Translations under genes and position numbers: made by a program
In this document: piece after piece, positions 1-64,000 of the stretch
Layout: every line of letters starts with the position of its first letter
Numbering within the stretch: position 1 is the first letter of the stretch
Source: Euryarchaeota archaeon SM23-78
GTDB taxonomy: Archaea; Nanobdellota; Nanobdellia; Woesearchaeales; SM23-78
Direction of reading: 5' to 3'
Length of the DNA: 64,000 bases
NCBI GenBank assembly: GCA_001595785.1
Contig: LSSJ01000005.1
Span: forward strand, 1 to 64,000
The notes under the pieces: model-generated
Told to the model about the DNA's origin: nothing
Databases searched by the model: none
Seen by the model: the letters and a program-made list of their open reading frames with translations, nothing else

Positions 1-120
1 CAAGTTTTTGAGGTATTCCCTTTTCAAGCAAAACCAACAAAAACAAGTTTTTGAGGTATTCCCTTTTCAAGCAAAACCAACAAAAACAAGTTTTTGAGGT
101 ATTCGCTTTTCAAGCGAAAC
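1..120. repeat. 43-bp direct tandem repeat (two near-identical units plus a diverged third), truncated by window edge
   Basis: CAAGTTTTTGAGGTATTCCCTTTTCAAGCAAAACCAACAAAAA at 1-43 and 44-86; third unit from 87 diverges into TTCGCTTTTCAAGCGAA. Confidence 0.9.
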
Positions 121-184
121 TTTTATAAAGCTATTATGAATTCTTAATCATATGAAAATATTTTCATACGAGGTGTGTGTTTAA

Positions 185-565
185 ATGAGTCATCTTAATT
201 ATACCAAGAAAGTAATAGAAGAATTCAAGCATCCCAGCAATATAGGAGAGATAAAGAACCCTGACGGTCATGGCATAGTTGGTAATCCGACCTGCGGGGA
301 TATGATGGAGATATTCCTAAGAATAAAGAATAATAAAATAATTGATATAAAAGCCAAGACCTTTGGGTGCATAGCAGCCATAGCAACCACTTCTGTAATG
401 ACTAAAATGGTTAAAGGAAAGACAGTAGAGCAGGCAAAGAAGATAACCAAGCAAGACATTATAAAAAGGTTTGGAAAGATGCCTCCTGTAAAAATACATT
501 GCTCAGTACTAGGATTAAATGCACTTCACAAAGCCATAGAAGATTATGAAAAGAAAAAGAAATAA
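185..565 (+). CDS. IscU/NifU-N-like Fe-S cluster scaffold protein
   Basis: GNPTCGDMM, KTFGC, VKIHCSVL: three conserved Cys positions of the IscU fold. Confidence 0.9.
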   Translation: MSHLNYTKKVIEEFKHPSNIGEIKNPDGHGIVGNPTCGDMMEIFLRIKNNKIIDIKAKTFGCIAAIATTSVMTKMVKGKTVEQAKKITKQDIIKRFGKMPPVKIHCSVLGLNALHKAIEDYEKKKK

Positions 566-637
566 GCTTATTCTACCAGTTCCCTAATATCACCAAATAG
601 TAATCTTTATATACAACCAATATAACAAATTAGTATC

Positions 638-1279
638 ATGGGACTTTTTACTAATTTTTTAAGAAAATTCCTGAAAAACCTTTTTAAGACGAAAGGAGAG
701 GTAAAACTAGGCCTATACGGACCTCCAAACGGAGGAAAAACCACTCTAGCCAATAAGATAGCAATGGACTGGATAGGTGAAGAAGTAGGCAAGGTAAGTG
801 GGATCCCTCATGAAACAAGAGAGATACAGATAAAAGAACAAATCACCATCAAATCAAAGAAGTCAAAAGGCAAAGAACTAACCTTTAACCTGGTAGACAC
901 ACCAGGAATAGCCACCAAGATAGATTATGAAGATTTCTTAAAAGCAGGTCTAAAAGAAAAAGAAGCCAAAACCAGGGCAAAAGAAGCAACCAAAGGAGTG
1001 GTTGATGCTATTAAATGGCTGGATGACATGGACGCAGTAGTGGTTGTACTAGACTCTACCAAAGACCCTTACTCGCAGGTAAACATCACAATCATAGGTA
1101 ATCTTGAAGCAAGAAAGATACCTGTACTTGTAGTAGGCAACAAGATAGATTTAAAAAAATCTGATGTAAAAAAAGTACAAGCAGCCTTTCCACAATATGA
1201 TGTTATAGGCATCAGTGCAAAGTATGGCAAGAATATTGATGAGTTTTACGAAGCCTTGTTCAAGGTGACCAATAAGTAA
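638..1279 (+). CDS. Era-like small GTPase (OapA-type archaeal cluster)
   Basis: GPPNGGKTT P-loop, DTPG, NKID; followed by DUF2073 and Zn-ribbon partners. Confidence 0.8.
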   Translation: MGLFTNFLRKFLKNLFKTKGEVKLGLYGPPNGGKTTLANKIAMDWIGEEVGKVSGIPHETREIQIKEQITIKSKKSKGKELTFNLVDTPGIATKIDYEDFLKAGLKEKEAKTRAKEATKGVVDAIKWLDDMDAVVVVLDSTKDPYSQVNITIIGNLEARKIPVLVVGNKIDLKKSDVKKVQAAFPQYDVIGISAKYGKNIDEFYEALFKVTNK

Positions 1280-1298
1280 ATAAAAGAGGAAAAGAAAA

Positions 1299-1685
1299 AT
1301 GCTAACCCTCCAATTCATCCCTTACACAGAGATTAGCAGTCTTAGCTCTGAGAAGAAGATACAGAGATTATTAAAAGTGGTACGGGAAGATAAGATAGTT
1401 CTGATAGAAGGAAAACTAGGCAGCAGTGAGAAATCAGAGCTAATAAGAAAGACCATGGAAGAGATAGACGACAGGTTCAAAGGTATAGAGATAGAAGAGC
1501 TTGACCTTGACAAAAAGGACAGGGCTTTTACAGATAAGATAAGAACCGCATTCATAAACTTTATTCTAGGGAGCAGGAGAGGCTTAACCATTATAGGGCC
1601 TGCAAGCATAATCAAAGAGATAAAAAAAGACCCTGACAAGATACTGTTATTCACAGAAGATACTAAGAAGAAGAAAAAGAAGTGA
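1299..1685 (+). CDS. DUF2073 family protein (OapB-type)
   Basis: Sequence pattern and location directly after the GTPase. Confidence 0.75.
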   Translation: MLTLQFIPYTEISSLSSEKKIQRLLKVVREDKIVLIEGKLGSSEKSELIRKTMEEIDDRFKGIEIEELDLDKKDRAFTDKIRTAFINFILGSRRGLTIIGPASIIKEIKKDPDKILLFTEDTKKKKKK

Positions 1686-1693
1686 ATATTAAT

Positions 1694-2254
1694 TTAAAAC
1701 ACACTCAATCGACCTTCTTTATACTTGGTTTGGATTCTATCAAGTAAAGTTACTAATGTTTCTAAATCCTTATCAGTCAAACCTCTGACTTGAATAAGTT
1801 TGTCTTTGTTACGGAACAAATCCTTTATCAAAGCTTCACCACCAGGATTAAGTGATTTACTCCCAAAATCAGCATACTTAATTATTCCCATATTACGAGA
1901 ATCTAAATGCACCCAATGACCATCTACGTCACCAAAAGGACCAGATGAAAAAGTCACAAAGATAGAAGCATAATAAGAACTAAAATAAGCAGCAGGATTC
2001 AAAGGATGCTTTTGTTTTCCAAAAACAAAAGATAAACGTTGCTTGTTTGACAAAGGAGATGTATTCTCAACAGTCTGACTAAAAGTGACTTTTGCCCTTG
2101 ATAACTGCAGGCCATATCCATAAGCATCACCTATTTCAGGTTCAATAGTTTTTCTATATTCAGGAATCCAAACTAAAGAAGACAAATCAGAATCTTCAAA
2201 TTCAGCTGTAAATATTCCCTCATATTCAACAAACATAGAACAAAAGGAATTCAA
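1694..2254 (-). CDS. hypothetical protein
   Basis: 186-aa ORF, antisense between DUF2073 and Zn-ribbon genes; no competing long ORF. Confidence 0.6.
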   Translation of the reverse strand: MNSFCSMFVEYEGIFTAEFEDSDLSSLVWIPEYRKTIEPEIGDAYGYGLQLSRAKVTFSQTVENTSPLSNKQRLSFVFGKQKHPLNPAAYFSSYYASIFVTFSSGPFGDVDGHWVHLDSRNMGIIKYADFGSKSLNPGGEALIKDLFRNKDKLIQVRGLTDKDLETLVTLLDRIQTKYKEGRLSVF

Positions 2255-2379
2255 AACAGTATTTAAAGTTATGCAGGAAAATTCAAAATAAAAAACAGGA
2301 AATTTACAAATTTACTGATCCGACAAAATGAATTTAGTCGAAAACAATATAAACCCTTACCTCATTCTACTATAATACC

Positions 2380-2775
2380 ATGCCACACCAGTGTGTTAGA
2401 TGCGGAAGGATGTATGATGATGGCTCTTCAGAGATACTAAAGGGATGCTCTTGCGGAGCCAAGATGTTCTACTTTATCAGGCCTGAGAAGCTAAAAGCAA
2501 TACAGGAAAAGCAAGAAGCAGAGAAGGTAACCGAGCAAGAACAAGCGCAGATAGAAAAAGACGTGTATGACCTTATTGGTGATGAGATTGACACTGAAAA
2601 GCCTGTAATCCTGGATATTGAGAGCATAGAAATACTTAAGCCAGGCAAGTACAAACTGGACATTGTAAAGCTGTTCAAGGCCAAGGAACCCTTAATATAT
2701 AAGCTTGAAGACGGCAAATACATTGTTGACCTGGTTGAGAGCTTTAAGAAGATGAGAGGAAGCAAGGCTGAATAA
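2380..2775 (+). CDS. Zn-ribbon protein (OapC-type)
   Basis: N-terminal CVRCGRMYDDGSSEILKGCSCGAKMF zinc ribbon. Confidence 0.8.
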   Translation: MPHQCVRCGRMYDDGSSEILKGCSCGAKMFYFIRPEKLKAIQEKQEAEKVTEQEQAQIEKDVYDLIGDEIDTEKPVILDIESIEILKPGKYKLDIVKLFKAKEPLIYKLEDGKYIVDLVESFKKMRGSKAE

Positions 2776-2898
2776 TTTCCAGTTTTTCCGTGTTTTTTCT
2801 AGTTTTTTATAATAAGAGTTTATTAAGGACTTGTTCTGAACTTTTCAAACAGAAAGCTTTATATATAACATATCAAATCATATATAACATGACAGGTT

Positions 2899-3231
2899 AT
2901 GGGTATGAAGGAAATATATGTAAAGGACCTGGATTTAGGACACAAAAGAAGACTAATAAAAAAACTCTACAAAGTAAAAAAGAGCAAAGAATATCCAATA
3001 GGATTAAAGTTTTGCATACAATACCTGTATCAAAGAAATGATGAATGGCTTGAGATAGTAAGAATAGACAACTACCTTCACCAAAACAAACCAGGAACAC
3101 ACATACATCTTTTTAACAAGGAACAGGTTAAACGGGAAGAACTTACATTCAAAGAAGCTGAAATAAGAGCAGAGGAGACAGCAGAAAAAATAATTGGCTT
3201 TTTAGAAGGTGAAAAAAATGGTAAGGATTGA
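2899..3231 (+). CDS. TumE-like (DUF6516-type) toxin
   Basis: IVRIDNYLHQNKPGTHIHLF resembles the RxDN...PHxH core; overlaps a downstream HTH gene. Confidence 0.6.
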   Translation: MGMKEIYVKDLDLGHKRRLIKKLYKVKKSKEYPIGLKFCIQYLYQRNDEWLEIVRIDNYLHQNKPGTHIHLFNKEQVKREELTFKEAEIRAEETAEKIIGFLEGEKNGKD

Positions 3232-3580
3232 GATTGTTGAAGACGTAAGAGAAAGAATGAAGGCTGACAATGAATATATAAAAAAAGTAATGAATGAGGA
3301 AATCCCAATAGATAAAGAAAGAGCCAAATACACAATAGTCGTAACACCCGAAGGATTTGCCAGACTCTTTAGCCCGGAAAAAGTAAGGTTAATGTTAAGA
3401 ATAAGAAAAAACAAGGTTCTCAACATATATCAGCTAGCAAAAGAACTAGGAAGAAAATATGAAGCAGTACATAGAGACATAAAAGAACTGGAAAGCTATA
3501 GACTCATAAAGATAAAAAAGAAAGACAACAAGAAAATACCATACATAGATGAGAAAATAACCTTGACAGCGTTTGCATGA
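3209..3580 (+). CDS. HTH antitoxin-like DNA-binding protein (HVO_A0114/TumA-like)
   Basis: NIYQLAKELGRKYEAVHRDIKELESYRLI winged HTH; start (GTG 3209 or ATG 3218) overlaps the upstream gene. Confidence 0.65.
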   Translation: MKKMVRIEIVEDVRERMKADNEYIKKVMNEEIPIDKERAKYTIVVTPEGFARLFSPEKVRLMLRIRKNKVLNIYQLAKELGRKYEAVHRDIKELESYRLIKIKKKDNKKIPYIDEKITLTAFA

Positions 3581-3624
3581 GAAAATAACAAACAATATAA
3601 AACCCTACTTTTTCTTTGATTAAC

Positions 3625-4395
3625 ATGATAATAATTGACACCCACGCACACCTGGATTTTAAGGATTATGATAAAGACAGGGACAAAGTTATTGAGGAAA
3701 ACAAGAAAGCAGGGGTAGTAGCAATCATAAATAACGGCGTGGATATTGCTAGCAACAGAAAAGTGCTTGAGCTTGCAAAAAAATACGATATTATCAAGCC
3801 TGCTCTTGGTTTTTACCCTGTTCACGCAGTACAGGTAAAAGAAGAAGAGTTTGACAAAGAGCTTGACTTTATTTCTAAGCAGGACATAGTAGCACTAGGT
3901 GAAGTAGGGCTTGATTATCTTAAAGGAGAGGATAATCCTTTTGGAGATAAGTATAGCAAAGAAATGAAGGCTTGCTTTGAAAAATTCATGGCTTTAGCAG
4001 AGAAAAAGAATATTCCTATCATTGTTCATAGCAGGCGTGCAGAGCTGGACATGGTTGAGATGCTGGAGAGCAGCAGCTTAAAACCTGAAAAAATACTTGT
4101 ACACTGCTTTATGGGAAGAAAACACTTAGTTAAAAGAATCCTGGATCATGGCTGGAGTATGAGCATTTCTGCTATTGTTAAAAAGCTGCAGCAGCTTCAG
4201 CTCATTGTTGAGCAGGCTCCTATGAACCAGCTCCTCACAGAAACAGATGCTCCTTACCAAAGCCCTTACCCTGATATCAGAAGGAATGAGCCAAGATTCA
4301 TAATTGAGGCCTTGAAAAAGATTGCAGAGATAAAAAAGTTAGATATAGAAGAAGTTGCTAATATGATTTATAAGAATTATCAGGCCATGTTCTAG
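3625..4395 (+). CDS. TatD family metal-dependent hydrolase
   Basis: IDTHAHLD, GEVGLDY, IVHSR, ETDAPYQSP; ATG at 3625 preferred over TTG at 3616. Confidence 0.92.
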   Translation: MIIIDTHAHLDFKDYDKDRDKVIEENKKAGVVAIINNGVDIASNRKVLELAKKYDIIKPALGFYPVHAVQVKEEEFDKELDFISKQDIVALGEVGLDYLKGEDNPFGDKYSKEMKACFEKFMALAEKKNIPIIVHSRRAELDMVEMLESSSLKPEKILVHCFMGRKHLVKRILDHGWSMSISAIVKKLQQLQLIVEQAPMNQLLTETDAPYQSPYPDIRRNEPRFIIEALKKIAEIKKLDIEEVANMIYKNYQAMF

Positions 4396-5330
4396 TTCTT
4401 TAAAGCCAATATTTTTCTCATAAACATAAGATTATAATTAATAAGAAACACATCTATGGGCGCTGCTATTAAGAGAACTACCAAGGCAAAGGCTATAAGG
4501 ATTATAAGGCCAAAAATAACTCCCAGGACAATAGCAACCACTAATCCAAGCCCTTGATAGACAAGGTAGACTATCCCGCCTAGGATAGCACCAACAATAA
4601 GGATAGGGATGAGTAGGATTAGCATCAAGAAAAAAGCTGCTATTGCTATAGCTATGTGCATACCTAGTCTTATGAGTGCAAAAACAAACATCTCTGTAAA
4701 ATGCTTTTTAAGCAAACCCCAGCTTTTCCTGAATGAGAAACAGAAGCGTTTCTTTTTAAGATACATGTAATAAATAACAAACAGCTTGATAAATGCAAAG
4801 AAAAGAGCCAGTATAAAAACAATTAGGCCGAACACCAAGATAAGTAATAAAATCGAAGCTAAAGGAAAATCAGCTACTTGGCCTGTTATGAAAGGCCATA
4901 CAAACAAGAGGATTAGCAATATAAATACCAATGCTATTACAAAACCTGCTATTAGGTTAAACCAGAAATAAGATTTTCCAAGGCCAAAGGTGTCCTTAGT
5001 GTTTTTCTTGATAAGCACCTTTTGGGTATCCACAGACTTGAAAAGGGTAAAGGTCAGAAGGCTACTTATAAAGACAAGGAAGAGTCCTAGTAAAACTAAG
5101 AAGATTGCTCCTGTTATTATTAAGCCAGGATAAGACTCCCATAAACCCACAAACCATACAAAGTCGCTTGGAGATGAGAACCTGTAGTTAAAGTTGAAAT
5201 TGGTCCAAAGGCTAGAGGCAAGAAGACTCAAAAACCCTAGCTTTAACCAGGGCTTTAGCTTAAACGGAAACATGAACTTCTTGGTCCTTTCAAATGCAGG
5301 GGTTATTACATCTGTGCATATTAATGACAT
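4392..5330 (-). CDS. multi-pass membrane protein
   Basis: Six or more hydrophobic segments over 312 aa. Confidence 0.75.
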   Translation of the reverse strand: MSLICTDVITPAFERTKKFMFPFKLKPWLKLGFLSLLASSLWTNFNFNYRFSSPSDFVWFVGLWESYPGLIITGAIFLVLLGLFLVFISSLLTFTLFKSVDTQKVLIKKNTKDTFGLGKSYFWFNLIAGFVIALVFILLILLFVWPFITGQVADFPLASILLLILVFGLIVFILALFFAFIKLFVIYYMYLKKKRFCFSFRKSWGLLKKHFTEMFVFALIRLGMHIAIAIAAFFLMLILLIPILIVGAILGGIVYLVYQGLGLVVAIVLGVIFGLIILIAFALVVLLIAAPIDVFLINYNLMFMRKILALKN

Positions 5331-5373
5331 ATTATTATTTATGATAAAATATGTTTAAATACTTTTTGATAAA

Positions 5374-5392
5374 TCAATAATAGATTTATTGA
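5374..5392. promoter_or_regulatory. inverted repeat between divergent genes
   Basis: TCAATAA-TAGAT-TTATTGA, 7-bp arms. Confidence 0.4.
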
Positions 5393-5457
5393 GGAATGCT
5401 TAAGATTTTCGAATTCTTTATAAAGACTAGAATCAAGAATTAGTTAGAGGTGATTAG

Positions 5458-6654
5458 GTGAAGTACAAAATTGTTTTATTATTAATCATTTTATTAATAA
5501 TTTCTGGATGCTCTGAGAAAAAAGATATTTATAACACTAAGGATATCAACAAGCTTAAGGATATCGATAAACCTAAGTCGGATGAGTATGTATCGTTTGA
5601 AACAGAATATTCTCATAGAAGTGTTGGTTGTAGAGGAAGAGGGTGTTCTCCAGAATATAGTATAATTTTTGATTATAATAATGTTACTTATAATTTTTTT
5701 GTAGGGTCTAGTAATAAATTTGAGAAATTTAAGAAGGATTTTGGCAGAACATTAAGAGTTGAAGGGATTTATTCTTATAAATGGAATATCGGTAATTTTA
5801 GTTTTGGTAATAATTCTTTGTCAATTGTTGACTTTAAAAAAGATATAGAAGATCCTGAAGAAGCAAAGGAATATTGCCTTTTTCTTTCAGGAAATTTTTA
5901 TTCTATTGATTATTGTGATGATTTTGATAATCACTATAAAGATTCTTATAGAGATAGTTGTTTTCAAAACCACGGTTATCTTTATGATAATAATAAATAT
6001 TATGTTGCGGGAAGAGGTGAGTCAACTAAAGATATATGTTTAGCTCATTATACTCTATTATTTAAGTCAACTGATTTTATGAAATTTATAGATTCTGGCT
6101 CTTTTTTCTTTGATATATCCTCTTCTTATTCACCTTTTCAAATGGATGTTGATTTGGATTTGTGCAATGAGTTAAAACCAAAATCAGATTTTCAATATGC
6201 GTGTTTGTATACTTTTGCTAAAAATTCAAATAATTCTAATGCTTGCGATGAAATACCATTTGAAAGCCATTATTATGGAGATTGTCAATATTATTTTGCT
6301 CAGGAAACTAATAATGTTGGTTTATGTGGTAAAATTCCTATCGAATATATTTCTAAAAGAGTTTTTTGTTTTTATCAAATGGCTAAAAAATCTAAAAATG
6401 CTAGTCTATGTGAAAAAATTCCTGCTGGTGATTCAACTATAACTCCAGGTAGTTGTATTGACCAAATTGCTAGAGAGACAGATAATGTTAGTCTTTGTTA
6501 TAGAATACCGAAAGACCATATATCTCATGCAAACTGTTTTAGAATCTTTGCTCAAATAACTAAAAATCTTAGTCTTTGTTATGAGATCTCACCCACTAAT
6601 CCAGGGAGAGAAATTTGTATTTCGAATCTTCAATATATTTCTAATCTTCAATAA
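5458..6654 (+). CDS. lipoprotein with C-terminal paired-Cys repeats
   Basis: LIISGC lipobox; repeats of N-x-x-x-C-x-x-I-P ... C ... A-x-x-T-x-N; GTG start. Confidence 0.7.
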   Translation: MKYKIVLLLIILLIISGCSEKKDIYNTKDINKLKDIDKPKSDEYVSFETEYSHRSVGCRGRGCSPEYSIIFDYNNVTYNFFVGSSNKFEKFKKDFGRTLRVEGIYSYKWNIGNFSFGNNSLSIVDFKKDIEDPEEAKEYCLFLSGNFYSIDYCDDFDNHYKDSYRDSCFQNHGYLYDNNKYYVAGRGESTKDICLAHYTLLFKSTDFMKFIDSGSFFFDISSSYSPFQMDVDLDLCNELKPKSDFQYACLYTFAKNSNNSNACDEIPFESHYYGDCQYYFAQETNNVGLCGKIPIEYISKRVFCFYQMAKKSKNASLCEKIPAGDSTITPGSCIDQIARETDNVSLCYRIPKDHISHANCFRIFAQITKNLSLCYEISPTNPGREICISNLQYISNLQ

Positions 6655-6655
6655 A

Positions 6656-7783
6656 ATGCAGGTAAAAAAAACCAAATATTACTCATGTAAAGCAGGCAGG
6701 CTGGCCAGGGGATGTCAGTTATGTGTTAAAGGAGAAAAGCTGGTGTTATTTGTTACAGGTCTTTGTTCTTCAAGATGTGATTTCTGCCCTTTATCTGATA
6801 AAAAACTCTACAAAGACGTTGTTTATGCTAATGAAATGCCAGTAACTAATATTAACCAAATCATTAAAGAGGCAAAACTCTGCGATGCAAGAGGAGCAGG
6901 CATAACAGGAGGAGACCCTTTAACAAAGTTATGGAGAACATGTTTTTGCATTAGGAAGTTAAAGAAAGGATTTGGAAAAAACTTTCATATTCATCTCTAC
7001 ACACCGCTCACATTGGTTAATAAAAATAATTTAAAGCAACTCTACAAGTCAGGATTGAACGAAATAAGGTTTCATCCCAAACTTGATAATGCTTCTGAAT
7101 GGAAAAAGATTGAACTAGCAAAAGAGTTTGACTGGAAAATAGGGGTTGAGATTCCAGCAATACCAGGCAAGGAAAACCAAACCAAGAAGTTGATTGATTT
7201 TATCAAAGGCAAAGTTGATTTTCTGAACATTAATGAACTTGAACTGGCTGATAATGCTGTTTGGCGCAGAAAGAAAAACATCAAATGCAAAGACAATATT
7301 TCTTATGCTATTAAAGGAAGTGAGGAACTGGCAAAAAAACTTCTTAAGTATGCTGCACAAAAAAACATTCCAACGCATTACTGCACATGCAAGCTAAAAG
7401 ACAAGGTCCAGCTGGCAAAAAGGATTCTGAGAAGAGCAAATAATGTTAAAGAAAAATTTGACACTATTACAAAAGAAGGGCTGCTTATCAGAGGGGCCCT
7501 TTATCCTCCTGAGCTAGTTCCAGGCTTTGGTTATCATGATAAGCTCAGCAAATTAAAAAAAGTTGAGAAAAAGAAAGTATTAAATAACCTGAAAACAATA
7601 AGGAATAAGATAATAAGAGCAGAAAAAATAAAGGCTGGTATGATAAAAGTTGATGAGAACAAGTTAAGATTAATAACAAGCAAAGCAATTGTTAAAAAAA
7701 TAAAAAACAAAGATTTAATAAGAGCAATTGTAACAGAATATCCAACCTTTGATGCTTTGGAATTAGAAGTTGAACTTATTTAA
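6656..7783 (+). CDS. radical SAM protein (archaeal PFL-activase-like)
   Basis: CSSRCDFC (CX3CX2C); start ATG 6656. Confidence 0.8.
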   Translation: MQVKKTKYYSCKAGRLARGCQLCVKGEKLVLFVTGLCSSRCDFCPLSDKKLYKDVVYANEMPVTNINQIIKEAKLCDARGAGITGGDPLTKLWRTCFCIRKLKKGFGKNFHIHLYTPLTLVNKNNLKQLYKSGLNEIRFHPKLDNASEWKKIELAKEFDWKIGVEIPAIPGKENQTKKLIDFIKGKVDFLNINELELADNAVWRRKKNIKCKDNISYAIKGSEELAKKLLKYAAQKNIPTHYCTCKLKDKVQLAKRILRRANNVKEKFDTITKEGLLIRGALYPPELVPGFGYHDKLSKLKKVEKKKVLNNLKTIRNKIIRAEKIKAGMIKVDENKLRLITSKAIVKKIKNKDLIRAIVTEYPTFDALELEVELI

Positions 7784-7801
7784 AAAGAAATGCTCCAAGA
7801 G

Positions 7802-7937
7802 GACTCCGGCACTTTTTTGTGCTAGGAGTCGTCTACCTTTAGCTAAGTATCAGAAATGCTTTGCATTTCTGGACTCACAAAAGCTTTGCTTTTGATGAGT
7901 TTTGGGAGTGAGCATTTTTGCGAACGGGTGAAAACTT
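7802..7937 (+). repeat. modular hairpin element, copy A
   Basis: 29-nt hairpin 7802-7830; short hairpins AGAAATGC-TTT-GCATTTCT and CAAAAGC-TTT-GCTTTTG; GTGAGC-ATTTTT-GCGAAC module at 7898-7937. Confidence 0.8.
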
Positions 7938-7938
7938 A

Positions 7939-8184
7939 ATGGAAATTAAGATTGATACAAAAAAAGATTCTCCTGAAGACATTAAGAAAGCTATTGAGTT
8001 GTTGCAAAGAATTGTTGAGGCTAGCGAAGAGTATGGTTCAAGCAAAGGAGATTCAGGCAGTGATGTTGCTAGTGGTATGGTAGGTTTATTTGGAGACACG
8101 CCTGTATTGGGAGATGATTATGATGATGACGATGAAGACAAGGATGAAGAAGAGAAAGAAAGAATACAAATCATCCCTTACTAG
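7939..8184 (+). CDS. hypothetical acidic protein
   Basis: ATG 7939; acidic C-terminus DDYDDDDEDKDEEEKE. Confidence 0.6.
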   Translation: MEIKIDTKKDSPEDIKKAIELLQRIVEASEEYGSSKGDSGSDVASGMVGLFGDTPVLGDDYDDDDEDKDEEEKERIQIIPY

Positions 8185-8187
8185 GAA

Positions 8188-8661
8188 ATGAAAATGAGAT
8201 ATGAATATCTCAACCACACAGCTGACTTGAAGATAAGAGCCTATGGCAAGACCCTTGAAGAAGCCTTTGCTAATGTAGCTATTGCCGGGTTTGGCTTTCT
8301 TACTGATACCAAGAAAATAAAAAAGAAAATAGAAAAGAAAATAAGCATTAGTACCAACAGGCTTGAATCTTTATTGTACGACTTTTTAGAGCAACTATTA
8401 TTCATGCTTGACACAGACGGGTTTATAACTGCAGAAATAAAGGATATGAAGATAACAGAAGAAAAAACTTCTGAATATTCATCAAAGATGAATATAACTG
8501 AGGATAAAAAAAACAAAAAATTTTCATTGCAATGCTTTGCATTGGGGGATAACTATCAGAACTATGAGGTAAAAGGAAACATCAAGTCAGTCACTTATTC
8601 TGAGATGAAGATAGAAAAAACCAAGGATGGACTTATTGTTGAGGTTGTGTTGGATATATAG
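8188..8661 (+). CDS. archease
   Basis: NHTADLKIRAYGKTLEEAFANVA ... VTYSEMKIEKT ... VVLDI. Confidence 0.9.
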   Translation: MKMRYEYLNHTADLKIRAYGKTLEEAFANVAIAGFGFLTDTKKIKKKIEKKISISTNRLESLLYDFLEQLLFMLDTDGFITAEIKDMKITEEKTSEYSSKMNITEDKKNKKFSLQCFALGDNYQNYEVKGNIKSVTYSEMKIEKTKDGLIVEVVLDI

Positions 8662-8666
8662 GCCTG

Positions 8667-9506
8667 TTAACAATTATCCCACATTTCTTGCAACTTTTTT
8701 TCAAGGCTTTGATGACAATTCTGAAAAGTCATATCAGGATTTCCTTTAACATGATACCTAGAAATATATTCTGGAGGAGCAATATTAATGATTGTCCTTA
8801 ACATGGGCGATATTATATGAAATTTTGTTTTCATGGTAACCAGGGTTATAGGGGTGTCTGTTCCTTTACCATCATCAAATAAATCAACAAAAAGCTTAAG
8901 CCCTCCTCTCCTTATTATTATCTTTTTTGGAGGAACAAGGTCCTTGTTCAAATAGTTCTTTAAGGCTCTTAAAGGATAAAAGCCTCGTTCATGTTTTTGT
9001 TTTTTCCTGTACTGAAGAAAAACAAAAGCACCATCTCTATTTTGGTTGATATATCGTTTTATGGCTTCTTTGGCTTCATCATTAGGCCCTCCTCTTATAT
9101 CAACTGGGATTGAGCCTACTCTCACCAATCTTGGAGATATATAGCTAAAAAATGCATAAGCCAAGGGTTTGAGTAACATGTTGGCTAAATTACCTAATTT
9201 TCCAAATTGTCTTTTAATAGTGCTTTCAAAAGTTTTTAAAGCTGTTTCTCTGTCAAAAAATTCCTTGTTTGCTGTAAATAATAGTTGCCGAGGATATTTT
9301 TTTATCAGGTCAGCAACATCCAAGGCTCCTCTTTCATGGGTTCCAAAAACAGCACTGGGTCCTTTTTGCACTATATTTTCCTCTCCTTTAAAATACTTAA
9401 CAGTATAAACTGAAAAAAGAGTAGAAAGAGGTCTGGCTACATTGTTGTATAGCCTTTTTCCTTCTACAGCATTGCCATTGTATGACTCAACATATTCTTC
9501 CAACAT
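8667..9506 (-). CDS. acyltransferase-like protein (PlsC-like, tentative)
   Basis: AVFGTHERGALDVADLI resembles an HX(n)D motif; single family signature only. Confidence 0.4.
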   Translation of the reverse strand: MLEEYVESYNGNAVEGKRLYNNVARPLSTLFSVYTVKYFKGEENIVQKGPSAVFGTHERGALDVADLIKKYPRQLLFTANKEFFDRETALKTFESTIKRQFGKLGNLANMLLKPLAYAFFSYISPRLVRVGSIPVDIRGGPNDEAKEAIKRYINQNRDGAFVFLQYRKKQKHERGFYPLRALKNYLNKDLVPPKKIIIRRGGLKLFVDLFDDGKGTDTPITLVTMKTKFHIISPMLRTIINIAPPEYISRYHVKGNPDMTFQNCHQSLEKKLQEMWDNC

Positions 9507-9579
9507 TTTAATCCCTAATCAAGAGTAACAAAACAAGAGAACAAGAATTGTCACTTATATATAAATCTTACCTAATAAT

Positions 9580-10598
9580 TTACCTAATATGTATTTCAAG
9601 CACATCAGTATCCCTTAGAACATGCTTTAATGAGAGCAGCTTCTGCCCCGGAAACCTTGAGCTAGGACCCCAAATCCTAACAAACTTGAACTTGCTAATA
9701 AAGTCTTTGTGGAGCTTGTTGCAAACATCCTGTATAGTGCAATTTAAATGCATGATTAAGGGTTCAACCATATCTGCATCTTTACCAGGTTCCTTAAGAT
9801 AAATCCTGATAAAACCAAGTCTGTCAAAGATTCTTCTGCTTTTTCCTTTGAAACTAGGTCTGCCTTGGTAATCACACTAATAGCAGGCATATACACCTTG
9901 TTATCCTCAATAATATCAATTAACTGGTCTTCATTTATTTTTTCCCTTATAAGCACCTCTGCATTATTAATCTTGAACTCCTTAAGAATGCCCTTAATAG
10001 TTTCATCCCTCATAATAGTCCTCACAGTCCTCCCAATCCTAATACCATCCCTAGCAGTCTTCCTAATCCTAACATCAGGCCTGTGCTGATTTAAACGGAT
10101 ATTGGTATTATAAACCTCTTCCAGAATAACAGGCAAATGCCCAGGATGATTAACCTCAACCAGAATCAAGGCCATGTCAGCATTCCTCATCACAGACAAA
10201 ACCTCTTTACCACGACCAGTACCATCACTAGCACCCTTAACAATACCAGGTACATCAAGCAACTGAATCTTGGCATAATTATACATAAGAGTGCCAGGAA
10301 TCACCTTAAGAGTTGTAAAAGCATAATGCCCAATATCAGACTTAGCATTAGTCAAAGCATTAAGCAAAGTGCTCTTACCCACACTAGGAAAACCAAGAAT
10401 AAGAACAGTGGCATCACCAGAGCGTTTAACAGCATAACCCTCACCTTTCTTAGCAGCTCTTCTCCTAGTCTCCTGCTTCTCCTTCAGCCTAGCAATCTTA
10501 GCCTTAACCAAGCCAATATGGTGCTGAGTACGCTTATTGTATTTAGTCTTCCTGAGCTCCTCCTCCAACTGCCTAATCTGCTCGTTATAATCAACCAT
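9580..10598 (-). pseudogene. DRG family GTPase with internal deletion/frameshift
   Basis: GTPase part (9756-10598) and TGS part (FDRLGFIRIYLKEPGKDADMVEPLIMHLNCTIQDVCNKLHKDF..., to 9580) are in different frames; segment after ITKADLVSKEKAEE missing. Confidence 0.8.
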
Positions 10599-10626
10599 AG
10601 CAAGAAAAGTAGAGAAAAAAGGGTTT

Positions 10627-11139
10627 TTAATGGTTGTGGTTTGGCATTTCTTTTGTAAAATATTTTATCTTCACTTTATCATATAACTTGTTGGGTCCTC
10701 TGCGTTTACCAGTCCAATAATCAGCATTAAAAAAATATCTTCTAATTTCCATAATGTATTTGTTTTTAGAAGACGCAAATAATTTTCTAACACACCCTAG
10801 TCCCTTACTCCTCTTTTTTACTTCTACAACAGAGTTATAAGTCCATGCACGATTTGCAAAAATACCGTTTCCTTCAAAGCAGTAGATTTTAGGTTCAAGT
10901 TTTTTTATTTTCTCAATAATGTCAGTTATATCTCTTGTATTAAGCTTTATTTTTTTAAAAGATGCATATCTAAAGTCATTTACTTTTGTAATTCTCTCAG
11001 TCATTACTTCCCCTTTTAAATGTATTTCACCAACCAGTTTTTCAAGTGGAATTTCTTTTACCCATTCTTTAGTGTCTTTGTGAAATTTTTCACTATCCAT
11101 ATCATAATATTCTTGTTTTTCTTTACTCATTTCCATCAC
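10627..11139 (-). CDS. hypothetical protein
   Basis: 170-aa ORF with AT-rich codons. Confidence 0.55.
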   Translation of the reverse strand: MMEMSKEKQEYYDMDSEKFHKDTKEWVKEIPLEKLVGEIHLKGEVMTERITKVNDFRYASFKKIKLNTRDITDIIEKIKKLEPKIYCFEGNGIFANRAWTYNSVVEVKKRSKGLGCVRKLFASSKNKYIMEIRRYFFNADYWTGKRRGPNKLYDKVKIKYFTKEMPNHNH

Positions 11140-11184
11140 CTTGATTTGTTATTATTCTTTAGTAATAACTAATATATAAATATT

Positions 11185-11205
11185 GTGCCCCCCTTAGTAG
11201 GGTAC
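11185..11205. promoter_or_regulatory. imperfect inverted repeat upstream of TrmB-like gene
   Basis: GTGCCC...GGGTAC followed by TATA-like TTTTATATA. Confidence 0.35.
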
Positions 11206-11245
11206 ATCAGAAAATTTTATATAGGATAACAACTAATTACACTTT

Positions 11246-12004
11246 GTGAACACAGAACCATTACAAAAAATAGGTTTAACACATGGAGAAATAAAAGTTT
11301 ACCTTGCTCTATTCCACCTAGGAACAAGCACAGCAGGCCCAATAGCAAAAGAAGCAAGAGTAGCAAGGTCAAAACTCTATGATATTCTAGACAGATTATC
11401 AAAAAAAGGAGTTGTTAGTCACTCAATAAAAAATGGCACTAAATACTTCTCTGTAGCAGAACCATCCCGCTTATTAGATTTCCTAAGAAAAAAAGAAGAA
11501 GATATAAAAATCCAACAACAAGAAATCAAAAAAATACTTCCTCAACTAGAACAAGAATATGAACTGCAAAAAGTAAAGCAAGAAGCAGAAGTGTTTGAAG
11601 GCCTAGAAGGCTTGAAAAATATTAGAGAACAATATCTAAAAATCATGAAAAAAGGAGATGAAATATATTTCTTTGGAGTGCCAAGCTCTGCTTATCATAG
11701 AATGGAAGCATACTACAGCGACTGGAATGAAAGAAGAATAAAAAAAGGAATAAAATCATATACAGTATTCACAGAAGAAGCAAAAAACCACTCTTATGTA
11801 AAAGAGAAACTAAAGCATAAAGATACTTTCATTAGATTTTTACCAAAAGGAATCCTAACCCATGCGTGGATAGAGATTTATGGTGACACAGTTGTAATTG
11901 CAATAAACTATAAGAAACCAATGTCTGTAGTTATTAATAATAAGTATGTAGCAGACAGTTATAAGCAATACTTTGATTTGTTATGGAAAACCGCCAAACC
12001 CTAA
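11246..12004 (+). CDS. TrmB family transcriptional regulator
   Basis: LQKIGLTHGEIKVYLALFHLGTSTAGPIAKEARVARSKLYDILDRLSKKGVV. Confidence 0.85.
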   Translation: MNTEPLQKIGLTHGEIKVYLALFHLGTSTAGPIAKEARVARSKLYDILDRLSKKGVVSHSIKNGTKYFSVAEPSRLLDFLRKKEEDIKIQQQEIKKILPQLEQEYELQKVKQEAEVFEGLEGLKNIREQYLKIMKKGDEIYFFGVPSSAYHRMEAYYSDWNERRIKKGIKSYTVFTEEAKNHSYVKEKLKHKDTFIRFLPKGILTHAWIEIYGDTVVIAINYKKPMSVVINNKYVADSYKQYFDLLWKTAKP

Positions 12005-12050
12005 ACAAGAATAGAAAAATATTTAAACACCCGTTAATTATTATTAACAT

Positions 12051-12548
12051 ATGTTAGATATTTTTAACAAATTAGGGTTGTTTTTTGAGGACTGCTATAG
12101 AGAAGTCAATGTAAGAGAGTATGCCCGGATAATCAGGATAAGCCCACCTACAGCTTCCACTGCATTGCAGAGACTGGAGAAAGAGGGCTTGCTAAAGTCA
12201 AGGATAGAAAGAAAAAACCATTTGTACAGGGCTAACAGGGAAAACCCTGTGTTCATAGACCTATCAAAAGCATATTGGAGGCAAAAACTAACTGGTTTAA
12301 CAACATTCCTAGCAGAAAAAATCAATTACAAAACCATAATCCTCTTTGGCTCATTAACAAAAGCAGAAGCAACAAGCAACTCAGACATAGACTTATACAT
12401 TGACTATGAAGAAAAACCCATAAGCCTAGATGAATTTGAGAAGAAACTAAGAAGAAGGATACAACTGCATTTCAGGAATGAGCTAAAAAATATTAATTTA
12501 AAAAAAAACATACAACAAGGGATGGTCTTAAACGGAGTGATGATTTGA
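12051..12548 (+). CDS. HTH-minimal nucleotidyltransferase (MNT) antitoxin
   Basis: N-terminal HTH; GSLTKAEATSNSDIDLYI NTase motif. Confidence 0.8.
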   Translation: MLDIFNKLGLFFEDCYREVNVREYARIIRISPPTASTALQRLEKEGLLKSRIERKNHLYRANRENPVFIDLSKAYWRQKLTGLTTFLAEKINYKTIILFGSLTKAEATSNSDIDLYIDYEEKPISLDEFEKKLRRRIQLHFRNELKNINLKKNIQQGMVLNGVMI

Positions 12549-12986
12549 ATGGATTGGAAAGAGTGCAACATAAAAAAACTAGTAAAAAAGATAGGTGTTG
12601 ACAATAATCTAATAAAATCATTGGTGAAATCAAGTCAGAACAAGCTAGAATCAGCTAATAGGCTAAAAATAGATGAAACCACCAGCTCATCAGTTATATC
12701 CCTTTGCTATGAATCTCTGAGAGAACTCTTGGAAGCACTAGCCACAAAAAAAGGGTTTAAAATCTATAATCATGAATGTTACACAGCCCTTTTAAAAGAG
12801 GTGCTTGGACAAGAAGAACTGAGTATTCGCTTTGACAGATTCAGAAAAATAAGAAACAAAGTAAATTATTATGGAAAAGATATTGGTATTGAAGAAACAA
12901 GCTCTGTTAAAGAAGAAATCATAGAGTCAATCAACAAGATTAAACAATTGCTTCAGAACAAGGGTCAGGGTAGTCCGAACAAATAA
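12549..12986 (+). CDS. HEPN domain toxin
   Basis: FRKIRNKVNYYG (R-N-x3-Y-like HEPN motif); starts on the base after the MNT stop codon. Confidence 0.75.
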   Translation: MDWKECNIKKLVKKIGVDNNLIKSLVKSSQNKLESANRLKIDETTSSSVISLCYESLRELLEALATKKGFKIYNHECYTALLKEVLGQEELSIRFDRFRKIRNKVNYYGKDIGIEETSSVKEEIIESINKIKQLLQNKGQGSPNK

Positions 12987-13023
12987 TTTTAAATAAGGAT
13001 AAATAAAAAGAGTTGAGATTAAC

Positions 13024-13539
13024 ATGAATAAAAGAGGTGCGTATTTCTTTGTGATAGACGCGTTAATAGCTGGCAGTGTTATTTTTCTCAGCCTTATCCT
13101 TATATTCACCACTCATACCATGGTCCCTGACCCGACTCCTACTCTGAGAATGGTTGAGGATTACACAGATTTCCTTATAACCACAAAGGTAAGGGAGTTT
13201 CAAGGACCCTATGTCAAGAGCCTTACTGAGGATAGGAACATCACCAATCTTGATAATACGCTTCTTGAGCAACTCACAGAGTTCTACTACTATAATGAGA
13301 GTGGGATAAAAGACACCTCTATCATTATGAATAATTATATTCAAGAAATAAGCCAGGGCATAATCCCTGACCATAGAAACTTTGCGATTTCTATGAACAA
13401 CACCCTTCTCTATAGTCGGGTTAATAGGCCTATCGGAGACTCAAAGCTGGTGCTCAGCTCAAGAAAGATTAGTTTTAAGAGAATAAATGAAACCTTTATT
13501 TACGGTCCTGTAGTAGCAGAGGTAAAAATATGGATTTGA
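13024..13539 (+). CDS. pilus-associated membrane-anchored protein
   Basis: N-terminal NKRG + TM; overlaps next pilus-like gene. Confidence 0.55.
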   Translation: MNKRGAYFFVIDALIAGSVIFLSLILIFTTHTMVPDPTPTLRMVEDYTDFLITTKVREFQGPYVKSLTEDRNITNLDNTLLEQLTEFYYYNESGIKDTSIIMNNYIQEISQGIIPDHRNFAISMNNTLLYSRVNRPIGDSKLVLSSRKISFKRINETFIYGPVVAEVKIWI

Positions 13540-14516
13540 TAAGGAATAAGAAAGGAGTAGTATTCACTGTGTTGGCAATAGTAATAGCAGTGTTCTTTAC
13601 TCTTATGTTCTCATCCAAGATTGAGAAACCCATTGATTACAAAACAGAGCTTATTGAGATAAGAATAGGCACTCTTAACAGCTATATGATTAGTTTTTTT
13701 GACTATACCCAAGGGGTGAGCTCTATATCAGGTTACTCAGCCTTACGAGGAGTAATAGATGATATTCATGCTAGAAACGCTTATAATCTTAACTTTGAAA
13801 ACCAATATCTCTATTGTATACTAACAGGGAACCTAACCCTTTCAGATACCTGCCCTGGAATGATTAACAGGACTCTTCCCTACTACTTGGACACCATAAG
13901 GGACATGGCTGAGCAAGAGCTTAACATATATTCCAACTATATCATAAACAATATAACAGTTACCCAGGTAACAGATGCTTTCTCAATAGAAATTATAGTA
14001 AACCTGAGCTTGTATGTCATAGATGCGTATGCAAACATATCTGATACAAGAATAGTAACAGGCAGTGTGAGCATAGACGGCATCCAAGACCCTCTCTACA
14101 TGCTTGAAGGTGATTATAATCAGAGTATTAAGAGGACTGCTCTTAGAAAAAAGGAAGGGGATTGGAACTACACAGACCTACAGCAACTATATGCTAACCA
14201 TGAGTACAGGAGTTATAAGGATGGTATAAGCTTTATTAACAGGATTAAAGGCAACTTTTCACCCAATCTCTTTGGTATTGAGAGCATTGTGAACCACACC
14301 CATCCTATTGTATTAGCTGATTATACCTTCAATGATACTATGATTGATTATCTTTACTGGCTTAACGTCACTTTTGAATGCAGAACCCCGGTTGAGGTTG
14401 TTGAGATTGATCCTGCCATCATAGCTCCCGCTGGCTTTCAATTAGATGAGACTCATAGGCTGAGTTTTAACATTAGCAGTATAGATGTCTCTATCACCAA
14501 TGGCTGCCCACCATAA
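13530..14516 (+). CDS. pilus-associated membrane-anchored protein
   Basis: N-terminal RNKKG + TM; many N-glycosylation sequons. Confidence 0.5.
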   Translation: MDLIRNKKGVVFTVLAIVIAVFFTLMFSSKIEKPIDYKTELIEIRIGTLNSYMISFFDYTQGVSSISGYSALRGVIDDIHARNAYNLNFENQYLYCILTGNLTLSDTCPGMINRTLPYYLDTIRDMAEQELNIYSNYIINNITVTQVTDAFSIEIIVNLSLYVIDAYANISDTRIVTGSVSIDGIQDPLYMLEGDYNQSIKRTALRKKEGDWNYTDLQQLYANHEYRSYKDGISFINRIKGNFSPNLFGIESIVNHTHPIVLADYTFNDTMIDYLYWLNVTFECRTPVEVVEIDPAIIAPAGFQLDETHRLSFNISSIDVSITNGCPP

Positions 14517-14564
14517 AAAATATCAACACTACTACGTGATAATTAACAAACTTTATATATGCTC

Positions 14565-14583
14565 AAAAGTGATAATCACTTTT
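14565..14583. promoter_or_regulatory. 19-nt perfect palindrome between TATA-like box and pilus-operon start
   Basis: AAAAGTGAT-A-ATCACTTTT. Confidence 0.6.
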
Positions 14584-14637
14584 ATATAGTTAAAAGTATA
14601 AAATGTACTTTAGGAACAAAAAAGAGGTGTGTTTTAA

Positions 14638-15087
14638 GTGGAGGGAACCATACAAACAGGTGTTGATGAATTCTTAAATTTTCTGCGAAAAGTAGATAAA
14701 ATATCCTTAGCAGAAGCTGCTAAGAAACTCAACGTAAGCCCTGCCCTGCTCCAATCCTGGGTTGATTTCCTAGTAGAGGAAGAAATAGTAGGTATAGAGT
14801 ACAAGTTCACAAAACCAATAATCTATCTTAACAAGCCTCCTGAGGAGAAAAAAGCCAAAGTAAAAGGAGAGGCAGAGATGAGCCTAGACGCATATAAAAA
14901 TGATTTTAAAAGAAGAGCCTCTCAGAAGAACATACCTAGGGACAAGATGAGCTTCTTATGGAGGAATCATGTAAAAATAGCTATTGAAAGAAGAAAAGAT
15001 TTCTTCTTTAGAGAAGCAAGGAAAAGAAACCTCTCAAACGTTGAGGCACTATGGGAGGCTTACCATCAAAAGTTACTCTCATCATAG
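14638..15087 (+). CDS. HTH-like protein at head of pilus operon
   Basis: ISLAEAAKKLNVSPALLQSWVDFLVEEEIVGIEYKFTKPIIYLNK wHTH pattern; GTG start. Confidence 0.55.
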   Translation: MEGTIQTGVDEFLNFLRKVDKISLAEAAKKLNVSPALLQSWVDFLVEEEIVGIEYKFTKPIIYLNKPPEEKKAKVKGEAEMSLDAYKNDFKRRASQKNIPRDKMSFLWRNHVKIAIERRKDFFFREARKRNLSNVEALWEAYHQKLLSS

Positions 15088-15120
15088 CTTGCAAAAAGAA
15101 AGAGAAAAGGCACACAAAAA

Positions 15121-16575
15121 ATGGATTTTGACAAATTCCTGGAGAGAGACATCATAGAATTTCTTGATGAACAAGCCATGCTAGTAGCAGAGAAAGCTGC
15201 TGGCCTAAGAGAAGAAGAGTTTGATTTGTACGAAATAACCCAGGACTACTCAAAAGAAATCAGTGAAGCCTTGAAAGAGGATGACTTAAGAAAAGCCAGA
15301 GAGGTCTTTGAAGAAGTCAAGAACAAGTACCTGAAAGCACCTGAGAGTTCTTTAAGCAAAAAAAGACTCTACATAATAATGGAGGAAATATATCAGAGGA
15401 TAAAGGACTATGAAGCAAAAGAGGAAGGAAAAAAGAGTCTGTTCGAAACAATAAAAGAGTACGAAGAACAAGGATTGTTCACAAAGCCAGAACTATTTGA
15501 AAAGAAGAAAGCAGACAATATCAGCATTATCCTAAGCAGCATTACCAAAAAAGAGAAGGAGCTTGAGAAAATCACAAATAAAGAGACCATAATAATGGAG
15601 GACTTAAAACAAGCTATTAAACTCTACAGGGAGATGAAAGAATTAACCAGGAGGATGCCTATTACATACCCAAAAGAAAAGGCAAATGCTTATGAGTCTG
15701 CTCTTAGCTGGTATTACACTATCAGAAAATTAAAAGAACAATTTGGAGAAAAAGAAGAGAAAAAAGAGGCAAAAAAAGGAAAAGAAGAGAAGCCTGTAGA
15801 GGAGAGGCTTGCTGAGATAAGAAAACTCAAGGAAAAAATAGTTGAGTCCCACACCAAAATAGTTGAGTACCTGAAAAAGAAAGAACTAAGAAAGAGCATA
15901 GAAGAGTACAGGAATCTCAAGAACCTATGCGAGCAATTCCCGTACGAAATGGAAGAGGAAAAAATAGCCCTTCTCGCAGACGCCCTTTCATTGTATGAAA
16001 ACATTAAAAAACTAAAGAAGTCACTTTCCCAAACGCAGAGAAGAGAATATTTTGAAAAGAAAGAGGAAAGGGAAGAAGAACAAGCAAGAAAAAAAGAGGT
16101 CTGGGACAAGCTTACAAGAATAAGACAATTTATAAGAACAAAGGACACATCAAAGGCAATCAAGGAGTACAAGGAGCTGCAAGAAGTATTCAAAGACTAC
16201 CCTGAACACCCGCTTGAAGAAAAAAAGAAAGTGTACAATGAGATACTCTCAGCTCATAGAGACATCCATTCGCTAGACACTGATTTAAAAAGAAAAAAAG
16301 TCACTCATTATAAAGAAGAATTCCTTGATAACAAAGCCAATATTACGAATATAAAAAGTATCCTAGAAGATATTCATACTCTCCTTGACCGTGGGCAAAC
16401 AGAGAGAGCAACCCAAAAGCTTCTGGAAGCCAAGCATAAGATACAACTACTCCCAACAGAAGAGTTTGATGAGAAATACAAGCTAATGAAAGAAACAAAA
16501 AAATTAGAGAACAAACTCCTGTTTGTTAAGAACATAAAGAGAATTAATAATCCTCAGATAATAACCACATATTAA
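15121..16575 (+). CDS. coiled-coil protein
   Basis: Repeated ~100-aa Lys/Glu-rich helical segments (AIKLYREMKEL, SIEEYRNLKNL, AIKEYKELQEV). Confidence 0.65.
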   Translation: MDFDKFLERDIIEFLDEQAMLVAEKAAGLREEEFDLYEITQDYSKEISEALKEDDLRKAREVFEEVKNKYLKAPESSLSKKRLYIIMEEIYQRIKDYEAKEEGKKSLFETIKEYEEQGLFTKPELFEKKKADNISIILSSITKKEKELEKITNKETIIMEDLKQAIKLYREMKELTRRMPITYPKEKANAYESALSWYYTIRKLKEQFGEKEEKKEAKKGKEEKPVEERLAEIRKLKEKIVESHTKIVEYLKKKELRKSIEEYRNLKNLCEQFPYEMEEEKIALLADALSLYENIKKLKKSLSQTQRREYFEKKEEREEEQARKKEVWDKLTRIRQFIRTKDTSKAIKEYKELQEVFKDYPEHPLEEKKKVYNEILSAHRDIHSLDTDLKRKKVTHYKEEFLDNKANITNIKSILEDIHTLLDRGQTERATQKLLEAKHKIQLLPTEEFDEKYKLMKETKKLENKLLFVKNIKRINNPQIITTY

Positions 16576-16628
16576 TTAATAAAAGAAAATTAAGATAAAA
16601 TTAACATTGTAAATCAATCAAAGGTGAT

Positions 16629-18122
16629 GTGATAAAAATGACTGAATTAATAGAAAAAAGCAAGGAAGAACTAGCAAGAAAAGAACTTATAGACCGTTAC
16701 ACAATTACTGTAAACAATATCGTTGTAGATATAAGTATCTACTCAGAGGAAGAAAAAGCAGTGCCTGAATACGTAGTCTCCATTACCAATATTAGTGATG
16801 CCACCAAGATTATTCTGGAGAAGATAAGACAGGAGTTTATCTCAAAGATGAGCTTGGAAGAGATAGAGAGTCTGGAGCAGAACGAGCTCATCAATATCAG
16901 GCAAAGATTCAAGGATGAGATAAAAAGACTAATCCACAAGTATTTTCCAAAAGCAGATGAAAAAACCACCAACATGCTCATCAACTACCTGATAGAGGAG
17001 AATCTAGGGTTAGGAAAGATAGAGATCCTGCTCCAAGACCCCTCACTAGAAGAGATAGTAATCAATAACCACAAGGAACCTGTCTGGATTTATCATAGAA
17101 AGCACGGTTGGCTCATTACAAATATCAAAGTGGTTACTGAAGCAAGGATAAGGCATTTTGCAACAATGATAGGAAGAGATGTTGGGAAAGAAATAACCAA
17201 CCTCAACCCCTTAATGGATGCCCACCTCTTAACAGGGGACAGAGTTAATGCGACCTTGGCCCCTATCAGCACGAAAGGAAACACTCTTACCATAAGAAAG
17301 TTCTCCCAAGACCCATGGACTATTACTAAGTTTATTAGGGATAATGTGCTGAGCTATGAAGCAGCCGCTCTTATCTGGCTAGCAGTGCAGAACGAGCTTA
17401 GCATAATCATAAGCGGAGGGACAGGAAGCGGAAAGACTAGCATGCTTAATGTTATTAGCAACTTCTTTCCACCCAACCAAAGAATTATAAGCATAGAGGA
17501 TACCAGAGAGCTCACCTTGCCAGGAGACTTACACTGGGTGCCTATGGAGACTCGACTCCCAAACCCAGAGGGAAAAGGAGGAGTCAACATGCTTGACCTC
17601 CTGGTTAACAGCCTTAGGATGAGACCTGACAGAATAATAGTGGGAGAGATAAGAAGAAAGAAAGAGGCAGAGGTTCTTTTAGAAGCAATGCATACAGGTC
17701 ACTCTGTATATGCAACCCTGCACGCAAATAACGCAGAGGAAGTTGTCACAAGACTAACCAACCCGCCTATAGAAATACCCAAACCAATGATAGCATCATT
17801 ATCCATGATAGTAATCCAGAACAGGAATAGGAGGACTGGTAGGAGAAGGACTCTGCAGGTAGCAGAGATAACCCCTACTGGCGACCCCAAGATTTTAATG
17901 AAGCTGGATGTTGCAAAGGACGAGCTCATTGAGGTTACAAAGTCAAAAGTAATGATAGAAAGGCTTAAACTCTACACAGGTATGAAAGATGAGGAAATAA
18001 TGAGGGATGTAAAAGAGAAAGTAGAAATCCTTAGATGGATGGTAAAAAAAGACGTAACCGACGTTAACAAGATTGGGATTGTAATAGCAAAATATTATAT
18101 GGGCACTCTTAAAATGGATTAA
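16629..18122 (+). CDS. type II/IV secretion (TadA/VirB11-like) ATPase
   Basis: SGGTGSGKTSMLN Walker A, EDTREL, MRPDRIIVGEIRRKKEAEVLLEAMHTGHSVYATLHAN. Confidence 0.95.
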   Translation: MIKMTELIEKSKEELARKELIDRYTITVNNIVVDISIYSEEEKAVPEYVVSITNISDATKIILEKIRQEFISKMSLEEIESLEQNELINIRQRFKDEIKRLIHKYFPKADEKTTNMLINYLIEENLGLGKIEILLQDPSLEEIVINNHKEPVWIYHRKHGWLITNIKVVTEARIRHFATMIGRDVGKEITNLNPLMDAHLLTGDRVNATLAPISTKGNTLTIRKFSQDPWTITKFIRDNVLSYEAAALIWLAVQNELSIIISGGTGSGKTSMLNVISNFFPPNQRIISIEDTRELTLPGDLHWVPMETRLPNPEGKGGVNMLDLLVNSLRMRPDRIIVGEIRRKKEAEVLLEAMHTGHSVYATLHANNAEEVVTRLTNPPIEIPKPMIASLSMIVIQNRNRRTGRRRTLQVAEITPTGDPKILMKLDVAKDELIEVTKSKVMIERLKLYTGMKDEEIMRDVKEKVEILRWMVKKDVTDVNKIGIVIAKYYMGTLKMD

Positions 18123-18187
18123 GAGGCAGAAAGATTAAGAAGTAAAAAAAGTTGAGAATGCATATTATTGTTTAGGGGAGGTTTTTA

Positions 18188-18997
18188 ATGCCTTTAAAAA
18201 GATCAAGACAAAAGATGAAAGCTATTCTAAAGAAGAAGCTAAGAATAGCTGGTATTAAAAAGAAGCCAGAAGAATATCTGAAGCAAACTATGAGAACTTC
18301 TATCTTGATAGGTGCGATGATAACAGTGTTTACCTTCTTTTTAGCCCAAAGAAGAGGCATCCCTATAATTGCTGTACCCTTGGCAGGAATAGTTTTCTTC
18401 TTCTTAGCCTACACTATTCTTCTAAGATCAGTTGATGCAAAGATTCATAAGAAAGCCAAGAACATTGACAAAGATGTTCTTTTTGCAGGCAGATTCCTAT
18501 TGATTAAGCTGAACTCAGGAAAACCCTTAATCAACTCATTAATGGAGGCCAGCCAGAGCTTTGGCGTGGCTAACACCTATTTTAGAGAGATAATAAGGAA
18601 CATAGAACTAGGCACATCTTTAGAAGAAGCGCTTGAGACCGCAAGAGATGAGTGTCCTTCAAAAAAGATGAAAAGAGTGTTATTCCAAATAAACAATGCT
18701 CTCAAAATAGGGATAGATGTTACCCAGAACCTAGAAGCTGTTCTTGGAGAAATAGCACAAGAGCAGCTCGTAGAAATACAGAGGTATGGAAGAAAGCTGA
18801 ACAGCCTAACCCTCTTCTACATGCTCTTAGCAGTGGTTGTGCCTAGTCTTGGTATGACCATGTTCATAGTTGTGGCAGGTCTGGTCGCTCTTAATGTAAC
18901 TGCTTCAACCTTTTTTGTTTTTGCATTTTTCCTATTGCTAATAGAACTAGCATTCCTAAGCCTGTTTAAAAGTATAAGACCAAATGTAAATATATGA
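18188..18997 (+). CDS. TadC/FlaJ-like pilus assembly membrane protein
   Basis: T2SSF-like core; follows ATPase. Confidence 0.85.
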   Translation: MPLKRSRQKMKAILKKKLRIAGIKKKPEEYLKQTMRTSILIGAMITVFTFFLAQRRGIPIIAVPLAGIVFFFLAYTILLRSVDAKIHKKAKNIDKDVLFAGRFLLIKLNSGKPLINSLMEASQSFGVANTYFREIIRNIELGTSLEEALETARDECPSKKMKRVLFQINNALKIGIDVTQNLEAVLGEIAQEQLVEIQRYGRKLNSLTLFYMLLAVVVPSLGMTMFIVVAGLVALNVTASTFFVFAFFLLLIELAFLSLFKSIRPNVNI

Positions 18998-19066
18998 AAC
19001 ATATGATTAAGTTGATTAATAATAAATATATAATAATAAAAGAGAAAAGTAGGAGAGCCAGAAAAA

Positions 19067-20101
19067 ATGGGCAGTATATTATATCTTGAAGAATTTGGAA
19101 AAGCATTTGTACCCAGGAAGATAAGGTCTGGCTTAAAAAAATACCTGGAAAAAGCAGGAATAGATGAAGTTCCATACAAGTTCTTTGGAGCCCTGTTCTG
19201 GGTCACAGCAGTTATAACCTACTTTGTGTATGTTCCTGGAATCTATCCTGTTATAAAACAGAAATCCATCTTCCTGTTCTTTATAATTACCTTTTTATCA
19301 TGGTTCTTAATCCAATTATTAATAGTAGTACTCATAGTTCTAGCAGTATACTTTTACATGAACATCATGATTTATAGGAGAACCAAGGAGTTAGAAGACC
19401 TGCTTCCAGAATACCTGTCCTTGGTCTCAACTAATCTCAAAGGAGGCATGAACTTTGAGAAATCACTCTGGTCTGCTATCAAACCAGAGTTTGGAATACT
19501 AGCTAATGAAATAGGAATCGTGAGCAAGAGAGTGGCTACGGGTAATGATGTTAGTGAGGCTTTGCAAGAGTTTGCTGATAAGTATGAATCCCCTATCCTT
19601 AGAAGAAGCGTAGACCTAATTAAAGGGGAAATAATCAGTGGAGGAAGCATTACAGGAGTTATTGATAACCTGGTAGCTGATCTAAGAAAGACCAAGGCAC
19701 TAAAAGCAGAAATGTCAGCAGCCACGCTTACCTATATGATTTTCATGGCAGCCATAGTAGTGGGAATAATGCCAGCCTTATTTGCTCTTTCAAGGCAACT
19801 CCTTGGTATTATACTAAAGTTTGGATCCAGAATAAGCACAAGCATGGAACAAGGAGGAGGAGGAGGAGGTGTTATGTTTAGTTTCACAGTTGCACAAATC
19901 GATCCTTTTCATTTTCAAATATTCTCAATAGCAGCTATAAGTATAATAGCAGTGTTCTCATCTATGATTATAAGCACAATAGAAAAAGGGGATATACAAG
20001 GAGGATTAAAGTTCATACCCTTATTCCTTATGGGTTCCTTAATAATGTACTTCATACTCTCAGTAGTGTTAGAAGCCTTACTCAAAGGCATAATGGCATA
20101 A
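19067..20101 (+). CDS. TadC/FlaJ-like pilus assembly membrane protein
   Basis: LEDLLPEYLSLVSTNLKGGMNFEKSLW ... SGGSITGVIDNL. Confidence 0.88.
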   Translation: MGSILYLEEFGKAFVPRKIRSGLKKYLEKAGIDEVPYKFFGALFWVTAVITYFVYVPGIYPVIKQKSIFLFFIITFLSWFLIQLLIVVLIVLAVYFYMNIMIYRRTKELEDLLPEYLSLVSTNLKGGMNFEKSLWSAIKPEFGILANEIGIVSKRVATGNDVSEALQEFADKYESPILRRSVDLIKGEIISGGSITGVIDNLVADLRKTKALKAEMSAATLTYMIFMAAIVVGIMPALFALSRQLLGIILKFGSRISTSMEQGGGGGGVMFSFTVAQIDPFHFQIFSIAAISIIAVFSSMIISTIEKGDIQGGLKFIPLFLMGSLIMYFILSVVLEALLKGIMA

Positions 20102-20247
20102 TAGTTTGTTAGATAAAAAACATTTATATAAGTATAAGAATTAAAAAATTGCTAAAAATAGGGTAAAAAACAAAAACTTTATATAAACAAAAAGCAAAAA
20201 TCAATAAAAAGGTAACATTAAGATATTATAATAATCACATTAAAGAG

Positions 20248-20739
20248 GTGAATGAGGTAATATTCATGAAGCGAGGACAAGCAGCACTGGAGTTTTTAAC
20301 AACCTATGGCTGGGCATTCCTGGTAATCCTAATAATGATAGGCGCCCTAGCATACTTCGGAGTGCTGAATCCGCCTAGTCTATTGCCCTCTAGATGCGTT
20401 TTTAGTCCTGAGCTTGCTTGTTTAGAGCAAGAAATCATTGGTGATTCTGGAGGTGATGGTATCCTTAGATTCAGGGTTAGGAACAATGTTGGCTCAATGG
20501 CTAGTTTTGAATTCAATGCTACAGAGATAGCAACAGATACAGAAACCACGTGTGTAGTAGGCCCTAATAATGGGGTTAACATAAGGTCAGGAAGGATAAT
20601 GAATGTTAATTGTACTTTTACGGGTAATGTATTTCCAATCGGCGACAAAATCAAGTTTGAGGTAGAGACAAACTACACCAAGGTAGGAGGTGCTTACAGC
20701 ACACCTGTTAAAGGAGAGATTTATGCAGAAGCTAAATAG
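20248..20739 (+). CDS. class III-like prepilin
   Basis: MKRGQAALEFLTTYGWAFLVILIMIGALAYFGVLNP; start ATG about 20266. Confidence 0.85.
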   Translation: MNEVIFMKRGQAALEFLTTYGWAFLVILIMIGALAYFGVLNPPSLLPSRCVFSPELACLEQEIIGDSGGDGILRFRVRNNVGSMASFEFNATEIATDTETTCVVGPNNGVNIRSGRIMNVNCTFTGNVFPIGDKIKFEVETNYTKVGGAYSTPVKGEIYAEAK

Positions 20740-20803
20740 ATTATTAATTATGTTCCTTTTTAAAGGATAAAAAATTAAAAAAAAATGATGAGGTGAAAGC
20801 AAC

Positions 20804-21280
20804 ATGAGAAGAGGACAAGCAGCACTGGAGTTCTTGACAACATACGGCTGGGCCTTTATAGTGATTCTGATAATGATAGGCGCCCTAGCATACTTTGGAG
20901 TGCTGAACCCTAGTAGGACCCTACCCAATAAGTGTTTGGTAGAAGCAGGGTTTCACTGCAAGGATTTTAAAATACAGAATGACAGCTTTTCCATTAGCCT
21001 TGTCAACAGAAAAGGAGATGGACTAAGAAGTGTAAACCTAACAGAAGTAAATTCTGACGCCGGAGGAGGTATAACGCTAGCAGATTGTACTGCAGCTACA
21101 TACACACCCCAAGATGCTAATGTTCAGGCAGACGCAACATTTACCATCTTTTGTGAAGGACTGGACTTCAGTGCTTCTGCTGGTGACAAGATAACCATAG
21201 AATTCAGCGCTGACTACGCACTGGCAAAAGGCACCTATGCACAGAAGTTTTCAGGAAGCATCTTTGGAGCTGTACAGTAA
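20804..21280 (+). CDS. class III-like prepilin
   Basis: MRRGQAALEFLTTYGWAFIVILIMIGALAYFGVLNP. Confidence 0.88.
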   Translation: MRRGQAALEFLTTYGWAFIVILIMIGALAYFGVLNPSRTLPNKCLVEAGFHCKDFKIQNDSFSISLVNRKGDGLRSVNLTEVNSDAGGGITLADCTAATYTPQDANVQADATFTIFCEGLDFSASAGDKITIEFSADYALAKGTYAQKFSGSIFGAVQ

Positions 21281-21366
21281 GAACATAAACTTTTTTAATT
21301 AAAATTTTTATTTTTATCTTTATAATAATTTTAATTCTAAGTGAAAACAGGGATGGGTTAAAAAAG

Positions 21367-21828
21367 ATGGTGAAGCAAAGAAAGGCTCAGGCTGCTTTTG
21401 AGTATCTCACAACTTATGGCTGGGCTGTTCTAACAGCGCTGGTAGCTATAGGCGCCCTAGCATACTTTGGTTTTCTTAATCCTAACAACCTGCTGCCTAA
21501 TCGGTGTGACTTTGGAAAGCAACTGGAGTGTGTGGAGTACAGAATCCGGGATGAAGGAGCCCTTGGCTATGTTGATTTACAAATAAGAAATAATTTTGGC
21601 AAGGATATTAATATTACAGAGGTTGCTGGGGAAGAAATAGTAGGCGGAAATGTTCCTCCGCCTTTAACCATTCATGCTGGGGACACAGAAGAGTTAATAC
21701 TAAATCTTAATATACCATTCCCTGCTGGTGAAAAAAAAGAGGTTAGTGCAATAATTGTGTTTATGAGAAACCAAGCAGGTGCTACTGAGCATAACATATC
21801 TGGCACTGTGTTTGTTACAGTGCAATGA
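21367..21828 (+). CDS. class III-like prepilin
   Basis: KQRKAQAAFEYLTTYGWAVLTALVAIGALAYFGFLNP. Confidence 0.85.
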   Translation: MVKQRKAQAAFEYLTTYGWAVLTALVAIGALAYFGFLNPNNLLPNRCDFGKQLECVEYRIRDEGALGYVDLQIRNNFGKDINITEVAGEEIVGGNVPPPLTIHAGDTEELILNLNIPFPAGEKKEVSAIIVFMRNQAGATEHNISGTVFVTVQ

Positions 21829-21982
21829 AGGACTAAATAAACATTATTTTAAATGCTGAGAATAGGAAACTTTTTAAATGAAACAGGCTTCTCCTCGTGT
21901 TGAAGGAGATGTTCTAAGAGAATAAGCAAAGAGAAATCCTTTTTTGGACAATATAAAAAATATAATAAGGTGGTGTTTTGCT

Positions 21983-22618
21983 ATGAAAGACGACCAGATT
22001 TTGAATACTGGAACAACAACCATAGGCTTGGTGTGTAAGGATTGCATAGTCTTAGCAGCTGATAAGAGGGCAACAGCAGGTAATTTTATTGCCCATAAGA
22101 AAGTTGATAAGGTAATACCTATTAATGATAGGATGGCTATTACAACAGCTGGCGTGGTCAGTGATATCCAGTTATTAACCAAGTTGCTAAAAGCAGAGCT
22201 AAAGCTTAAAAGCATCAGGGTTGAGAGAGAGCCCAGTGTTAAGGAAGCTGCTAATCTACTTACAAACATCATTTACAATAATGTGAGAAAACTAAGCATG
22301 ATACCAGGGATTACTCATTTCCTGCTTGGAGGATATGATGATAATCTAAGACTTTATGATTTGTACGCTGATGGTAGCATAGCTGAGATTGACGATTTTG
22401 TGGCTAGCGGCAGTGGAAGTGTTATTGCTTATGGATTGCTAGAAGCCACTTATAAGAAGGACATGGCAGAAGCAGAGGGTGTTGAGCTGGTTATAAAAGC
22501 TGTTAATGCTGCTATGCAGAGGGATTCTGCTAGTGGAGACGGTATTGATGTCTATGTTATTAATAAGGCTGGTGTTAGAAAGGCTGCTCATAAAAAGGTT
22601 AGTACTAAGGCTGAATAA
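21983..22618 (+). CDS. psmB: proteasome beta subunit
   Basis: MKDDQILNTG|TTTIG N-terminus, SGSGSVIAYGLLE, RDSASGDGIDV. Confidence 0.93.
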   Translation: MKDDQILNTGTTTIGLVCKDCIVLAADKRATAGNFIAHKKVDKVIPINDRMAITTAGVVSDIQLLTKLLKAELKLKSIRVEREPSVKEAANLLTNIIYNNVRKLSMIPGITHFLLGGYDDNLRLYDLYADGSIAEIDDFVASGSGSVIAYGLLEATYKKDMAEAEGVELVIKAVNAAMQRDSASGDGIDVYVINKAGVRKAAHKKVSTKAE

Positions 22619-22696
22619 AGAAAAAAGGTTCTTACAAATAAAAAATAATTTTTCATAACTTATTACTAAAATAAATCTATAAGGAGGTTGTAATTA

Positions 22697-22875
22697 ATGT
22701 CAGACAACAAAAATTCTTTGAATTTTTGGGTCGAGCAAAATCAAAGATTTTGGCGCACCAAAAGCAAAGCTTTTGATTGCCTCATAATTTTGACCGGAGG
22801 TAAAAATTATGTCGGACAACAAAAATTCTTTGAATTTTTGGGTCCTCATAATTTTGACCGGAGGTAAAAATTATG
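22697..22875 (+). promoter_or_regulatory. repeat-built leader of aCPSF1: three SD-ATG units, tandem 64-bp duplication, RBS-looping hairpins
   Basis: CATAATTTT-GACCGGAGGTA-AAAATTATG at 22783-22811 and 22847-22875. Confidence 0.8.
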
Positions 22876-24768
22876 TCGGAAATCATAGATGAAATTCTTA
22901 AGCACCTGCCCAAGAACAAGGTTAGTGATGCTGTTTTTGAAGGAGCAAACATTGTTCTTTACACCAAGAACAAGGACTTCTTCTTAGATGACAAAGGGAT
23001 TGTGAGAGAAGTTGTTAATATGATTAAGAAAAGGATAGAGCTCAGACCAGACCCCGGTGTGTGCATGGAGCAGGAGAAGGCTGAGAAGCTTATTAAGAAG
23101 ATAATCACTGATGAAGCTGGTATTGAGCAAATCATATTTGATCCTCAGAGGAGTATTGTGATTATTGAGGTGCAGAAGCCTGGCCTGGCTATTGGCAAGC
23201 AAGGTGAGAACTTGCAGGAGATAAAAAAGCAGACTTTCTGGGTGCCTCAGATTAAGAGAACCCCTGCGATTAGGAGCCAGATAATAGAAAACATTAGGGC
23301 TGTTCTCTACCAGAACAATGATTACAGAAGGAAGTTCCTGCACAAAACAGGTCAGAGGATTTATAATGGCTGGCTCAGGCGGGAGAAGAAAGAGGAGTGG
23401 ATTAGGCTGAGTATGCTAGGAGGAGCAAGACAGGTGGGTAGGAGTTGTTACTTCTTGCAAACCCCTGAGTCAAGAGTGATCTTGGATTGTGGTATTGATG
23501 TTGCTAATGAAGAAGAGGCTTATCCTTATCTTGAAGCACCTGAGTTTAATATCAAGGAGTTAGACGCAGTTATTGTGAGCCATGCCCATCTTGACCACTC
23601 AGGACTTGTACCGTACCTGTTCAAGTTCGGTTATAGAGGGCCTGTTTACTGCACCCTACCAAGTAGAGATATTATGAGTCTACTGCAACTCGACCTTATC
23701 AAGATTCAAAGGAATGAAGGGAAAGAACCCATATATACAAGTGAGGAGATAAAAGAGATGGTTAAGCACACCATTTGCCTTGACTATGAAGAGGTCACTG
23801 ATATAACTCCCGATGTCAGGATAACTCTTTACAATGCGGGTCATATGCTTGGAAGCGCTCTTGTGCATATTCATATTGGTAATGGTTTGCACAACATGGT
23901 GTACACAGCAGATGTAAAATATGCAAAGACCAACATGTTAAGCTTAGCAGCCACTAATTTCCCAAGGCTAGAGACCTTAATGATAGAAGCTACTTATGGA
24001 GGAAAAGATAATGTTCTGCCTCCTATCAAAGAAGCTGATGCACAGCTAAGCGAACACATTATTGAGACTATAAACAAAAAAGGAAAAGTACTTCTTCCTG
24101 TTCTTGGGAGTGGAAGAGCCCAGGAAATCATTGTGCTCCTAGATAAGCTTATGCGCGAAGGCCATCTGAGTGATAAGATACCCATATACATTGATGGAAT
24201 GGTATGGGATATTACTGCTATACACACTGCTTATCCTGAGTTTCTTAACAGCAGTGTAAGACAACAAATATTTCACAAGGATAATAATCCTTTCTTACGA
24301 GAGAACATTAAGAGGATTGGAAGTCCTAAGGAGAGACAAGACTTAGTAGAGGAGAAAGGTCCTTGCATAATCCTAGCAACCAGTGGTATGCTAGTAGGAG
24401 GTCCTAGTGTTGAGTATCTCAAAGCCTTATCCGAGAATCCAAAGAACCTGTTGATATTCACTTGTTATCAGGGTGAGGGCAGCCTTGGGAGAAGGATTCA
24501 GCGTGGAGAGCGAGAGATTAATTTCCAGAAAGGCAACAAAGTGGAAACTTACGAGATAAAAATGGATATTGAGAAACTAGAGATAACAGGTCATAGTGAT
24601 AGACGAGAATTAATGAGTTTTATAAATCACTGCAATCCAAAACCCAAAAGAGTTATTGTTGTGCATGGTGAGAGCAGCAAGTGCTTGGATTTGGCTAGGA
24701 GTGTTCATAAGGGCGCAAGAGTCGAAACCATTGCTCCTAGGAACCTGGATGTGTTGAGGTTGAAGTAG
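22873..24768 (+). CDS. aCPSF1/FttA: KH + beta-CASP transcription termination ribonuclease
   Basis: KH (GLAIGKQGENLQEIKKQ), HAHLDHSG, SGRAQE, GEGSLGRRIQRG, ITGHSDRREL. Confidence 0.95.
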   Translation: MSEIIDEILKHLPKNKVSDAVFEGANIVLYTKNKDFFLDDKGIVREVVNMIKKRIELRPDPGVCMEQEKAEKLIKKIITDEAGIEQIIFDPQRSIVIIEVQKPGLAIGKQGENLQEIKKQTFWVPQIKRTPAIRSQIIENIRAVLYQNNDYRRKFLHKTGQRIYNGWLRREKKEEWIRLSMLGGARQVGRSCYFLQTPESRVILDCGIDVANEEEAYPYLEAPEFNIKELDAVIVSHAHLDHSGLVPYLFKFGYRGPVYCTLPSRDIMSLLQLDLIKIQRNEGKEPIYTSEEIKEMVKHTICLDYEEVTDITPDVRITLYNAGHMLGSALVHIHIGNGLHNMVYTADVKYAKTNMLSLAATNFPRLETLMIEATYGGKDNVLPPIKEADAQLSEHIIETINKKGKVLLPVLGSGRAQEIIVLLDKLMREGHLSDKIPIYIDGMVWDITAIHTAYPEFLNSSVRQQIFHKDNNPFLRENIKRIGSPKERQDLVEEKGPCIILATSGMLVGGPSVEYLKALSENPKNLLIFTCYQGEGSLGRRIQRGEREINFQKGNKVETYEIKMDIEKLEITGHSDRRELMSFINHCNPKPKRVIVVHGESSKCLDLARSVHKGARVETIAPRNLDVLRLK

Positions 24769-24895
24769 TTTACACATTTTCCGGAAATTTTTCGACGAGA
24801 AAGAGGAAAATATTTAAATCAAATGAGCTTTCCATCTTTAAACAAAAGGAAGAAATAATAAAATTTAAATATCCAAAATACCAAGGGGTTTATAT

Positions 24896-25141
24896 ATGAC
24901 CGAACTAATCTCCATTCGAGATATGCCAAATGAAGTAAAGGTTAACTTACTTAAAAAGTTAGGATACAAGTCTGATGGGATTTTTGTTCTAAAAAAGAAT
25001 GGAGAGAAATTCTTAGATAAATATACTGAAGAACCAGTTAGATTAGATAATATGTTTATTTATCCCGGAAGCACAATAATCCTAGATAATAACTCCTTAA
25101 GTATTTCTTCCTTTTTAGAGAAATATGGAGATGTCTTCTGA
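24896..25141 (+). CDS. hypothetical protein (overlaps next gene)
   Basis: 81-aa ORF. Confidence 0.5.
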   Translation: MTELISIRDMPNEVKVNLLKKLGYKSDGIFVLKKNGEKFLDKYTEEPVRLDNMFIYPGSTIILDNNSLSISSFLEKYGDVF

Positions 25142-25802
25142 AAAAGATCCAATTGCAAGTGTTTCTAAAGGGGCAACAAAAGGTTTATTAGAATGGAGTG
25201 AAGAAAAATTAAAGCAGTTTGTTAAGAAATTCAAAGACAAAAACATCGCTTTTATACAGGATTCGAAAACCATCGAGATTGCAAAAGAACAACGTAAGAA
25301 AGGGGAGTGGGTCTTTTTTAAATTCTATATAAAGGACAAAGATTTGCGTATTTTATTTCAATTAGGGCTAACTTTAAGAAAATTAGAAAAAGAAAATAAA
25401 GATGTTGAACCCTTAAAAGAAAAAATAATCAAGAAATATAAAAAACAAGGTTTACATATTGCTTTTTTTGTTGCGAACGGTCTTTTTGGTAAATATATAG
25501 GAAATATTTTAGAGAGAGTTCCAACAATTGATGAATTAACAGGCGAAATAAATAAATTATTTCAAAATATTAGCCACACTGTTGCTTTTATAAATAGAGA
25601 GGATGATATACCCCAAAAAACAAGTGAAATCATAATAAAGATACAAGCTCATTCTCCAGATACCTTTATTATATCTGGTACCGGAGGCGCAGTATCTATT
25701 TGTGATAAAATAAAAATTGGTGTTATGAGGAAAATTTCATCAAATTACACTTGTGAACAACACATAGCAGAAGGAAAAAAGGTAAAAGAATATACTTCTT
25801 AA
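25125..25802 (+). CDS. hypothetical protein
   Basis: 225-aa ORF, start inside preceding gene. Confidence 0.6.
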   Translation: MEMSSEKDPIASVSKGATKGLLEWSEEKLKQFVKKFKDKNIAFIQDSKTIEIAKEQRKKGEWVFFKFYIKDKDLRILFQLGLTLRKLEKENKDVEPLKEKIIKKYKKQGLHIAFFVANGLFGKYIGNILERVPTIDELTGEINKLFQNISHTVAFINREDDIPQKTSEIIIKIQAHSPDTFIISGTGGAVSICDKIKIGVMRKISSNYTCEQHIAEGKKVKEYTS

Positions 25803-25847
25803 ATAGAACTGTAGACTAAAAATGTTAAACACTAACTCTTTTTCTAT

Positions 25848-26456
25848 TTAAAAGTGTATTCTCCCATTTAGCATTACTTTATCTTGGGCAATTTTTAATC
25901 CAAGAATATATTTTACACTGGGTGGGTTATACCAGATTCTTAGAGCTGCATCTTTGCTTGTCAATGATTTGAGTGCTCCTACTCTTAGGCCTTTATAGAT
26001 ATCTATTCCCGCACTTATGTCACTTTTTATCTTGCCGTCGTGTGTTAGAGTTGTGACGTTATCAATGTTAACTTTTCCCTTGCCTAAAATACCTGTGGCA
26101 TAGTTTGTAAAATTAAATTTCTTTGTGCCTGTATCAAACTCCAGGGTTGGCATTAGGTGTAGTTTTCCATCCAAGGTCTTTATTATTGGACCTATACCAA
26201 GATAAGGTCTTAATTTATCACTGTTTAGATTGGTTGCTGTAAACCCATACACTTTTTTCCCAAACAGCTTAGGAATGGCCATTGTTTTTTCACCGTCATA
26301 CCTCATATCAATCTGGAGATGATATTTATCTGGTGGTCTGCAACCGTCAAAGAAATCTGCATTTGCTACCTTTCCATATAATATTAAACCTAACCCTGTT
26401 AGACCAATTCCCTTAAGCACTTTCTTTGTTCCATCAATAATCTTTTCAAGTTTCAT
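25848..26456 (-). CDS. secreted beta-rich protein (hypothetical)
   Basis: N-terminal hydrophobic signal; alternating polar/apolar strands; terminal NGRIHF. Confidence 0.55.
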   Translation of the reverse strand: MKLEKIIDGTKKVLKGIGLTGLGLILYGKVANADFFDGCRPPDKYHLQIDMRYDGEKTMAIPKLFGKKVYGFTATNLNSDKLRPYLGIGPIIKTLDGKLHLMPTLEFDTGTKKFNFTNYATGILGKGKVNIDNVTTLTHDGKIKSDISAGIDIYKGLRVGALKSLTSKDAALRIWYNPPSVKYILGLKIAQDKVMLNGRIHF

Positions 26457-26583
26457 TTTTTCTCCCTCCTTTTTGTATAGCTATCGCTATTTTGTTTTAG
26501 TATCAGTTTCTGCCAAAAAAGGTAGCATGAATTTTATTCACTCAATAGTAGTAGTATATCATAGCAACTATATAAATCTTGGC

Positions 26584-26599
26584 GGTGGTAAATACCACC
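26584..26599. promoter_or_regulatory. 16-nt palindrome upstream of TATA of TrmB-like gene
   Basis: GGTGGTA-AA-TACCACC, followed by TTTTATATAT. Confidence 0.6.
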
Positions 26600-26641
26600 A
26601 AAACAATAAGTTTTATATATAAAAAAAGCAGGAAAAGCAGT

Positions 26642-27388
26642 ATGTACGAGGAACTGCTCAGAGAACTAGGTCTAAGCCCAAACGAGGCAAGAGTGTATGA
26701 AGCCTTGCTGCACACAGGAGAAGCTTCTGTACAAGATATTTCTCTAAAATCAAAGGTTCACAGAAGAAATGTTTATGATTCTCTAAGCAAACTCATAGAA
26801 AAAGGCCTGGCTTCAGAAGTATTTGTAAAAGGAGAGAAGAACTTCAGAGCCATAAATCCAAGAAGACTGCTTGAATTATTAAAAGAAAAAGAAGAAAGGG
26901 TGAACAAAGTCCTTTCTGAAATGCAGGCCAAGTATGAAGCAGTAGAAGAAAAAGAAGAAGCATATCTCTACAAAGGAATTGAAGGGTTCAAAAATTATCT
27001 TCAAGACATTTTGAAAACAAAAGAAACAGTTTACTTCATAGGAGCAAAAGCATTCTGGCTTGACCCAAGACTAAAACACTTCTTGCCAAGATTTAATAGA
27101 GAAAGAAAGAAGGCAGGAATAAAGTTTATGCATTTGTTTGATTATGAGGTAAAAGAACAAAAGCCAGAAATACTAAAGGTTGTTGGAAAGCCATACAAAT
27201 TTTTACCTAAGCAATACTCAAGCCCCACAGCAGTTGACATATTCGGAGACTATGTGGTTACATTTGTAGGTGTTAAACCAGGACAGCTGTATGAAGAACC
27301 AATACAGTTCGTTATGAAAAGCAGAAGACTAGCAGACGGTTATAGAAAATTTTTCCAATTCATGTGGAACCACTGCGCAGAAGAATAA
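26642..27388 (+). CDS. TrmB family transcriptional regulator
   Basis: LLRELGLSPNEARVYEALLHTGEASVQDISLKSKVHRRNVYDSLSKLIEKGLA; ATG 26642 preferred. Confidence 0.85.
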   Translation: MYEELLRELGLSPNEARVYEALLHTGEASVQDISLKSKVHRRNVYDSLSKLIEKGLASEVFVKGEKNFRAINPRRLLELLKEKEERVNKVLSEMQAKYEAVEEKEEAYLYKGIEGFKNYLQDILKTKETVYFIGAKAFWLDPRLKHFLPRFNRERKKAGIKFMHLFDYEVKEQKPEILKVVGKPYKFLPKQYSSPTAVDIFGDYVVTFVGVKPGQLYEEPIQFVMKSRRLADGYRKFFQFMWNHCAEE

Positions 27389-27456
27389 AATTTATATACG
27401 AGGGAAAGGAAAGAAATAACATAAGATAAAATAAAATCAAAAAAGAGGTAATCACT

Positions 27457-29157
27457 TTGGAACCAATCTTTTTTAGTATTGGGATTATCATTATTATTGC
27501 TGCTATTGGGGCTTATCTTGCTCGTGTATTAAAACAGCCTTTAATCCCTGCTTATATCATTGTTGGTATTATTCTTGGGCCTGTGCTCGGTTTAATCACA
27601 GAACGTTCAATTATTGCTGCTCTCTCAGAGATAGGAATAGCCTTCTTGTTGTTCAGTGTTGGTCTTGAGCTTAATCTTAAGAAATTAAAAGATATTGGTA
27701 ATGTGGCTACTGTTGGCGCTCTCATGCACATGGGCTTATTATTTGGTGCTAGTTATGTTGCTTTCAAGCTCTTCCTTAACTATGATAACCTTACAAGCAT
27801 ATATATTGGTTTAATCCTTATGTTCTCAAGCACGCTTGTGATTATTAAGCTACTCTCAGATAAGAATGAGCTTGACACCTTGCACGGCAGGATAATCATT
27901 GGCATGCTCTTAATGCAGGACATAGTTGCCATTGTTGCTCTTAGCATGCTTAACAGTATTGGTCACTTCACCCTAGGTCCTATCATACTCATGTTTGTGA
28001 AAGGAGTTATTATCTTTTTACTAGGCTTGTTCCTTGCAAAATTAATCTTCATAAGTGTTTTCAAGTTTGCTGCTAAGAATGATGAATTGTTATTCATCCT
28101 CTCAATCATGGCTATGTTTGTTTTTGCAATCATCTATCACTACATTGGTTTTAGCATAGTAATAGGTGCTTTTATTGCAGGCTTACTCTTAGGCAGCTTG
28201 CCTTACAACCTTGAGATAATAGGCCAGGTTAAGGGTTTAAAGGATTTCTTTGCAGTAATCTTTTTTGTTAGTATAGGCTTAGAATTAATACCTGTGAGTA
28301 TAAGCAGTATTCTTCTTCCCTTGGGTGTGATGCTCGGCTTAACCCTTATTATCCTTCCCTTGCTCACCCTATTCTTGCTTGCCTTGTTTGGATATAAGAA
28401 GAGAACAGCCTTTTTGACAAGTATTAGTTTGGCTCAGATATCAGAGTTCAGTCTTATCATAGTAGCCTTTGGTTTTAACCAGGGTCATATCAATTCTGAG
28501 ATTTTCAGTTTGACCATACTTGTAGCAATCATCACTATTGGCTTAACAGCTTATATCATAAAGTTTGATGACAAGCTATATCAGTGGTTTGGAAAAAAAC
28601 TTACTATCTTTGACAAGTTAAGCAAGCATAACAAGGAATTAATAAGCTACTTAGAAGAAGGAGCAGAGCACAAAGTCGTATTAGTGGGTTATGACAGGAT
28701 TGGGTACAGCATATTAAAGAAACTTCACATGCTGAAAAAGAACGTGGTAGTAGTTGATTTAAACCCTGACATCATAAAACACCTAATAAAGAAGAAAGTG
28801 CCTTGTATCTACGGAGACATAGGAGATATTGAGATTATTAAGAGGCTTAGACTTGAAGAAGCAGAACTAGTTATAAGCACAGTCCCAAACCATCACGACA
28901 GTATGCTACTCATAAAAAAGGTGAGAGAGATTAACCCTGAGGCTACTATCATTGTTACGAGTTATGATGCAGAAGACGCTCTTGAGCTTTACAATAAAGG
29001 AGCAGACTATGTGGTTGTGCCTCACTTCCTAGGAGGAGAACACATCAGCCTTATCCTTGAGGAGTTAACCACTGATCTTAATAAGTTACTTAACATAAAG
29101 ATTAGTCATATCAAGGCTTTGCAGGAGCGGAGGAAGAGGCATCCGCATCATAGATAA
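27457..29157 (+). CDS. Kef-type K+/H+ antiporter with TrkA-N domain
   Basis: 12-TM antiporter domain; VVLVGYDRIGYSILKKL Rossmann motif. Confidence 0.9.
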   Translation: MEPIFFSIGIIIIIAAIGAYLARVLKQPLIPAYIIVGIILGPVLGLITERSIIAALSEIGIAFLLFSVGLELNLKKLKDIGNVATVGALMHMGLLFGASYVAFKLFLNYDNLTSIYIGLILMFSSTLVIIKLLSDKNELDTLHGRIIIGMLLMQDIVAIVALSMLNSIGHFTLGPIILMFVKGVIIFLLGLFLAKLIFISVFKFAAKNDELLFILSIMAMFVFAIIYHYIGFSIVIGAFIAGLLLGSLPYNLEIIGQVKGLKDFFAVIFFVSIGLELIPVSISSILLPLGVMLGLTLIILPLLTLFLLALFGYKKRTAFLTSISLAQISEFSLIIVAFGFNQGHINSEIFSLTILVAIITIGLTAYIIKFDDKLYQWFGKKLTIFDKLSKHNKELISYLEEGAEHKVVLVGYDRIGYSILKKLHMLKKNVVVVDLNPDIIKHLIKKKVPCIYGDIGDIEIIKRLRLEEAELVISTVPNHHDSMLLIKKVREINPEATIIVTSYDAEDALELYNKGADYVVVPHFLGGEHISLILEELTTDLNKLLNIKISHIKALQERRKRHPHHR

Positions 29158-29170
29158 TTATTTCATTTAA

Positions 29171-29513
29171 AAGTTCAAAAAATAGTAGTGCCAATTTGCG
29201 CAAGTTTTTCCCCGTTCGCTACGCTCACTATAAAAACTTATCAAAAAGCATAGCTTTTTGTAAGTCCAAAAATGCAAAGCATTTTTGATACTTGACTAAA
29301 AAAGGCGACATGCGCACACAAAGACGTGTGCTTAGTCCCCTACAAGGGGTTCCGGTCCGTTTTGGGACTAGGAACCGCTTGCCTTTTGCAAACTTTTGGG
29401 AGCGAACGAAGTGAGTGGGCGAAAAGTTTAGCGGAATAGGGGGTTGCCCCCTACGGGGAGGTGGAGCCCTCGACATTATAAGCGTGCCCGAGCCGGCACT
29501 ATTTTTTGAACTT
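29171..29513. mobile_element. inverted-repeat-bounded modular hairpin element (MITE-like candidate)
   Basis: AAGTTCAAAAAATAGTAGTGCC (29171-29192) / GGCACTATTTTTTGAACTT (29495-29513); many internal hairpins. Confidence 0.65.
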
Positions 29514-29573
29514 AAACTTAAATTATTAGGTAAGATTTATAAATAAACAAATTAAGTATAAGAGAAGAAAAAA

Positions 29574-31121
29574 ATGATGATTGATGACTGGGGTAAATTA
29601 TTGGTAAAACACGGCTTTATTAAGAAGAGTGCTTTGGGTAAGTATAGGAAGAATGAGCAAGGCACCTATGACCCTACTCAAGGAGAGATTAGTGCTGATG
29701 ATGCTGATATGGAGGTAACTGAAGAGGTGAATATACAAGCAGCTAATGAGCCTGGGTTCGCTGCTTATCAGAAAACAGGTTATCCTGATCCTTATAAGAG
29801 GTACAGGCTTGTGGTTGAGGCTTCTGTTTCCAAGGTGAGTATTGAGGAGACTTATTACTGGCTGCTTAACTATATGAGGCAGGAGAGTTCTTTTCCTCAT
29901 GTTGAGAAGCTAACAGATGTTTTTAGTGCTAGTGAGCAAAGTGCTTTCTGGGGAGCTGCTCAGTCAAGAATGGGCATACAGCAGGACAGAGCTAGCCAGT
30001 ATTTCAAGGGTATGTCTGAGATGATTAAGCAGTTGTTCCAGCTTGTTAGAGAACTCAGGGTTCTTGATGAAAAGCTTGAGCCAAGAAGGAAGTGGGGCAA
30101 GGTAAAGGCTGCTGATGTTGCACTTAAAGGAGAATACACAGACCTGGTTGAGAATCGCGGTGGTCAGGTGCAGCCAGGAAGCATCTATCACCTTGCACAG
30201 CAGGTAGGCTTTACTATCCTACCAGACCTGTTCTTTAACACTCATGTTTATAGCTTGGATGAGATTGATAAGAAAGTTGATGCTCTTAAGTTTAATAAGA
30301 ATGTTAAGCAAGTTCTTAGAAGAAAGCTTTATGCCTTTGTTAATTGGAAACTCAGAACTGATAAAGAGCTTGAGAACAGAAGGGTTTTCACACTTAAATA
30401 TTTGCGCCAGCACTGGAATGTTATTAAGATGTATATGAGTTGGGTTAAGCCTTATCTTAGGAATATTGCTAGGATGCAGATGAGGCAGGAGCATGTTGAG
30501 AGCCCTGATATTATAAGTGCTTTTGAAACAAGTATTATTGAGATTGAACTGTTGCTTCACAAGCCCAGCAAGACTGCTTACCACCCAACTATTCTAGCAA
30601 CGTTTAGGTACAGGACCAGACCTGAGATGAGTTTTCACCAAGACCAGTATGCTCATAGAGGGCCTATTCATTTTGGAAGAGTAGAGGTCACTCTTAGAGG
30701 ATATGCTTGGACAAAAGACCATATAAAGGCTTATAAGAACTTAAAAAGAGAAGAAGACATGATGCTCTTAGGCATGGTTGATGATAGTGTAAAAGCAGCT
30801 ATGGATGCTCTTGGAGAAGAGCTTGAAAAATATCTTTGGGAGGCAGGCGAGAAAGAGTTTGAGGAGAAGAGAAGAGCAGAGGAGGCTGCTAAGAAAAAGA
30901 AAAAGAAGTCACTTGATTTTGCATTGGCCGGCAGCATGTTTGAGCCATTCATTGCTGTGTTCAAAGGGTTCGGAGAGATATTCTCAATATTCACACCTTC
31001 CTTTGGTGGTAGAGAAGCAAAGCTTAAGGGCAGCCCTAAGGATGCTCAGAAATCAGTGGCTATTGAACTCTACGCGATGTTTAAGAATTATAAAAAGGCT
31101 CATGGAATGCTGAGCTGGTAA
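29574..31121 (+). CDS. hypothetical protein (515 aa)
   Basis: Long ORF, first of a 3-gene run. Confidence 0.8.
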   Translation: MMIDDWGKLLVKHGFIKKSALGKYRKNEQGTYDPTQGEISADDADMEVTEEVNIQAANEPGFAAYQKTGYPDPYKRYRLVVEASVSKVSIEETYYWLLNYMRQESSFPHVEKLTDVFSASEQSAFWGAAQSRMGIQQDRASQYFKGMSEMIKQLFQLVRELRVLDEKLEPRRKWGKVKAADVALKGEYTDLVENRGGQVQPGSIYHLAQQVGFTILPDLFFNTHVYSLDEIDKKVDALKFNKNVKQVLRRKLYAFVNWKLRTDKELENRRVFTLKYLRQHWNVIKMYMSWVKPYLRNIARMQMRQEHVESPDIISAFETSIIEIELLLHKPSKTAYHPTILATFRYRTRPEMSFHQDQYAHRGPIHFGRVEVTLRGYAWTKDHIKAYKNLKREEDMMLLGMVDDSVKAAMDALGEELEKYLWEAGEKEFEEKRRAEEAAKKKKKKSLDFALAGSMFEPFIAVFKGFGEIFSIFTPSFGGREAKLKGSPKDAQKSVAIELYAMFKNYKKAHGMLSW

Positions 31122-31153
31122 GGTTTAAAAATACTAAAAGAATACTTTGTTTT

Positions 31154-31798
31154 ATGGTACTAACCGATGATGAAAGTATTAGTGCAGAGGAGAAGATTAA
31201 GCAACTTGTAGAGTTTGAAGAAGATAAGCGTAAAGAGTTAGATGATAAGAAAAAGGAGCTTGAGGAGAAGAGAAAAGAGTTAGAGCAGCTTGAGAAGAAG
31301 GGAAGAAGAGAGATAGAAGAGGCAAGAAAAGAGATTGAGGAAAAAATAGAGGAGCTTGCTCTTGAAGAAAAACAGAGGTTTGAAGAACTAGAAGAGCTTC
31401 GGAGAAGAAGAGAGGCAGAAGCAGCTACTCTTGAGGAAACCATTGAGGAAGAGGAGAGAAAGGGCAGAGTAAGAGAGGTGCCTGAGCAGCGCCGTGGATA
31501 TATAGAAGCTGTTGAAGCAGTAATGCAGGGTGCTCCCTCATTTTATGAGCTCACTAATTACAATGTGTTGAGCAGGCTTGAAACGATTGCTAGGGAAGCA
31601 GCTGAGAGAACGCTTACTCCTTCAGAAAGAAGCTTTATTGACACTATTCAGTATCATACTGAAAAATTGCAGAGAGATGAGTTTTACAGGAACAAGGACG
31701 CCTCTGATTACATGAAGCGTGAGCTTGAGCAGATAGACAGAATTAATAGGGCGCTTCGTGAAAGAGAAAAAAAAGGACTAGGTGATTATCATCCATGA
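31154..31798 (+). CDS. coiled-coil protein
   Basis: Highly charged helix; 4-nt overlap with next gene. Confidence 0.7.
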   Translation: MVLTDDESISAEEKIKQLVEFEEDKRKELDDKKKELEEKRKELEQLEKKGRREIEEARKEIEEKIEELALEEKQRFEELEELRRRREAEAATLEETIEEEERKGRVREVPEQRRGYIEAVEAVMQGAPSFYELTNYNVLSRLETIAREAAERTLTPSERSFIDTIQYHTEKLQRDEFYRNKDASDYMKRELEQIDRINRALREREKKGLGDYHP

Positions 31799-33807
31799 TA
31801 TTCGGAGAATACTATCATGCCCTTGACAGGGATTATGGAGAAATAGAGCCAGCTGATATTCCTCCTGAAGAAGGCCAACCCTTAGAGACTAGTAGTCTTG
31901 GACCTCAGGAAATAGGTACTGGCACTAATCCTATGATGAACCAACTCCAAGCTTTTAGTGCTAAGATTCGTGAAGGAGCTAGCAGGATTGAGTTCGAGTT
32001 CATGGGTGCTGGTAAGAGTGATTCTCAGAGGCCAAGCCCAGAGGCCTTTGGTACCAAGGAGAGACAGGATATGAGGGCTTTGGCTGAGATTAATGAGATA
32101 AAGACCAGTGTGCATGCTCCTGTTCATTCTCAGAGCTTGGCTGGGCTTGGAGAGCAAGGTTTTAGTGACCAGGCAAGGCAGATGGCTATCAAGGAGATTG
32201 AGAGAGCTATTCATTTTGCTGGTGAGGCTACTAAAGGAGGAGCTGTTGTTTTCCATACAAGTGAGTGGAGCAGACCCCTGTCTGATATTCAAGAGAGAAC
32301 AGGAGAGAAATTGTTTAAGGGCTACAAAGAGGAAGAAGAAAAAGCCCCTGTAATAGTGGTTGATTCTCAGACAGGAAACATTAATGCTGTTAGAAAGGAT
32401 TATCTTGTTTATGAACCTGACTTTCACACAGCTAAGAGTTATGAAGAGGTTCTTGGTAGAAAGCTTGTTGGAGCAGTTGACTCTGAGACTGGTGAAAAAA
32501 TTGCTGCTGATGATTGGGTTGATGTGAATGGTGGTCTAATCAAGAAAGAATGGATTCTAAAGGAGGATAAAGCAGAAAGATTATTTGACAGAGTTCCTAT
32601 ATGGAACAAGGATAATACCAATTTCAAGGTCAAGCCTGTGAGATACACTGATTTTATAGAACAAGCTAAGAAATTAGAAGAAAAGACAGGTGAAAAGATT
32701 GCTCCTGAGCTGTTGTTCTTTAAAACCCAGATGGCTGCTAAGGTTTTACGGGCAAAAGGGAGCTCTTTGTTCTATGCAAGAGATTATGAGAATTCAAGAG
32801 AAATAAGGGATGCAGCTAAAAAGGTACTGAATTTCTATGAAAAACTAGAAAAGAATATTCCTGAAGAAGAGAAATGGAAAATCATGACGCAGGATGATAC
32901 ACTTAGACACTACTTAGGTAATCTAGCTCCTCCTAAGAACATGCTACCATCAGAATACTTAAAACAAGTGATTAAAAAACAAACTGATAACATGCGCCAC
33001 ATCCACGAAGCCTCTGCGGCAGCTGATGCAGATGCAAAAGAAGCCCTTGACCAGATGAGAAGGATGCAGACTATAAAAGATTATGGTAAGCACAAGGTTG
33101 CTCAGACCATTGCAGATGCTGGCAGGAAAGCCATGATCTACACTGACCAGCACAGAAAGGAGTTGAATGAGCCCATCTTTGTTGCTCCTGAGAACTGGAG
33201 GCCTGAGCAGTACGGCAGTCATCCTGATGAGATAAGAGAGCTGGTCAAGGAGTCTAGGAAGAAGATGCAAGAGCAGTTAAGAAGAGAGGGGTACTCAGAA
33301 GAAGAGGCAAAAAAGAAAGCCAAGGAGCATATCAAAGCAACTATTGATATTGGTCATTACAATATGTGGAGACAGTACTTTGAGGCTAGAGATGATGAGA
33401 CCCCTGCACAAAGGGAAAAGCGTTTTAACAAGTGGTTGTTAGAAGAGACTAAGAAACTTGCAAAAGAAGGAGTGCTTGGTCATATTCACTTAACTGATAA
33501 TTTTGGTTTTGATGATGAGCACCTAACCCCTGGCCAAGGCAATGTTCCTATGAAAGAGTTTATTAAGAACATGGAAGAAGCAGGTTTAAAAGACTTTATT
33601 GTAGAAGCAGGCAGTTATAATCCTACAACCACTATGCCTGATACATGGGCATTAATGGGCTCTCCCATATATACCACTACAAGAGCGCCTACTTTTAGGA
33701 GTGTGCATGAACAACACTTTGGTTATCACAACCCTTCAACCTACATTGTTGGTGCTTATGCTCCTAGTAATGAGTGGAGATTATGGTCAGAGGTGCCGAT
33801 GGAGTGA
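31795..33807 (+). CDS. sugar isomerase/endonuclease IV-like TIM-barrel protein
   Basis: VHAPVHSQSL ... VVFHTSEW ... ATIDIGHYNMW ... GHIHLTDNFGFDDEHLTPGQGNVPMKEFI. Confidence 0.75.
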   Translation: MIFGEYYHALDRDYGEIEPADIPPEEGQPLETSSLGPQEIGTGTNPMMNQLQAFSAKIREGASRIEFEFMGAGKSDSQRPSPEAFGTKERQDMRALAEINEIKTSVHAPVHSQSLAGLGEQGFSDQARQMAIKEIERAIHFAGEATKGGAVVFHTSEWSRPLSDIQERTGEKLFKGYKEEEEKAPVIVVDSQTGNINAVRKDYLVYEPDFHTAKSYEEVLGRKLVGAVDSETGEKIAADDWVDVNGGLIKKEWILKEDKAERLFDRVPIWNKDNTNFKVKPVRYTDFIEQAKKLEEKTGEKIAPELLFFKTQMAAKVLRAKGSSLFYARDYENSREIRDAAKKVLNFYEKLEKNIPEEEKWKIMTQDDTLRHYLGNLAPPKNMLPSEYLKQVIKKQTDNMRHIHEASAAADADAKEALDQMRRMQTIKDYGKHKVAQTIADAGRKAMIYTDQHRKELNEPIFVAPENWRPEQYGSHPDEIRELVKESRKKMQEQLRREGYSEEEAKKKAKEHIKATIDIGHYNMWRQYFEARDDETPAQREKRFNKWLLEETKKLAKEGVLGHIHLTDNFGFDDEHLTPGQGNVPMKEFIKNMEEAGLKDFIVEAGSYNPTTTMPDTWALMGSPIYTTTRAPTFRSVHEQHFGYHNPSTYIVGAYAPSNEWRLWSEVPME

Positions 33808-33887
33808 ACTTTTCGCCCGCTCACTTCGTTCGCTCCCAAAAGTTCGCAAAAGGCAGGTGACTCCTAGTGCAAAAAAGCACCGGAGTC
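33808..33887 (-). repeat. modular hairpin element, copy B (inverted relative to copies A and C)
   Basis: AACTTTT-CGCCC-GCTCAC-TTC-GTTCGC-TCCC-AAAAGTT plus 29-nt hairpin 33859-33887. Confidence 0.85.
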
Positions 33888-33964
33888 CCCTTAAAAAAGC
33901 AAAAAGTTAATAAAAGAAAGATAACAACAATATCTAAGAGGAATAAAAAGGGGTGAGCTCTTAA

Positions 33965-34774
33965 GTGGAGTTTGACATACAAAAGAGGAGAAAGCAGGTT
34001 TCTGAGAGCTATTCAAAGGAAGTAATTAACATTGCTTATGATTTTAGTAAAAAGGTTTACCAAGAGTTTGCAAAGTTTATAAAGGCAATCGTTCTTTTTG
34101 GCAGCACTGCTAGGAAGAAGCAGGAGAGCAAAGGAGATGTTGATTTGCTTGTGATAGTTGATGATGTAAGCATTATTATTGATAGAGAGTTTGTTCAGGC
34201 TTATAGATTAATCATTAATAAGATTATTGCTGATGTTAGTCCTAAAAAGCTGCATGTCACGACTTTGAAGTTCACTAGTTTCTGGGAGTATGTAAGAGCA
34301 GGTGACCCTGTTGCTATTAATATTTTAAGAGATGGGGTTCCTATTATTGACTCAGGCTTTTTTGAGCCTTTACAGATATTGCTTTTCCAGGGAAGGATTA
34401 GGCCTAGTTCTGAGAGCATGTGGAATTATTTTAATAAAGCCCCTATTACTTTGCATAATTCTAAGTGGCATATAAAGCAGGCAGTACTGGATCTTTACTG
34501 GGCTGTTATTGATGCTGCTCATGCTGCTCTTATGAAACTGAATGAGGTTCCTCCTAGTCCTAGCCATGTGGCTGATATGCTAGATGAGAAAATGGTTAAG
34601 CGAGGCTTGTTGCAAGAGAAGTATGCTAATACTATGAAGAAATTCTATCATGTATCAAGGATTATTCTTCATGGGCAAATAGCTGAGATAAGCGGATCAC
34701 AGTACGATGAATATTTTGAACAAGCAAAAGAATTCGTTGATGAGATGCAGAGATTTATGGAGGGGAGTAAGTAA
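33965..34774 (+). CDS. MNT nucleotidyltransferase-HEPN-like fusion
   Basis: VLFGSTARKKQESKGDVDLLVIV NTase motif; C-terminal helical domain. Confidence 0.75.
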   Translation: MEFDIQKRRKQVSESYSKEVINIAYDFSKKVYQEFAKFIKAIVLFGSTARKKQESKGDVDLLVIVDDVSIIIDREFVQAYRLIINKIIADVSPKKLHVTTLKFTSFWEYVRAGDPVAINILRDGVPIIDSGFFEPLQILLFQGRIRPSSESMWNYFNKAPITLHNSKWHIKQAVLDLYWAVIDAAHAALMKLNEVPPSPSHVADMLDEKMVKRGLLQEKYANTMKKFYHVSRIILHGQIAEISGSQYDEYFEQAKEFVDEMQRFMEGSK

Positions 34775-34777
34775 TCC

Positions 34778-35503
34778 TTATTCAATTTTTTCTAATTCAT
34801 ATTCATAAACAGGTTTTCCCATTGCTCTGGTTTGAATAGCTTCTCTTATTGATTGAATTCCGCCTCCAACTCTAAGTAAGACATCTATGGTCTCTAAAAA
34901 AGTCTGACTCTCATCACCCCAGTTCTCTCCAATAATTACTGGTTTTTCATCTACAGGGAACCAATTATCTTGGAACTCATAAACTTTTTCACAAGCAACT
35001 CCTGCTGTTCTCCAGCCTCTTCTCTTGGCTTGTTCATAAGCAATTTTTAGAACACCCACATTGGTAAGGCCAGAAACAACTGTATTTTCAGTGTCAGGAA
35101 AGTCAGCAACTACTCGGTTATATCCTTGGTTGACTAGTGCTTCTGCTTTTTTCACATCAAACTTGGCAGGAGGACAGTAGCCTACTACTCCAAGTCGTAG
35201 TTTCATTGCATCTTTGTATTCTCCTTGTTCAAAATAATTTATAATTGCTTCGTGTAGGTATGTTTTTTCTTTTATCTTTTTTACTATCTCAAGTCCTGAC
35301 TCAGGATTCTTTAGATGTTCTTCTAATGTATCTGCTTTAAAGGATTTTAGTAAATCTTGAGCATCTTGTTTTTGAAGCAATGGAACAAAAGCAAACGCAC
35401 TTATAGGTTCTATTTTGTTTTGTGGCACATAGTCTTCTATGTAATGCTCTAGTTCAAGTGCTAATCTTTCATATCCTAAAGCGATTCTTGGTCGTGAACT
35501 CAT
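34778..35503 (-). CDS. SLOG/LOG-like domain protein
   Basis: VVSGLTNVGVLKIAYEQAKRRGWRTAGVA ... LLRVGGGIQSIREA. Confidence 0.55.
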   Translation of the reverse strand: MSSRPRIALGYERLALELEHYIEDYVPQNKIEPISAFAFVPLLQKQDAQDLLKSFKADTLEEHLKNPESGLEIVKKIKEKTYLHEAIINYFEQGEYKDAMKLRLGVVGYCPPAKFDVKKAEALVNQGYNRVVADFPDTENTVVSGLTNVGVLKIAYEQAKRRGWRTAGVACEKVYEFQDNWFPVDEKPVIIGENWGDESQTFLETIDVLLRVGGGIQSIREAIQTRAMGKPVYEYELEKIE

Positions 35504-35517
35504 TTTTTATTCCTTTT

Positions 35518-36159
35518 TCATCCATAACAGCTAGAACAATACCTATACTGGCATGCACTTATTGATTGGCAGCTTGGTCTTTGATAAGGTGTGGTTCTGT
35601 ATGCTAGGTATGGTGTGAAGTAACCGTAATAATCATAATCATATTCCATCTCCCATTCATGCTCATGGTTATAGTGCTTTACATAGTATCCATAGTCAGG
35701 TATCCAGCCATGCACATGCTCTCCAAAGGTTTTCATGCCTTCAGGTATGTGACTTAAGTCCCAGTTTGGTTCTCTTGCATTAGGATTTCTTAAGATATGT
35801 ATCTCTCCTGTGTTTGGATAATAGATATCTAGGTCTTTATACCCTATAAACTCGTCAAAATGATTAAAGTCATCGTGCAGAAATTCAATATCTCCTAAGT
35901 CTTGGTGAGCCAGATAATACCTTGGAAAGGGTCCTGTTACTAATGGAAGATTGCTATCATCTTCATAGTAGTGATAAACAGGGTATGTGTCAACTCGATG
36001 ATATATGTATGGATCAGGGGTTGAATAAGAGGCGTATGTATTTGTGTAAGGATATAAATAAGGATTGATATATTTATAAGTATAAGCATTGGCAGTTGAA
36101 AAACTAATTAAGAAGATTATAAGTAATGCACCTGTTAAAAAAAATATTTTTTTGTTCAT
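35518..36159 (-). CDS. secreted Tyr-rich protein
   Basis: Signal peptide; Y-rich; C-terminal CQSISACQYRYCSSCYG. Confidence 0.6.
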   Translation of the reverse strand: MNKKIFFLTGALLIIFLISFSTANAYTYKYINPYLYPYTNTYASYSTPDPYIYHRVDTYPVYHYYEDDSNLPLVTGPFPRYYLAHQDLGDIEFLHDDFNHFDEFIGYKDLDIYYPNTGEIHILRNPNAREPNWDLSHIPEGMKTFGEHVHGWIPDYGYYVKHYNHEHEWEMEYDYDYYGYFTPYLAYRTTPYQRPSCQSISACQYRYCSSCYG

Positions 36160-36722
36160 TTTATTTTTACTGTCCCGTACTTCTCAGCTAGTCTGTAAAG
36201 TTCTTTTTCTGAGAGTTTTGTTTCAGGAGGACGGTGTCCTGGCATTTTATATGTTAAGTCACTAGAGTCATCACTTTCACCAATAATTTGTTTCATGAAT
36301 AAACGCCCCAGAACAATGCCTTTTTCTTTTTCAGACCAAATATTAGCGTCTATTTTTATGAAACCCCTACCTCCTTTACTTATCATTCCCGGATAATCTA
36401 TATACCAATCTTCTGAAAGAAGATATTCACTGCCAAAGAGGTAGTCAGGACCCAGTTTATTAGATCTTTCTATATCCCATATCAAGTTCACACCAACTGT
36501 TTTTGCTTGTGCATCTAGTTCTCTTAACACACCTACATAATTATAAAACGATTCTTCTGACATTGATTCTGTATCAACATAAACAACAATTGGTAGTTCA
36601 GGTTTCACCTTTTGCTCTAAACTTGCATCTGGTGTTTTTTTACAGTAATTTAATGGAAATGATAGAATACTACTTATTCCAAAAATTGTTAATCCTTTTT
36701 TTAATCCATTTTTAATTTTCAT
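36156..36722 (-). CDS. secreted/lipoprotein, degenerate metzincin-like
   Basis: Signal then FPLNYC; C-terminal matrixin-like layout without HExxH. Confidence 0.45.
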   Translation of the reverse strand: MKIKNGLKKGLTIFGISSILSFPLNYCKKTPDASLEQKVKPELPIVVYVDTESMSEESFYNYVGVLRELDAQAKTVGVNLIWDIERSNKLGPDYLFGSEYLLSEDWYIDYPGMISKGGRGFIKIDANIWSEKEKGIVLGRLFMKQIIGESDDSSDLTYKMPGHRPPETKLSEKELYRLAEKYGTVKIK

Positions 36723-37317
36723 TTTTATTTTCTTTTCTAGCATAAGGCCAGCATTCACCCATTTCAGGATGTTTTTTTTCAAACTCTCTTGCACAAATAT
36801 AGCATGGCTTTTCCCAAAAACCAAATTTATCTAGTTTTCCTGAGCCAAATGAAGGCTGCTCATCAATGTCAGTTGTTGAAACACTGCAATTTACATTTCC
36901 GCAAGCTTGCTTTACAACAGCACAAAGATCTGATCTGGTATCATTCTCATGAAAAACCCAGTTTCTCCAATTATCAGATTCTGTATCTATTTCAGGAAAA
37001 TCTGTTGTTATTAGATAAGCCATAGTCTTAAGATGCTTTTGCATTTTTTTTCTTTGAGTATTTTCATCATCTCCTGTTTGAAAAATGGATAGAGATTCAA
37101 TAGCTTTCTCCACATCAGCTTTAGGAAGACCTCGCTCCTTTGCTACATCAGAAAGAAAGATAGAATATTCAAAATAATTTTTTCTTATTTTCATTATAGT
37201 ATCTCTATCTTCCACAGCTGAAGAGGGTATATTTTGTTCTCTTATATAATCTTCTTCTTTTTTAATGTAAGCTTGCTTTATTCCTTCAAGTTGTTGAACA
37301 AGGTCAACATTTATCAT
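36712..37317 (-). CDS. hypothetical protein
   Basis: C-terminal CYIC...C; ATG 37317 preferred. Confidence 0.55.
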   Translation of the reverse strand: MINVDLVQQLEGIKQAYIKKEEDYIREQNIPSSAVEDRDTIMKIRKNYFEYSIFLSDVAKERGLPKADVEKAIESLSIFQTGDDENTQRKKMQKHLKTMAYLITTDFPEIDTESDNWRNWVFHENDTRSDLCAVVKQACGNVNCSVSTTDIDEQPSFGSGKLDKFGFWEKPCYICAREFEKKHPEMGECWPYARKENKNEN

Positions 37318-37330
37318 TTTTTCACCTGTA

Positions 37331-38143
37331 TTAGTAATAACCCACAATATAAAACCCATTGCTGAGTGGGTCTGATATTCTTGCATATGCTCTTGGTTGG
37401 TCTGAATAGATATCGTTTAAGTCATAATCATAGTAACCATAGCCACCATAACCACCATAGCCTCCATAGTATCCGTATCCGCCATAACTATTGTAGCCCC
37501 CATAGTTACCATATCCTACGTAGTTACTGTAGCCGCCATAGTTGCCATAACTCCCATAGCTATCATAACCCCCATAGTAATCATAGCCATCATAACCACC
37601 ATAGCTCCCGTAGCTGTCATAGTTGCCATAGCTACCATAATAACCTCCATAACCCCCATAGTATGAGTTGTACGGGTCTGGGTAGCTTAGGGTTAGTTGT
37701 CTTGGTGCTCCATTGATATGTGGATGATCAAAGTATACACCATTTAAACTGCTTGGGATATAGCCTGTGTACTTTCCATTCACAATGTCTCCGTGGTATT
37801 TGACTGCTGATGGTTGGTCTAGGCTTGAACCATAGCCCCGTGTTGGTGTCTGGTAGAACTCTCCTTGTAATGGAGGATTATACTTTGCTCTTAGAACATC
37901 AGGTGGTATATAATAATAATCTGGTCCATAGAACCCAAAGTTCATTACCAGGTTTCTCTCACTCACGTATTCTGAGAATGCTTCTAAGTCATGATATTTT
38001 ATGTAATCTTCTTTGTAAGCTTCAAAGCGCTCCCATTCTTCTTCTCTTGCTTTTTCTATGTCAAAGATTACTGCACTGGCTAGGTTTGCAAATATTAAAA
38101 CAAAGATTACAAATAAAAAAATGAGTGTTGGTTTTTTGTTCAT
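37331..38143 (-). CDS. secreted Gly/Tyr-rich low-complexity protein
   Basis: Signal peptide; about 80 aa of GGYGxY/SYGxYGGY repeats. Confidence 0.75.
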   Translation of the reverse strand: MNKKPTLIFLFVIFVLIFANLASAVIFDIEKAREEEWERFEAYKEDYIKYHDLEAFSEYVSERNLVMNFGFYGPDYYYIPPDVLRAKYNPPLQGEFYQTPTRGYGSSLDQPSAVKYHGDIVNGKYTGYIPSSLNGVYFDHPHINGAPRQLTLSYPDPYNSYYGGYGGYYGSYGNYDSYGSYGGYDGYDYYGGYDSYGSYGNYGGYSNYVGYGNYGGYNSYGGYGYYGGYGGYGGYGYYDYDLNDIYSDQPRAYARISDPLSNGFYIVGYY

Positions 38144-38271
38144 GTTTAATCCCCCTTCTTACGTATAATGTACTTTATCATTTAAATACTTTTCGCTTTT
38201 TTAACCACTAAATAGTAGTTATATTATTATTTTCAATATAGAACTTAAATATTGCAAAAAAAAATAATTAT

Positions 38272-39300
38272 TTATTTGCTGGACTTAAAAACCTTGCTCA
38301 AGTCAACCTTTGACTCAGGCATCTTCTCAATCTCTTTTTTTCTCTGCTCATCACTCTTCTTAGGCTTATCACTCTCATCCAGTTCCTTAATCTTAACATC
38401 AGGCTCTTCTTCATCACCAAATTCTTCAGAAGGCTCTTTAGGCTCAGATTCCTCTGGCTCTTCAGTTGCCTCATCCTCACCAACAGTTTGATCCTCAATA
38501 CCTTCGTCACCATAATCGGGTTTCTCCTCAGGCTCTTCCTCAGGTTCAGGTTCCTCTGATTCAAGCACAGATTCATCAATATCCTCTTCTGGTTCTTCAT
38601 CTTTTTCTTCTAAATCTTCTTCAAGTTCTGGCTCTACTTCTCTTATAGGCTCTGGCTCATGAACCCAAAAACCCTCTTTCTCCTCAGGATAAGGAGGCTC
38701 GGGAATTTCATCCTCACTCTCAGGCTCTAGAGGCTCAGGAGCTTCAGGTCCTGCATGATGTTCAGGTGCCTCAGGAATCTCTGGTTCTGGAGTTTCAGGA
38801 ACCTCAGGCTCAGGAACTTCAAGTCCTTCCTCGGTCTCCTCAGCTTCTAGCTCTGGCTTCTCAAACTCAACCTCAGCTTCTAGCTCAGCAGGCTCCTCGC
38901 TAACCTCTTCTTCACGTGTTGGTGTTACATCAACAGCTATCTCGTCATCCTCTCTCTCAATAGGTTCCTCTTGCTCTTTAACAATATCTTTCAAAGGCTT
39001 AGTAACATCAACACCCTCAACATCAATCCTAACATCAGCCTTGCCCCTAGCAATATTAGAGCTTATCTCTGCAACTCGTTTCTGAGCAAGCTCAACCTCA
39101 ACACTCTTTTTATCCTCACCAAAAATCCTTTTTTCTCTCTCAGCAAAATCCTCAGACACCTTCTTACTAGTAGAGAGCATTTCCTCAGCCATCCTCCTAG
39201 CCTCTGAATCAGAAGAAGCAAGCTTGTTCTTACGCAGATTAGCAACTAACTTCTCAATCTCCTCATCCTTTTTAGTTTTAATCTTATCCACATCAATCAT
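38272..39300 (-). CDS. acidic Pro/Glu-rich protein
   Basis: N-terminal charged helix; about 200 aa PE-rich. Confidence 0.65.
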   Translation of the reverse strand: MIDVDKIKTKKDEEIEKLVANLRKNKLASSDSEARRMAEEMLSTSKKVSEDFAEREKRIFGEDKKSVEVELAQKRVAEISSNIARGKADVRIDVEGVDVTKPLKDIVKEQEEPIEREDDEIAVDVTPTREEEVSEEPAELEAEVEFEKPELEAEETEEGLEVPEPEVPETPEPEIPEAPEHHAGPEAPEPLEPESEDEIPEPPYPEEKEGFWVHEPEPIREVEPELEEDLEEKDEEPEEDIDESVLESEEPEPEEEPEEKPDYGDEGIEDQTVGEDEATEEPEESEPKEPSEEFGDEEEPDVKIKELDESDKPKKSDEQRKKEIEKMPESKVDLSKVFKSSK

Positions 39301-39382
39301 TTATATCACCATCACCTTATTAGTTGAAAATATCCAAGATAATAAACAAAAAGACACCACAGATAATATATAAAGGTTTTGA

Positions 39383-39823
39383 TTAAGGACCAACAACCTT
39401 GCCAATGAAAATAGTATGGTCGCCACTGTCAAACTCCTGCTCAACCTCGCACTCAAGAAAAACCTTGGCTTCCTTAATCCTAGGACTTTCAATAATAATA
39501 GAATTCTTCTTAGTAAAACCCAGAAACTCAAAGATGTCAACAAACAAGCCATCCTCATTCTCACAAGCAAGCACATGATTCCTATACTCATAACCCACAA
39601 AATTAACCACAAAATTACCAGCCCTGCTAATCATGTTCTTAATACTATCATCACTCCTAACACTGATAGCATACTTCACAGGCTCAAGACTAGCAGGCAT
39701 GTGCCAATGAACAACACCCACATTATCCCTAACCTCTTCTTGCCCAAGAACAATAATAGGCGCCCTCACACTCACCAGCACACTACGATACAAATCTCTC
39801 CTCTTTATTATTTCCCAAATCAT
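39383..39823 (-). CDS. flavin reductase-like (FMN-binding split-barrel) protein
   Basis: VGVVHWHMPASLEPVKYAISV ... NMISRAGNFVVNFV. Confidence 0.75.
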   Translation of the reverse strand: MIWEIIKRRDLYRSVLVSVRAPIIVLGQEEVRDNVGVVHWHMPASLEPVKYAISVRSDDSIKNMISRAGNFVVNFVGYEYRNHVLACENEDGLFVDIFEFLGFTKKNSIIIESPRIKEAKVFLECEVEQEFDSGDHTIFIGKVVGP

Positions 39824-39866
39824 TAATGTATATTCTGGAAAAAGGAGTATTTAAAGTTTATTGAAA

Positions 39867-39979
39867 TGGGACTGCGAGGATTCGAACCCCGGTCACATGG
39901 CCCCGAACCATGGATGATAGTTGCTGCAAGAAACCTCAAAAACTGAGGTTTTTGTTGTTCCAAACTACACTACAGTCCC
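39867..39979 (-). tRNA. tRNA-Pro(CGG) with 40-nt D-loop insertion/intron (39920-39959)
   Basis: Acceptor GGGACTG/CAGTCCC; anticodon arm CATGG-TTCGGGG-CCATG; T-arm CGGGG-TTCGAAT-CCTCG. Confidence 0.9.
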
Positions 39980-39980
39980 A

Positions 39981-40052
39981 TGGACTCGACGGGAATCGCG
40001 CCCGTGGTCTCTGCCGTGCGAAGGCAGTGCTTTACTACTAAGCTACGAGCCC
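39981..40052 (-). tRNA. tRNA-Ala(CGC), atypical elbow
   Basis: Acceptor GGGCTCG/CGAGTCC with G3-U70; CTGCC-TTCGCAC-GGCAG; T-loop CGCGATT. Confidence 0.88.
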
Positions 40053-40531
40053 TTTTTGCAAAAAAATATTAAATCTTTGTCTTCGATTAATATCTCATCA
40101 ATCTCAAATAATTCATTAATTAGTTTTTCAATTAGTTCAAATTGTTGAGTTCTTTTTAGGATTGAAAAAACAAATCTCTTTTTTCCTACTCGTCTAATTT
40201 CTTTTAACCATTTCTCTATGTTTTTAAAGTTGTGTATTGCTGTTATGCTTATAACAATGTCGAAAGTGTTGTCAGGCCAGTTAAGTTTTTCAGCTTTCCC
40301 AACCATTAACTTGTGCTTTCCTTTGTATTGTTTAACTAGTTCTTTAGAAGGGTCAATACCAGTAACTTCGCAGTTAAATAGATTTAAATAAGAGCCGTTT
40401 CCGCACCCAACATCCAAGAGTTTATCAGTTTTCTTAAGGTCAAGCCTGCTATGAATAATCTTTGCTTTTCTTAATTGTTCCTCACCATGAAGCTCATGAT
40501 AGCCCTTTGAGATTTCATTATAATAGTTCAT
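40043..40531 (-). CDS. class I SAM-dependent methyltransferase
   Basis: LLDVGCGNGSYLNLF; stop codon lies inside the tRNA-Ala gene. Confidence 0.85.
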   Translation of the reverse strand: MNYYNEISKGYHELHGEEQLRKAKIIHSRLDLKKTDKLLDVGCGNGSYLNLFNCEVTGIDPSKELVKQYKGKHKLMVGKAEKLNWPDNTFDIVISITAIHNFKNIEKWLKEIRRVGKKRFVFSILKRTQQFELIEKLINELFEIDEILIEDKDLIFFCKKGS

Positions 40532-40563
40532 TTTTCAAGTGAAAGAATGGAAATAGCAGAGTT

Positions 40564-42156
40564 TTAAATAAATATCGCAAGAATGATTCGTGACAGTATT
40601 AGCAACACCAAAAACATTCCTGAAAACACTAAGTTAAATACAAGAACCTTTTTGTGCTTGTAATATCCCCAGAGTATGAGAGGTACAAAGATTATGAAAG
40701 GAAAGAAAATAAACCCAACAAACAATGAGAATAAGAGTGGGAAAATTATGTCTTGTAATTGCAATAGTATTGAAACAGGGATTAAAAGGGTTATAACTAT
40801 GATTATGCTTAAAGGTATTGCTATTGCTGTTTTTTGCCTGCCTTCTAGTTTTATTCTTTGATAAACTGCTTGTTTTCTCTCTGTAAAGGCATGGTCCACA
40901 CCTTTAATATAAGCAGCAATCCAGACTCCTACAAGGGTTAAAAAGTTGAACAAACCAAACAAAGCAAACTTGAACAGATGAGGATTATCATTCCTAAACA
41001 CAATGATACCAGCTAACAAGCTTGAAAGACATGAGATAAAAATGAAAATTATTAATCCCCACCAAATAATCCTATTTATCAGGCTCTCATAAACAACTAC
41101 CTTGTTTGGAACCTCATTCTTAAACCATAAGTCTTGGATTAAAGCATTTGAAGGAGCACTTATCTTTACCTTGGTGTATTCAAGGTTGGATATATAATAA
41201 TTTGATTCGCGGCTGGATATGGCTGGAAGGCTATAACCAGAATAAAAATCCTTTAAATCCTTAGGCGCCTTGTGAGTGCTCTCAGAAAAAAAGGTTATCT
41301 CTGAGTCTGCCTTTATCTCTTTGTAAAGCTCTGGCTGGACATAACCCATGACATAGATAACAGCAGGCACAACTGTGTCACCGTAAACAGAGGTTGGTTT
41401 TAAAGGATAATAGATTTTTGGAGTAGGGAATGAGATAAAAACCCCTACTGTGTTGCCTGTTCTCCTCCGATAATAATAATCATATTCAACATCTGCCTGT
41501 GAATTTCTAAACTCATGAACATCAGATATCCAGGTTATCACAAACACATAATGCTTACCAATGTATTCATCCAGGATTAAGGTGAACTCAGGCGGTAACT
41601 TTAAGTCCTTGCTTGTTAAGTAATTTTCTAGAGACTGACTATCAAGAGCACCCACTAACTCTGTTGTCAAGCCCATCTTTTCAATTCTTTCATAAACAGT
41701 GACTCCCTCAGCATCTAAAGACTTTTCCATTGAGCCTGCTCTAAAAGCTCCGGGGCTTAAAGTGCCAAAATAAGCAAAGGGAAAGGGGTAAATCTGGCTT
41801 ATAGACATGAGCGTGTATGCCTGGGAAATAGAGTTCTCAGCAAGCCTTTCAAGGTCTTTGCCAAAAAGCTCAGGAAAACCCTTAAGAATATTGATATCAA
41901 CTTGTTTAGGGTCTGCTGGCACTGGGAAAATCCAAACAGCCTGGTCGCCTTGCACCTTCTCTGCTGTATCAATAGTAAGAATCATGTGCTGGACCCCATC
42001 CTTATAATTAATAGCACAGAACTGCTGCTCCTCATCAAAAAGACGCCAAATATCTTCGTCATGAATTTTAATAAAAAAGCCTCCATCTGCTAGAGCAGAA
42101 GGGAGTATTAAGAAACAAATGAGAAGTATGATGATTATACTAAGAGTTTTTTTCAT
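40564..42156 (-). CDS. secreted/membrane protein, DUF2330-like (tentative)
   Basis: Signal peptide, ectodomain, C-terminal TMs; ATG 42156 preferred. Confidence 0.6.
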   Translation of the reverse strand: MKKTLSIIIILLICFLILPSALADGGFFIKIHDEDIWRLFDEEQQFCAINYKDGVQHMILTIDTAEKVQGDQAVWIFPVPADPKQVDINILKGFPELFGKDLERLAENSISQAYTLMSISQIYPFPFAYFGTLSPGAFRAGSMEKSLDAEGVTVYERIEKMGLTTELVGALDSQSLENYLTSKDLKLPPEFTLILDEYIGKHYVFVITWISDVHEFRNSQADVEYDYYYRRRTGNTVGVFISFPTPKIYYPLKPTSVYGDTVVPAVIYVMGYVQPELYKEIKADSEITFFSESTHKAPKDLKDFYSGYSLPAISSRESNYYISNLEYTKVKISAPSNALIQDLWFKNEVPNKVVVYESLINRIIWWGLIIFIFISCLSSLLAGIIVFRNDNPHLFKFALFGLFNFLTLVGVWIAAYIKGVDHAFTERKQAVYQRIKLEGRQKTAIAIPLSIIIVITLLIPVSILLQLQDIIFPLLFSLFVGFIFFPFIIFVPLILWGYYKHKKVLVFNLVFSGMFLVLLILSRIILAIFI

Positions 42157-42240
42157 TCTAACAGATGCCTTGATTACACTTTTTTTAAATGTTTTGAATA
42201 AATGAATAACTATATTAACTATTACAACTCCCATCTTACT

Positions 42241-42681
42241 ATGCAGCTCATAAAAAAAATTGGCAACTGGCTTAAGCATGTATTTGAACTAGAAAAATTT
42301 GATTATGAAAAAATCGTGATAGAAAAAGAAGTAGTAGATGGAATCCTTGAATTAGCCCAAATGACCTCTCCTAAAGAGTTTATTGCATTCCTTGAAGGCA
42401 GGCAAAGAAAGAAAGTATTAAGGATTTATGGTCTTGCATACCAGGAATACTTTGCCAATGAGCACTCAACCCTCTCAAAAATAAACTTTCCAATAACCAG
42501 CAGAATAGTAGGCAGTGTGCACAGCCACCCAGGACCTAGCAACAAGCCCAGTGGAGCAGATTTAAGGTTTTTCTCAAAAAGAGGCATGGTGCACTTAATA
42601 ATAAAGAGTCCTTACAGAGAAAAAGATATCCAGGCCTATGATATAAAGGGAAATAAAATAGTTTTTGAAGTTGTTGGTTAA
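42241..42681 (+). CDS. JAMM/MPN family metallopeptidase
   Basis: VGSVHSHPGPSNKPSGADLRFF JAMM motif. Confidence 0.88.
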   Translation: MQLIKKIGNWLKHVFELEKFDYEKIVIEKEVVDGILELAQMTSPKEFIAFLEGRQRKKVLRIYGLAYQEYFANEHSTLSKINFPITSRIVGSVHSHPGPSNKPSGADLRFFSKRGMVHLIIKSPYREKDIQAYDIKGNKIVFEVVG

Positions 42682-42690
42682 TCTAGTTAA

Positions 42691-43947
42691 TCACTCAGCT
42701 GTCGGATCAACAACCCTTCCCATGAATAATATGTTTCCTGTTTCTCTTTCCTGGATTATGAAGATGAATGGGTGGTCTGCTCTGAAATTATTCATTGGTC
42801 CTGCAGACAATTCCATAATAACTACGGTTGCTGCTGCTGCTTCTGTGCCCTCCTCATTCACATCTACAAAGGCTTGGTGTATCACTTGGCTAATAAACAA
42901 ACCTCTAGACCCAGTCATGCCTGAAAAGTCTGCTTCAAATGGTGTGAATGCGAGGGGCATACCCATCTCACTCAAGGTTTCTGCCATAAAGTATTTGGTC
43001 TCAAAAGTAAACTTAGGCAGGTATACATCCATTTGTCTTTCCATAAGTCCATTTTTCCATTCATTTAGTTTTTCAATTGTTAGAGATTCTTCAAGTTTTA
43101 ATAAGTCTTCATCTTTAGGAAGCAGGACAAGCATGGATAAGTCCTCTCCTTTGTAGAGCATCTCAAGCACCTGCAGGTCTTCGTTCTCATAGTAATTGAA
43201 TTTAGCATCCTTGTCATCACGCACCATCATGTCCACGGTGACTGTTTTGTCAGGACTCACTCTGAAGGGAGCATCATGAGTATCTTTCTTCTCAAACTCC
43301 TTGACCCAGGTTCCTTTGAAGTAGATAGCATTTGTTAAGACCAAGCGGGTCATAGGATTAATAGCCCCTGCAGGGATTATATCCTTAATTTTGTGGTTAG
43401 TCATATCCTCAACCCATTTATTAATGATTTGCCTTGATTCCTCACTCGCCCCTATAAAATCGAGATTAGTAACCCCACTTCCATAGTACTGTTCAACATT
43501 GCTCATGTATTCAGGTAAAAAATGATAGGTCTGCTCTGCCCACAAAGCATTAGCTGTGTGAAGTTTGTACTTCTTGTCTTTCTTGTTCAGGTCATTGTAG
43601 ACTTTAGCATATGCAGGCCTTCTCACATCAGCTTCTTCAGGAAAATGAAACACTTCTTGCATTTCTTCTGCTGTCTGGCCATTTGCCCCTTCATAAGTCA
43701 TGGCTAGGGCTGTTGAGATACTGTAAGGAGAGAAAAAGATATTACCATCTTCATCCTCATTAAGCTTTGAGTAAAGCTCTAAAGCAAACTGGTTATTTGC
43801 CTTCACAACAGCACTCACTCCTTCTGATGTTGCTCCACTATCATCTGCTAGTGGCACTGAAGGTCCTGTTTGACAGGCAGTTAAAAATAAGCCTAAAAAG
43901 AGTATAGATAAGATAAAAATTGTTCCAAAGATTTTTTTTGCTTTCAT
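42691..43947 (-). CDS. serpin family lipoprotein
   Basis: Lipobox LTAC; NIFFSPYSISTALAMTYEGANGQTAEEM; EEGTEAAAAT hinge; DHPFIFIIQ. Confidence 0.95.
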   Translation of the reverse strand: MKAKKIFGTIFILSILFLGLFLTACQTGPSVPLADDSGATSEGVSAVVKANNQFALELYSKLNEDEDGNIFFSPYSISTALAMTYEGANGQTAEEMQEVFHFPEEADVRRPAYAKVYNDLNKKDKKYKLHTANALWAEQTYHFLPEYMSNVEQYYGSGVTNLDFIGASEESRQIINKWVEDMTNHKIKDIIPAGAINPMTRLVLTNAIYFKGTWVKEFEKKDTHDAPFRVSPDKTVTVDMMVRDDKDAKFNYYENEDLQVLEMLYKGEDLSMLVLLPKDEDLLKLEESLTIEKLNEWKNGLMERQMDVYLPKFTFETKYFMAETLSEMGMPLAFTPFEADFSGMTGSRGLFISQVIHQAFVDVNEEGTEAAAATVVIMELSAGPMNNFRADHPFIFIIQERETGNILFMGRVVDPTAE

Positions 43948-44007
43948 AATAATATGTATAAAGAAGCATTTATAAAAATGTTTTTATAAATTTAAGTTGG
44001 GTTGAAG

Positions 44008-44337
44008 TTAACTGGTCAAACCCTTTAATTTCTTCACTAACTTATCATAAACTTTTTTCTTTTTTAATTTTGTTAGTACAAATAGTTTCTTGGCTATCAT
44101 CTCTTTAGAAACAGTAAAGATATAATTCAATTTAATTACACTATCTTTGATTGCTCCTTCTTTTTTTGTTAGAGGTATTCCTTCCATTTTCAGGTTGCTG
44201 GTGATTCCTGCGACCACCACATTATCGTATTCTTCGAATAATATGAGTGCTGGTCTTTTCTTTATCTCAAAGGTGTCTGTGTATTGCACTCTTGTCAGCA
44301 CTACTTGACCCGGTTTAAGCATTCTCCCATTCCTCAT
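44008..44337 (-). CDS. PemK/MazF-like toxin
   Basis: LKPGQVVLTRVQYTDTFEIKKRPALIL ... VVVAGITS. Confidence 0.8.
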   Translation of the reverse strand: MRNGRMLKPGQVVLTRVQYTDTFEIKKRPALILFEEYDNVVVAGITSNLKMEGIPLTKKEGAIKDSVIKLNYIFTVSKEMIAKKLFVLTKLKKKKVYDKLVKKLKGLTS

Positions 44338-44539
44338 CTGCTTTGTTGTCCCAGAGCTCTTTCATTTTGGCTTGCTGGATTTTGTGCAGAAATTCATCGT
44401 ACTGATTTTTCTTTTTCACAGCCTGAAAAACAGGTATCATATTATTGATGAGCTCATTATATGTTTGCCGGGGATATTCTCTGGTTTCTTTTAACAAATT
44501 AACCACTTCCTTGTCTAATTGTATTGTTGTTGAACTCAT
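44315..44539 (-). CDS. antitoxin partner
   Basis: Small RHH/coiled-helix ORF overlapping toxin start. Confidence 0.7.
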   Translation of the reverse strand: MSSTTIQLDKEVVNLLKETREYPRQTYNELINNMIPVFQAVKKKNQYDEFLHKIQQAKMKELWDNKADEEWENA

Positions 44540-44571
44540 TATATATCACCTATAATTAGTATATAATGAGT
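44534..44571. promoter_or_regulatory. 11-bp-arm inverted repeat overlapping antitoxin start codon
   Basis: ACTCATTATAT ... ATATAATGAGT. Confidence 0.65.
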
Positions 44572-44589
44572 TATATATAAAGTTTTCTA

Positions 44590-45702
44590 TTATGTAAAAG
44601 CTCCCAATCTAATTTGCTGCTCCCCACCAACCCTGATAAAAGGCCCGGCCCTTTTCATCACAACTCCACATTTCTTTAGATTATCACTTTTTAGCTTCTT
44701 ATTCTCTCTAAACGCTATTATCTTCTGCGCTGTCTTTAACCCTATGCCTGGCACTCTTATTAGTTCATCATAAACCGCATCCTCTATATTAACTGGCTCT
44801 GTCAATATATTTTCTGCTATTGCTAGCTTTGGGTCCTTGTTTGGCAGCATCTCATCTACTAACACTTCTTTTATCTCGCTCAGCTTGTACTTGTACTCTC
44901 GTAATAACCAATCACAATTATACAAATGATTTGCTCTGCTTGGGGATTCTTTTTTTCTATTCTCAAGAGGCGTATTCTTAAGAGGGGAAAAAGCAGAGTA
45001 ATAAACCCTTTTTAAGTCCATGTTCATGTACTCCCATTTTGCCATTTTTAATACTTCCAAGTCTGTTTCATCACTTGCACCAATTATTATCTGTGTGGTC
45101 TGCCCTCCTCTTGGCTCAACTCTTTTAATCCAGGCCTGTCTTCTAATAATATCACTTTGCAGTTCTTTAACACTTGATAACTCACTAAGCCTTGACTTGT
45201 TAGGAGCCTCAACATTAATACTTAGCCTTGATACTAACTCTGAGGCTTGTTTTATTAAGTCATAACTAGTGCCTGGCAATACTTTGAAATGTATATATCC
45301 TTGAAACTTGTACTTATGCCTGACCAATCTAACTGTTCTGAGCATTTTTTCTGTCATTACATCAGGGTCTCCTGCTACTCCACTGCTTAGAAAAAGGCCA
45401 GTAACAATGTCTCTTTCTACAAGTTTGTTAAAAAAGTCTGCTAGTTCTGCTGGTTCAAACTCTGTTAGTTTTCTCTGGCCACACCCTGCTCTATTTGCAC
45501 AGTATCTGCAGTCATGCTTGCACTTGTTGGTTTGTAAGGTCTTAAGCAGAGAGCAGAAATGACCATTCTGAGTTTTTGCCTTAATCACACCAGGCAAGTT
45601 ATGCAATCCATCTGTTATCTCTGGTGGCTTACAAATCTCTCCTCCACACACATCATATTTACCTGCGTCTCCTAGAAGTCTGGCTTTTTCAAGGGTGTTC
45701 AT
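44590..45702 (-). CDS. radical SAM protein with helix-hairpin-helix (UDG-linked type)
   Basis: CKHDCRYCANRAGC; IRVPGIGLKTAQKII HhH. Confidence 0.88.
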   Translation of the reverse strand: MNTLEKARLLGDAGKYDVCGGEICKPPEITDGLHNLPGVIKAKTQNGHFCSLLKTLQTNKCKHDCRYCANRAGCGQRKLTEFEPAELADFFNKLVERDIVTGLFLSSGVAGDPDVMTEKMLRTVRLVRHKYKFQGYIHFKVLPGTSYDLIKQASELVSRLSINVEAPNKSRLSELSSVKELQSDIIRRQAWIKRVEPRGGQTTQIIIGASDETDLEVLKMAKWEYMNMDLKRVYYSAFSPLKNTPLENRKKESPSRANHLYNCDWLLREYKYKLSEIKEVLVDEMLPNKDPKLAIAENILTEPVNIEDAVYDELIRVPGIGLKTAQKIIAFRENKKLKSDNLKKCGVVMKRAGPFIRVGGEQQIRLGAFT

Positions 45703-45760
45703 ATAAATGTATTAGAAATCTTTCTTAAAATAGCTTACGCAGGAATGTCCAGTGGAGAAA

Positions 45761-45871
45761 TAGCCCTGCCCGGATTCGAACCGAGGTCACCAGGTTTCTC
45801 TAAGCTTGTTGACCTTTCTGCAAACAGAAAATTCCAGAGCCTGATATGTTTGGCCACTACACCACAGGGCT
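45761..45871 (-). tRNA. tRNA-Gln(CTG) with 38-nt canonical 37/38 intron (45796-45833)
   Basis: AGCCCTG/CAGGGCT; TCAGG-CTCTGG|A-CCTGG; BHB central helix CTCT/AGAG with bulges GG|A and AA|A. Confidence 0.92.
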
Positions 45872-45927
45872 GTAACCACATAGAAAAACAGTAACTTTTT
45901 TAAATACTTTACTTTTTCAAGAGTTTT

Positions 45928-46452
45928 ATGGCAAAACTTAGAAAAGCAGTGTCTTATAGAAGAGTGGAAAGGCCTTATACTCGTAAGTCTAAATATAGAA
46001 AAAAGAACTTTGTAAGAGCAACCCCTCATAACCTCATAGTAAAGTATGATATGGGAAATCTAAAGAAGAAGTTTGCTTACAGAGTTGATGTTAATTCTAA
46101 GGAGAAGATACAGGTAAGACACAACGCCTTAGAGGCTGCTAGGAAGTCTAGTAATAGGTTATTGGAGAAAAGAGCAGGCAAGGTTGGTTATAAACTTAAG
46201 ATAAGGATTTTTCCTCACCATATTCTCAGGGAAAACCCTGTTGCTACAGGAGCAGGTGCTGATCGTATGAGCACAGGTATGAAGAAGAGCTTTGGAAAGC
46301 CTATTGGATTAGCAGCTCAGGTAAGACCTGGTCAGACCCTTTTTGAAGTACATGTTGACAAGCCCCAATTAGAGACTGGGAAGACAGCTGCTAAGAGAAT
46401 AGCTGCTAAGATGCCTTGCAAATGCCAGATTATTATTAATGAGCAGAAATAG
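45928..46452 (+). CDS. rpl10e: ribosomal protein L10e (uL16)
   Basis: Full-length archaeal L10e sequence pattern. Confidence 0.95.
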   Translation: MAKLRKAVSYRRVERPYTRKSKYRKKNFVRATPHNLIVKYDMGNLKKKFAYRVDVNSKEKIQVRHNALEAARKSSNRLLEKRAGKVGYKLKIRIFPHHILRENPVATGAGADRMSTGMKKSFGKPIGLAAQVRPGQTLFEVHVDKPQLETGKTAAKRIAAKMPCKCQIIINEQK

Positions 46453-47391
46453 TTATTTAACTTTCTTGCTAATCTCTTTTTTTAACTCATCAACACTAGT
46501 GAACGCCTTTTTAGAAAAATCTTTAGTTGCGCCCTGCTCTAGCAGGTCGGTTTTTGAGAGATAAAGAATAACTGGTTTTTTGAATTGTTTGATTCTCTTT
46601 AACAATCTCTTCTGATCTTTTAATGGATAGGGCTCTGTCAAGTCAAATATGTATACAATCAGGTCAGCCTGGTATTTTACTGCAAGATAAGCCTGCTTCT
46701 CAATATTATTCATCTTGTCAGGCCTGTTAAGGGTTCCTGGGGTGTCTATGAATTGCACTTTCTCATTTTTTAGCTTTGCATAGCCTAGGTTAAGGCTCTT
46801 AGTAGTAAATGCATATTCTTTTATCTCTGGGGTGCTGGTTGTTAATTTACTTAGAAGAGTTGTCTTGCCCACGTTTGGAAAGCCTGAGATACACACAGTA
46901 AATAATTGTTTAATCACAGGATAATCCTTTATCACACGCCTAGAGTGCTCTAAATACTCTAAATTCTTACTTATTTGCTTTATTACAGAGCTTATTCTTC
47001 CTAAATAAGCTTTTTTTGCGCTGTCCAGGTCTGTGAAGTTCTTGGCTTGCTTTATTCTCTTCTTGTGCTCTCTGGCCAGCTCACTAATCTTTTTCTGAGC
47101 CCAGTTAAGGCTTGCAAGGGCTTTCTTTAACTTGTCATAATCAAGGGTTACTCTAAGTAGCTCTTTGTAAAAATCAGAAAGTTCATCAAAAACAGGAAAA
47201 CCCTTACCAATTTCATATAATTTAGTGCACAACACATCCCTTATTATTCCTATTCTATCATGTTCTCTGGGCTTTGCTTTTTCAAAAGGAGTTCCTTTTT
47301 TCTTTGTGCCTTCATGCTTTAGAGCTCTTTTTATAGCTATATCTAAGTAAGTCTGAGCTTTCTCTACTTGTTTGATTGATTGGAAGGTCAT
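46453..47391 (-). CDS. NOG1-family GTPase
   Basis: ISGFPNVGKTTLLSKLTTSTPEIKEYAFTTKSLNLGY; DTPGTLNRP; ATG 47391. Confidence 0.9.
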   Translation of the reverse strand: MTFQSIKQVEKAQTYLDIAIKRALKHEGTKKKGTPFEKAKPREHDRIGIIRDVLCTKLYEIGKGFPVFDELSDFYKELLRVTLDYDKLKKALASLNWAQKKISELAREHKKRIKQAKNFTDLDSAKKAYLGRISSVIKQISKNLEYLEHSRRVIKDYPVIKQLFTVCISGFPNVGKTTLLSKLTTSTPEIKEYAFTTKSLNLGYAKLKNEKVQFIDTPGTLNRPDKMNNIEKQAYLAVKYQADLIVYIFDLTEPYPLKDQKRLLKRIKQFKKPVILYLSKTDLLEQGATKDFSKKAFTSVDELKKEISKKVK

Positions 47392-47485
47392 GGTGACTAG
47401 AATATTCAAAACCTTTAAAAAGGCATTCTTTTTCCATCTTCCTGACTGAGCGCAAATATGTATTTGTAGGCTCGGAGGGTAAAAA

Positions 47486-47968
47486 ATGGAATTTAAAGTG
47501 AATTTTTGCGACCCAAAGACAGGCAAAACTGTCAAGAAAGTTGTTTCTGACAAACAAGCAGAGATTTTTCTTAAGAAAAGAATCGGGGACAAGATAAAAG
47601 GAGATAACATAGGCTTTGAAGGCTATGAATTTGAGATAAGCGGAGGCAGTGACTACTGCGGCTTTCCAATGAGAAGAGATGTTCGAGGCACTGCAAGGAA
47701 AAGGATACTGATAGTAAGTGGTGTTGGCATTAGGAAGAACAGGAAAGGCAGAAGAGTAAGGAAGACAGTGGCTGGCAACACAATTTATTCAAGAACAGCC
47801 CAGATAAATCTGAAAATATTGAAGTATGGGGCTAAGCCTTTGGTAGAGAAGAAAAAGGAAGAGAAGAAAGAGCCAGAAAAAAAAGAAGAGTCTAAAAAAG
47901 AAGAGAAGCCAAAAGAAGAGAAGAAAGCAGAAGAGAAAAAAGAGGAGAAGTCAGAGGAAAAAAAGTAA
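47486..47968 (+). CDS. rps6e: ribosomal protein S6e with Lys/Glu tail
   Basis: GGSDYCGFPMRRDVRGTARKRIL. Confidence 0.93.
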   Translation: MEFKVNFCDPKTGKTVKKVVSDKQAEIFLKKRIGDKIKGDNIGFEGYEFEISGGSDYCGFPMRRDVRGTARKRILIVSGVGIRKNRKGRRVRKTVAGNTIYSRTAQINLKILKYGAKPLVEKKKEEKKEPEKKEESKKEEKPKEEKKAEEKKEEKSEEKK

Positions 47969-48129
47969 GCCTGTCCGGCGCTTGAGAACCAATAAAGATT
48001 TAATTAAAAATTAAGTTTAAAATCAAAAAAATAAAATAAAAATAATTATTTGCTCGCTCACCATGTTCGCGAGGGGGAAAAGCTCGCGAGGGAAAAACAT
48101 TTATAAACTCTCTTCTCTTATTCATTCAT

Positions 48130-49872
48130 ATGTTCAAAGCAGAAATAGTTAAACTCTTATCAAAGCCTACAGGCTTAAAGAATAATGAAATAGAGCCCTT
48201 AATAGAAATCCCTCCATCTCCTGATATGGGTGACTATGCTTTTCCTTGCTTTGTTCTATCTAAAAAGCTAAAAAAAGCTCCTAATGTTATTGCACAGGAG
48301 TTAGCAAAAGAAATCAAGCCTAAACCTCCTTTATCAGAAATAAAGGCTCAAGGCCCTTATCTTAACTTCTTTATTGACAAGAACAAACTTGCAGAACAGG
48401 TTATTAAGGAAATAATTAAGTGCAAGGTTTGCTATGGTAGCTGGCCTTTAAAACACAAGAAAGTAATGGTAGAGTATCCTGCTCCTAACACTAACAAGCC
48501 TTTGCACCTGGGCCATGTTAGGAACATGCTCTTGGGCAATTCTATCTGCAACATATTAGCCTTTGCTGGTTATCAAGCCATACCTGTTGACCTAGTTAAT
48601 GACCGTGGTGTGCATATCTGCAAATCAATGCTTGCTTACAAGAAATGGGGTAAAGGAAAAGAGCCTAACATCAACCGAACTGGTGAGGTTGATTCAAAAG
48701 GCCAAAGGTCTTTTGTAAAGAAACCAGACCATTTTTTAGGAGATTTTTATGTTCTTTACAATGAAAAATTGAAAAAACATCCTGAACTTGAAAAAGAAAC
48801 CCAGGAAATGCTTAAAAAATGGGAGGAAGATGATAAGGAAGTGGTTGCTCTTTGGAAAAAGATGCGTGAATGGGCTCTTAAAGGCTTTAAACAAACATAT
48901 GCCTTGTTTAATGTTCATCACAAAAAGGTTTATTATGAGTCAGAAATCTATCAGCAAGGCAAAGAAATAGTTCTTGATGGATTAAAGCAAGGCTTGTTTT
49001 ACAAAGATGAGGAAGGAGCAGTAGTTGCTGACTTGGAAAAAGAAGGGCTGGGAAAAAAGGTTTTGATAAGAAAGGATGGCACAGGACTTTACATAACCCA
49101 AGATCTTTATTTAGCAAAGCTCAAGTTTGATGATTTTAAGATGGACAAATCTGTTTATATTGTTGGTAATGAGCAGATATATCATTTCAAGGTTTTATTC
49201 AAGATTCTTGGCATGCTAGGCTTTCCGTTTGCAGAGCACTGCTATCACCTGGCTTATGGCATGGTTTACCTACCTGAAGGAAGAATGAAGAGCAGAGAAG
49301 GCACAGTAGTTGATGCTGATGATATAGTAGAGGAAATGAAAAAGGTTGCTGAGAAAGAGATAAAGAAGAGGCACAAGCTTGACAAGAAAGAATTAGATAA
49401 GAGAAAGGATATCATTGGCAATGGAGCCTTAAAGTTCTTTGTATTAAAGTATGACCCAATGAAAGATATAACCTATAATCCTGAGGAAAGCATAAGCTTT
49501 GAAGGAGAAACAGGGCCTTATGTGCAGTATGCACATGCAAGGATAAGTTCAATACTAAGAAAGGTTAAGAAGTTTGAACCAGAGAAGATAAAGAAATATG
49601 AGTTTAGTCACGCAACAGAATTCATGTTAATAAAACTACTCTCTGATTTCCCAAATATTGTCAATGAAGCTGCAGAAAATTATAAACCCAGCTTTGTAGC
49701 AAGATATGCTCTTGAACTAGCCCAAGCCTTTAATGAGTTCTACCATGAATGCCCAGTGCTCAAAGCAGATGGAAAAACAAGGGATTCAAGGCTTGCATTA
49801 ATCTATTCTGTTAAGATAGTGCTAAGAAATGCACTGGACTTATTAGGTATTAAAGCGCCTGAGGAGATGTGA
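48130..49872 (+). CDS. argS: arginyl-tRNA synthetase
   Basis: APNTNKPLHLGHVRNMLLGNS; GRMKSREGTVV; YAHARISSIL. Confidence 0.95.
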   Translation: MFKAEIVKLLSKPTGLKNNEIEPLIEIPPSPDMGDYAFPCFVLSKKLKKAPNVIAQELAKEIKPKPPLSEIKAQGPYLNFFIDKNKLAEQVIKEIIKCKVCYGSWPLKHKKVMVEYPAPNTNKPLHLGHVRNMLLGNSICNILAFAGYQAIPVDLVNDRGVHICKSMLAYKKWGKGKEPNINRTGEVDSKGQRSFVKKPDHFLGDFYVLYNEKLKKHPELEKETQEMLKKWEEDDKEVVALWKKMREWALKGFKQTYALFNVHHKKVYYESEIYQQGKEIVLDGLKQGLFYKDEEGAVVADLEKEGLGKKVLIRKDGTGLYITQDLYLAKLKFDDFKMDKSVYIVGNEQIYHFKVLFKILGMLGFPFAEHCYHLAYGMVYLPEGRMKSREGTVVDADDIVEEMKKVAEKEIKKRHKLDKKELDKRKDIIGNGALKFFVLKYDPMKDITYNPEESISFEGETGPYVQYAHARISSILRKVKKFEPEKIKKYEFSHATEFMLIKLLSDFPNIVNEAAENYKPSFVARYALELAQAFNEFYHECPVLKADGKTRDSRLALIYSVKIVLRNALDLLGIKAPEEM

Positions 49873-50841
49873 TTAGATATCTCTAGGTAAAAAACTCTCC
49901 CCATATTCCTTTTCTATATAAACTGTGTCAAAGCTCCTTATTAATGGAAACTTGTTTTTCATCTCTTTCATGATGTGATGAAATTCATCATAGTTCTTTA
50001 CTTCGAATTCTAGTTCTAAATCCCAAGGGCCAATGCTTTGTGAAACACCTAATATATTTGGTAATTGATAACAATAAGTTAAGAGTTGATTCTCTTTCTC
50101 AGTAGTTTTTCCTTGGTAATAGATAAAAGATTTGCAATAGTTTAATTCTAGCTTTTCTCTGTTTATTGATGTTCTAAAGGCTCCTATTATTCCTTTTTCC
50201 TGTAATTGCTTTATTCTATATATTATTCTTGAACTTGATTCTTTCAGTGTTTCTGCTATATCTATAATCGACATCTTAGCATTTTTATTCAGCAGGCTTA
50301 GTATTTTTTTATCAAGTTCGTCTATTGGTTTTTGTTGAACTCTTCCTCCTATCAACCAAGAAACATCTTTTTTATCATTCAAAATCCATTTTCTGTGGTG
50401 AAGAGTTGCTTTGTTAAAAACAGTTATTTGTCTGTTAAACACATTATCACTGAACTTATTCATGAAATCTGTAAGAATGTTATCAAATTCCTCAATACTT
50501 TTTGAGCCTGTTCCAAATATCAAATCCCATTTACCACTGCATGATATAACCCAGAGAATGCTTGGTTGTGAGATTAAATAATCCCATATATCGTTTTCTC
50601 TTTCATTGCTAACGCTTCTTAGTTGTACGTATATTTTATGAGTGGCATAACCTAATTTAGAAACATTTATATGGGGAAAAAAGGAAGTGATGATTTTTTT
50701 CTTTAATAATCTTTTGATACGATAATTAACAACCTGCTTACTTAGCCTTACTTTTTTCCCTATCTCTGAATCGCTCTGCCTGCAGTTCAGGTCCAGCTGG
50801 TTCAGGATCTTCCAGTCCTTTAAATCTAATTTTATGCTCAT
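49873..50841 (-). CDS. Lrp/AsnC-like regulator with duplicated HTH-RAM unit
   Basis: Two HTHs: LDLKDWKILNQLDLNCRQSDSEIGKKV and LDKKILSLLNKNAKMSIIDIAETL. Confidence 0.8.
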   Translation of the reverse strand: MSIKLDLKDWKILNQLDLNCRQSDSEIGKKVRLSKQVVNYRIKRLLKKKIITSFFPHINVSKLGYATHKIYVQLRSVSNERENDIWDYLISQPSILWVISCSGKWDLIFGTGSKSIEEFDNILTDFMNKFSDNVFNRQITVFNKATLHHRKWILNDKKDVSWLIGGRVQQKPIDELDKKILSLLNKNAKMSIIDIAETLKESSSRIIYRIKQLQEKGIIGAFRTSINREKLELNYCKSFIYYQGKTTEKENQLLTYCYQLPNILGVSQSIGPWDLELEFEVKNYDEFHHIMKEMKNKFPLIRSFDTVYIEKEYGESFLPRDI

Positions 50842-51000
50842 ATGATTACATAATGAATAATTATTTTTAAATTTTTTTATTTTGACAAAAAAAATGATGA
50901 AAAATTTTATATAATAAAAAATAATCACTAACTAGCAATAACCAAATTGTATTAACCTTTTGTGTGTGGAATTAATTAATTTCATGTACTAGTAAAAAAT

Positions 51001-51978
51001 TTGGGGGATGAAATGACTAAAGGCAGTATTATTGATAAGCATGAAGTTCAAGCTAATAAGATTAAAATATTATTAAAGGATTTTATTTCAAAAGAGTTCA
51101 TAGATTATATAAAAAACCATAGAGATCAAAAGCTAGTAGAAAGAATAAAAAAGAATAATAAGGAAATCTACAAGAATTTGAACATCAAACCCATCCCTAT
51201 GTTATTCAATGACATTAGTGACCTGTTCCCTGGAAGCGATGGATATGCAGTTAGCACATTACCAACATGTGAAGAGACAGATTCAGATGAAGCAGAATAC
51301 AATGGTATTTTTTTTAACCCGGATTCAAATCAAATCATGATTTTACCTCTAGAGGTTTCTGAAGATTTAAAAGAGGAGACCTTAAAAGAATTCTATCAAA
51401 AGGTAAAGAAATATTCTTTTATGCGTCAGTATCCAAAAGAAACAATAAAAGCCAGTCCGCAGGAAATAGTAAGATATGTGGGGCTAAAAGCAATATATTA
51501 CACAATACAAAAGTATGTAAATAGTTATCAAGAACATTTATCATTCCTGTTGAAACATCAGGTTCATGAAGGAAGATTTGGTTTTGCAGGACTTGGATGG
51601 TTAGTTCATGGTTTAAGCTGGAATATTAAAAAAGGTTCTATAGAGGAAAAAATAAATCATAAATACAAGAATTCTCTAAAAATTATTAGAAAACATCCTT
51701 TAATAAAAAGTTACATTAGCATATACCAAACTTGGCGAGTTCATGAATTGCTAGAAGAAAGAAATAATTTTAAAGCTGTAAGGGAATTACTCAAACAAGA
51801 ATTAAAACATAATATGCAAAACCTCTTCTTCGAAAAAATATTAGAAATGAATTATGATGTTTTTAAATGGGAGAATGTCGCATATGATTTAAGAAATCAA
51901 TTCATCGCAGGAGATCGATTCATTAAAAATAGGATGGATGAAATCTATAGTCGGTATTTTGAGAGTTTTAAAAAATAA
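51001..51978 (+). CDS. hypothetical protein
   Basis: 325-aa ORF. Confidence 0.65.
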   Translation: MGDEMTKGSIIDKHEVQANKIKILLKDFISKEFIDYIKNHRDQKLVERIKKNNKEIYKNLNIKPIPMLFNDISDLFPGSDGYAVSTLPTCEETDSDEAEYNGIFFNPDSNQIMILPLEVSEDLKEETLKEFYQKVKKYSFMRQYPKETIKASPQEIVRYVGLKAIYYTIQKYVNSYQEHLSFLLKHQVHEGRFGFAGLGWLVHGLSWNIKKGSIEEKINHKYKNSLKIIRKHPLIKSYISIYQTWRVHELLEERNNFKAVRELLKQELKHNMQNLFFEKILEMNYDVFKWENVAYDLRNQFIAGDRFIKNRMDEIYSRYFESFKK

Positions 51979-51979
51979 A

Positions 51980-52543
51980 ATGGCCAAAAAACAAGATAAA
52001 AATTATCAAATGATAAGAGCTTATAGGATTCCAGTTAGTCATACGTCTTTTTCTAGCCAAGAAAGAAGGCATATAATAGGATTTTATAAACAATGCTCTC
52101 AAGAAGAAGTAATTAAATTAGCTAAAGAATTTTATTCAACAATAGAAAGAAAACTTAATGAAGTTGGTGTATATGGTGGAATTGAACAATTATTCGTAAC
52201 TGATATCAAGGAAAGATTAATAGACCTCATACCTCCAACAAAAAAAATAGAGGTTGAATGTATTCCAGGGCTAAGTGAATGGGAGTTTAAATTCTCATTA
52301 GTTCATAAGAACTATTATTCTGATACAACAACTTTTGAGAATCATGTTATAAAAGATGAAAAAACAAACAAGTTATTTGACAGGGTTTTCTATGAATATT
52401 ACAAACAAATACCAGTTAGTAACCATCATATAAGGAGACCTGAGAGTATAGACCCTGGTTCCTCAAATCCAAGAGCATTACTGAACTATTTGGAATCTTT
52501 AAGATTAAAAAAGAAGCATTATGGTTCTTTTAGAAGGCACTAA
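51980..52543 (+). CDS. hypothetical protein
   Basis: ATG 51980 just after previous stop. Confidence 0.6.
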   Translation: MAKKQDKNYQMIRAYRIPVSHTSFSSQERRHIIGFYKQCSQEEVIKLAKEFYSTIERKLNEVGVYGGIEQLFVTDIKERLIDLIPPTKKIEVECIPGLSEWEFKFSLVHKNYYSDTTTFENHVIKDEKTNKLFDRVFYEYYKQIPVSNHHIRRPESIDPGSSNPRALLNYLESLRLKKKHYGSFRRH

Positions 52544-52586
52544 CAACCCAAAGCTTTTTAATCCACCTCTTTATTCTTAATTAACA

Positions 52587-53249
52587 ATGAAACTCTCCAC
52601 TTACAAATCCAAGATTCCTAAGAATATCTATAAAGAGATTGAGAAGCGTGGTTTTGCTGAGCTTAGACCGTGCCAGACTAAGAGCATTAATGCAGGGGTG
52701 TTTGATGATAAAAATCTGTTAGTTTGCACTCCTACTGCTTCTGGTAAGACCCTTGTTGCTGAATTAGCCTTTCTTAATGCAATTCTTCATGATAAAGGAA
52801 AAGCAGTGTATGTGGTCCCTCTCAGAGCCCTTGCAAGTGAGAAGTACAAAACTTTTAAAAAGGATTATCCAAACATTAAGATTGCTATTAGCTCAGGAGA
52901 TATTGATAGTGCTGATTCTTATCTTGAAAGATATGATTTGATTATTACAACCAGTGAGAAATTTGATAGTTTGATAAGACATAAAGCTGGCTGGATTCAT
53001 CAAGTAAAAACTGTTATTATTGATGAAATCCACTTACTTAATGATCCTGGCAGAGGCCCAACCCTTGAGGTGCTAATAACAATCCTTAGAAGTACTTTAA
53101 AAAACCTGCAACTCATAGGCTTGAGCGCTACTATTGGGAATCCTGAAGAGCTTTCAGAATGGCTGGATGCAAAGCTAGTATTAGATGACTGGAGGCCTGT
53201 AAGGCTTGACAAAGGGGTTTATCTGGGTGGAGAAGTGGAGTTTAGGTGA
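52587..53249 (+). pseudogene. Hel308/Ski2-like helicase, N-terminal fragment
   Basis: CTPTASGKTLVAELAFLNAI, DEIHLLNDPGRGPTLE, LSATIGNPEELSEWLDA; stops after first RecA domain. Confidence 0.8.
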
Positions 53250-53260
53250 AGTGTATTATT

Positions 53261-54454
53261 TTAATCTGTATCTAACATCATTGAGATTTCACTCTCATAG
53301 GTATGATAAATTTTAGGAAAAGTTAATATGCTCTTTATTTTATTCTCTGTAAGCCCCCATTTCATTTCTTCAAAAAAGTGTTTAATGTATTGCCTCTTAT
53401 GCCCTTCATTAGTAAGAAGACTTCCATTATATACAAAAATAGCATCTTTGAGTAGTTTAACAAATAATTTCCTTTGATAGTATCTAAAATTTCTCACTAG
53501 GCTATCTTTTGGGTCTAAGAGTATCTTCCTATAATCAACATTCTGATAAGAGTAAAGATCAACCACCTCATCAACATCAATCAAATGAAGATGTGTTCCA
53601 TCAAATACTTTATCATCAAAATCCTCAAAACCGCATTTTCTATAGCCAAGTTTTAATAGTTTAGCTAACATAGTAGCATCCTGTCTTATTATCTCTTCTC
53701 TATGCTGTGAGAATTGTTCATCAGGTCTTTCTCCTTTTACTTCTCTTAAAAATAAGAAATCTTCATAGTCAGATTCATAAACTCCAATAACAGCAGGAAC
53801 CTTTATTCCTTGTTCTGCAAGCATTAATATCTTATTAAAATCTTCTTGCGAACTAAGTTTTTTAATATTAGCAATAGGTGTGAGTCTGTAGCTTGGCTTT
53901 TCGTAATAAAAAGAGGTGTCAACTCTGCTTCCTTTTGCATATATTGTTTCTTCAATTCCTCGAATATTAACTTTGAATCTTAAGATGGGTCTTTGATCTG
54001 TCTTTATTTTCTCACTTCTTGGTTCAAAGTTTTCAGGCAACAAATCGTCTATTGATATCCCATTGAAGTCAGGATTTATTCTTAGATACGCCGTAGACCC
54101 TAATCTGCATCGTGTCCATTGAATTCTTGTTTCCTCCGTGTCAAAGCCTTTTGAGTAATCAGGGACTTGTTTTGAAATCCAAAGACCTCTAGAGTTAACC
54201 CTGTTACCTGAGTAGAAAAAAACATTTTTTCCTATTTTCTTGAAATCCCTGTCTTCTATAGGTGGATGGTGTATATCCACACTTAAACTTAAACCTTCAC
54301 CTGTTAACAGCCCTTGTATTATTGAGAATTCTTCTATCCATCTCTCTGGGTTTGCACCTATCTCTTTTAATAAATCTTCTTTGTAATGTTCTTGGATAAA
54401 ATCAACAAGGTTTTTTCTTGAATTCACAGGATAAGCTTCAAAATTAATTCTCAT
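53261..54454 (-). CDS. kinase-fold-like protein (tentative)
   Basis: LAEQGIKVPAVIGVYESDYEDFLFLREVKGERP ... THLHLIDVDEVV. Confidence 0.5.
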   Translation of the reverse strand: MRINFEAYPVNSRKNLVDFIQEHYKEDLLKEIGANPERWIEEFSIIQGLLTGEGLSLSVDIHHPPIEDRDFKKIGKNVFFYSGNRVNSRGLWISKQVPDYSKGFDTEETRIQWTRCRLGSTAYLRINPDFNGISIDDLLPENFEPRSEKIKTDQRPILRFKVNIRGIEETIYAKGSRVDTSFYYEKPSYRLTPIANIKKLSSQEDFNKILMLAEQGIKVPAVIGVYESDYEDFLFLREVKGERPDEQFSQHREEIIRQDATMLAKLLKLGYRKCGFEDFDDKVFDGTHLHLIDVDEVVDLYSYQNVDYRKILLDPKDSLVRNFRYYQRKLFVKLLKDAIFVYNGSLLTNEGHKRQYIKHFFEEMKWGLTENKIKSILTFPKIYHTYESEISMMLDTD

Positions 54455-54509
54455 TTTATGTTCACTTAGAAGTAGTCATGATAAATATAAAGGTTTCGTA
54501 TTTAACTAA

Positions 54510-54848
54510 TCAAAGTTTCTTATTCCTCTTCAACCACCCCTCATACTCCTCAACACTCTTAAAGAATTCCTTTATCTCCTCCTTGTTAACATGGCACTCC
54601 CTTACTTCTGCTTTTCTGCAAACAGGAGGTCTTTTATCATAGATTAAGCATTTACCATTCTTATCCAAGTATTTGCACTTGGTATCAAACTGCACATTCC
54701 AAGCATTATCTGTGTCAATGTATACACTAACCCCAGGATGATAAAGATACCACTTAATATCTTCAAAGTCATCCTTTGATTCAGGTGTTTCTATCTCTAC
54801 TACAAGAACCTTGCAGCACTCTCCTTCGCATTCATCGCAGGTTATCAT
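54510..54848 (-). CDS. YkgJ-type cysteine cluster protein
   Basis: CDECEGECCK ... CKYLDKNGKCLIYDKRPPVCR. Confidence 0.88.
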   Translation of the reverse strand: MITCDECEGECCKVLVVEIETPESKDDFEDIKWYLYHPGVSVYIDTDNAWNVQFDTKCKYLDKNGKCLIYDKRPPVCRKAEVRECHVNKEEIKEFFKSVEEYEGWLKRNKKL

Positions 54849-54860
54849 TTGCTCTCAGCC

Positions 54861-55409
54861 TCACTGTGTTTCCAACCACTTCCTAAACTCTTCAAAAGCC
54901 AGTCTTCTATGAGAAATCTTGTTTTTTTCCTCAATCCTCATCTCAGCAAAAGCCTTGTCATAGCCTTCGGGCATGAATATCTGGTCCCATTGAAAGCGAG
55001 TACTGCCTTTAGGAGGCACTATAAGGCCTTTAACCTTACCTTGGAATACCATTGGCTTTTTACCAGCTTCACAAAAACCAATACTGGCAACAGCAACAGC
55101 GCCCCTGTCCTCATACTTGTTGGCAAGCTCATAAAGCCCTGGTATGCCTATTTTCTCAACAAAAGCCTTTATGTAAGGACCTGGTAAGCCTTTAAGCGCA
55201 TTAAAGCAGAGACAAGTGTCTTCTACAAACACTGTTTTTCCAGTCTTATCAGCTGCTAGCTTGGCTTTTTCCTTAACAATATCATCAGGCTCTCCTTGTA
55301 ACTCTGGCAGATCAACCTCTATTTGCTCTACTTCAAAACCTTCTAATATCTCTTTGACTTCTCTATATTTCTCCTTATTGCCAGTTACAAAAAATATCTT
55401 CATGTTCAC
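54861..55409 (-). CDS. RdgB/HAM1 XTP/dITP pyrophosphatase
   Basis: FVTGNKEKYREVKEIL ... VFVEDTCLCFNALKGLPGPYIK. Confidence 0.93.
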   Translation of the reverse strand: MNMKIFFVTGNKEKYREVKEILEGFEVEQIEVDLPELQGEPDDIVKEKAKLAADKTGKTVFVEDTCLCFNALKGLPGPYIKAFVEKIGIPGLYELANKYEDRGAVAVASIGFCEAGKKPMVFQGKVKGLIVPPKGSTRFQWDQIFMPEGYDKAFAEMRIEEKNKISHRRLAFEEFRKWLETQ

Positions 55410-56278
55410 TCAGGCACTCCTATTACTACAATAATATTCTCTCCTTCGATTAGCTCTTCCTTAGGAATAACTATCCTGTTCCTCTTCTTCTTAACCCCAC
55501 CTGTGTACATTTCCTTGTCATTCACAAGAACCACTATTAATCCATTAGCATCAGCATCAAAATAAAAGGTTAAGTCCTGTACTAAATCTCTTTTATCCAA
55601 CCTTACCTGGTATTCTTGATAATTCATTATACTAGCATCAGAGAATGATTTAAGAGTAATCTCTTTATCAGGGTCTACAGGCAGAAACTCTATGTCTAGA
55701 AAACTCTTATTATTACTGGTGTTATCAGAGTAGAAAGACTCTAGGTTTATATCTGAGACCATGTATGACTTATTAACAATTGACCTCATAGTAAAGGTGT
55801 TTCTTCCAAAAACCAAGAACCCAGCATCAATAGGCACCTTGTTCTGCTCATTACATACAGGATTATTATTGAATATCTCTCTGCCACCTACATCTACGAA
55901 TATCTCTGTATCAGAGGAATCACATTTAGGAGTGAATAATAGAGAAGCGCTTTCAAGCCTATCATACTCATCATTCACATAATAAAAGTTGAACCTCTGC
56001 TCACTACCCCCTATGTCTTTTTGCAATATCTTTACATTATCCAGGAAAACCTCAATAGGCTCATGACTACACTCTTCATCACAAACAGGGCATTTAGGAC
56101 ATTCGGGTTCTTCACAAGGAGGACATTCAGGTTTTTCTAACTCTACATCAGATACATTCTCACTTTGATTAGCAGAAACATTGTCCTCAACAACAACAGT
56201 CTTACCACAGCCAACAGCTAACAACAAAAAGACTACTAATAAACCAAATAAGAGAAGTGCAACCCTAATTTTTACCAC
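55406..56278 (-). CDS. lipoprotein, Cys/Pro-rich N-terminus
   Basis: LLLAVGC lipobox; CPPCEEPECPKCPVCDEEC. Confidence 0.65.
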   Translation of the reverse strand: MVKIRVALLLFGLLVVFLLLAVGCGKTVVVEDNVSANQSENVSDVELEKPECPPCEEPECPKCPVCDEECSHEPIEVFLDNVKILQKDIGGSEQRFNFYYVNDEYDRLESASLLFTPKCDSSDTEIFVDVGGREIFNNNPVCNEQNKVPIDAGFLVFGRNTFTMRSIVNKSYMVSDINLESFYSDNTSNNKSFLDIEFLPVDPDKEITLKSFSDASIMNYQEYQVRLDKRDLVQDLTFYFDADANGLIVVLVNDKEMYTGGVKKKRNRIVIPKEELIEGENIIVVIGVPE

Positions 56279-56337
56279 CCCAAAATGCTTATAATTAATA
56301 ATCAGAACTAGTTGTATATAAATTTAATGAAAAAACA

Positions 56338-56514
56338 TGGGCCCGGCCGGACTTTCGTAACATATCACAGTGCTAGCGAAACCAATATTTCTTGTATAAA
56401 TGTTGAGCTCGCTCTATGCACCGGACTTCATGTTATTCGAACCGGCGTCTCCTGGTATCCTCTTAGCAAGCCAAGCCGAAGCCAAGCGCGCTCTCCAGAC
56501 TACACCACGAGCCC
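56338..56514 (-). tRNA. tRNA-Arg(TCG) with two introns (19 nt at 37/38; 84 nt in T-loop at 56352-56435)
   Basis: GGGCTCG/CGGGCCC acceptor; CTTGG-CTTCGG|A-CCAGG; GCCGG-TTCGAA|T-CCGGC; both junctions fold as BHB. Confidence 0.9.
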
Positions 56515-57281
56515 TAGTATAATAACCTTGGATGCAGTTCTCCTTTTAAAATTCTTCGTCTTTGTTGAGAATTTGTATTTGAAGGGCAAAAACCAAACTT
56601 CTTCCAAATTAAGAATTTTGAATATTTCGTTGGATTCTTCATTCCAATCATATTTAACCAAGCATTTAAGTTAGTTTTACCATAAAGAGCTATTATATAT
56701 CTTAAATTTTCATTACCTCTTTTAGGTTGATAATTATAAATACTCAACTTAAATCCAACTAAAATGAGTACTTTTTGTAAATCCTTAAAAAGTTTAGAAG
56801 ATACTGTGCTAAAAATAATTCTTGGATAACAATGTCTTGTTTTGTTAAATTCAGAATAATTTCCATATTGTTTGGTAAAGTTTAGACAGCCATCAGTATC
56901 AAAATATCCTCTTAGAAAATAAGGAATTAAAGAAATGTCTTCTCGTATAAACTTTGGAACACCAATTATTAATGATTTGCTGCCATAAGGAAAACCAATT
57001 TGCTCATGCATAAATTTAATGACTTTGATATCCCTAATAACAAAACCATAAGTACTCCTGCTAGGAAAAAATCTTCCTTTTATGTCCGGATTAAAAACCT
57101 TATTAAAAAGAGGAATAACATGAGTGTCATAATATTCTTTTTCTTCATAACCACCACTTATATCTAACTCTTTCCTTCTTCCATCATTTCTTAAATAACC
57201 GTCCCCAACATGAATCCCACAGATTTCAGCCAATTCTCTAATTAAGATAAATTTTTTGAAATCGTTTTTTGTCGAAATCAT
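56514..57281 (-). CDS. LAGLIDADG homing endonuclease
   Basis: LAEICGIHVGDGYLR and FLRGYFDTDGCL motifs; stop codon shares a base with tRNA-Arg G1. Confidence 0.9.
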   Translation of the reverse strand: MISTKNDFKKFILIRELAEICGIHVGDGYLRNDGRRKELDISGGYEEKEYYDTHVIPLFNKVFNPDIKGRFFPSRSTYGFVIRDIKVIKFMHEQIGFPYGSKSLIIGVPKFIREDISLIPYFLRGYFDTDGCLNFTKQYGNYSEFNKTRHCYPRIIFSTVSSKLFKDLQKVLILVGFKLSIYNYQPKRGNENLRYIIALYGKTNLNAWLNMIGMKNPTKYSKFLIWKKFGFCPSNTNSQQRRRILKGELHPRLLY

Positions 57282-57307
57282 TTCAAATCACGAGTTTATT
57301 TAGCTGA

Positions 57308-57447
57308 AGCTATGTAAATGATTTTGTGTTTAAATAGCTCACGCAAACAGATGTCCAGTGAGCCAACAAAAATTCTCTAAAAATTTTTGTGTGCCATAAA
57401 AAGCAGAGCTTTTTATGTCAAAACAGAAAATCATAATTTAATAGCTG
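57308..57447. repeat. inverted-repeat-bounded hairpin element
   Basis: AGCTATGTAAATGATTTT (57308-57325) / AAAATCATAATTTAATAGCT (57428-57447); internal hairpins incl. CATAAAAAGC-AGA-GCTTTTTATG. Confidence 0.55.
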
Positions 57448-57490
57448 AAGTTTGTTTGAGGAATTTGAAAAGAAGATGAAGACAAAAAAA

Positions 57491-57514
57491 CTCTCCAGGC
57501 TATACTACGGACCC
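57491..57514 (-). other. tRNA 5'-end fragment
   Basis: GGGTCCGTAGTATAGCCTGGAGAG, homologous to first 24 nt of tRNA-Arg, then T-run. Confidence 0.7.
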
Positions 57515-57515
57515 A

Positions 57516-57776
57516 TTATTCGAGTTCAATAATCCAATGACCATACTTATCAATGTCTTCTGGCGTGTTAAAATCAGTTAGTCTTACTTTGTTAAGGTTC
57601 TTTACTTTCTTCTTCAAGACTCGTCCCGTGTACTTCTTAGTCTTAGGGTCGTACTCCTCCAGCACCAAGGTATCTCCTTCTTTTACTTTAAAATCTGCTA
57701 CTCGCACATCAGCATTCTTTTTTCCGTCAAGCATGCCTTGAAACTGCTCTGGCCAAGACTTCTTTTTTATCTCCAT
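57516..57776 (-). CDS. ASCH/DUF3850-like protein
   Basis: WPEQFQGMLDGKKNADVRVADFKVKEGDTLVLEEYD. Confidence 0.7.
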   Translation of the reverse strand: MEIKKKSWPEQFQGMLDGKKNADVRVADFKVKEGDTLVLEEYDPKTKKYTGRVLKKKVKNLNKVRLTDFNTPEDIDKYGHWIIELE

Positions 57777-57849
57777 GCAAGAACAGGAATACTCTGAATA
57801 TATAAATCTTTTTAACAAATATACAGTAAGAAAAAGAATAAAAAAACAC

Positions 57850-58131
57850 TTATTTTTTTGCCAGTGTAATCTCAATTGTGGATACTCGTACGTCTCGGTC
57901 TTCCTTGTTCTTGAACTCTTCTGAGTCAATAGCTATCCCTTTTAGTTCTATCTGGTCTTTCATAAATCTCTTCATAGCCACTTCAGATACATCCACTGCT
58001 CTGCTAATGAATTTTCCCCTTGCCTTCACTATCACTTCTTTTGCGCCTTTGGTTGTGAACTGCACTACAACGCTTGTAACATAGTTCATGAACGGCTTGT
58101 TTCCAATAAAGATTGAGTTGTCCTCTGCCAT
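57850..58131 (-). CDS. albA: Alba DNA/RNA-binding chromatin protein
   Basis: IFIGNKPFMNYVTSVVVQFTTKGAKEVIVKARGKFISRAVDVSE. Confidence 0.93.
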   Translation of the reverse strand: MAEDNSIFIGNKPFMNYVTSVVVQFTTKGAKEVIVKARGKFISRAVDVSEVAMKRFMKDQIELKGIAIDSEEFKNKEDRDVRVSTIEITLAKK

Positions 58132-58175
58132 TCTTCATCCCCCCTTGTAACTGTTGTTTTTTCGGTTTACTTGTC

Positions 58176-58367
58176 TTATTTTGCTTCTGCTTTTATCATA
58201 CGGGTAGTATACCCTGCTATAATATTTCTTAATTTCTTTGACTTAACATCTGTTAACTCTGCCACTTTAAGCTTGTTCTCCTCGTAATCAGTGCTAAAGC
58301 TATCTCTGTGCTCCTCTAAGAGTTGATGCGTTATTGCCTTTATTAGTCTAGTCTTGATTCTACCCAT
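58176..58367 (-). CDS. rps17e: ribosomal protein S17e
   Basis: MGRIKTRLIK ... FSTDYEENKLKVAELTDVKSKKLRNIIAGYTTR. Confidence 0.92.
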   Translation of the reverse strand: MGRIKTRLIKAITHQLLEEHRDSFSTDYEENKLKVAELTDVKSKKLRNIIAGYTTRMIKAEAK

Positions 58368-58414
58368 TAGGTGGATAAGAGAACGAGAATGAATTTATAA
58401 AGGTTTTGTAAGAT

Positions 58415-59197
58415 TTAGCCCAACTCCACAACAATCTTCGCAGCTGTCTTAGAAGTAATCTCATTCAAGTCTTTGTCAGGATTAACCTCGACTACATCAG
58501 CCATTCCTATGTTTCTGAGCATTTTTAGCCTATGAATCAGATAAAGCAACTGCCTTGTAGTCATTCCTCCTGGCTCTTGATAACCTGTTCCTGGGGCAAA
58601 AGCAGGGTCTAAGACATCAATATCAACAGATATGTATACTTTGCTCCAGTGCCTTGCAACACTCATGATGCTGTCAGCAACCTCTCTTAGGATGTCAAAG
58701 CTTATTTTTTTCATAGAATGATTTTTAATCTTGTTATCATCAACAAACTTTTTTTCCTCCTTGCTCATATTCCTGGTTCCAACAAGAATAACATTGTTCT
58801 TATCAACAATTCCTTCTTCTATTAAAACTCGTAAATAGTCTTCATGTGTAGGAGGGTCATGCTTCTCCTGAACATCAGGGTGAGCATCAAACACAATGAT
58901 ACCAGAGCCAGGATTATTCTTAACAAAAGCCTTAAAAGCAGGATAAGTTAATGAATGATCTCCTCCAATAAGAATAGAGTAAGCACTAATCTTTTCAATC
59001 TCCTTATATATAACTGCGTGAGATTGCTCTAAATTATTATTATCAACCTTAATTTCTTTAATATTAAACAAAGGAAGCACTCCTTTCTCAGACAAATGAA
59101 AGTCTTTTAAGTGCTCAACAATCTTATCAGGGGCTTTTTCCAAGTCCTTCTTCTTACTTAATGCTCCGGCATTTAGAGGTATTTTGAGGAGTTGCAT
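58415..59197 (-). CDS. agmatinase/arginase family ureohydrolase
   Basis: GGDHSLTYP, FDAHPDVQ, SVDIDVLDPAFAPGTGYQEPGG. Confidence 0.92.
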   Translation of the reverse strand: MQLLKIPLNAGALSKKKDLEKAPDKIVEHLKDFHLSEKGVLPLFNIKEIKVDNNNLEQSHAVIYKEIEKISAYSILIGGDHSLTYPAFKAFVKNNPGSGIIVFDAHPDVQEKHDPPTHEDYLRVLIEEGIVDKNNVILVGTRNMSKEEKKFVDDNKIKNHSMKKISFDILREVADSIMSVARHWSKVYISVDIDVLDPAFAPGTGYQEPGGMTTRQLLYLIHRLKMLRNIGMADVVEVNPDKDLNEITSKTAAKIVVELG

Positions 59198-59209
59198 AGA
59201 AAAAGAAGA

Positions 59210-59863
59210 TTAAGCATTCCTTAATAAATCTATTGCTAATTTAGGGTCATCACTTCCAAAAACATAACTTCCAGAAACTAATATATTTGCTCCTGCTTCT
59301 ATGGCTTCATGAGCATTTTCTGCGTTTATGCCTCCATCCACTGCAATGTCTTTCATAGGATACTTCTTCCTTATGCTCTTAACCTTTTTCAAGGGGGCTT
59401 TTATCATCTTCTGGGCTCCTTTGCCAGGCTTAACAGTCATTACCAACACCATGTCAACTTCTGGAATCAGTTTTTCTATCTTGTTAACAGGAGTGTCAGG
59501 GTTAAGAGCAATACCAATCCTTACTTCTTTCTTTTTCAAGTGCTCAATTAACTTCTTTGGAGAACGAGTTGCTTCCACATGAAAGATTATTGTATCAGCG
59601 CCTGCCTTAATGTATTTGTCAACCACTTTTTCAGGCTGCTTGACCATTAAATGAACAACTTTTTTAAGATTAGACTGAACCTTTGCAACAAACTCATGGT
59701 CAAAGCTTTTCTCCTTTACAAACTTGCCGTCCATAACATCAAAATGAACAGAATTAGCAGTGCTAGCTCTCATAAGTGCTTGGTCAATCACAGAAACATC
59801 CTCATAATCCAAACTTAAAATACTAACACCAACCTGAATAATCAGTATTACCACCCCAAACAA
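59210..59863 (-). CDS. rpe: ribulose-phosphate 3-epimerase
   Basis: HFDVMDGKFV, MVLVMTVKPGKGAQKM, DGGINAENA. Confidence 0.9.
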   Translation of the reverse strand: MFGVVILIIQVGVSILSLDYEDVSVIDQALMRASTANSVHFDVMDGKFVKEKSFDHEFVAKVQSNLKKVVHLMVKQPEKVVDKYIKAGADTIIFHVEATRSPKKLIEHLKKKEVRIGIALNPDTPVNKIEKLIPEVDMVLVMTVKPGKGAQKMIKAPLKKVKSIRKKYPMKDIAVDGGINAENAHEAIEAGANILVSGSYVFGSDDPKLAIDLLRNA

Positions 59864-59966
59864 AGAGGAAAAAGAGAAGAGTATTTATAAAAGTTTTTAT
59901 TAGATAGACGAAAAATAGGTTTTTTAGAAAATTTTATATAACTCCTTTACCAAGAATATTCTTGAG

Positions 59967-60419
59967 ATGGATGAAAAAAAGAAAAAAGTAATCCTTGCCT
60001 CTGACCATGCTGGTTTTGAGTTAAAAGAAAAACTTAAGGATGTTCTCAAGGAAAATGAGATTCCTTTTGATGACTTAACACCTAGGTTTGACAAAGATGA
60101 TGACTACCCTGACTATGCTTTTAAAGCTGCAAATAAAGTGGTAAGGGAAAAAGCAAGAGGGATTCTTATCTGTGGAACAGGCATTGGCATGTGCATAGCT
60201 GCAAATAAAGTAAAAGGAGTACGTGCTGCCATGGCTTATGATGAGAAGACTGCTAGGCTTGCAAGGCAACACAATGATTCAAATATATTATGCATTGGTT
60301 CAAGAACAACAGAAGAGGATGAAGCTAAGAAAATTCTTAAGACTTGGCTCACAACCAGATTCCTAGAAGGCACACATGCAAGAAGGGTTGAGAAAATAAA
60401 AGAGTTTGAAATGGGATAA
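59967..60419 (+). CDS. rpiB: ribose 5-phosphate isomerase B
   Basis: ASDHAGFELKEKL, GILICGTGIGMCIAANKVKGVRAA. Confidence 0.93.
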   Translation: MDEKKKKVILASDHAGFELKEKLKDVLKENEIPFDDLTPRFDKDDDYPDYAFKAANKVVREKARGILICGTGIGMCIAANKVKGVRAAMAYDEKTARLARQHNDSNILCIGSRTTEEDEAKKILKTWLTTRFLEGTHARRVEKIKEFEMG

Positions 60420-60773
60420 GTGATGTCAAACGAATTAGCAGATGTTTTGTGTAGTTGCAAGGAAGGCAGATTAGAAGAGATTGCCTCGACAGAGCCCTCC
60501 CTAGGATTTTTTTGTTGGGGTAATGCAAATCAGGTAAAATTCTATGAGTGCGGTTTTTGTAAACAAATTTTTCAAAGAGAAGTATGCCTCTTCAAAAATA
60601 ATAATGATAATAATAATGGGAATACAATCTATGAATTCTCGGATTTTAGGCCTTATAAAGGAAATTTGACAAGGCAGGAAATCATTAATAATGCTAAGAA
60701 CTTTGTTGGATACATATATGTTCAGGATGAAGAAAAAATAATTGCTCAAAGAAGGAAAGAATTTTTAAAATAA
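60420..60773 (+). CDS. hypothetical protein
   Basis: Starts directly after rpiB stop. Confidence 0.55.
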   Translation: MMSNELADVLCSCKEGRLEEIASTEPSLGFFCWGNANQVKFYECGFCKQIFQREVCLFKNNNDNNNGNTIYEFSDFRPYKGNLTRQEIINNAKNFVGYIYVQDEEKIIAQRRKEFLK

Positions 60774-60778
60774 AATAA

Positions 60779-62053
60779 TCAAAACTTCACCTTCTTCCCG
60801 GCATAACCTTTCTTCTTAAGATTAGCTTCTATCTCTATCAATCTATTATACTTACTGGTCCTCTCCCCTCTACAAGGCGCTCCTAGTTTTATCTGGCTTG
60901 CACCAATACCAACAGCTAAATCAGATATATATGTATCTTCTGTGTCTCCGCTTCTATGACTAACAATAACTTCCCAGCCTGCATCAAAGGCCATCTCAGC
61001 TGCTTTTAAAGTTTCAGTAAGAGTTCCTATCTGGTTAGGCTTAAGAATTATTGCGTTGCACAGATTATTATTTATAGCTCTTCTAACCCTGTGAGGATTA
61101 CTAACTGTTAAATCATCTCCTACTACTTGTACTCTTCTCTTCTTAGCAACCGTGTTCATGAACTCTTGCCAAGCCTCATTATCATCTTGTTCAAAAGGGT
61201 CTTCTATGCTCTTAATATCATACTTGCTAAACAAGCGGTCATAATAACTCGTCAAGCCTTTTGCACTGAAACTAACTCCTATATCATATTCATTCTCATT
61301 GTAAAGACTGCTAGCAGCCACATCCATGCCTATGCGTATCTTTCTCTTATAACCAGCCTTGGTAATAGCCTCGCTAACTAATTCTAAAGCCTCTTCTGGC
61401 GTTCTTATAGGAGGAGCAAAGCCTCCTTCATCACCCACATTAGTAGCATTAATCCCAAACTTATCATCAATAATCTTTTTCAAAACATGATAAGTCTCAC
61501 CCACCATTCTCATGGCTTCTGCAAAGCTCTTAGCACCTGTAGGTATTAACAAGAACTCTTGGAACTTAAGATAATTACCAGCATGCTCTCCTCCGTTAAG
61601 CACATTAGCTTGAGGAATTGGTAGCATAAGTTTTTTCTTGTTCTTAAATAGCTCTGCTAAATACTCATAGAGCTCCTTATCCTTGGCCTGTGCTGCTGCT
61701 CTGCTCACAGCCAAACTCACACCTAGAATAGTGTTTGCCCCTATCTTTGACTTATTCTCAGTAGCATCAAGCCTTTTAAGCTCTAAATCAACTTCTTCCT
61801 GCTCAGTTACTTTTATGCCTTTAAGCTGCTTATTAATCTTCTTATTAATGATATCAACAGTTTTCTCAACTCCTTTACCATTATAAGCCTTTTTATTATC
61901 TCTAAGCTCAACAGCCTCATACAAGCCAGTACTCGCACCACTAGGCACAAAGGCATAGCCAATGTGCTTCTTAGTTTTAATCACAACCTTAATAGTAGGG
62001 TTGCCTCTTGAATCAAGAACCTGATAAGCCTTTATCTCATGTATTTTGTCCAA
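60779..62053 (-). CDS. eno: enolase
   Basis: LDSRGNPT, SGASTG, NVGDEGGFAPP, SHRSGDTEDT; TTG 62053 with GAGGTG upstream preferred. Confidence 0.93.
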   Translation of the reverse strand: MDKIHEIKAYQVLDSRGNPTIKVVIKTKKHIGYAFVPSGASTGLYEAVELRDNKKAYNGKGVEKTVDIINKKINKQLKGIKVTEQEEVDLELKRLDATENKSKIGANTILGVSLAVSRAAAQAKDKELYEYLAELFKNKKKLMLPIPQANVLNGGEHAGNYLKFQEFLLIPTGAKSFAEAMRMVGETYHVLKKIIDDKFGINATNVGDEGGFAPPIRTPEEALELVSEAITKAGYKRKIRIGMDVAASSLYNENEYDIGVSFSAKGLTSYYDRLFSKYDIKSIEDPFEQDDNEAWQEFMNTVAKKRRVQVVGDDLTVSNPHRVRRAINNNLCNAIILKPNQIGTLTETLKAAEMAFDAGWEVIVSHRSGDTEDTYISDLAVGIGASQIKLGAPCRGERTSKYNRLIEIEANLKKKGYAGKKVKF

Positions 62054-62144
62054 AAAGACCACCTCTCTTAAGTATGAATGAGTGGGTAGATTAGTTTTTA
62101 TTAATGTTATGGTTTCAGATAGGTATTTATCCAAAAATTTGCTC

Positions 62145-62281
62145 GCATTGTTGTTATTGGCTTCGAAATTTTTAATTGTAAAGCTTAAGGTGCTACGTCC
62201 CCGGATGGGGCGTCCCCCCGCAACGCACTCGATTCTTTTTAAGAAGAAATTACGACCTTAAGCCAATAATAACAACAATGC
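62145..62281. ncRNA. GC-rich structured element bounded by inverted repeat; ncRNA or MITE candidate
   Basis: GCATTGTTGTTATTGGCTT / AAGCCAATAATAACAACAATGC; inner CTTAAGGT/ACCTTAAG; CCCC-GGAT-GGGG. Confidence 0.5.
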
Positions 62282-62348
62282 TCACTAAACTAACTATTAA
62301 CTCAAAACAAAAAATAGAAAGAGAATAAAAATATTAAAAAAATTTAGC

Positions 62349-62834
62349 TTATATTTCTACCTTTGTGGTGATTTTTCCTGTTACTGTATGTGAGACACTC
62401 TCACCAAATTTTGTGTAGACAACCTTTACTGACGCATCAAATCTCGTGCCTTCTGCATAATCTCCAGTTGCTGCAGTCTCATTACACAGCTCATATGCAC
62501 CACTTGTTGGTATAGTTGCTCCGTTTGCTAGGATTCCAATATCCCATGTCTCACTACAGGTTATATCACTTCCTCCTGTTGTGTTAACAACAAAAGTCAC
62601 GTTCTTCACATCAGTGCCTAAACCATTGTATATGCTTATTCGTAAGCTCTCTGTTGTAGCGTCAGCCTTACAATCACCAAAGTCAAACCCAGGACTTAGG
62701 GTGCACTTACTTGGTAAGAGCCTGTCTGGGCTTAGCACACCAAAGTATGCTAGGGCTCCTATAGCTGCTAGCACTACAAGGATTGCCCATCCATAAGTCA
62801 TCAAGAACTCCATTGCTGCTTGTCCTCTCTTCAT
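62349..62834 (-). CDS. class III-like prepilin
   Basis: MKRGQAAMEFLMTYGWAILVVLAAIGALAYFGVLSP. Confidence 0.88.
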   Translation of the reverse strand: MKRGQAAMEFLMTYGWAILVVLAAIGALAYFGVLSPDRLLPSKCTLSPGFDFGDCKADATTESLRISIYNGLGTDVKNVTFVVNTTGGSDITCSETWDIGILANGATIPTSGAYELCNETAATGDYAEGTRFDASVKVVYTKFGESVSHTVTGKITTKVEI

Positions 62835-62959
62835 CCTAATTTCACCTCACTCTTTTTAAATAAAATTATTCTTATTCTTACCTTCTATTTTTGTGTTTAT
62901 AAATGTTTTGGTAAAAAAGGGATTTTATGCTTAGAACTGGCTTTTAAAAAACTGTTTTC

Positions 62960-64000
62960 TTATAAAAAGCTGCTGAACGCCCCTCTTATTAATGCAGATG
63001 CTATTGTGTAAACGAGTACTGCTACTAGGATAAAAACAGGGATTTGGGTTAAGCCCTCCTTTATCCTTCCTTTTTTTATAATATTAATAATACAGGCTGA
63101 GGAAAAAGAGGATATAATGAGCATTAGGTAGGAGAATATCCTGAAATCCCTGGATTTTATTGTGTCAGGAGTGAATGAGAAGCTAAAAAAAGCACTTGAA
63201 TGAGCGGTGGTGGTGTCTAGCCTGCTGGTAATCGCGCTTATTACTTCTAGTAACTGGGTTGCTAGTCCAAACAGAACAGGAGCTGCTAGGATTGTGGCAA
63301 AGGCTATGAATATAACGTATGTAGTAACACTGGCTGCCATCTCTTTTTTAAGAAGCTTGGTCTCTTCTATGTTTAGGGCTATCTTGTTCAGAAGGTCTGC
63401 CATTTCTCCTCCTGCATCCATGCCTTCCAGTAAGAGATTGATAGATCTCTGGATGATTTTTGAATTATATTTCTTAGAAAAATTAAGCAGGGCTGTGGAG
63501 AGATCTTCACCTGCCATCGTATTCTTAGCAACGGTTTCTATCTCTTTTGCCAGCACCCCAAAGCCTGGTCTTACAGAGTACCATAAGGCTTTATCCACTG
63601 TCATACCTGCACTTATATTTGCACTTGTTAGCTGTAGAAAATCAGGGAATACTTCTTCTACTGCTTTTGTTCTCTGGAATATCTTCATATCAAGGTAGAA
63701 CAGGTAACCCAACCAGAGTATTGCTAGAAGAATAAAGAACGCTGTTAACCAGAAGCCTATAAGGAACACTAATAAGTCAGCAAAGGATTTCTTGTTAACA
63801 ATGACTGCTATGACTGCTATCAAGCTGAAGAACAAGAAGATATAAATGTTTATCTTAAAGATTTTTCTCGTTAGTTCTCTAGCATCAAGGTCAAGACCTG
63901 CTTTGTCTAGGAAATTCTGAAGGTTTATTGCTCTAGCAAAGCCTCTTAGAGTGAACCTCTTTTTCTTCTTCTTCTTTACAAGCTTCTTTTTTTGTAATTT
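62960..64000 (-). CDS. TadC/FlaJ-like pilus assembly protein (5' end beyond window)
   Basis: VEEVFPDFLQLTSANISAGMTVDKALW; frame stays open upstream of 63835 to window edge. Confidence 0.85.
   Translation of the reverse strand, partial: KLQKKKLVKKKKKKRFTLRGFARAINLQNFLDKAGLDLDARELTRKIFKINIYIFLFFSLIAVIAVIVNKKSFADLLVFLIGFWLTAFFILLAILWLGYLFYLDMKIFQRTKAVEEVFPDFLQLTSANISAGMTVDKALWYSVRPGFGVLAKEIETVAKNTMAGEDLSTALLNFSKKYNSKIIQRSINLLLEGMDAGGEMADLLNKIALNIEETKLLKKEMAASVTTYVIFIAFATILAAPVLFGLATQLLEVISAITSRLDTTTAHSSAFFSFSFTPDTIKSRDFRIFSYLMLIISSFSSACIINIIKKGRIKEGLTQIPVFILVAVLVYTIASALIRGAFSSFL

Follow-up and report, generated by a model that had tools for sequence, protein, structure and literature searches.

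How does the gene for a general archaeal termination factor come to have its start codon buried in a perfect hairpin? This question arose for aCPSF1 in a 64,000-nucleotide stretch of DNA from Euryarchaeota archaeon SM23-78 (the window; we denote this genome G000). According to the original prediction, CATAATTTT at 22847–22855 pairs perfectly with AAAATTATG at 22867–22875, and both the sequence and the coordinates proved exact. The ATG at the 3′ end of this stem begins a 631-residue protein that is recognized as aCPSF1/FttA (TIGR03675, 857 bits, aligned from residue 2). The intervening loop, GACCGGAGGTA (22856–22866), is also as described, but only part of the GGAGG that was thought to be looped out is unpaired, because ACC and GGT inside this loop also pair. 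The full hairpin reads CATAATTTT-G-ACC-(GGA)-GGT-A-AAAATTATG, with 12 base pairs, one mismatch, and GGA as the apical loop. Stems of 9 bp are not rare per se (14 places in the 64 kb); 64 nt upstream of this 29-nt hairpin lies a second copy with identical sequence. On its own, the hairpin has a predicted folding energy of −7.4 kcal/mol at 37 °C (z −2.3 with flanks), and the structure is predicted to be stable up to about 55 °C, with melting at around 65–75 °C. A search of Rfam returned no family at the curated threshold, the best match being SraB with 17 bits against the 130 needed.

Both copies of the hairpin belong to an insertion of 176 nt at the start codon of aCPSF1 (22697–22872, Table 1). 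The DNA that separates the proteasome beta gene from aCPSF1 in the congener G003 aligns colinearly with the window as far as the Shine–Dalgarno sequence (SD1) and the start codon; from there on, the window carries the 176 additional nucleotides. The insertion is also missing at aCPSF1 in G001, G002, G004, G005, and G006. Its elements follow each other in the order ATGTCAGA, mini-hairpins, ribosome-binding-site (RBS) hairpin, ATGTCGGA, mini-hairpin, RBS hairpin, ATGTCGGA. The insertion hence consists of two units, with the start-codon repeat ATGTC(A/G)GA at every unit boundary. Mini-hairpins of the form CAAAAxC-AAA-GxTTTTG are dispersed over the genome, with 51 matches when one mismatch is allowed, compared to 1 match for the reversed control pattern. 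Folding predictions for the full insert suggest that the two RBS hairpin copies can alternatively pair with each other, in which case the start codon would still be covered.

Table 1. Features of the aCPSF1 start region (window coordinates)
Feature	Position	Strand	Remark
SD1 (GGAGG), ancestral aCPSF1 RBS	22683–22687	+	colinear with the G003 leader (...AAAATAAATCTATGAGGAGGTTATGCAT-start)
Insertion unit 1, 112 nt	22697–22808	+	from start codon 1 to the intermediate start; direct repeats; congeners without
Direct repeat copy 1, ATGTCAGA	22697–22704	+	resembles a target duplication
Mini-ORF 1, 56 codons	22697–22867	+	stop TAA 22865–22867 right behind SD2, 5 nt before ATG
Mini-hairpin CAAAAATTC-TTT-GAATTTTTG	22708–22728	+	
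Mini-hairpin CAAAATC-AAA-GATTTTG	22736–22752	+	dispersed family
Mini-hairpin CAAAAGC-AAA-GCTTTTG	22759–22775	+	dispersed family
RBS hairpin, first copy	22783–22811	+	identical sequence
Insertion unit 2, 64 nt	22809–22872	+	ends of unit 1, minus 48 nt with two mini-hairpins
Direct repeat copy 2, ATGTCGGA	22809–22816	+	
Mini-ORF 2, 27 codons	22809–22892	+	crosses the aCPSF1 start; stop TGA begins 17 nt past the A of ATG
Mini-hairpin CAAAAATTC-TTT-GAATTTTTG, second copy	22820–22840	+	
RBS hairpin of aCPSF1	22847–22875	+	SD2 GGAGG 22860–22864; ATG2 22873–22875 at 3′ end of stem
Direct repeat copy 3, ATGTCGGA	22873–22880	+	first aCPSF1 codons
aCPSF1/FttA host gene, 631 aa	22873–24768	+	TIGR03675 and Pfam KH_TffA

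The same architecture recurs at the start codons of other genes. In 763 kb sampled from the approximately 1.48 Mb of G000, 801 start candidates are preceded by a Shine–Dalgarno sequence. Among these, the Shine–Dalgarno sequence lies in a hairpin that extends to the start codon in 12 cases for stems of at least 8 bp and in 8 cases for stems of at least 9 bp, whereas swapping upstream regions between genes gave expectations of 1.8 and 0.7, respectively. In 9 of the 12 cases an element of the kind found at aCPSF1 lies upstream; the host genes, with identities checked against family models, are aCPSF1, RpoN, GT2, PheT, Spt4, NAC, uS14, FKBP, and a gene with an NTP-transferase domain. Inspection of the places with mini-hairpins added units at LSm, at the NiFe-hydrogenase large subunit, at a CopG/ParD-like gene (two tandem units), and at a gene on contig C4. 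Congeners carry units at uS2 and NAC (G002), at uS3 and a porB-like gene (G006; this name relies on a weak TPP-enzyme match of a partial sequence and on our own reading), and at Spt4 and the NTP-transferase gene (G003); a 200-kb sample of G005 contained no start-codon unit. For most host proteins, the alignment to the family model begins at residue 1–6 counted from the downstream start (start 2), and we therefore take start 2 to be the native one. A recognizable SD1 in front of the upstream start (start 1) is missing in eight of the listed units, namely those at PheT, the hydrogenase, CopG (unit 1), porB, uS3, uS2, NAC of G002, and one Spt4 of G003. Mini-hairpins occur at roughly 38 places in the genome, most of them away from start codons.

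Other palindromes occur apart from these units. An 833-residue secreted, S-layer-like protein is encoded outside the window at G000:C5:82751-85252 (−), and immediately 5′ of its ATG stands TTAAACAC-GGAG-GTGTTTAA, a palindrome that is nearly the same as that of the Spt4 unit and comes without mini-hairpins or an upstream start. In the window, a 13-bp palindrome, AACTCATTATATA...TATATAATGAGTT (44533–44572, −), extends across the Shine–Dalgarno sequence and the start of a 74-residue, possibly antitoxin-like gene; it has no array and could be an operator. Larger composite palindromic repeats at 29150–29500, 7800–7940, and 57366–57417 are intergenic and contain similar mini-hairpins, sometimes with stems of the GGACTCCGG...CTAGGAGTC type.

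The reading frames that open at start 1 show a regular relation to start 2. In 12 of 15 units, the first stop of the mini-ORF is located 10 nt or less from start 2, compared to 3 of 30 in the other two frames (Fisher p 5e-6), a test that treats the 15 units as independent and uses start 1 positions and unit ends set partly by eye, a choice that could favor coupled frames. Shuffled unit interiors would give 3.1 such units. A mechanical scan pointed in the same direction, with coupling in 6 of 16 cases with a mini-hairpin and 12 of 200 without. The stop–start junction is ATGA in RpoN, GT2, Spt4, uS14, and the C4 gene, and TAATG in NAC. In none of 16 units are start 1 and start 2 separated by a multiple of three (p 0.0015), so that the mini-ORF is never in the host frame. 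Related units differ in length by multiples of three (Spt4 45, NAC 3, CopG units 45, aCPSF1 units 48), except for the NTP-transferase unit, which is uncoupled and differs by 1 nt. Coupling is not obligatory, because in three units (FKBP, NTP-transferase, and uS2) the mini-ORF ends 52–70 nt before start 2, which is too far.

Comparison between sites suggests that the units spread. RpoN and GT2 are not related and lie on opposite strands of the same contig; their elements are the same apart from 1 of 59 nt, and each copy is flanked by the first codons of its own gene (ATGATT and ATGATA). The CopG-like gene of G000 and porB of G006 have a 101-nt element in common with 13 differences, including a compensatory change from C-G to T-A that we read from the alignment. 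Repeats of the start are clear for RpoN, PheT, GT2, and aCPSF1; that of NAC comprises only 4 nt, and uS2 and the hydrogenase have no clear repeat. A control for chance showed that 6-nt start repeats are common (216 pairs), and we therefore place the weight on RpoN/GT2, PheT, aCPSF1, and the empty sites. Such empty sites exist in congeners for aCPSF1, RpoN, PheT, and LSm. At Spt4, G000 and G003 carry a unit, and the site is empty in G001, G002, and G004; the mini-hairpin part of the G000 unit is 45 nt longer than that of G003, and the 25-nt RBS hairpin is identical in both. At NAC, units are present in G000 and G002, their 29-nt RBS hairpins being identical, and G001, G003, and G004 have an empty site. 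The NTP-transferase site is filled in both G000 and G003. At these three shared sites the RBS-hairpin stems are unchanged or nearly so. The filled and empty patterns fit no one simple species tree, which makes repeated insertion, loss, or exchange of units likely. From these comparisons we infer that the units are mobile. An intact Y1 transposase (PF01797) was not found in these incomplete assemblies: G000 has a fragment, G002 a broken copy, and G003, G004, and G006 none.

Assembly artefacts are an improbable source of the insertions, since separately assembled genomes contain matching ones (G000 with G003, and G000 with G002). Two Spt4 start regions in G003 (C22:1-90 and C95:316-498) have the same insertion, one of them with unrelated DNA upstream. 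RpoN-like genes on G002:C8 and G006:C15 match only from residue 7, with different upstream sequence and a frame that breaks near codon 6. At or near contig ends (window 38–96, G000:C18:2-103, and G000:C29:23504-23605), CAAAAACAAGTTTTTG/CAAAAACAAGCTTTTG recurs every 43 bp, and this tandem array may have broken the assembly.

How could an essential gene tolerate such an insertion? We consider it probable, though well short of certain, that a palindromic mini-cistron, with the aCPSF1 hairpin as its 3′ end, was inserted at the start codon and is tolerated through termination–reinitiation. In a unit, the Shine–Dalgarno sequence of the host (where present) and the start codon are followed by a few native nucleotides and then by one or more AT-rich mini-hairpins. 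The 3′ part of the unit is a hairpin with a left arm complementary to spacer and start codon and with a new Shine–Dalgarno sequence (SD2) in its loop or inner stem, and the unit ends with a repeat of the start codon and the first codons. In this proposal, ribosomes that load at start 1 would translate a mini-ORF of some 17–56 codons and, on nearing its stop, unfold both the mini-hairpins and the RBS hairpin. Reinitiation, or entry of fresh 30S subunits, would then take place at the host start codon. Translation of the mini-ORF would thereby open the RBS hairpin and allow a restart at ATG2, which would let essential genes accommodate the insertion and would link host gene expression to translation of the mini-ORF.

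Studies on Haloferax have shown that termination–reinitiation requires overlaps or very short gaps, most commonly of −4 and −1 nt (PMC6728339, PMC10666635), and that in Haloferax and E. coli reinitiation is nearly lost at a gap of about 20 nt (PMC10666635). Translation of an upstream cistron can also open a structure that blocks the downstream start (PMC6728339). The RBS hairpin would repress initiation, and the predicted folding of the one at aCPSF1 suits a block to be opened by a translating ribosome. The position of the stops argues for translational coupling between mini-ORF and host gene. Mobility and coupling together are the inference that the evidence best supports.

The original prediction saw in the hairpin a simple translational or thermal switch on the aCPSF1 gene, to be given up if relatives lacked any pairing. 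Its geometry holds in that a stable hairpin over part of the Shine–Dalgarno sequence and over the start codon could restrain initiation, and since aCPSF1 is a ribonuclease, one could even imagine feedback through cleavage of its own leader. The dedication to aCPSF1 is not supported: the hairpin is missing from all six congeners and from 78 other Woesearchaeota aCPSF1 leaders, in which no stem exceeds 6, the same architecture precedes unrelated genes, and no Rfam family corresponds to it. The predicted melting near 65–75 °C argues against an RNA thermometer at ordinary temperatures. We consider a dedicated aCPSF1 switch very unlikely and instead regard the hairpin as part of a family of start-codon insertions that belongs to the genus. 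It is also scarcely plausible that the mini-ORF peptides function as leader peptides for amino-acid sensing or ribosome stalling. Open frames are kept between species, and the CopG and porB peptides are identical at 30 of 35 residues, but synonymous and non-synonymous codon changes are equal in number (5 and 5), the peptides of different units are unrelated, and the same peptide precedes RpoN and GT2, genes without a common function.

The least credible explanation is ribosome bypassing as in T4 gene 60, with a start at ATG1 and a hop between the direct repeats that is aided by the hairpins and by the Shine–Dalgarno sequence before the landing site. Direct repeats do flank a structured insert, and a Shine–Dalgarno sequence precedes the second repeat; however, a complete SD2 with its start codon makes hopping unnecessary, several units have only a few nucleotides common to both starts, and bypassing predicts neither stops near start 2 nor length changes in multiples of three. 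These two regularities also count against a neutral origin, which we judge unlikely but still worth serious consideration. Palindromes that are mobile or generated by replication, for example through template switching or a Y1-type enzyme, would spread, and those at gene starts would persist only if they left a usable Shine–Dalgarno sequence and start codon. The host would initiate de novo at SD2, with the mini-ORF as a by-product. This would agree with most of the roughly 38 mini-hairpin places not being at start codons, with the three uncoupled units, and with the complete SD2, which makes de novo initiation possible. On the other hand, it leaves unexplained the stops near start 2 (12 of 15 versus 3 of 30), the lack of in-frame units, and the multiples of three, and de novo initiation would not favor a stem that spans the start codon.

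If insertion followed by coupled restart is indeed what happened, elements of this kind have survived at the starts of essential genes for RNA polymerase, elongation and termination factors, ribosomal proteins, and PheRS, whereas known small palindromic elements are mostly intergenic or read through in frame. The units would show how a mobile sequence makes a destructive insertion site safe, suggest a birth route for leader ORFs and overlapping cistrons, and provide a natural test set for archaeal termination–reinitiation in a DPANN lineage without genetics. Gene-start calls in these genomes need care. More tentatively, the units may represent a new class of mobile element aimed at start codons, a possibility that we rate somewhat below even. 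Such an element would duplicate the host start, supply a fresh Shine–Dalgarno sequence in a hairpin of its own making, and keep essential host genes alive by termination–reinitiation, so that insertion at the most sensitive place in a gene would be nearly harmless and add a control point.

The units have features in common with several known systems. RNA thermometers of the ROSE and fourU types also hold the Shine–Dalgarno sequence and the start codon within a hairpin; the units differ in that their predicted melting is far above ordinary growth temperature and that they recur at unrelated housekeeping genes. REP sequences with Y1 (RAYT) transposases are likewise dispersed arrays of small hairpins. 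However, REPs are extragenic, whereas the units lie at start codons, and instead of an intact Y1 transposase G000 contains only a fragment, while G003 and G006 carry units without Y1. MITEs and other small repeats (Correia, ERIC, BOX, RUP) are also short, AT-rich, hairpin-forming, and dispersed, with apparent target duplication, which in the units is clear at RpoN, PheT, GT2, and aCPSF1 and short or absent at NAC, uS2, and the hydrogenase. The units are distinguished by their place at start codons with a regenerated RBS. In addition, their palindromes are internal, with no terminal inverted repeats seen spanning a unit (unit ends being set by eye), and a search with PF01797, the sole profile used, found no parent transposon. 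A start-codon-specific palindromic element was not found in the open-licence literature, which is weak evidence of novelty. Rickettsia palindromic elements resemble the units as small dispersed palindromes with an open frame inside that occur in unrelated protein-coding genes (PMC2229807, PMC10969869). These elements, of about 105–150 bp, are read in frame within the host protein, whereas the units lie at the start codon with their own Shine–Dalgarno sequence and in 0 of 16 cases are in frame with start 2. Another parallel is found in coupled overlapping genes (Huber et al. 2019, 2023; PMC6728339, PMC10666635), which have ATGA, TAATG, or short-gap junctions with a Shine–Dalgarno sequence before the junction. 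In 12 of 15 units, likewise, the upstream stop overlaps the downstream start or lies no more than 10 nt from it (5 nt at aCPSF1). In coupled overlapping genes, however, the upstream cistron is an ordinary gene, whereas here it is a short mini-ORF inserted in the host gene's own start.

Follow-up and report, generated by a model that had tools for sequence, protein, structure and literature searches.

A twice-interrupted tRNA-Arg(TCG) gene abutting a putative free-standing LAGLIDADG homing endonuclease in a Woesearchaeales genome

On a contig of Euryarchaeota archaeon SM23-78, a tRNA-Arg gene that seems to be broken twice lies directly against a gene for a LAGLIDADG endonuclease, which raises the question of whether the tRNA is a working gene and of what connects it to its neighbor. 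The stretch considered here, called the window, comprises positions 1 to 64,000 of that contig and belongs to a fragmented, 90%-complete MAG of 1.48 Mb in 47 contigs (G000). The best explanation of the whole locus, to which a probability of about 0.72 is given, is a working, twice-interrupted tRNA gene beside a free-standing, tRNA-specialized homing endonuclease.

The pre-tRNA-Arg(TCG), as read from the sequence, spans 177 nt of the minus strand (56514-56338). A threading script that places a sequence on the tRNA fold, with introns permitted in the D, anticodon and T arms, gave as its best unbiased solution a 19-nt intron at the canonical position 37/38 and an 84-nt intron in the T-loop at position 59/60, with the anticodon TCG. 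In this solution, exon 1 (nt 1-37; 56476..56514, with the anticodon at 56479-56477), intron 1 (56457..56475), exon 2 (nt 38-59; 56436..56456), intron 2 (56352..56435) and exon 3 (nt 60-73; 56338..56351, TCCGGCCGGGCCCA) follow each other on the minus strand, and removal of both introns restores a standard tRNA, GGGCTCGTGGTGTAGTCTGGAGAGCGCGCTTGGCTTCGGACCAGGAGACGCCGGTTCGAATCCGGCCGGGCCCA. These are the two interruptions, the 84-nt T-loop intron and the cut positions that a first-pass annotation had proposed from the sequence, without naming a strand. The BHB motif was found at both splice sites of the tRNA introns. Intron 1 has a central helix CTTC/GAGG and an inner helix TTGG/CTAA (BHB helix scores of 9/8/9 in the threading), and intron 2 an outer helix GCCGG/CCGGC, a central helix TTCG/CGAA and an inner helix TAACAT/ATGTTA. 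The minimum-energy fold of the T-arm contains TTCG/CGAA, an AA bulge of 2 nt, TAACAT/ATGTTA and an AGT bulge of 3 nt. Because the first T of the 59/60 intron is able to pair with A, the 5' bulge can be 2 or 3 nt and the BHB is slightly relaxed; the helices proposed earlier for the T-loop hold, and the 5' bulge proposed there as AA|T is to be read as 2 or 3 nt.

Intron 2 is further supported by shuffling and by a homolog in a congener, described below. When the 5' half of the T-arm was held constant and the remaining sequence shuffled, the real T-arm and acceptor scored 49, compared with 44 for the best shuffle and a mean of 25.5, and none of 2000 shuffles did as well. The central and inner helices of the 59/60 intron were equaled in 0/20000 shuffles of the intron. 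Introns are common in this genome, where the majority of the detected tRNAs bear them, and 53/54, 30/31 and the D-arm are among the places in which they occur. Within the window, a tRNA-Gln(CTG) gene (45761-45871, minus strand) has a 38-nt intron at 37/38, and tRNA-Ala(CGC) and tRNA-Pro(CGG) genes lie one base apart (39867-40052, minus strand), the Pro gene with a 41-nt insert in its D-arm. A separate intact tRNA-Arg(TCG), which would have undercut the earlier annotation, was not detected in this fragmented, 90%-complete MAG.

The genome encodes one EndA of 217 aa and an RtcB (E=2.5e-174). Across the order, an EndA family match was present in 116/120 genomes, exactly one in 112 of the 116, and in most genomes it is a single gene of ~180-220 aa with no second subunit gene. 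This gene content suggests an alpha4-type enzyme for the order; the alpha/epsilon type, named in the first-pass annotation as something to look for, finds no counterpart here, since a single EndA of 217 aa has the size expected for alpha4. The apparent combination, in one order, of a single alpha4-size EndA with many non-canonical introns is relevant to how stringent this type of enzyme is. Non-canonical BHB introns of Thermoproteales, Nanoarchaeota and Asgard archaea likewise occur several per tRNA, use BHB splice sites and include position 59/60 among those listed (PMC4090602), and very high intron loads are reported from wetland Asgard genomes (PMC11291895). What differs here is an order with a single ~180-220 aa EndA in most genomes, together with the abutting LAGLIDADG gene. 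Because position 59/60 is among the known archaeal tRNA intron positions (PMC4090602), and endonuclease-free 59/60 introns are also found in tRNA-iMet elsewhere in the order, the 59/60 intron of the window is of a known kind. The tRNA-Arg(TCG) gene with its two BHB introns is real, and splicing of its precursor in vivo would be expected from this structure.

The neighbor is an ORF of 255 aa (56514..57281, minus strand) that matches LAGLIDADG_3 (PF14528, E=1.4e-7), and its TAG stop overlaps the tRNA by one base, the final G being tRNA nucleotide 1. It contains two LAGLIDADG motifs, and the catalytic acids D27 and D128, and likewise D130, are invariant in 17/17 relatives. Its AlphaFold2 model has a pLDDT of 92.4. 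The top Foldseek match in the PDB is I-Tsp061I (E=3e-10), the TliVMA intein and I-DmoI come next, and the bI3 maturase and a bifunctional endonuclease/splicing factor are also among the matches; phmmer against the PDB gave no useful match. I-Tsp061I and I-DmoI, which are intron-encoded, are alike in fold, in their two LAGLIDADG motifs and in their conserved catalytic acids. However, they reside in rRNA introns, whereas the ORF of the window lies outside both introns, flanks a tRNA and ends in a conserved C-terminal tail, IWKKFGFCPP..QR..IL.G.L.P..Y. It is thus not an intron-encoded (I- type) enzyme, as it lies outside the introns and ends at tRNA nt 1; it is free-standing, being tRNA-adjacent and absent from related alleles, and the tRNA is its putative target. 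Its last codons contain TTTTAAAA (56544..56551, minus strand), a candidate TATA box at -37..-30 of the tRNA. In the clade associated with tRNA-Arg(TCG), a TATA-like run formed by the codons of the C-terminal IL.G stands ~30-37 nt before the tRNA, and TATA-like TATTTAAAAA is found at similar spacing in endonuclease-free congeners. This run may act as the tRNA promoter.

To what extent the intron and the endonuclease share a history can be judged from the same locus in congeners, located via the neighboring Alba gene (upstream syntenic flank, 57853..58131 of the window, minus strand). The downstream flank is a gene for a Ham1-like NTP pyrophosphatase (54861..55409, minus strand). In G002, G003, G004 and G005, the tRNA lies about 80-170 nt after Alba, and no endonuclease accompanies it there. 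In G003, the same tRNA carries an 81-nt 59/60 intron (L320) homologous to that of the window: the two have the same GTTACGAAAG ending and an internal GGTGCAnAGAGC in common, their 3' exons are identical, and one inner-helix pair is A-T in G000 and T-A in G003, a compensatory change of both sides. G004 has a different 59/60 intron of 45 nt and a 37/38 intron, and G005 a 37/38 intron only. The syntenic tRNA-Arg(TCG) of G002 (L292/L319, G002:C15:776-847), in the order Alba-tRNA-Ham1 with Ham1 directly after the tRNA, is intronless and has a body unlike that of the congeners; it looks as though the gene as a whole had been exchanged. Two further ORFs of the window, a DUF3850 ORF and a lipoprotein-like one (57519-57929 and 55406-56278, minus strand), lie between Alba and Ham1, an interval that in G002 contains nothing but the tRNA. 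Because the syntenic tRNA of G003 and G004 also bears a 59/60 intron, with no endonuclease beside it, the T-loop intron is independent of the endonuclease, and the two were not acquired together. On this comparison, the 59/60 intron is old in the genus and inherited with the tRNA. The idea of a fossil 3' half within the intron was rejected as well, as GGTGCAtAGAGC is kept in the G003 intron with no acceptor match there.

The tRNA neighbor is not peculiar to this genome. Relatives of the endonuclease were gathered as 18 loci from GTDB contigs and from 353 genomes of the order, where they are sporadic (83/353 at E<=1e-20). The C-terminal side faces a threaded tRNA in at least 72 of 104 distinct loci, with a median distance of 2.5 nt in the closest group, and the tRNA faced may be on either strand. 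The threading finder placed no tRNA beside 32/104 relatives; for some of these a tRNA was recovered with Rfam (L023, L033), and others have one on the N-side (L029, L061). When both sides were searched at 44 loci, the tRNA was on the C-side in 29 and on the N-side in 3. The clade of the window flanks tRNA-Arg(TCG) in 15/15 distinct members, the window included, and the tRNAs facing other clades are iMet, Gln or Arg(TCT). In a tree of 97 rows, 50 of them with isoacceptor labels, Arg(TCG), iMet and Gln(TTG) each form a single branch (SH-aLRT 99, 99 and 65, respectively), Arg(TCT) and Asn are clustered with 3 changes needed for each, and the 16 tRNA labels require 18 changes vs 34.1 in shuffles. 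Several threaded intron positions in distant relatives, of class II or of the 'D-arm after nt 1' type, were unreliable and were excluded. The pairing with an endonuclease, which had been considered unusual, is the rule within this endonuclease family. A viral origin was rejected, since viral contigs yielded only distant, generic LAGLIDADG matches and no vector. In-frame stops in L024, L039, L051 and other relatives are consistent with decay of the endonuclease in some genomes. The genome of the window also has a second, distant LAGLIDADG gene facing a tRNA (L155, G000:C23:38806-39435), 12 nt from a tRNA-Trp(CCA) with apparent introns at 37/38 (61 nt), at 53/54 (29 nt) and in the D-arm. In the open-access literature covered, no account was found of LAGLIDADG genes that abut tRNA genes in archaea, and the tRNA-specialized homing endonuclease family appears to be undescribed so far. 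The novelty lies in the neighboring endonuclease and its family, not in the tRNA introns.

How such a gene could persist against an essential tRNA may be pictured as follows. Both BHB introns would be cut out by EndA and the exons joined by RtcB. The endonuclease would most likely cut the homologous tRNA locus in cells that lack it, and when the break is repaired from the carrier, the endonuclease and part of the adjoining tRNA would be copied in, a case of intronless homing with co-conversion. As its 3' end stops at tRNA nt 1 and supplies the TATA-like box, the tRNA could still be transcribed. This picture builds on features visible in the compared sequences, namely the tRNA anatomy, the conserved intron, the tRNA adjacency, the clade-per-tRNA pattern, the catalytic acids and fold and the gene-free syntenic sites, from which we infer the cleavage site and homing. 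The mature tRNAs of G000 and G003 differ at 8 positions, all in nt 1-26, and are identical over the rest. Of these differences, 7/8 set G000 apart from G003, G004 and G005 alike, and the mature tRNAs of G003 and G004 differ along their whole length. That 7/7 G000-specific substitutions fall in nt 1-26 has a probability of ~7e-4 if they are placed at random, a figure calculated post hoc. This cluster beside the endonuclease would fit a short co-conversion tract from the endonuclease side. It could also be ordinary drift with compensation in the stems, and the search for a donor with the tRNA 5' half of G000 found none.

Each part of the main reading can be construed differently. The tRNA might be a decaying pseudogene with an unspliced T-loop insert, or its true 3' end might be CGAGCTCA at 56404, the end favored by the tRNA-Arg covariance model; the gene at 56514-56338 was also missed by ARAGORN and by Rfam RF00005. 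However, it is the sole tRNA-Arg(TCG) detected in the genome, its exons beyond nt 26 are identical to those of G003, and the intron ends and inner helix are conserved with compensation. The 56404 end is rejected because the same stretch is conserved in G003, where it aligns to the interior of the intron. Altogether, a pseudogene or an end at 56404 is very improbable. A role of the LAGLIDADG protein as a maturase, or as an RNA-binding aid to splicing of the neighboring pre-tRNA, instead of in DNA homing, would agree with the maturase and splicing-factor matches of its fold and with the particular intron positions that several clades accompany. Such a role is improbable all the same, as both acids of DNA cleavage are invariant, endonuclease-free congeners retain their 59/60 introns, some flanked tRNAs are intronless, and the distribution in the order is sporadic. 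Adjacency to the tRNA might also be passive, tRNA ends being common insertion points that imply no target specificity. It is known that tRNA genes are integration targets (PMC4390854), and the DUF3850 and lipoprotein-like ORFs also lie in the stretch between Alba and Ham1 where G002 has only the tRNA. We regard passive insertion as unlikely, though less so than a maturase role, because the clades track tRNA identity across many families, the C-terminal side faces the tRNA whichever way the tRNA is oriented, and neither an integrase nor a duplicated tRNA end was noticed at the locus.

The preferred reading, a working tRNA beside a tRNA-specialized homing endonuclease, leads to the question of whether the endonucleases also mobilize non-canonical introns, such that an intron splits the recognition site and shields its carrier and both are copied into intronless tRNAs. 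Among tRNA-iMet genes of 69 genomes, found via the anticodon arm irrespective of T-arm introns, a T-arm intron is present in all 5 genes that an endonuclease faces and in 8/64 of the others (p=1e-4), and the 53/54 intron in 4/5 vs 1/64. The sample leaves out L207 (G335), fetched because its endonuclease was already known; for the other 39 fetched loci, the list was followed approximately in its own order and not by a strictly random draw. L190 is counted here as having an intron of the 59/60 type, which bears an additional insert. Intron positions are also specific to clades, with 28/29 in Arg(TCT), 53/54 in iMet and often 53/54 in Asn. Of the tRNA-Arg(TCG) genes with an endonuclease, 13/15 have an anticodon-arm intron, and the ratio of anticodon-arm to D-arm introns is 13:5, vs 4:14 in endonuclease-free intron-bearing genes (p=0.007), a comparison sample picked by covariance-model score and not unbiased. 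However, the 59/60 intron of the window is common to endonuclease-free congeners, endonuclease-free tRNA-Arg(TCG) genes often bear introns, and L022 and L098 are tRNA-Arg(TCG) genes with an endonuclease and no intron. The association of introns with endonucleases is suggestive and clade-specific, not proof, and it fails for the window's own 59/60 intron; mobilization is less likely than not. We hold with the same reserve, as a tentative proposal, the wider hypothesis of a DPANN family of tRNA-specialized LAGLIDADG enzymes, one lineage per tRNA, that would spread by cutting tRNA genes and thereby drive both the exchange of tRNA segments and the acquisition and fixation of target-disrupting non-canonical introns.

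SegB of phage T4 is the nearest functional precedent. It too is free-standing among tRNA genes, and its intronless homing drives inheritance of the tRNA region (PMC2988022), but it is a phage-borne enzyme of the GIY-YIG family that cuts an intergenic tRNA region and is not homologous. The model for tRNA-Thr of Caldiarchaeum likewise has mobile DNA disrupting tRNA genes and creating introns (PMC3293823), but that element has a DNA recombinase and a plasmid-like composition and no LAGLIDADG endonuclease. Archaeal tRNA introns spread between tRNA genes, and the mechanism of transposition is called unknown in a 2014 review (PMC4090602); if the wider hypothesis is true, the tRNA-specialized family would supply a mechanism for this spread. 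It has also been proposed that interruptions in tRNA genes guard against mobile elements (PMC4390854). With lineages that each sit beside one tRNA, some of them tracking a fixed intron position, the ideas of intron spread and of protection become directly testable, and the family offers natural enzymes that are likely to recognize tRNA genes. A family of endonucleases adjacent to tRNA genes may be relevant to the invasion and reshaping of tRNA genes in archaea.
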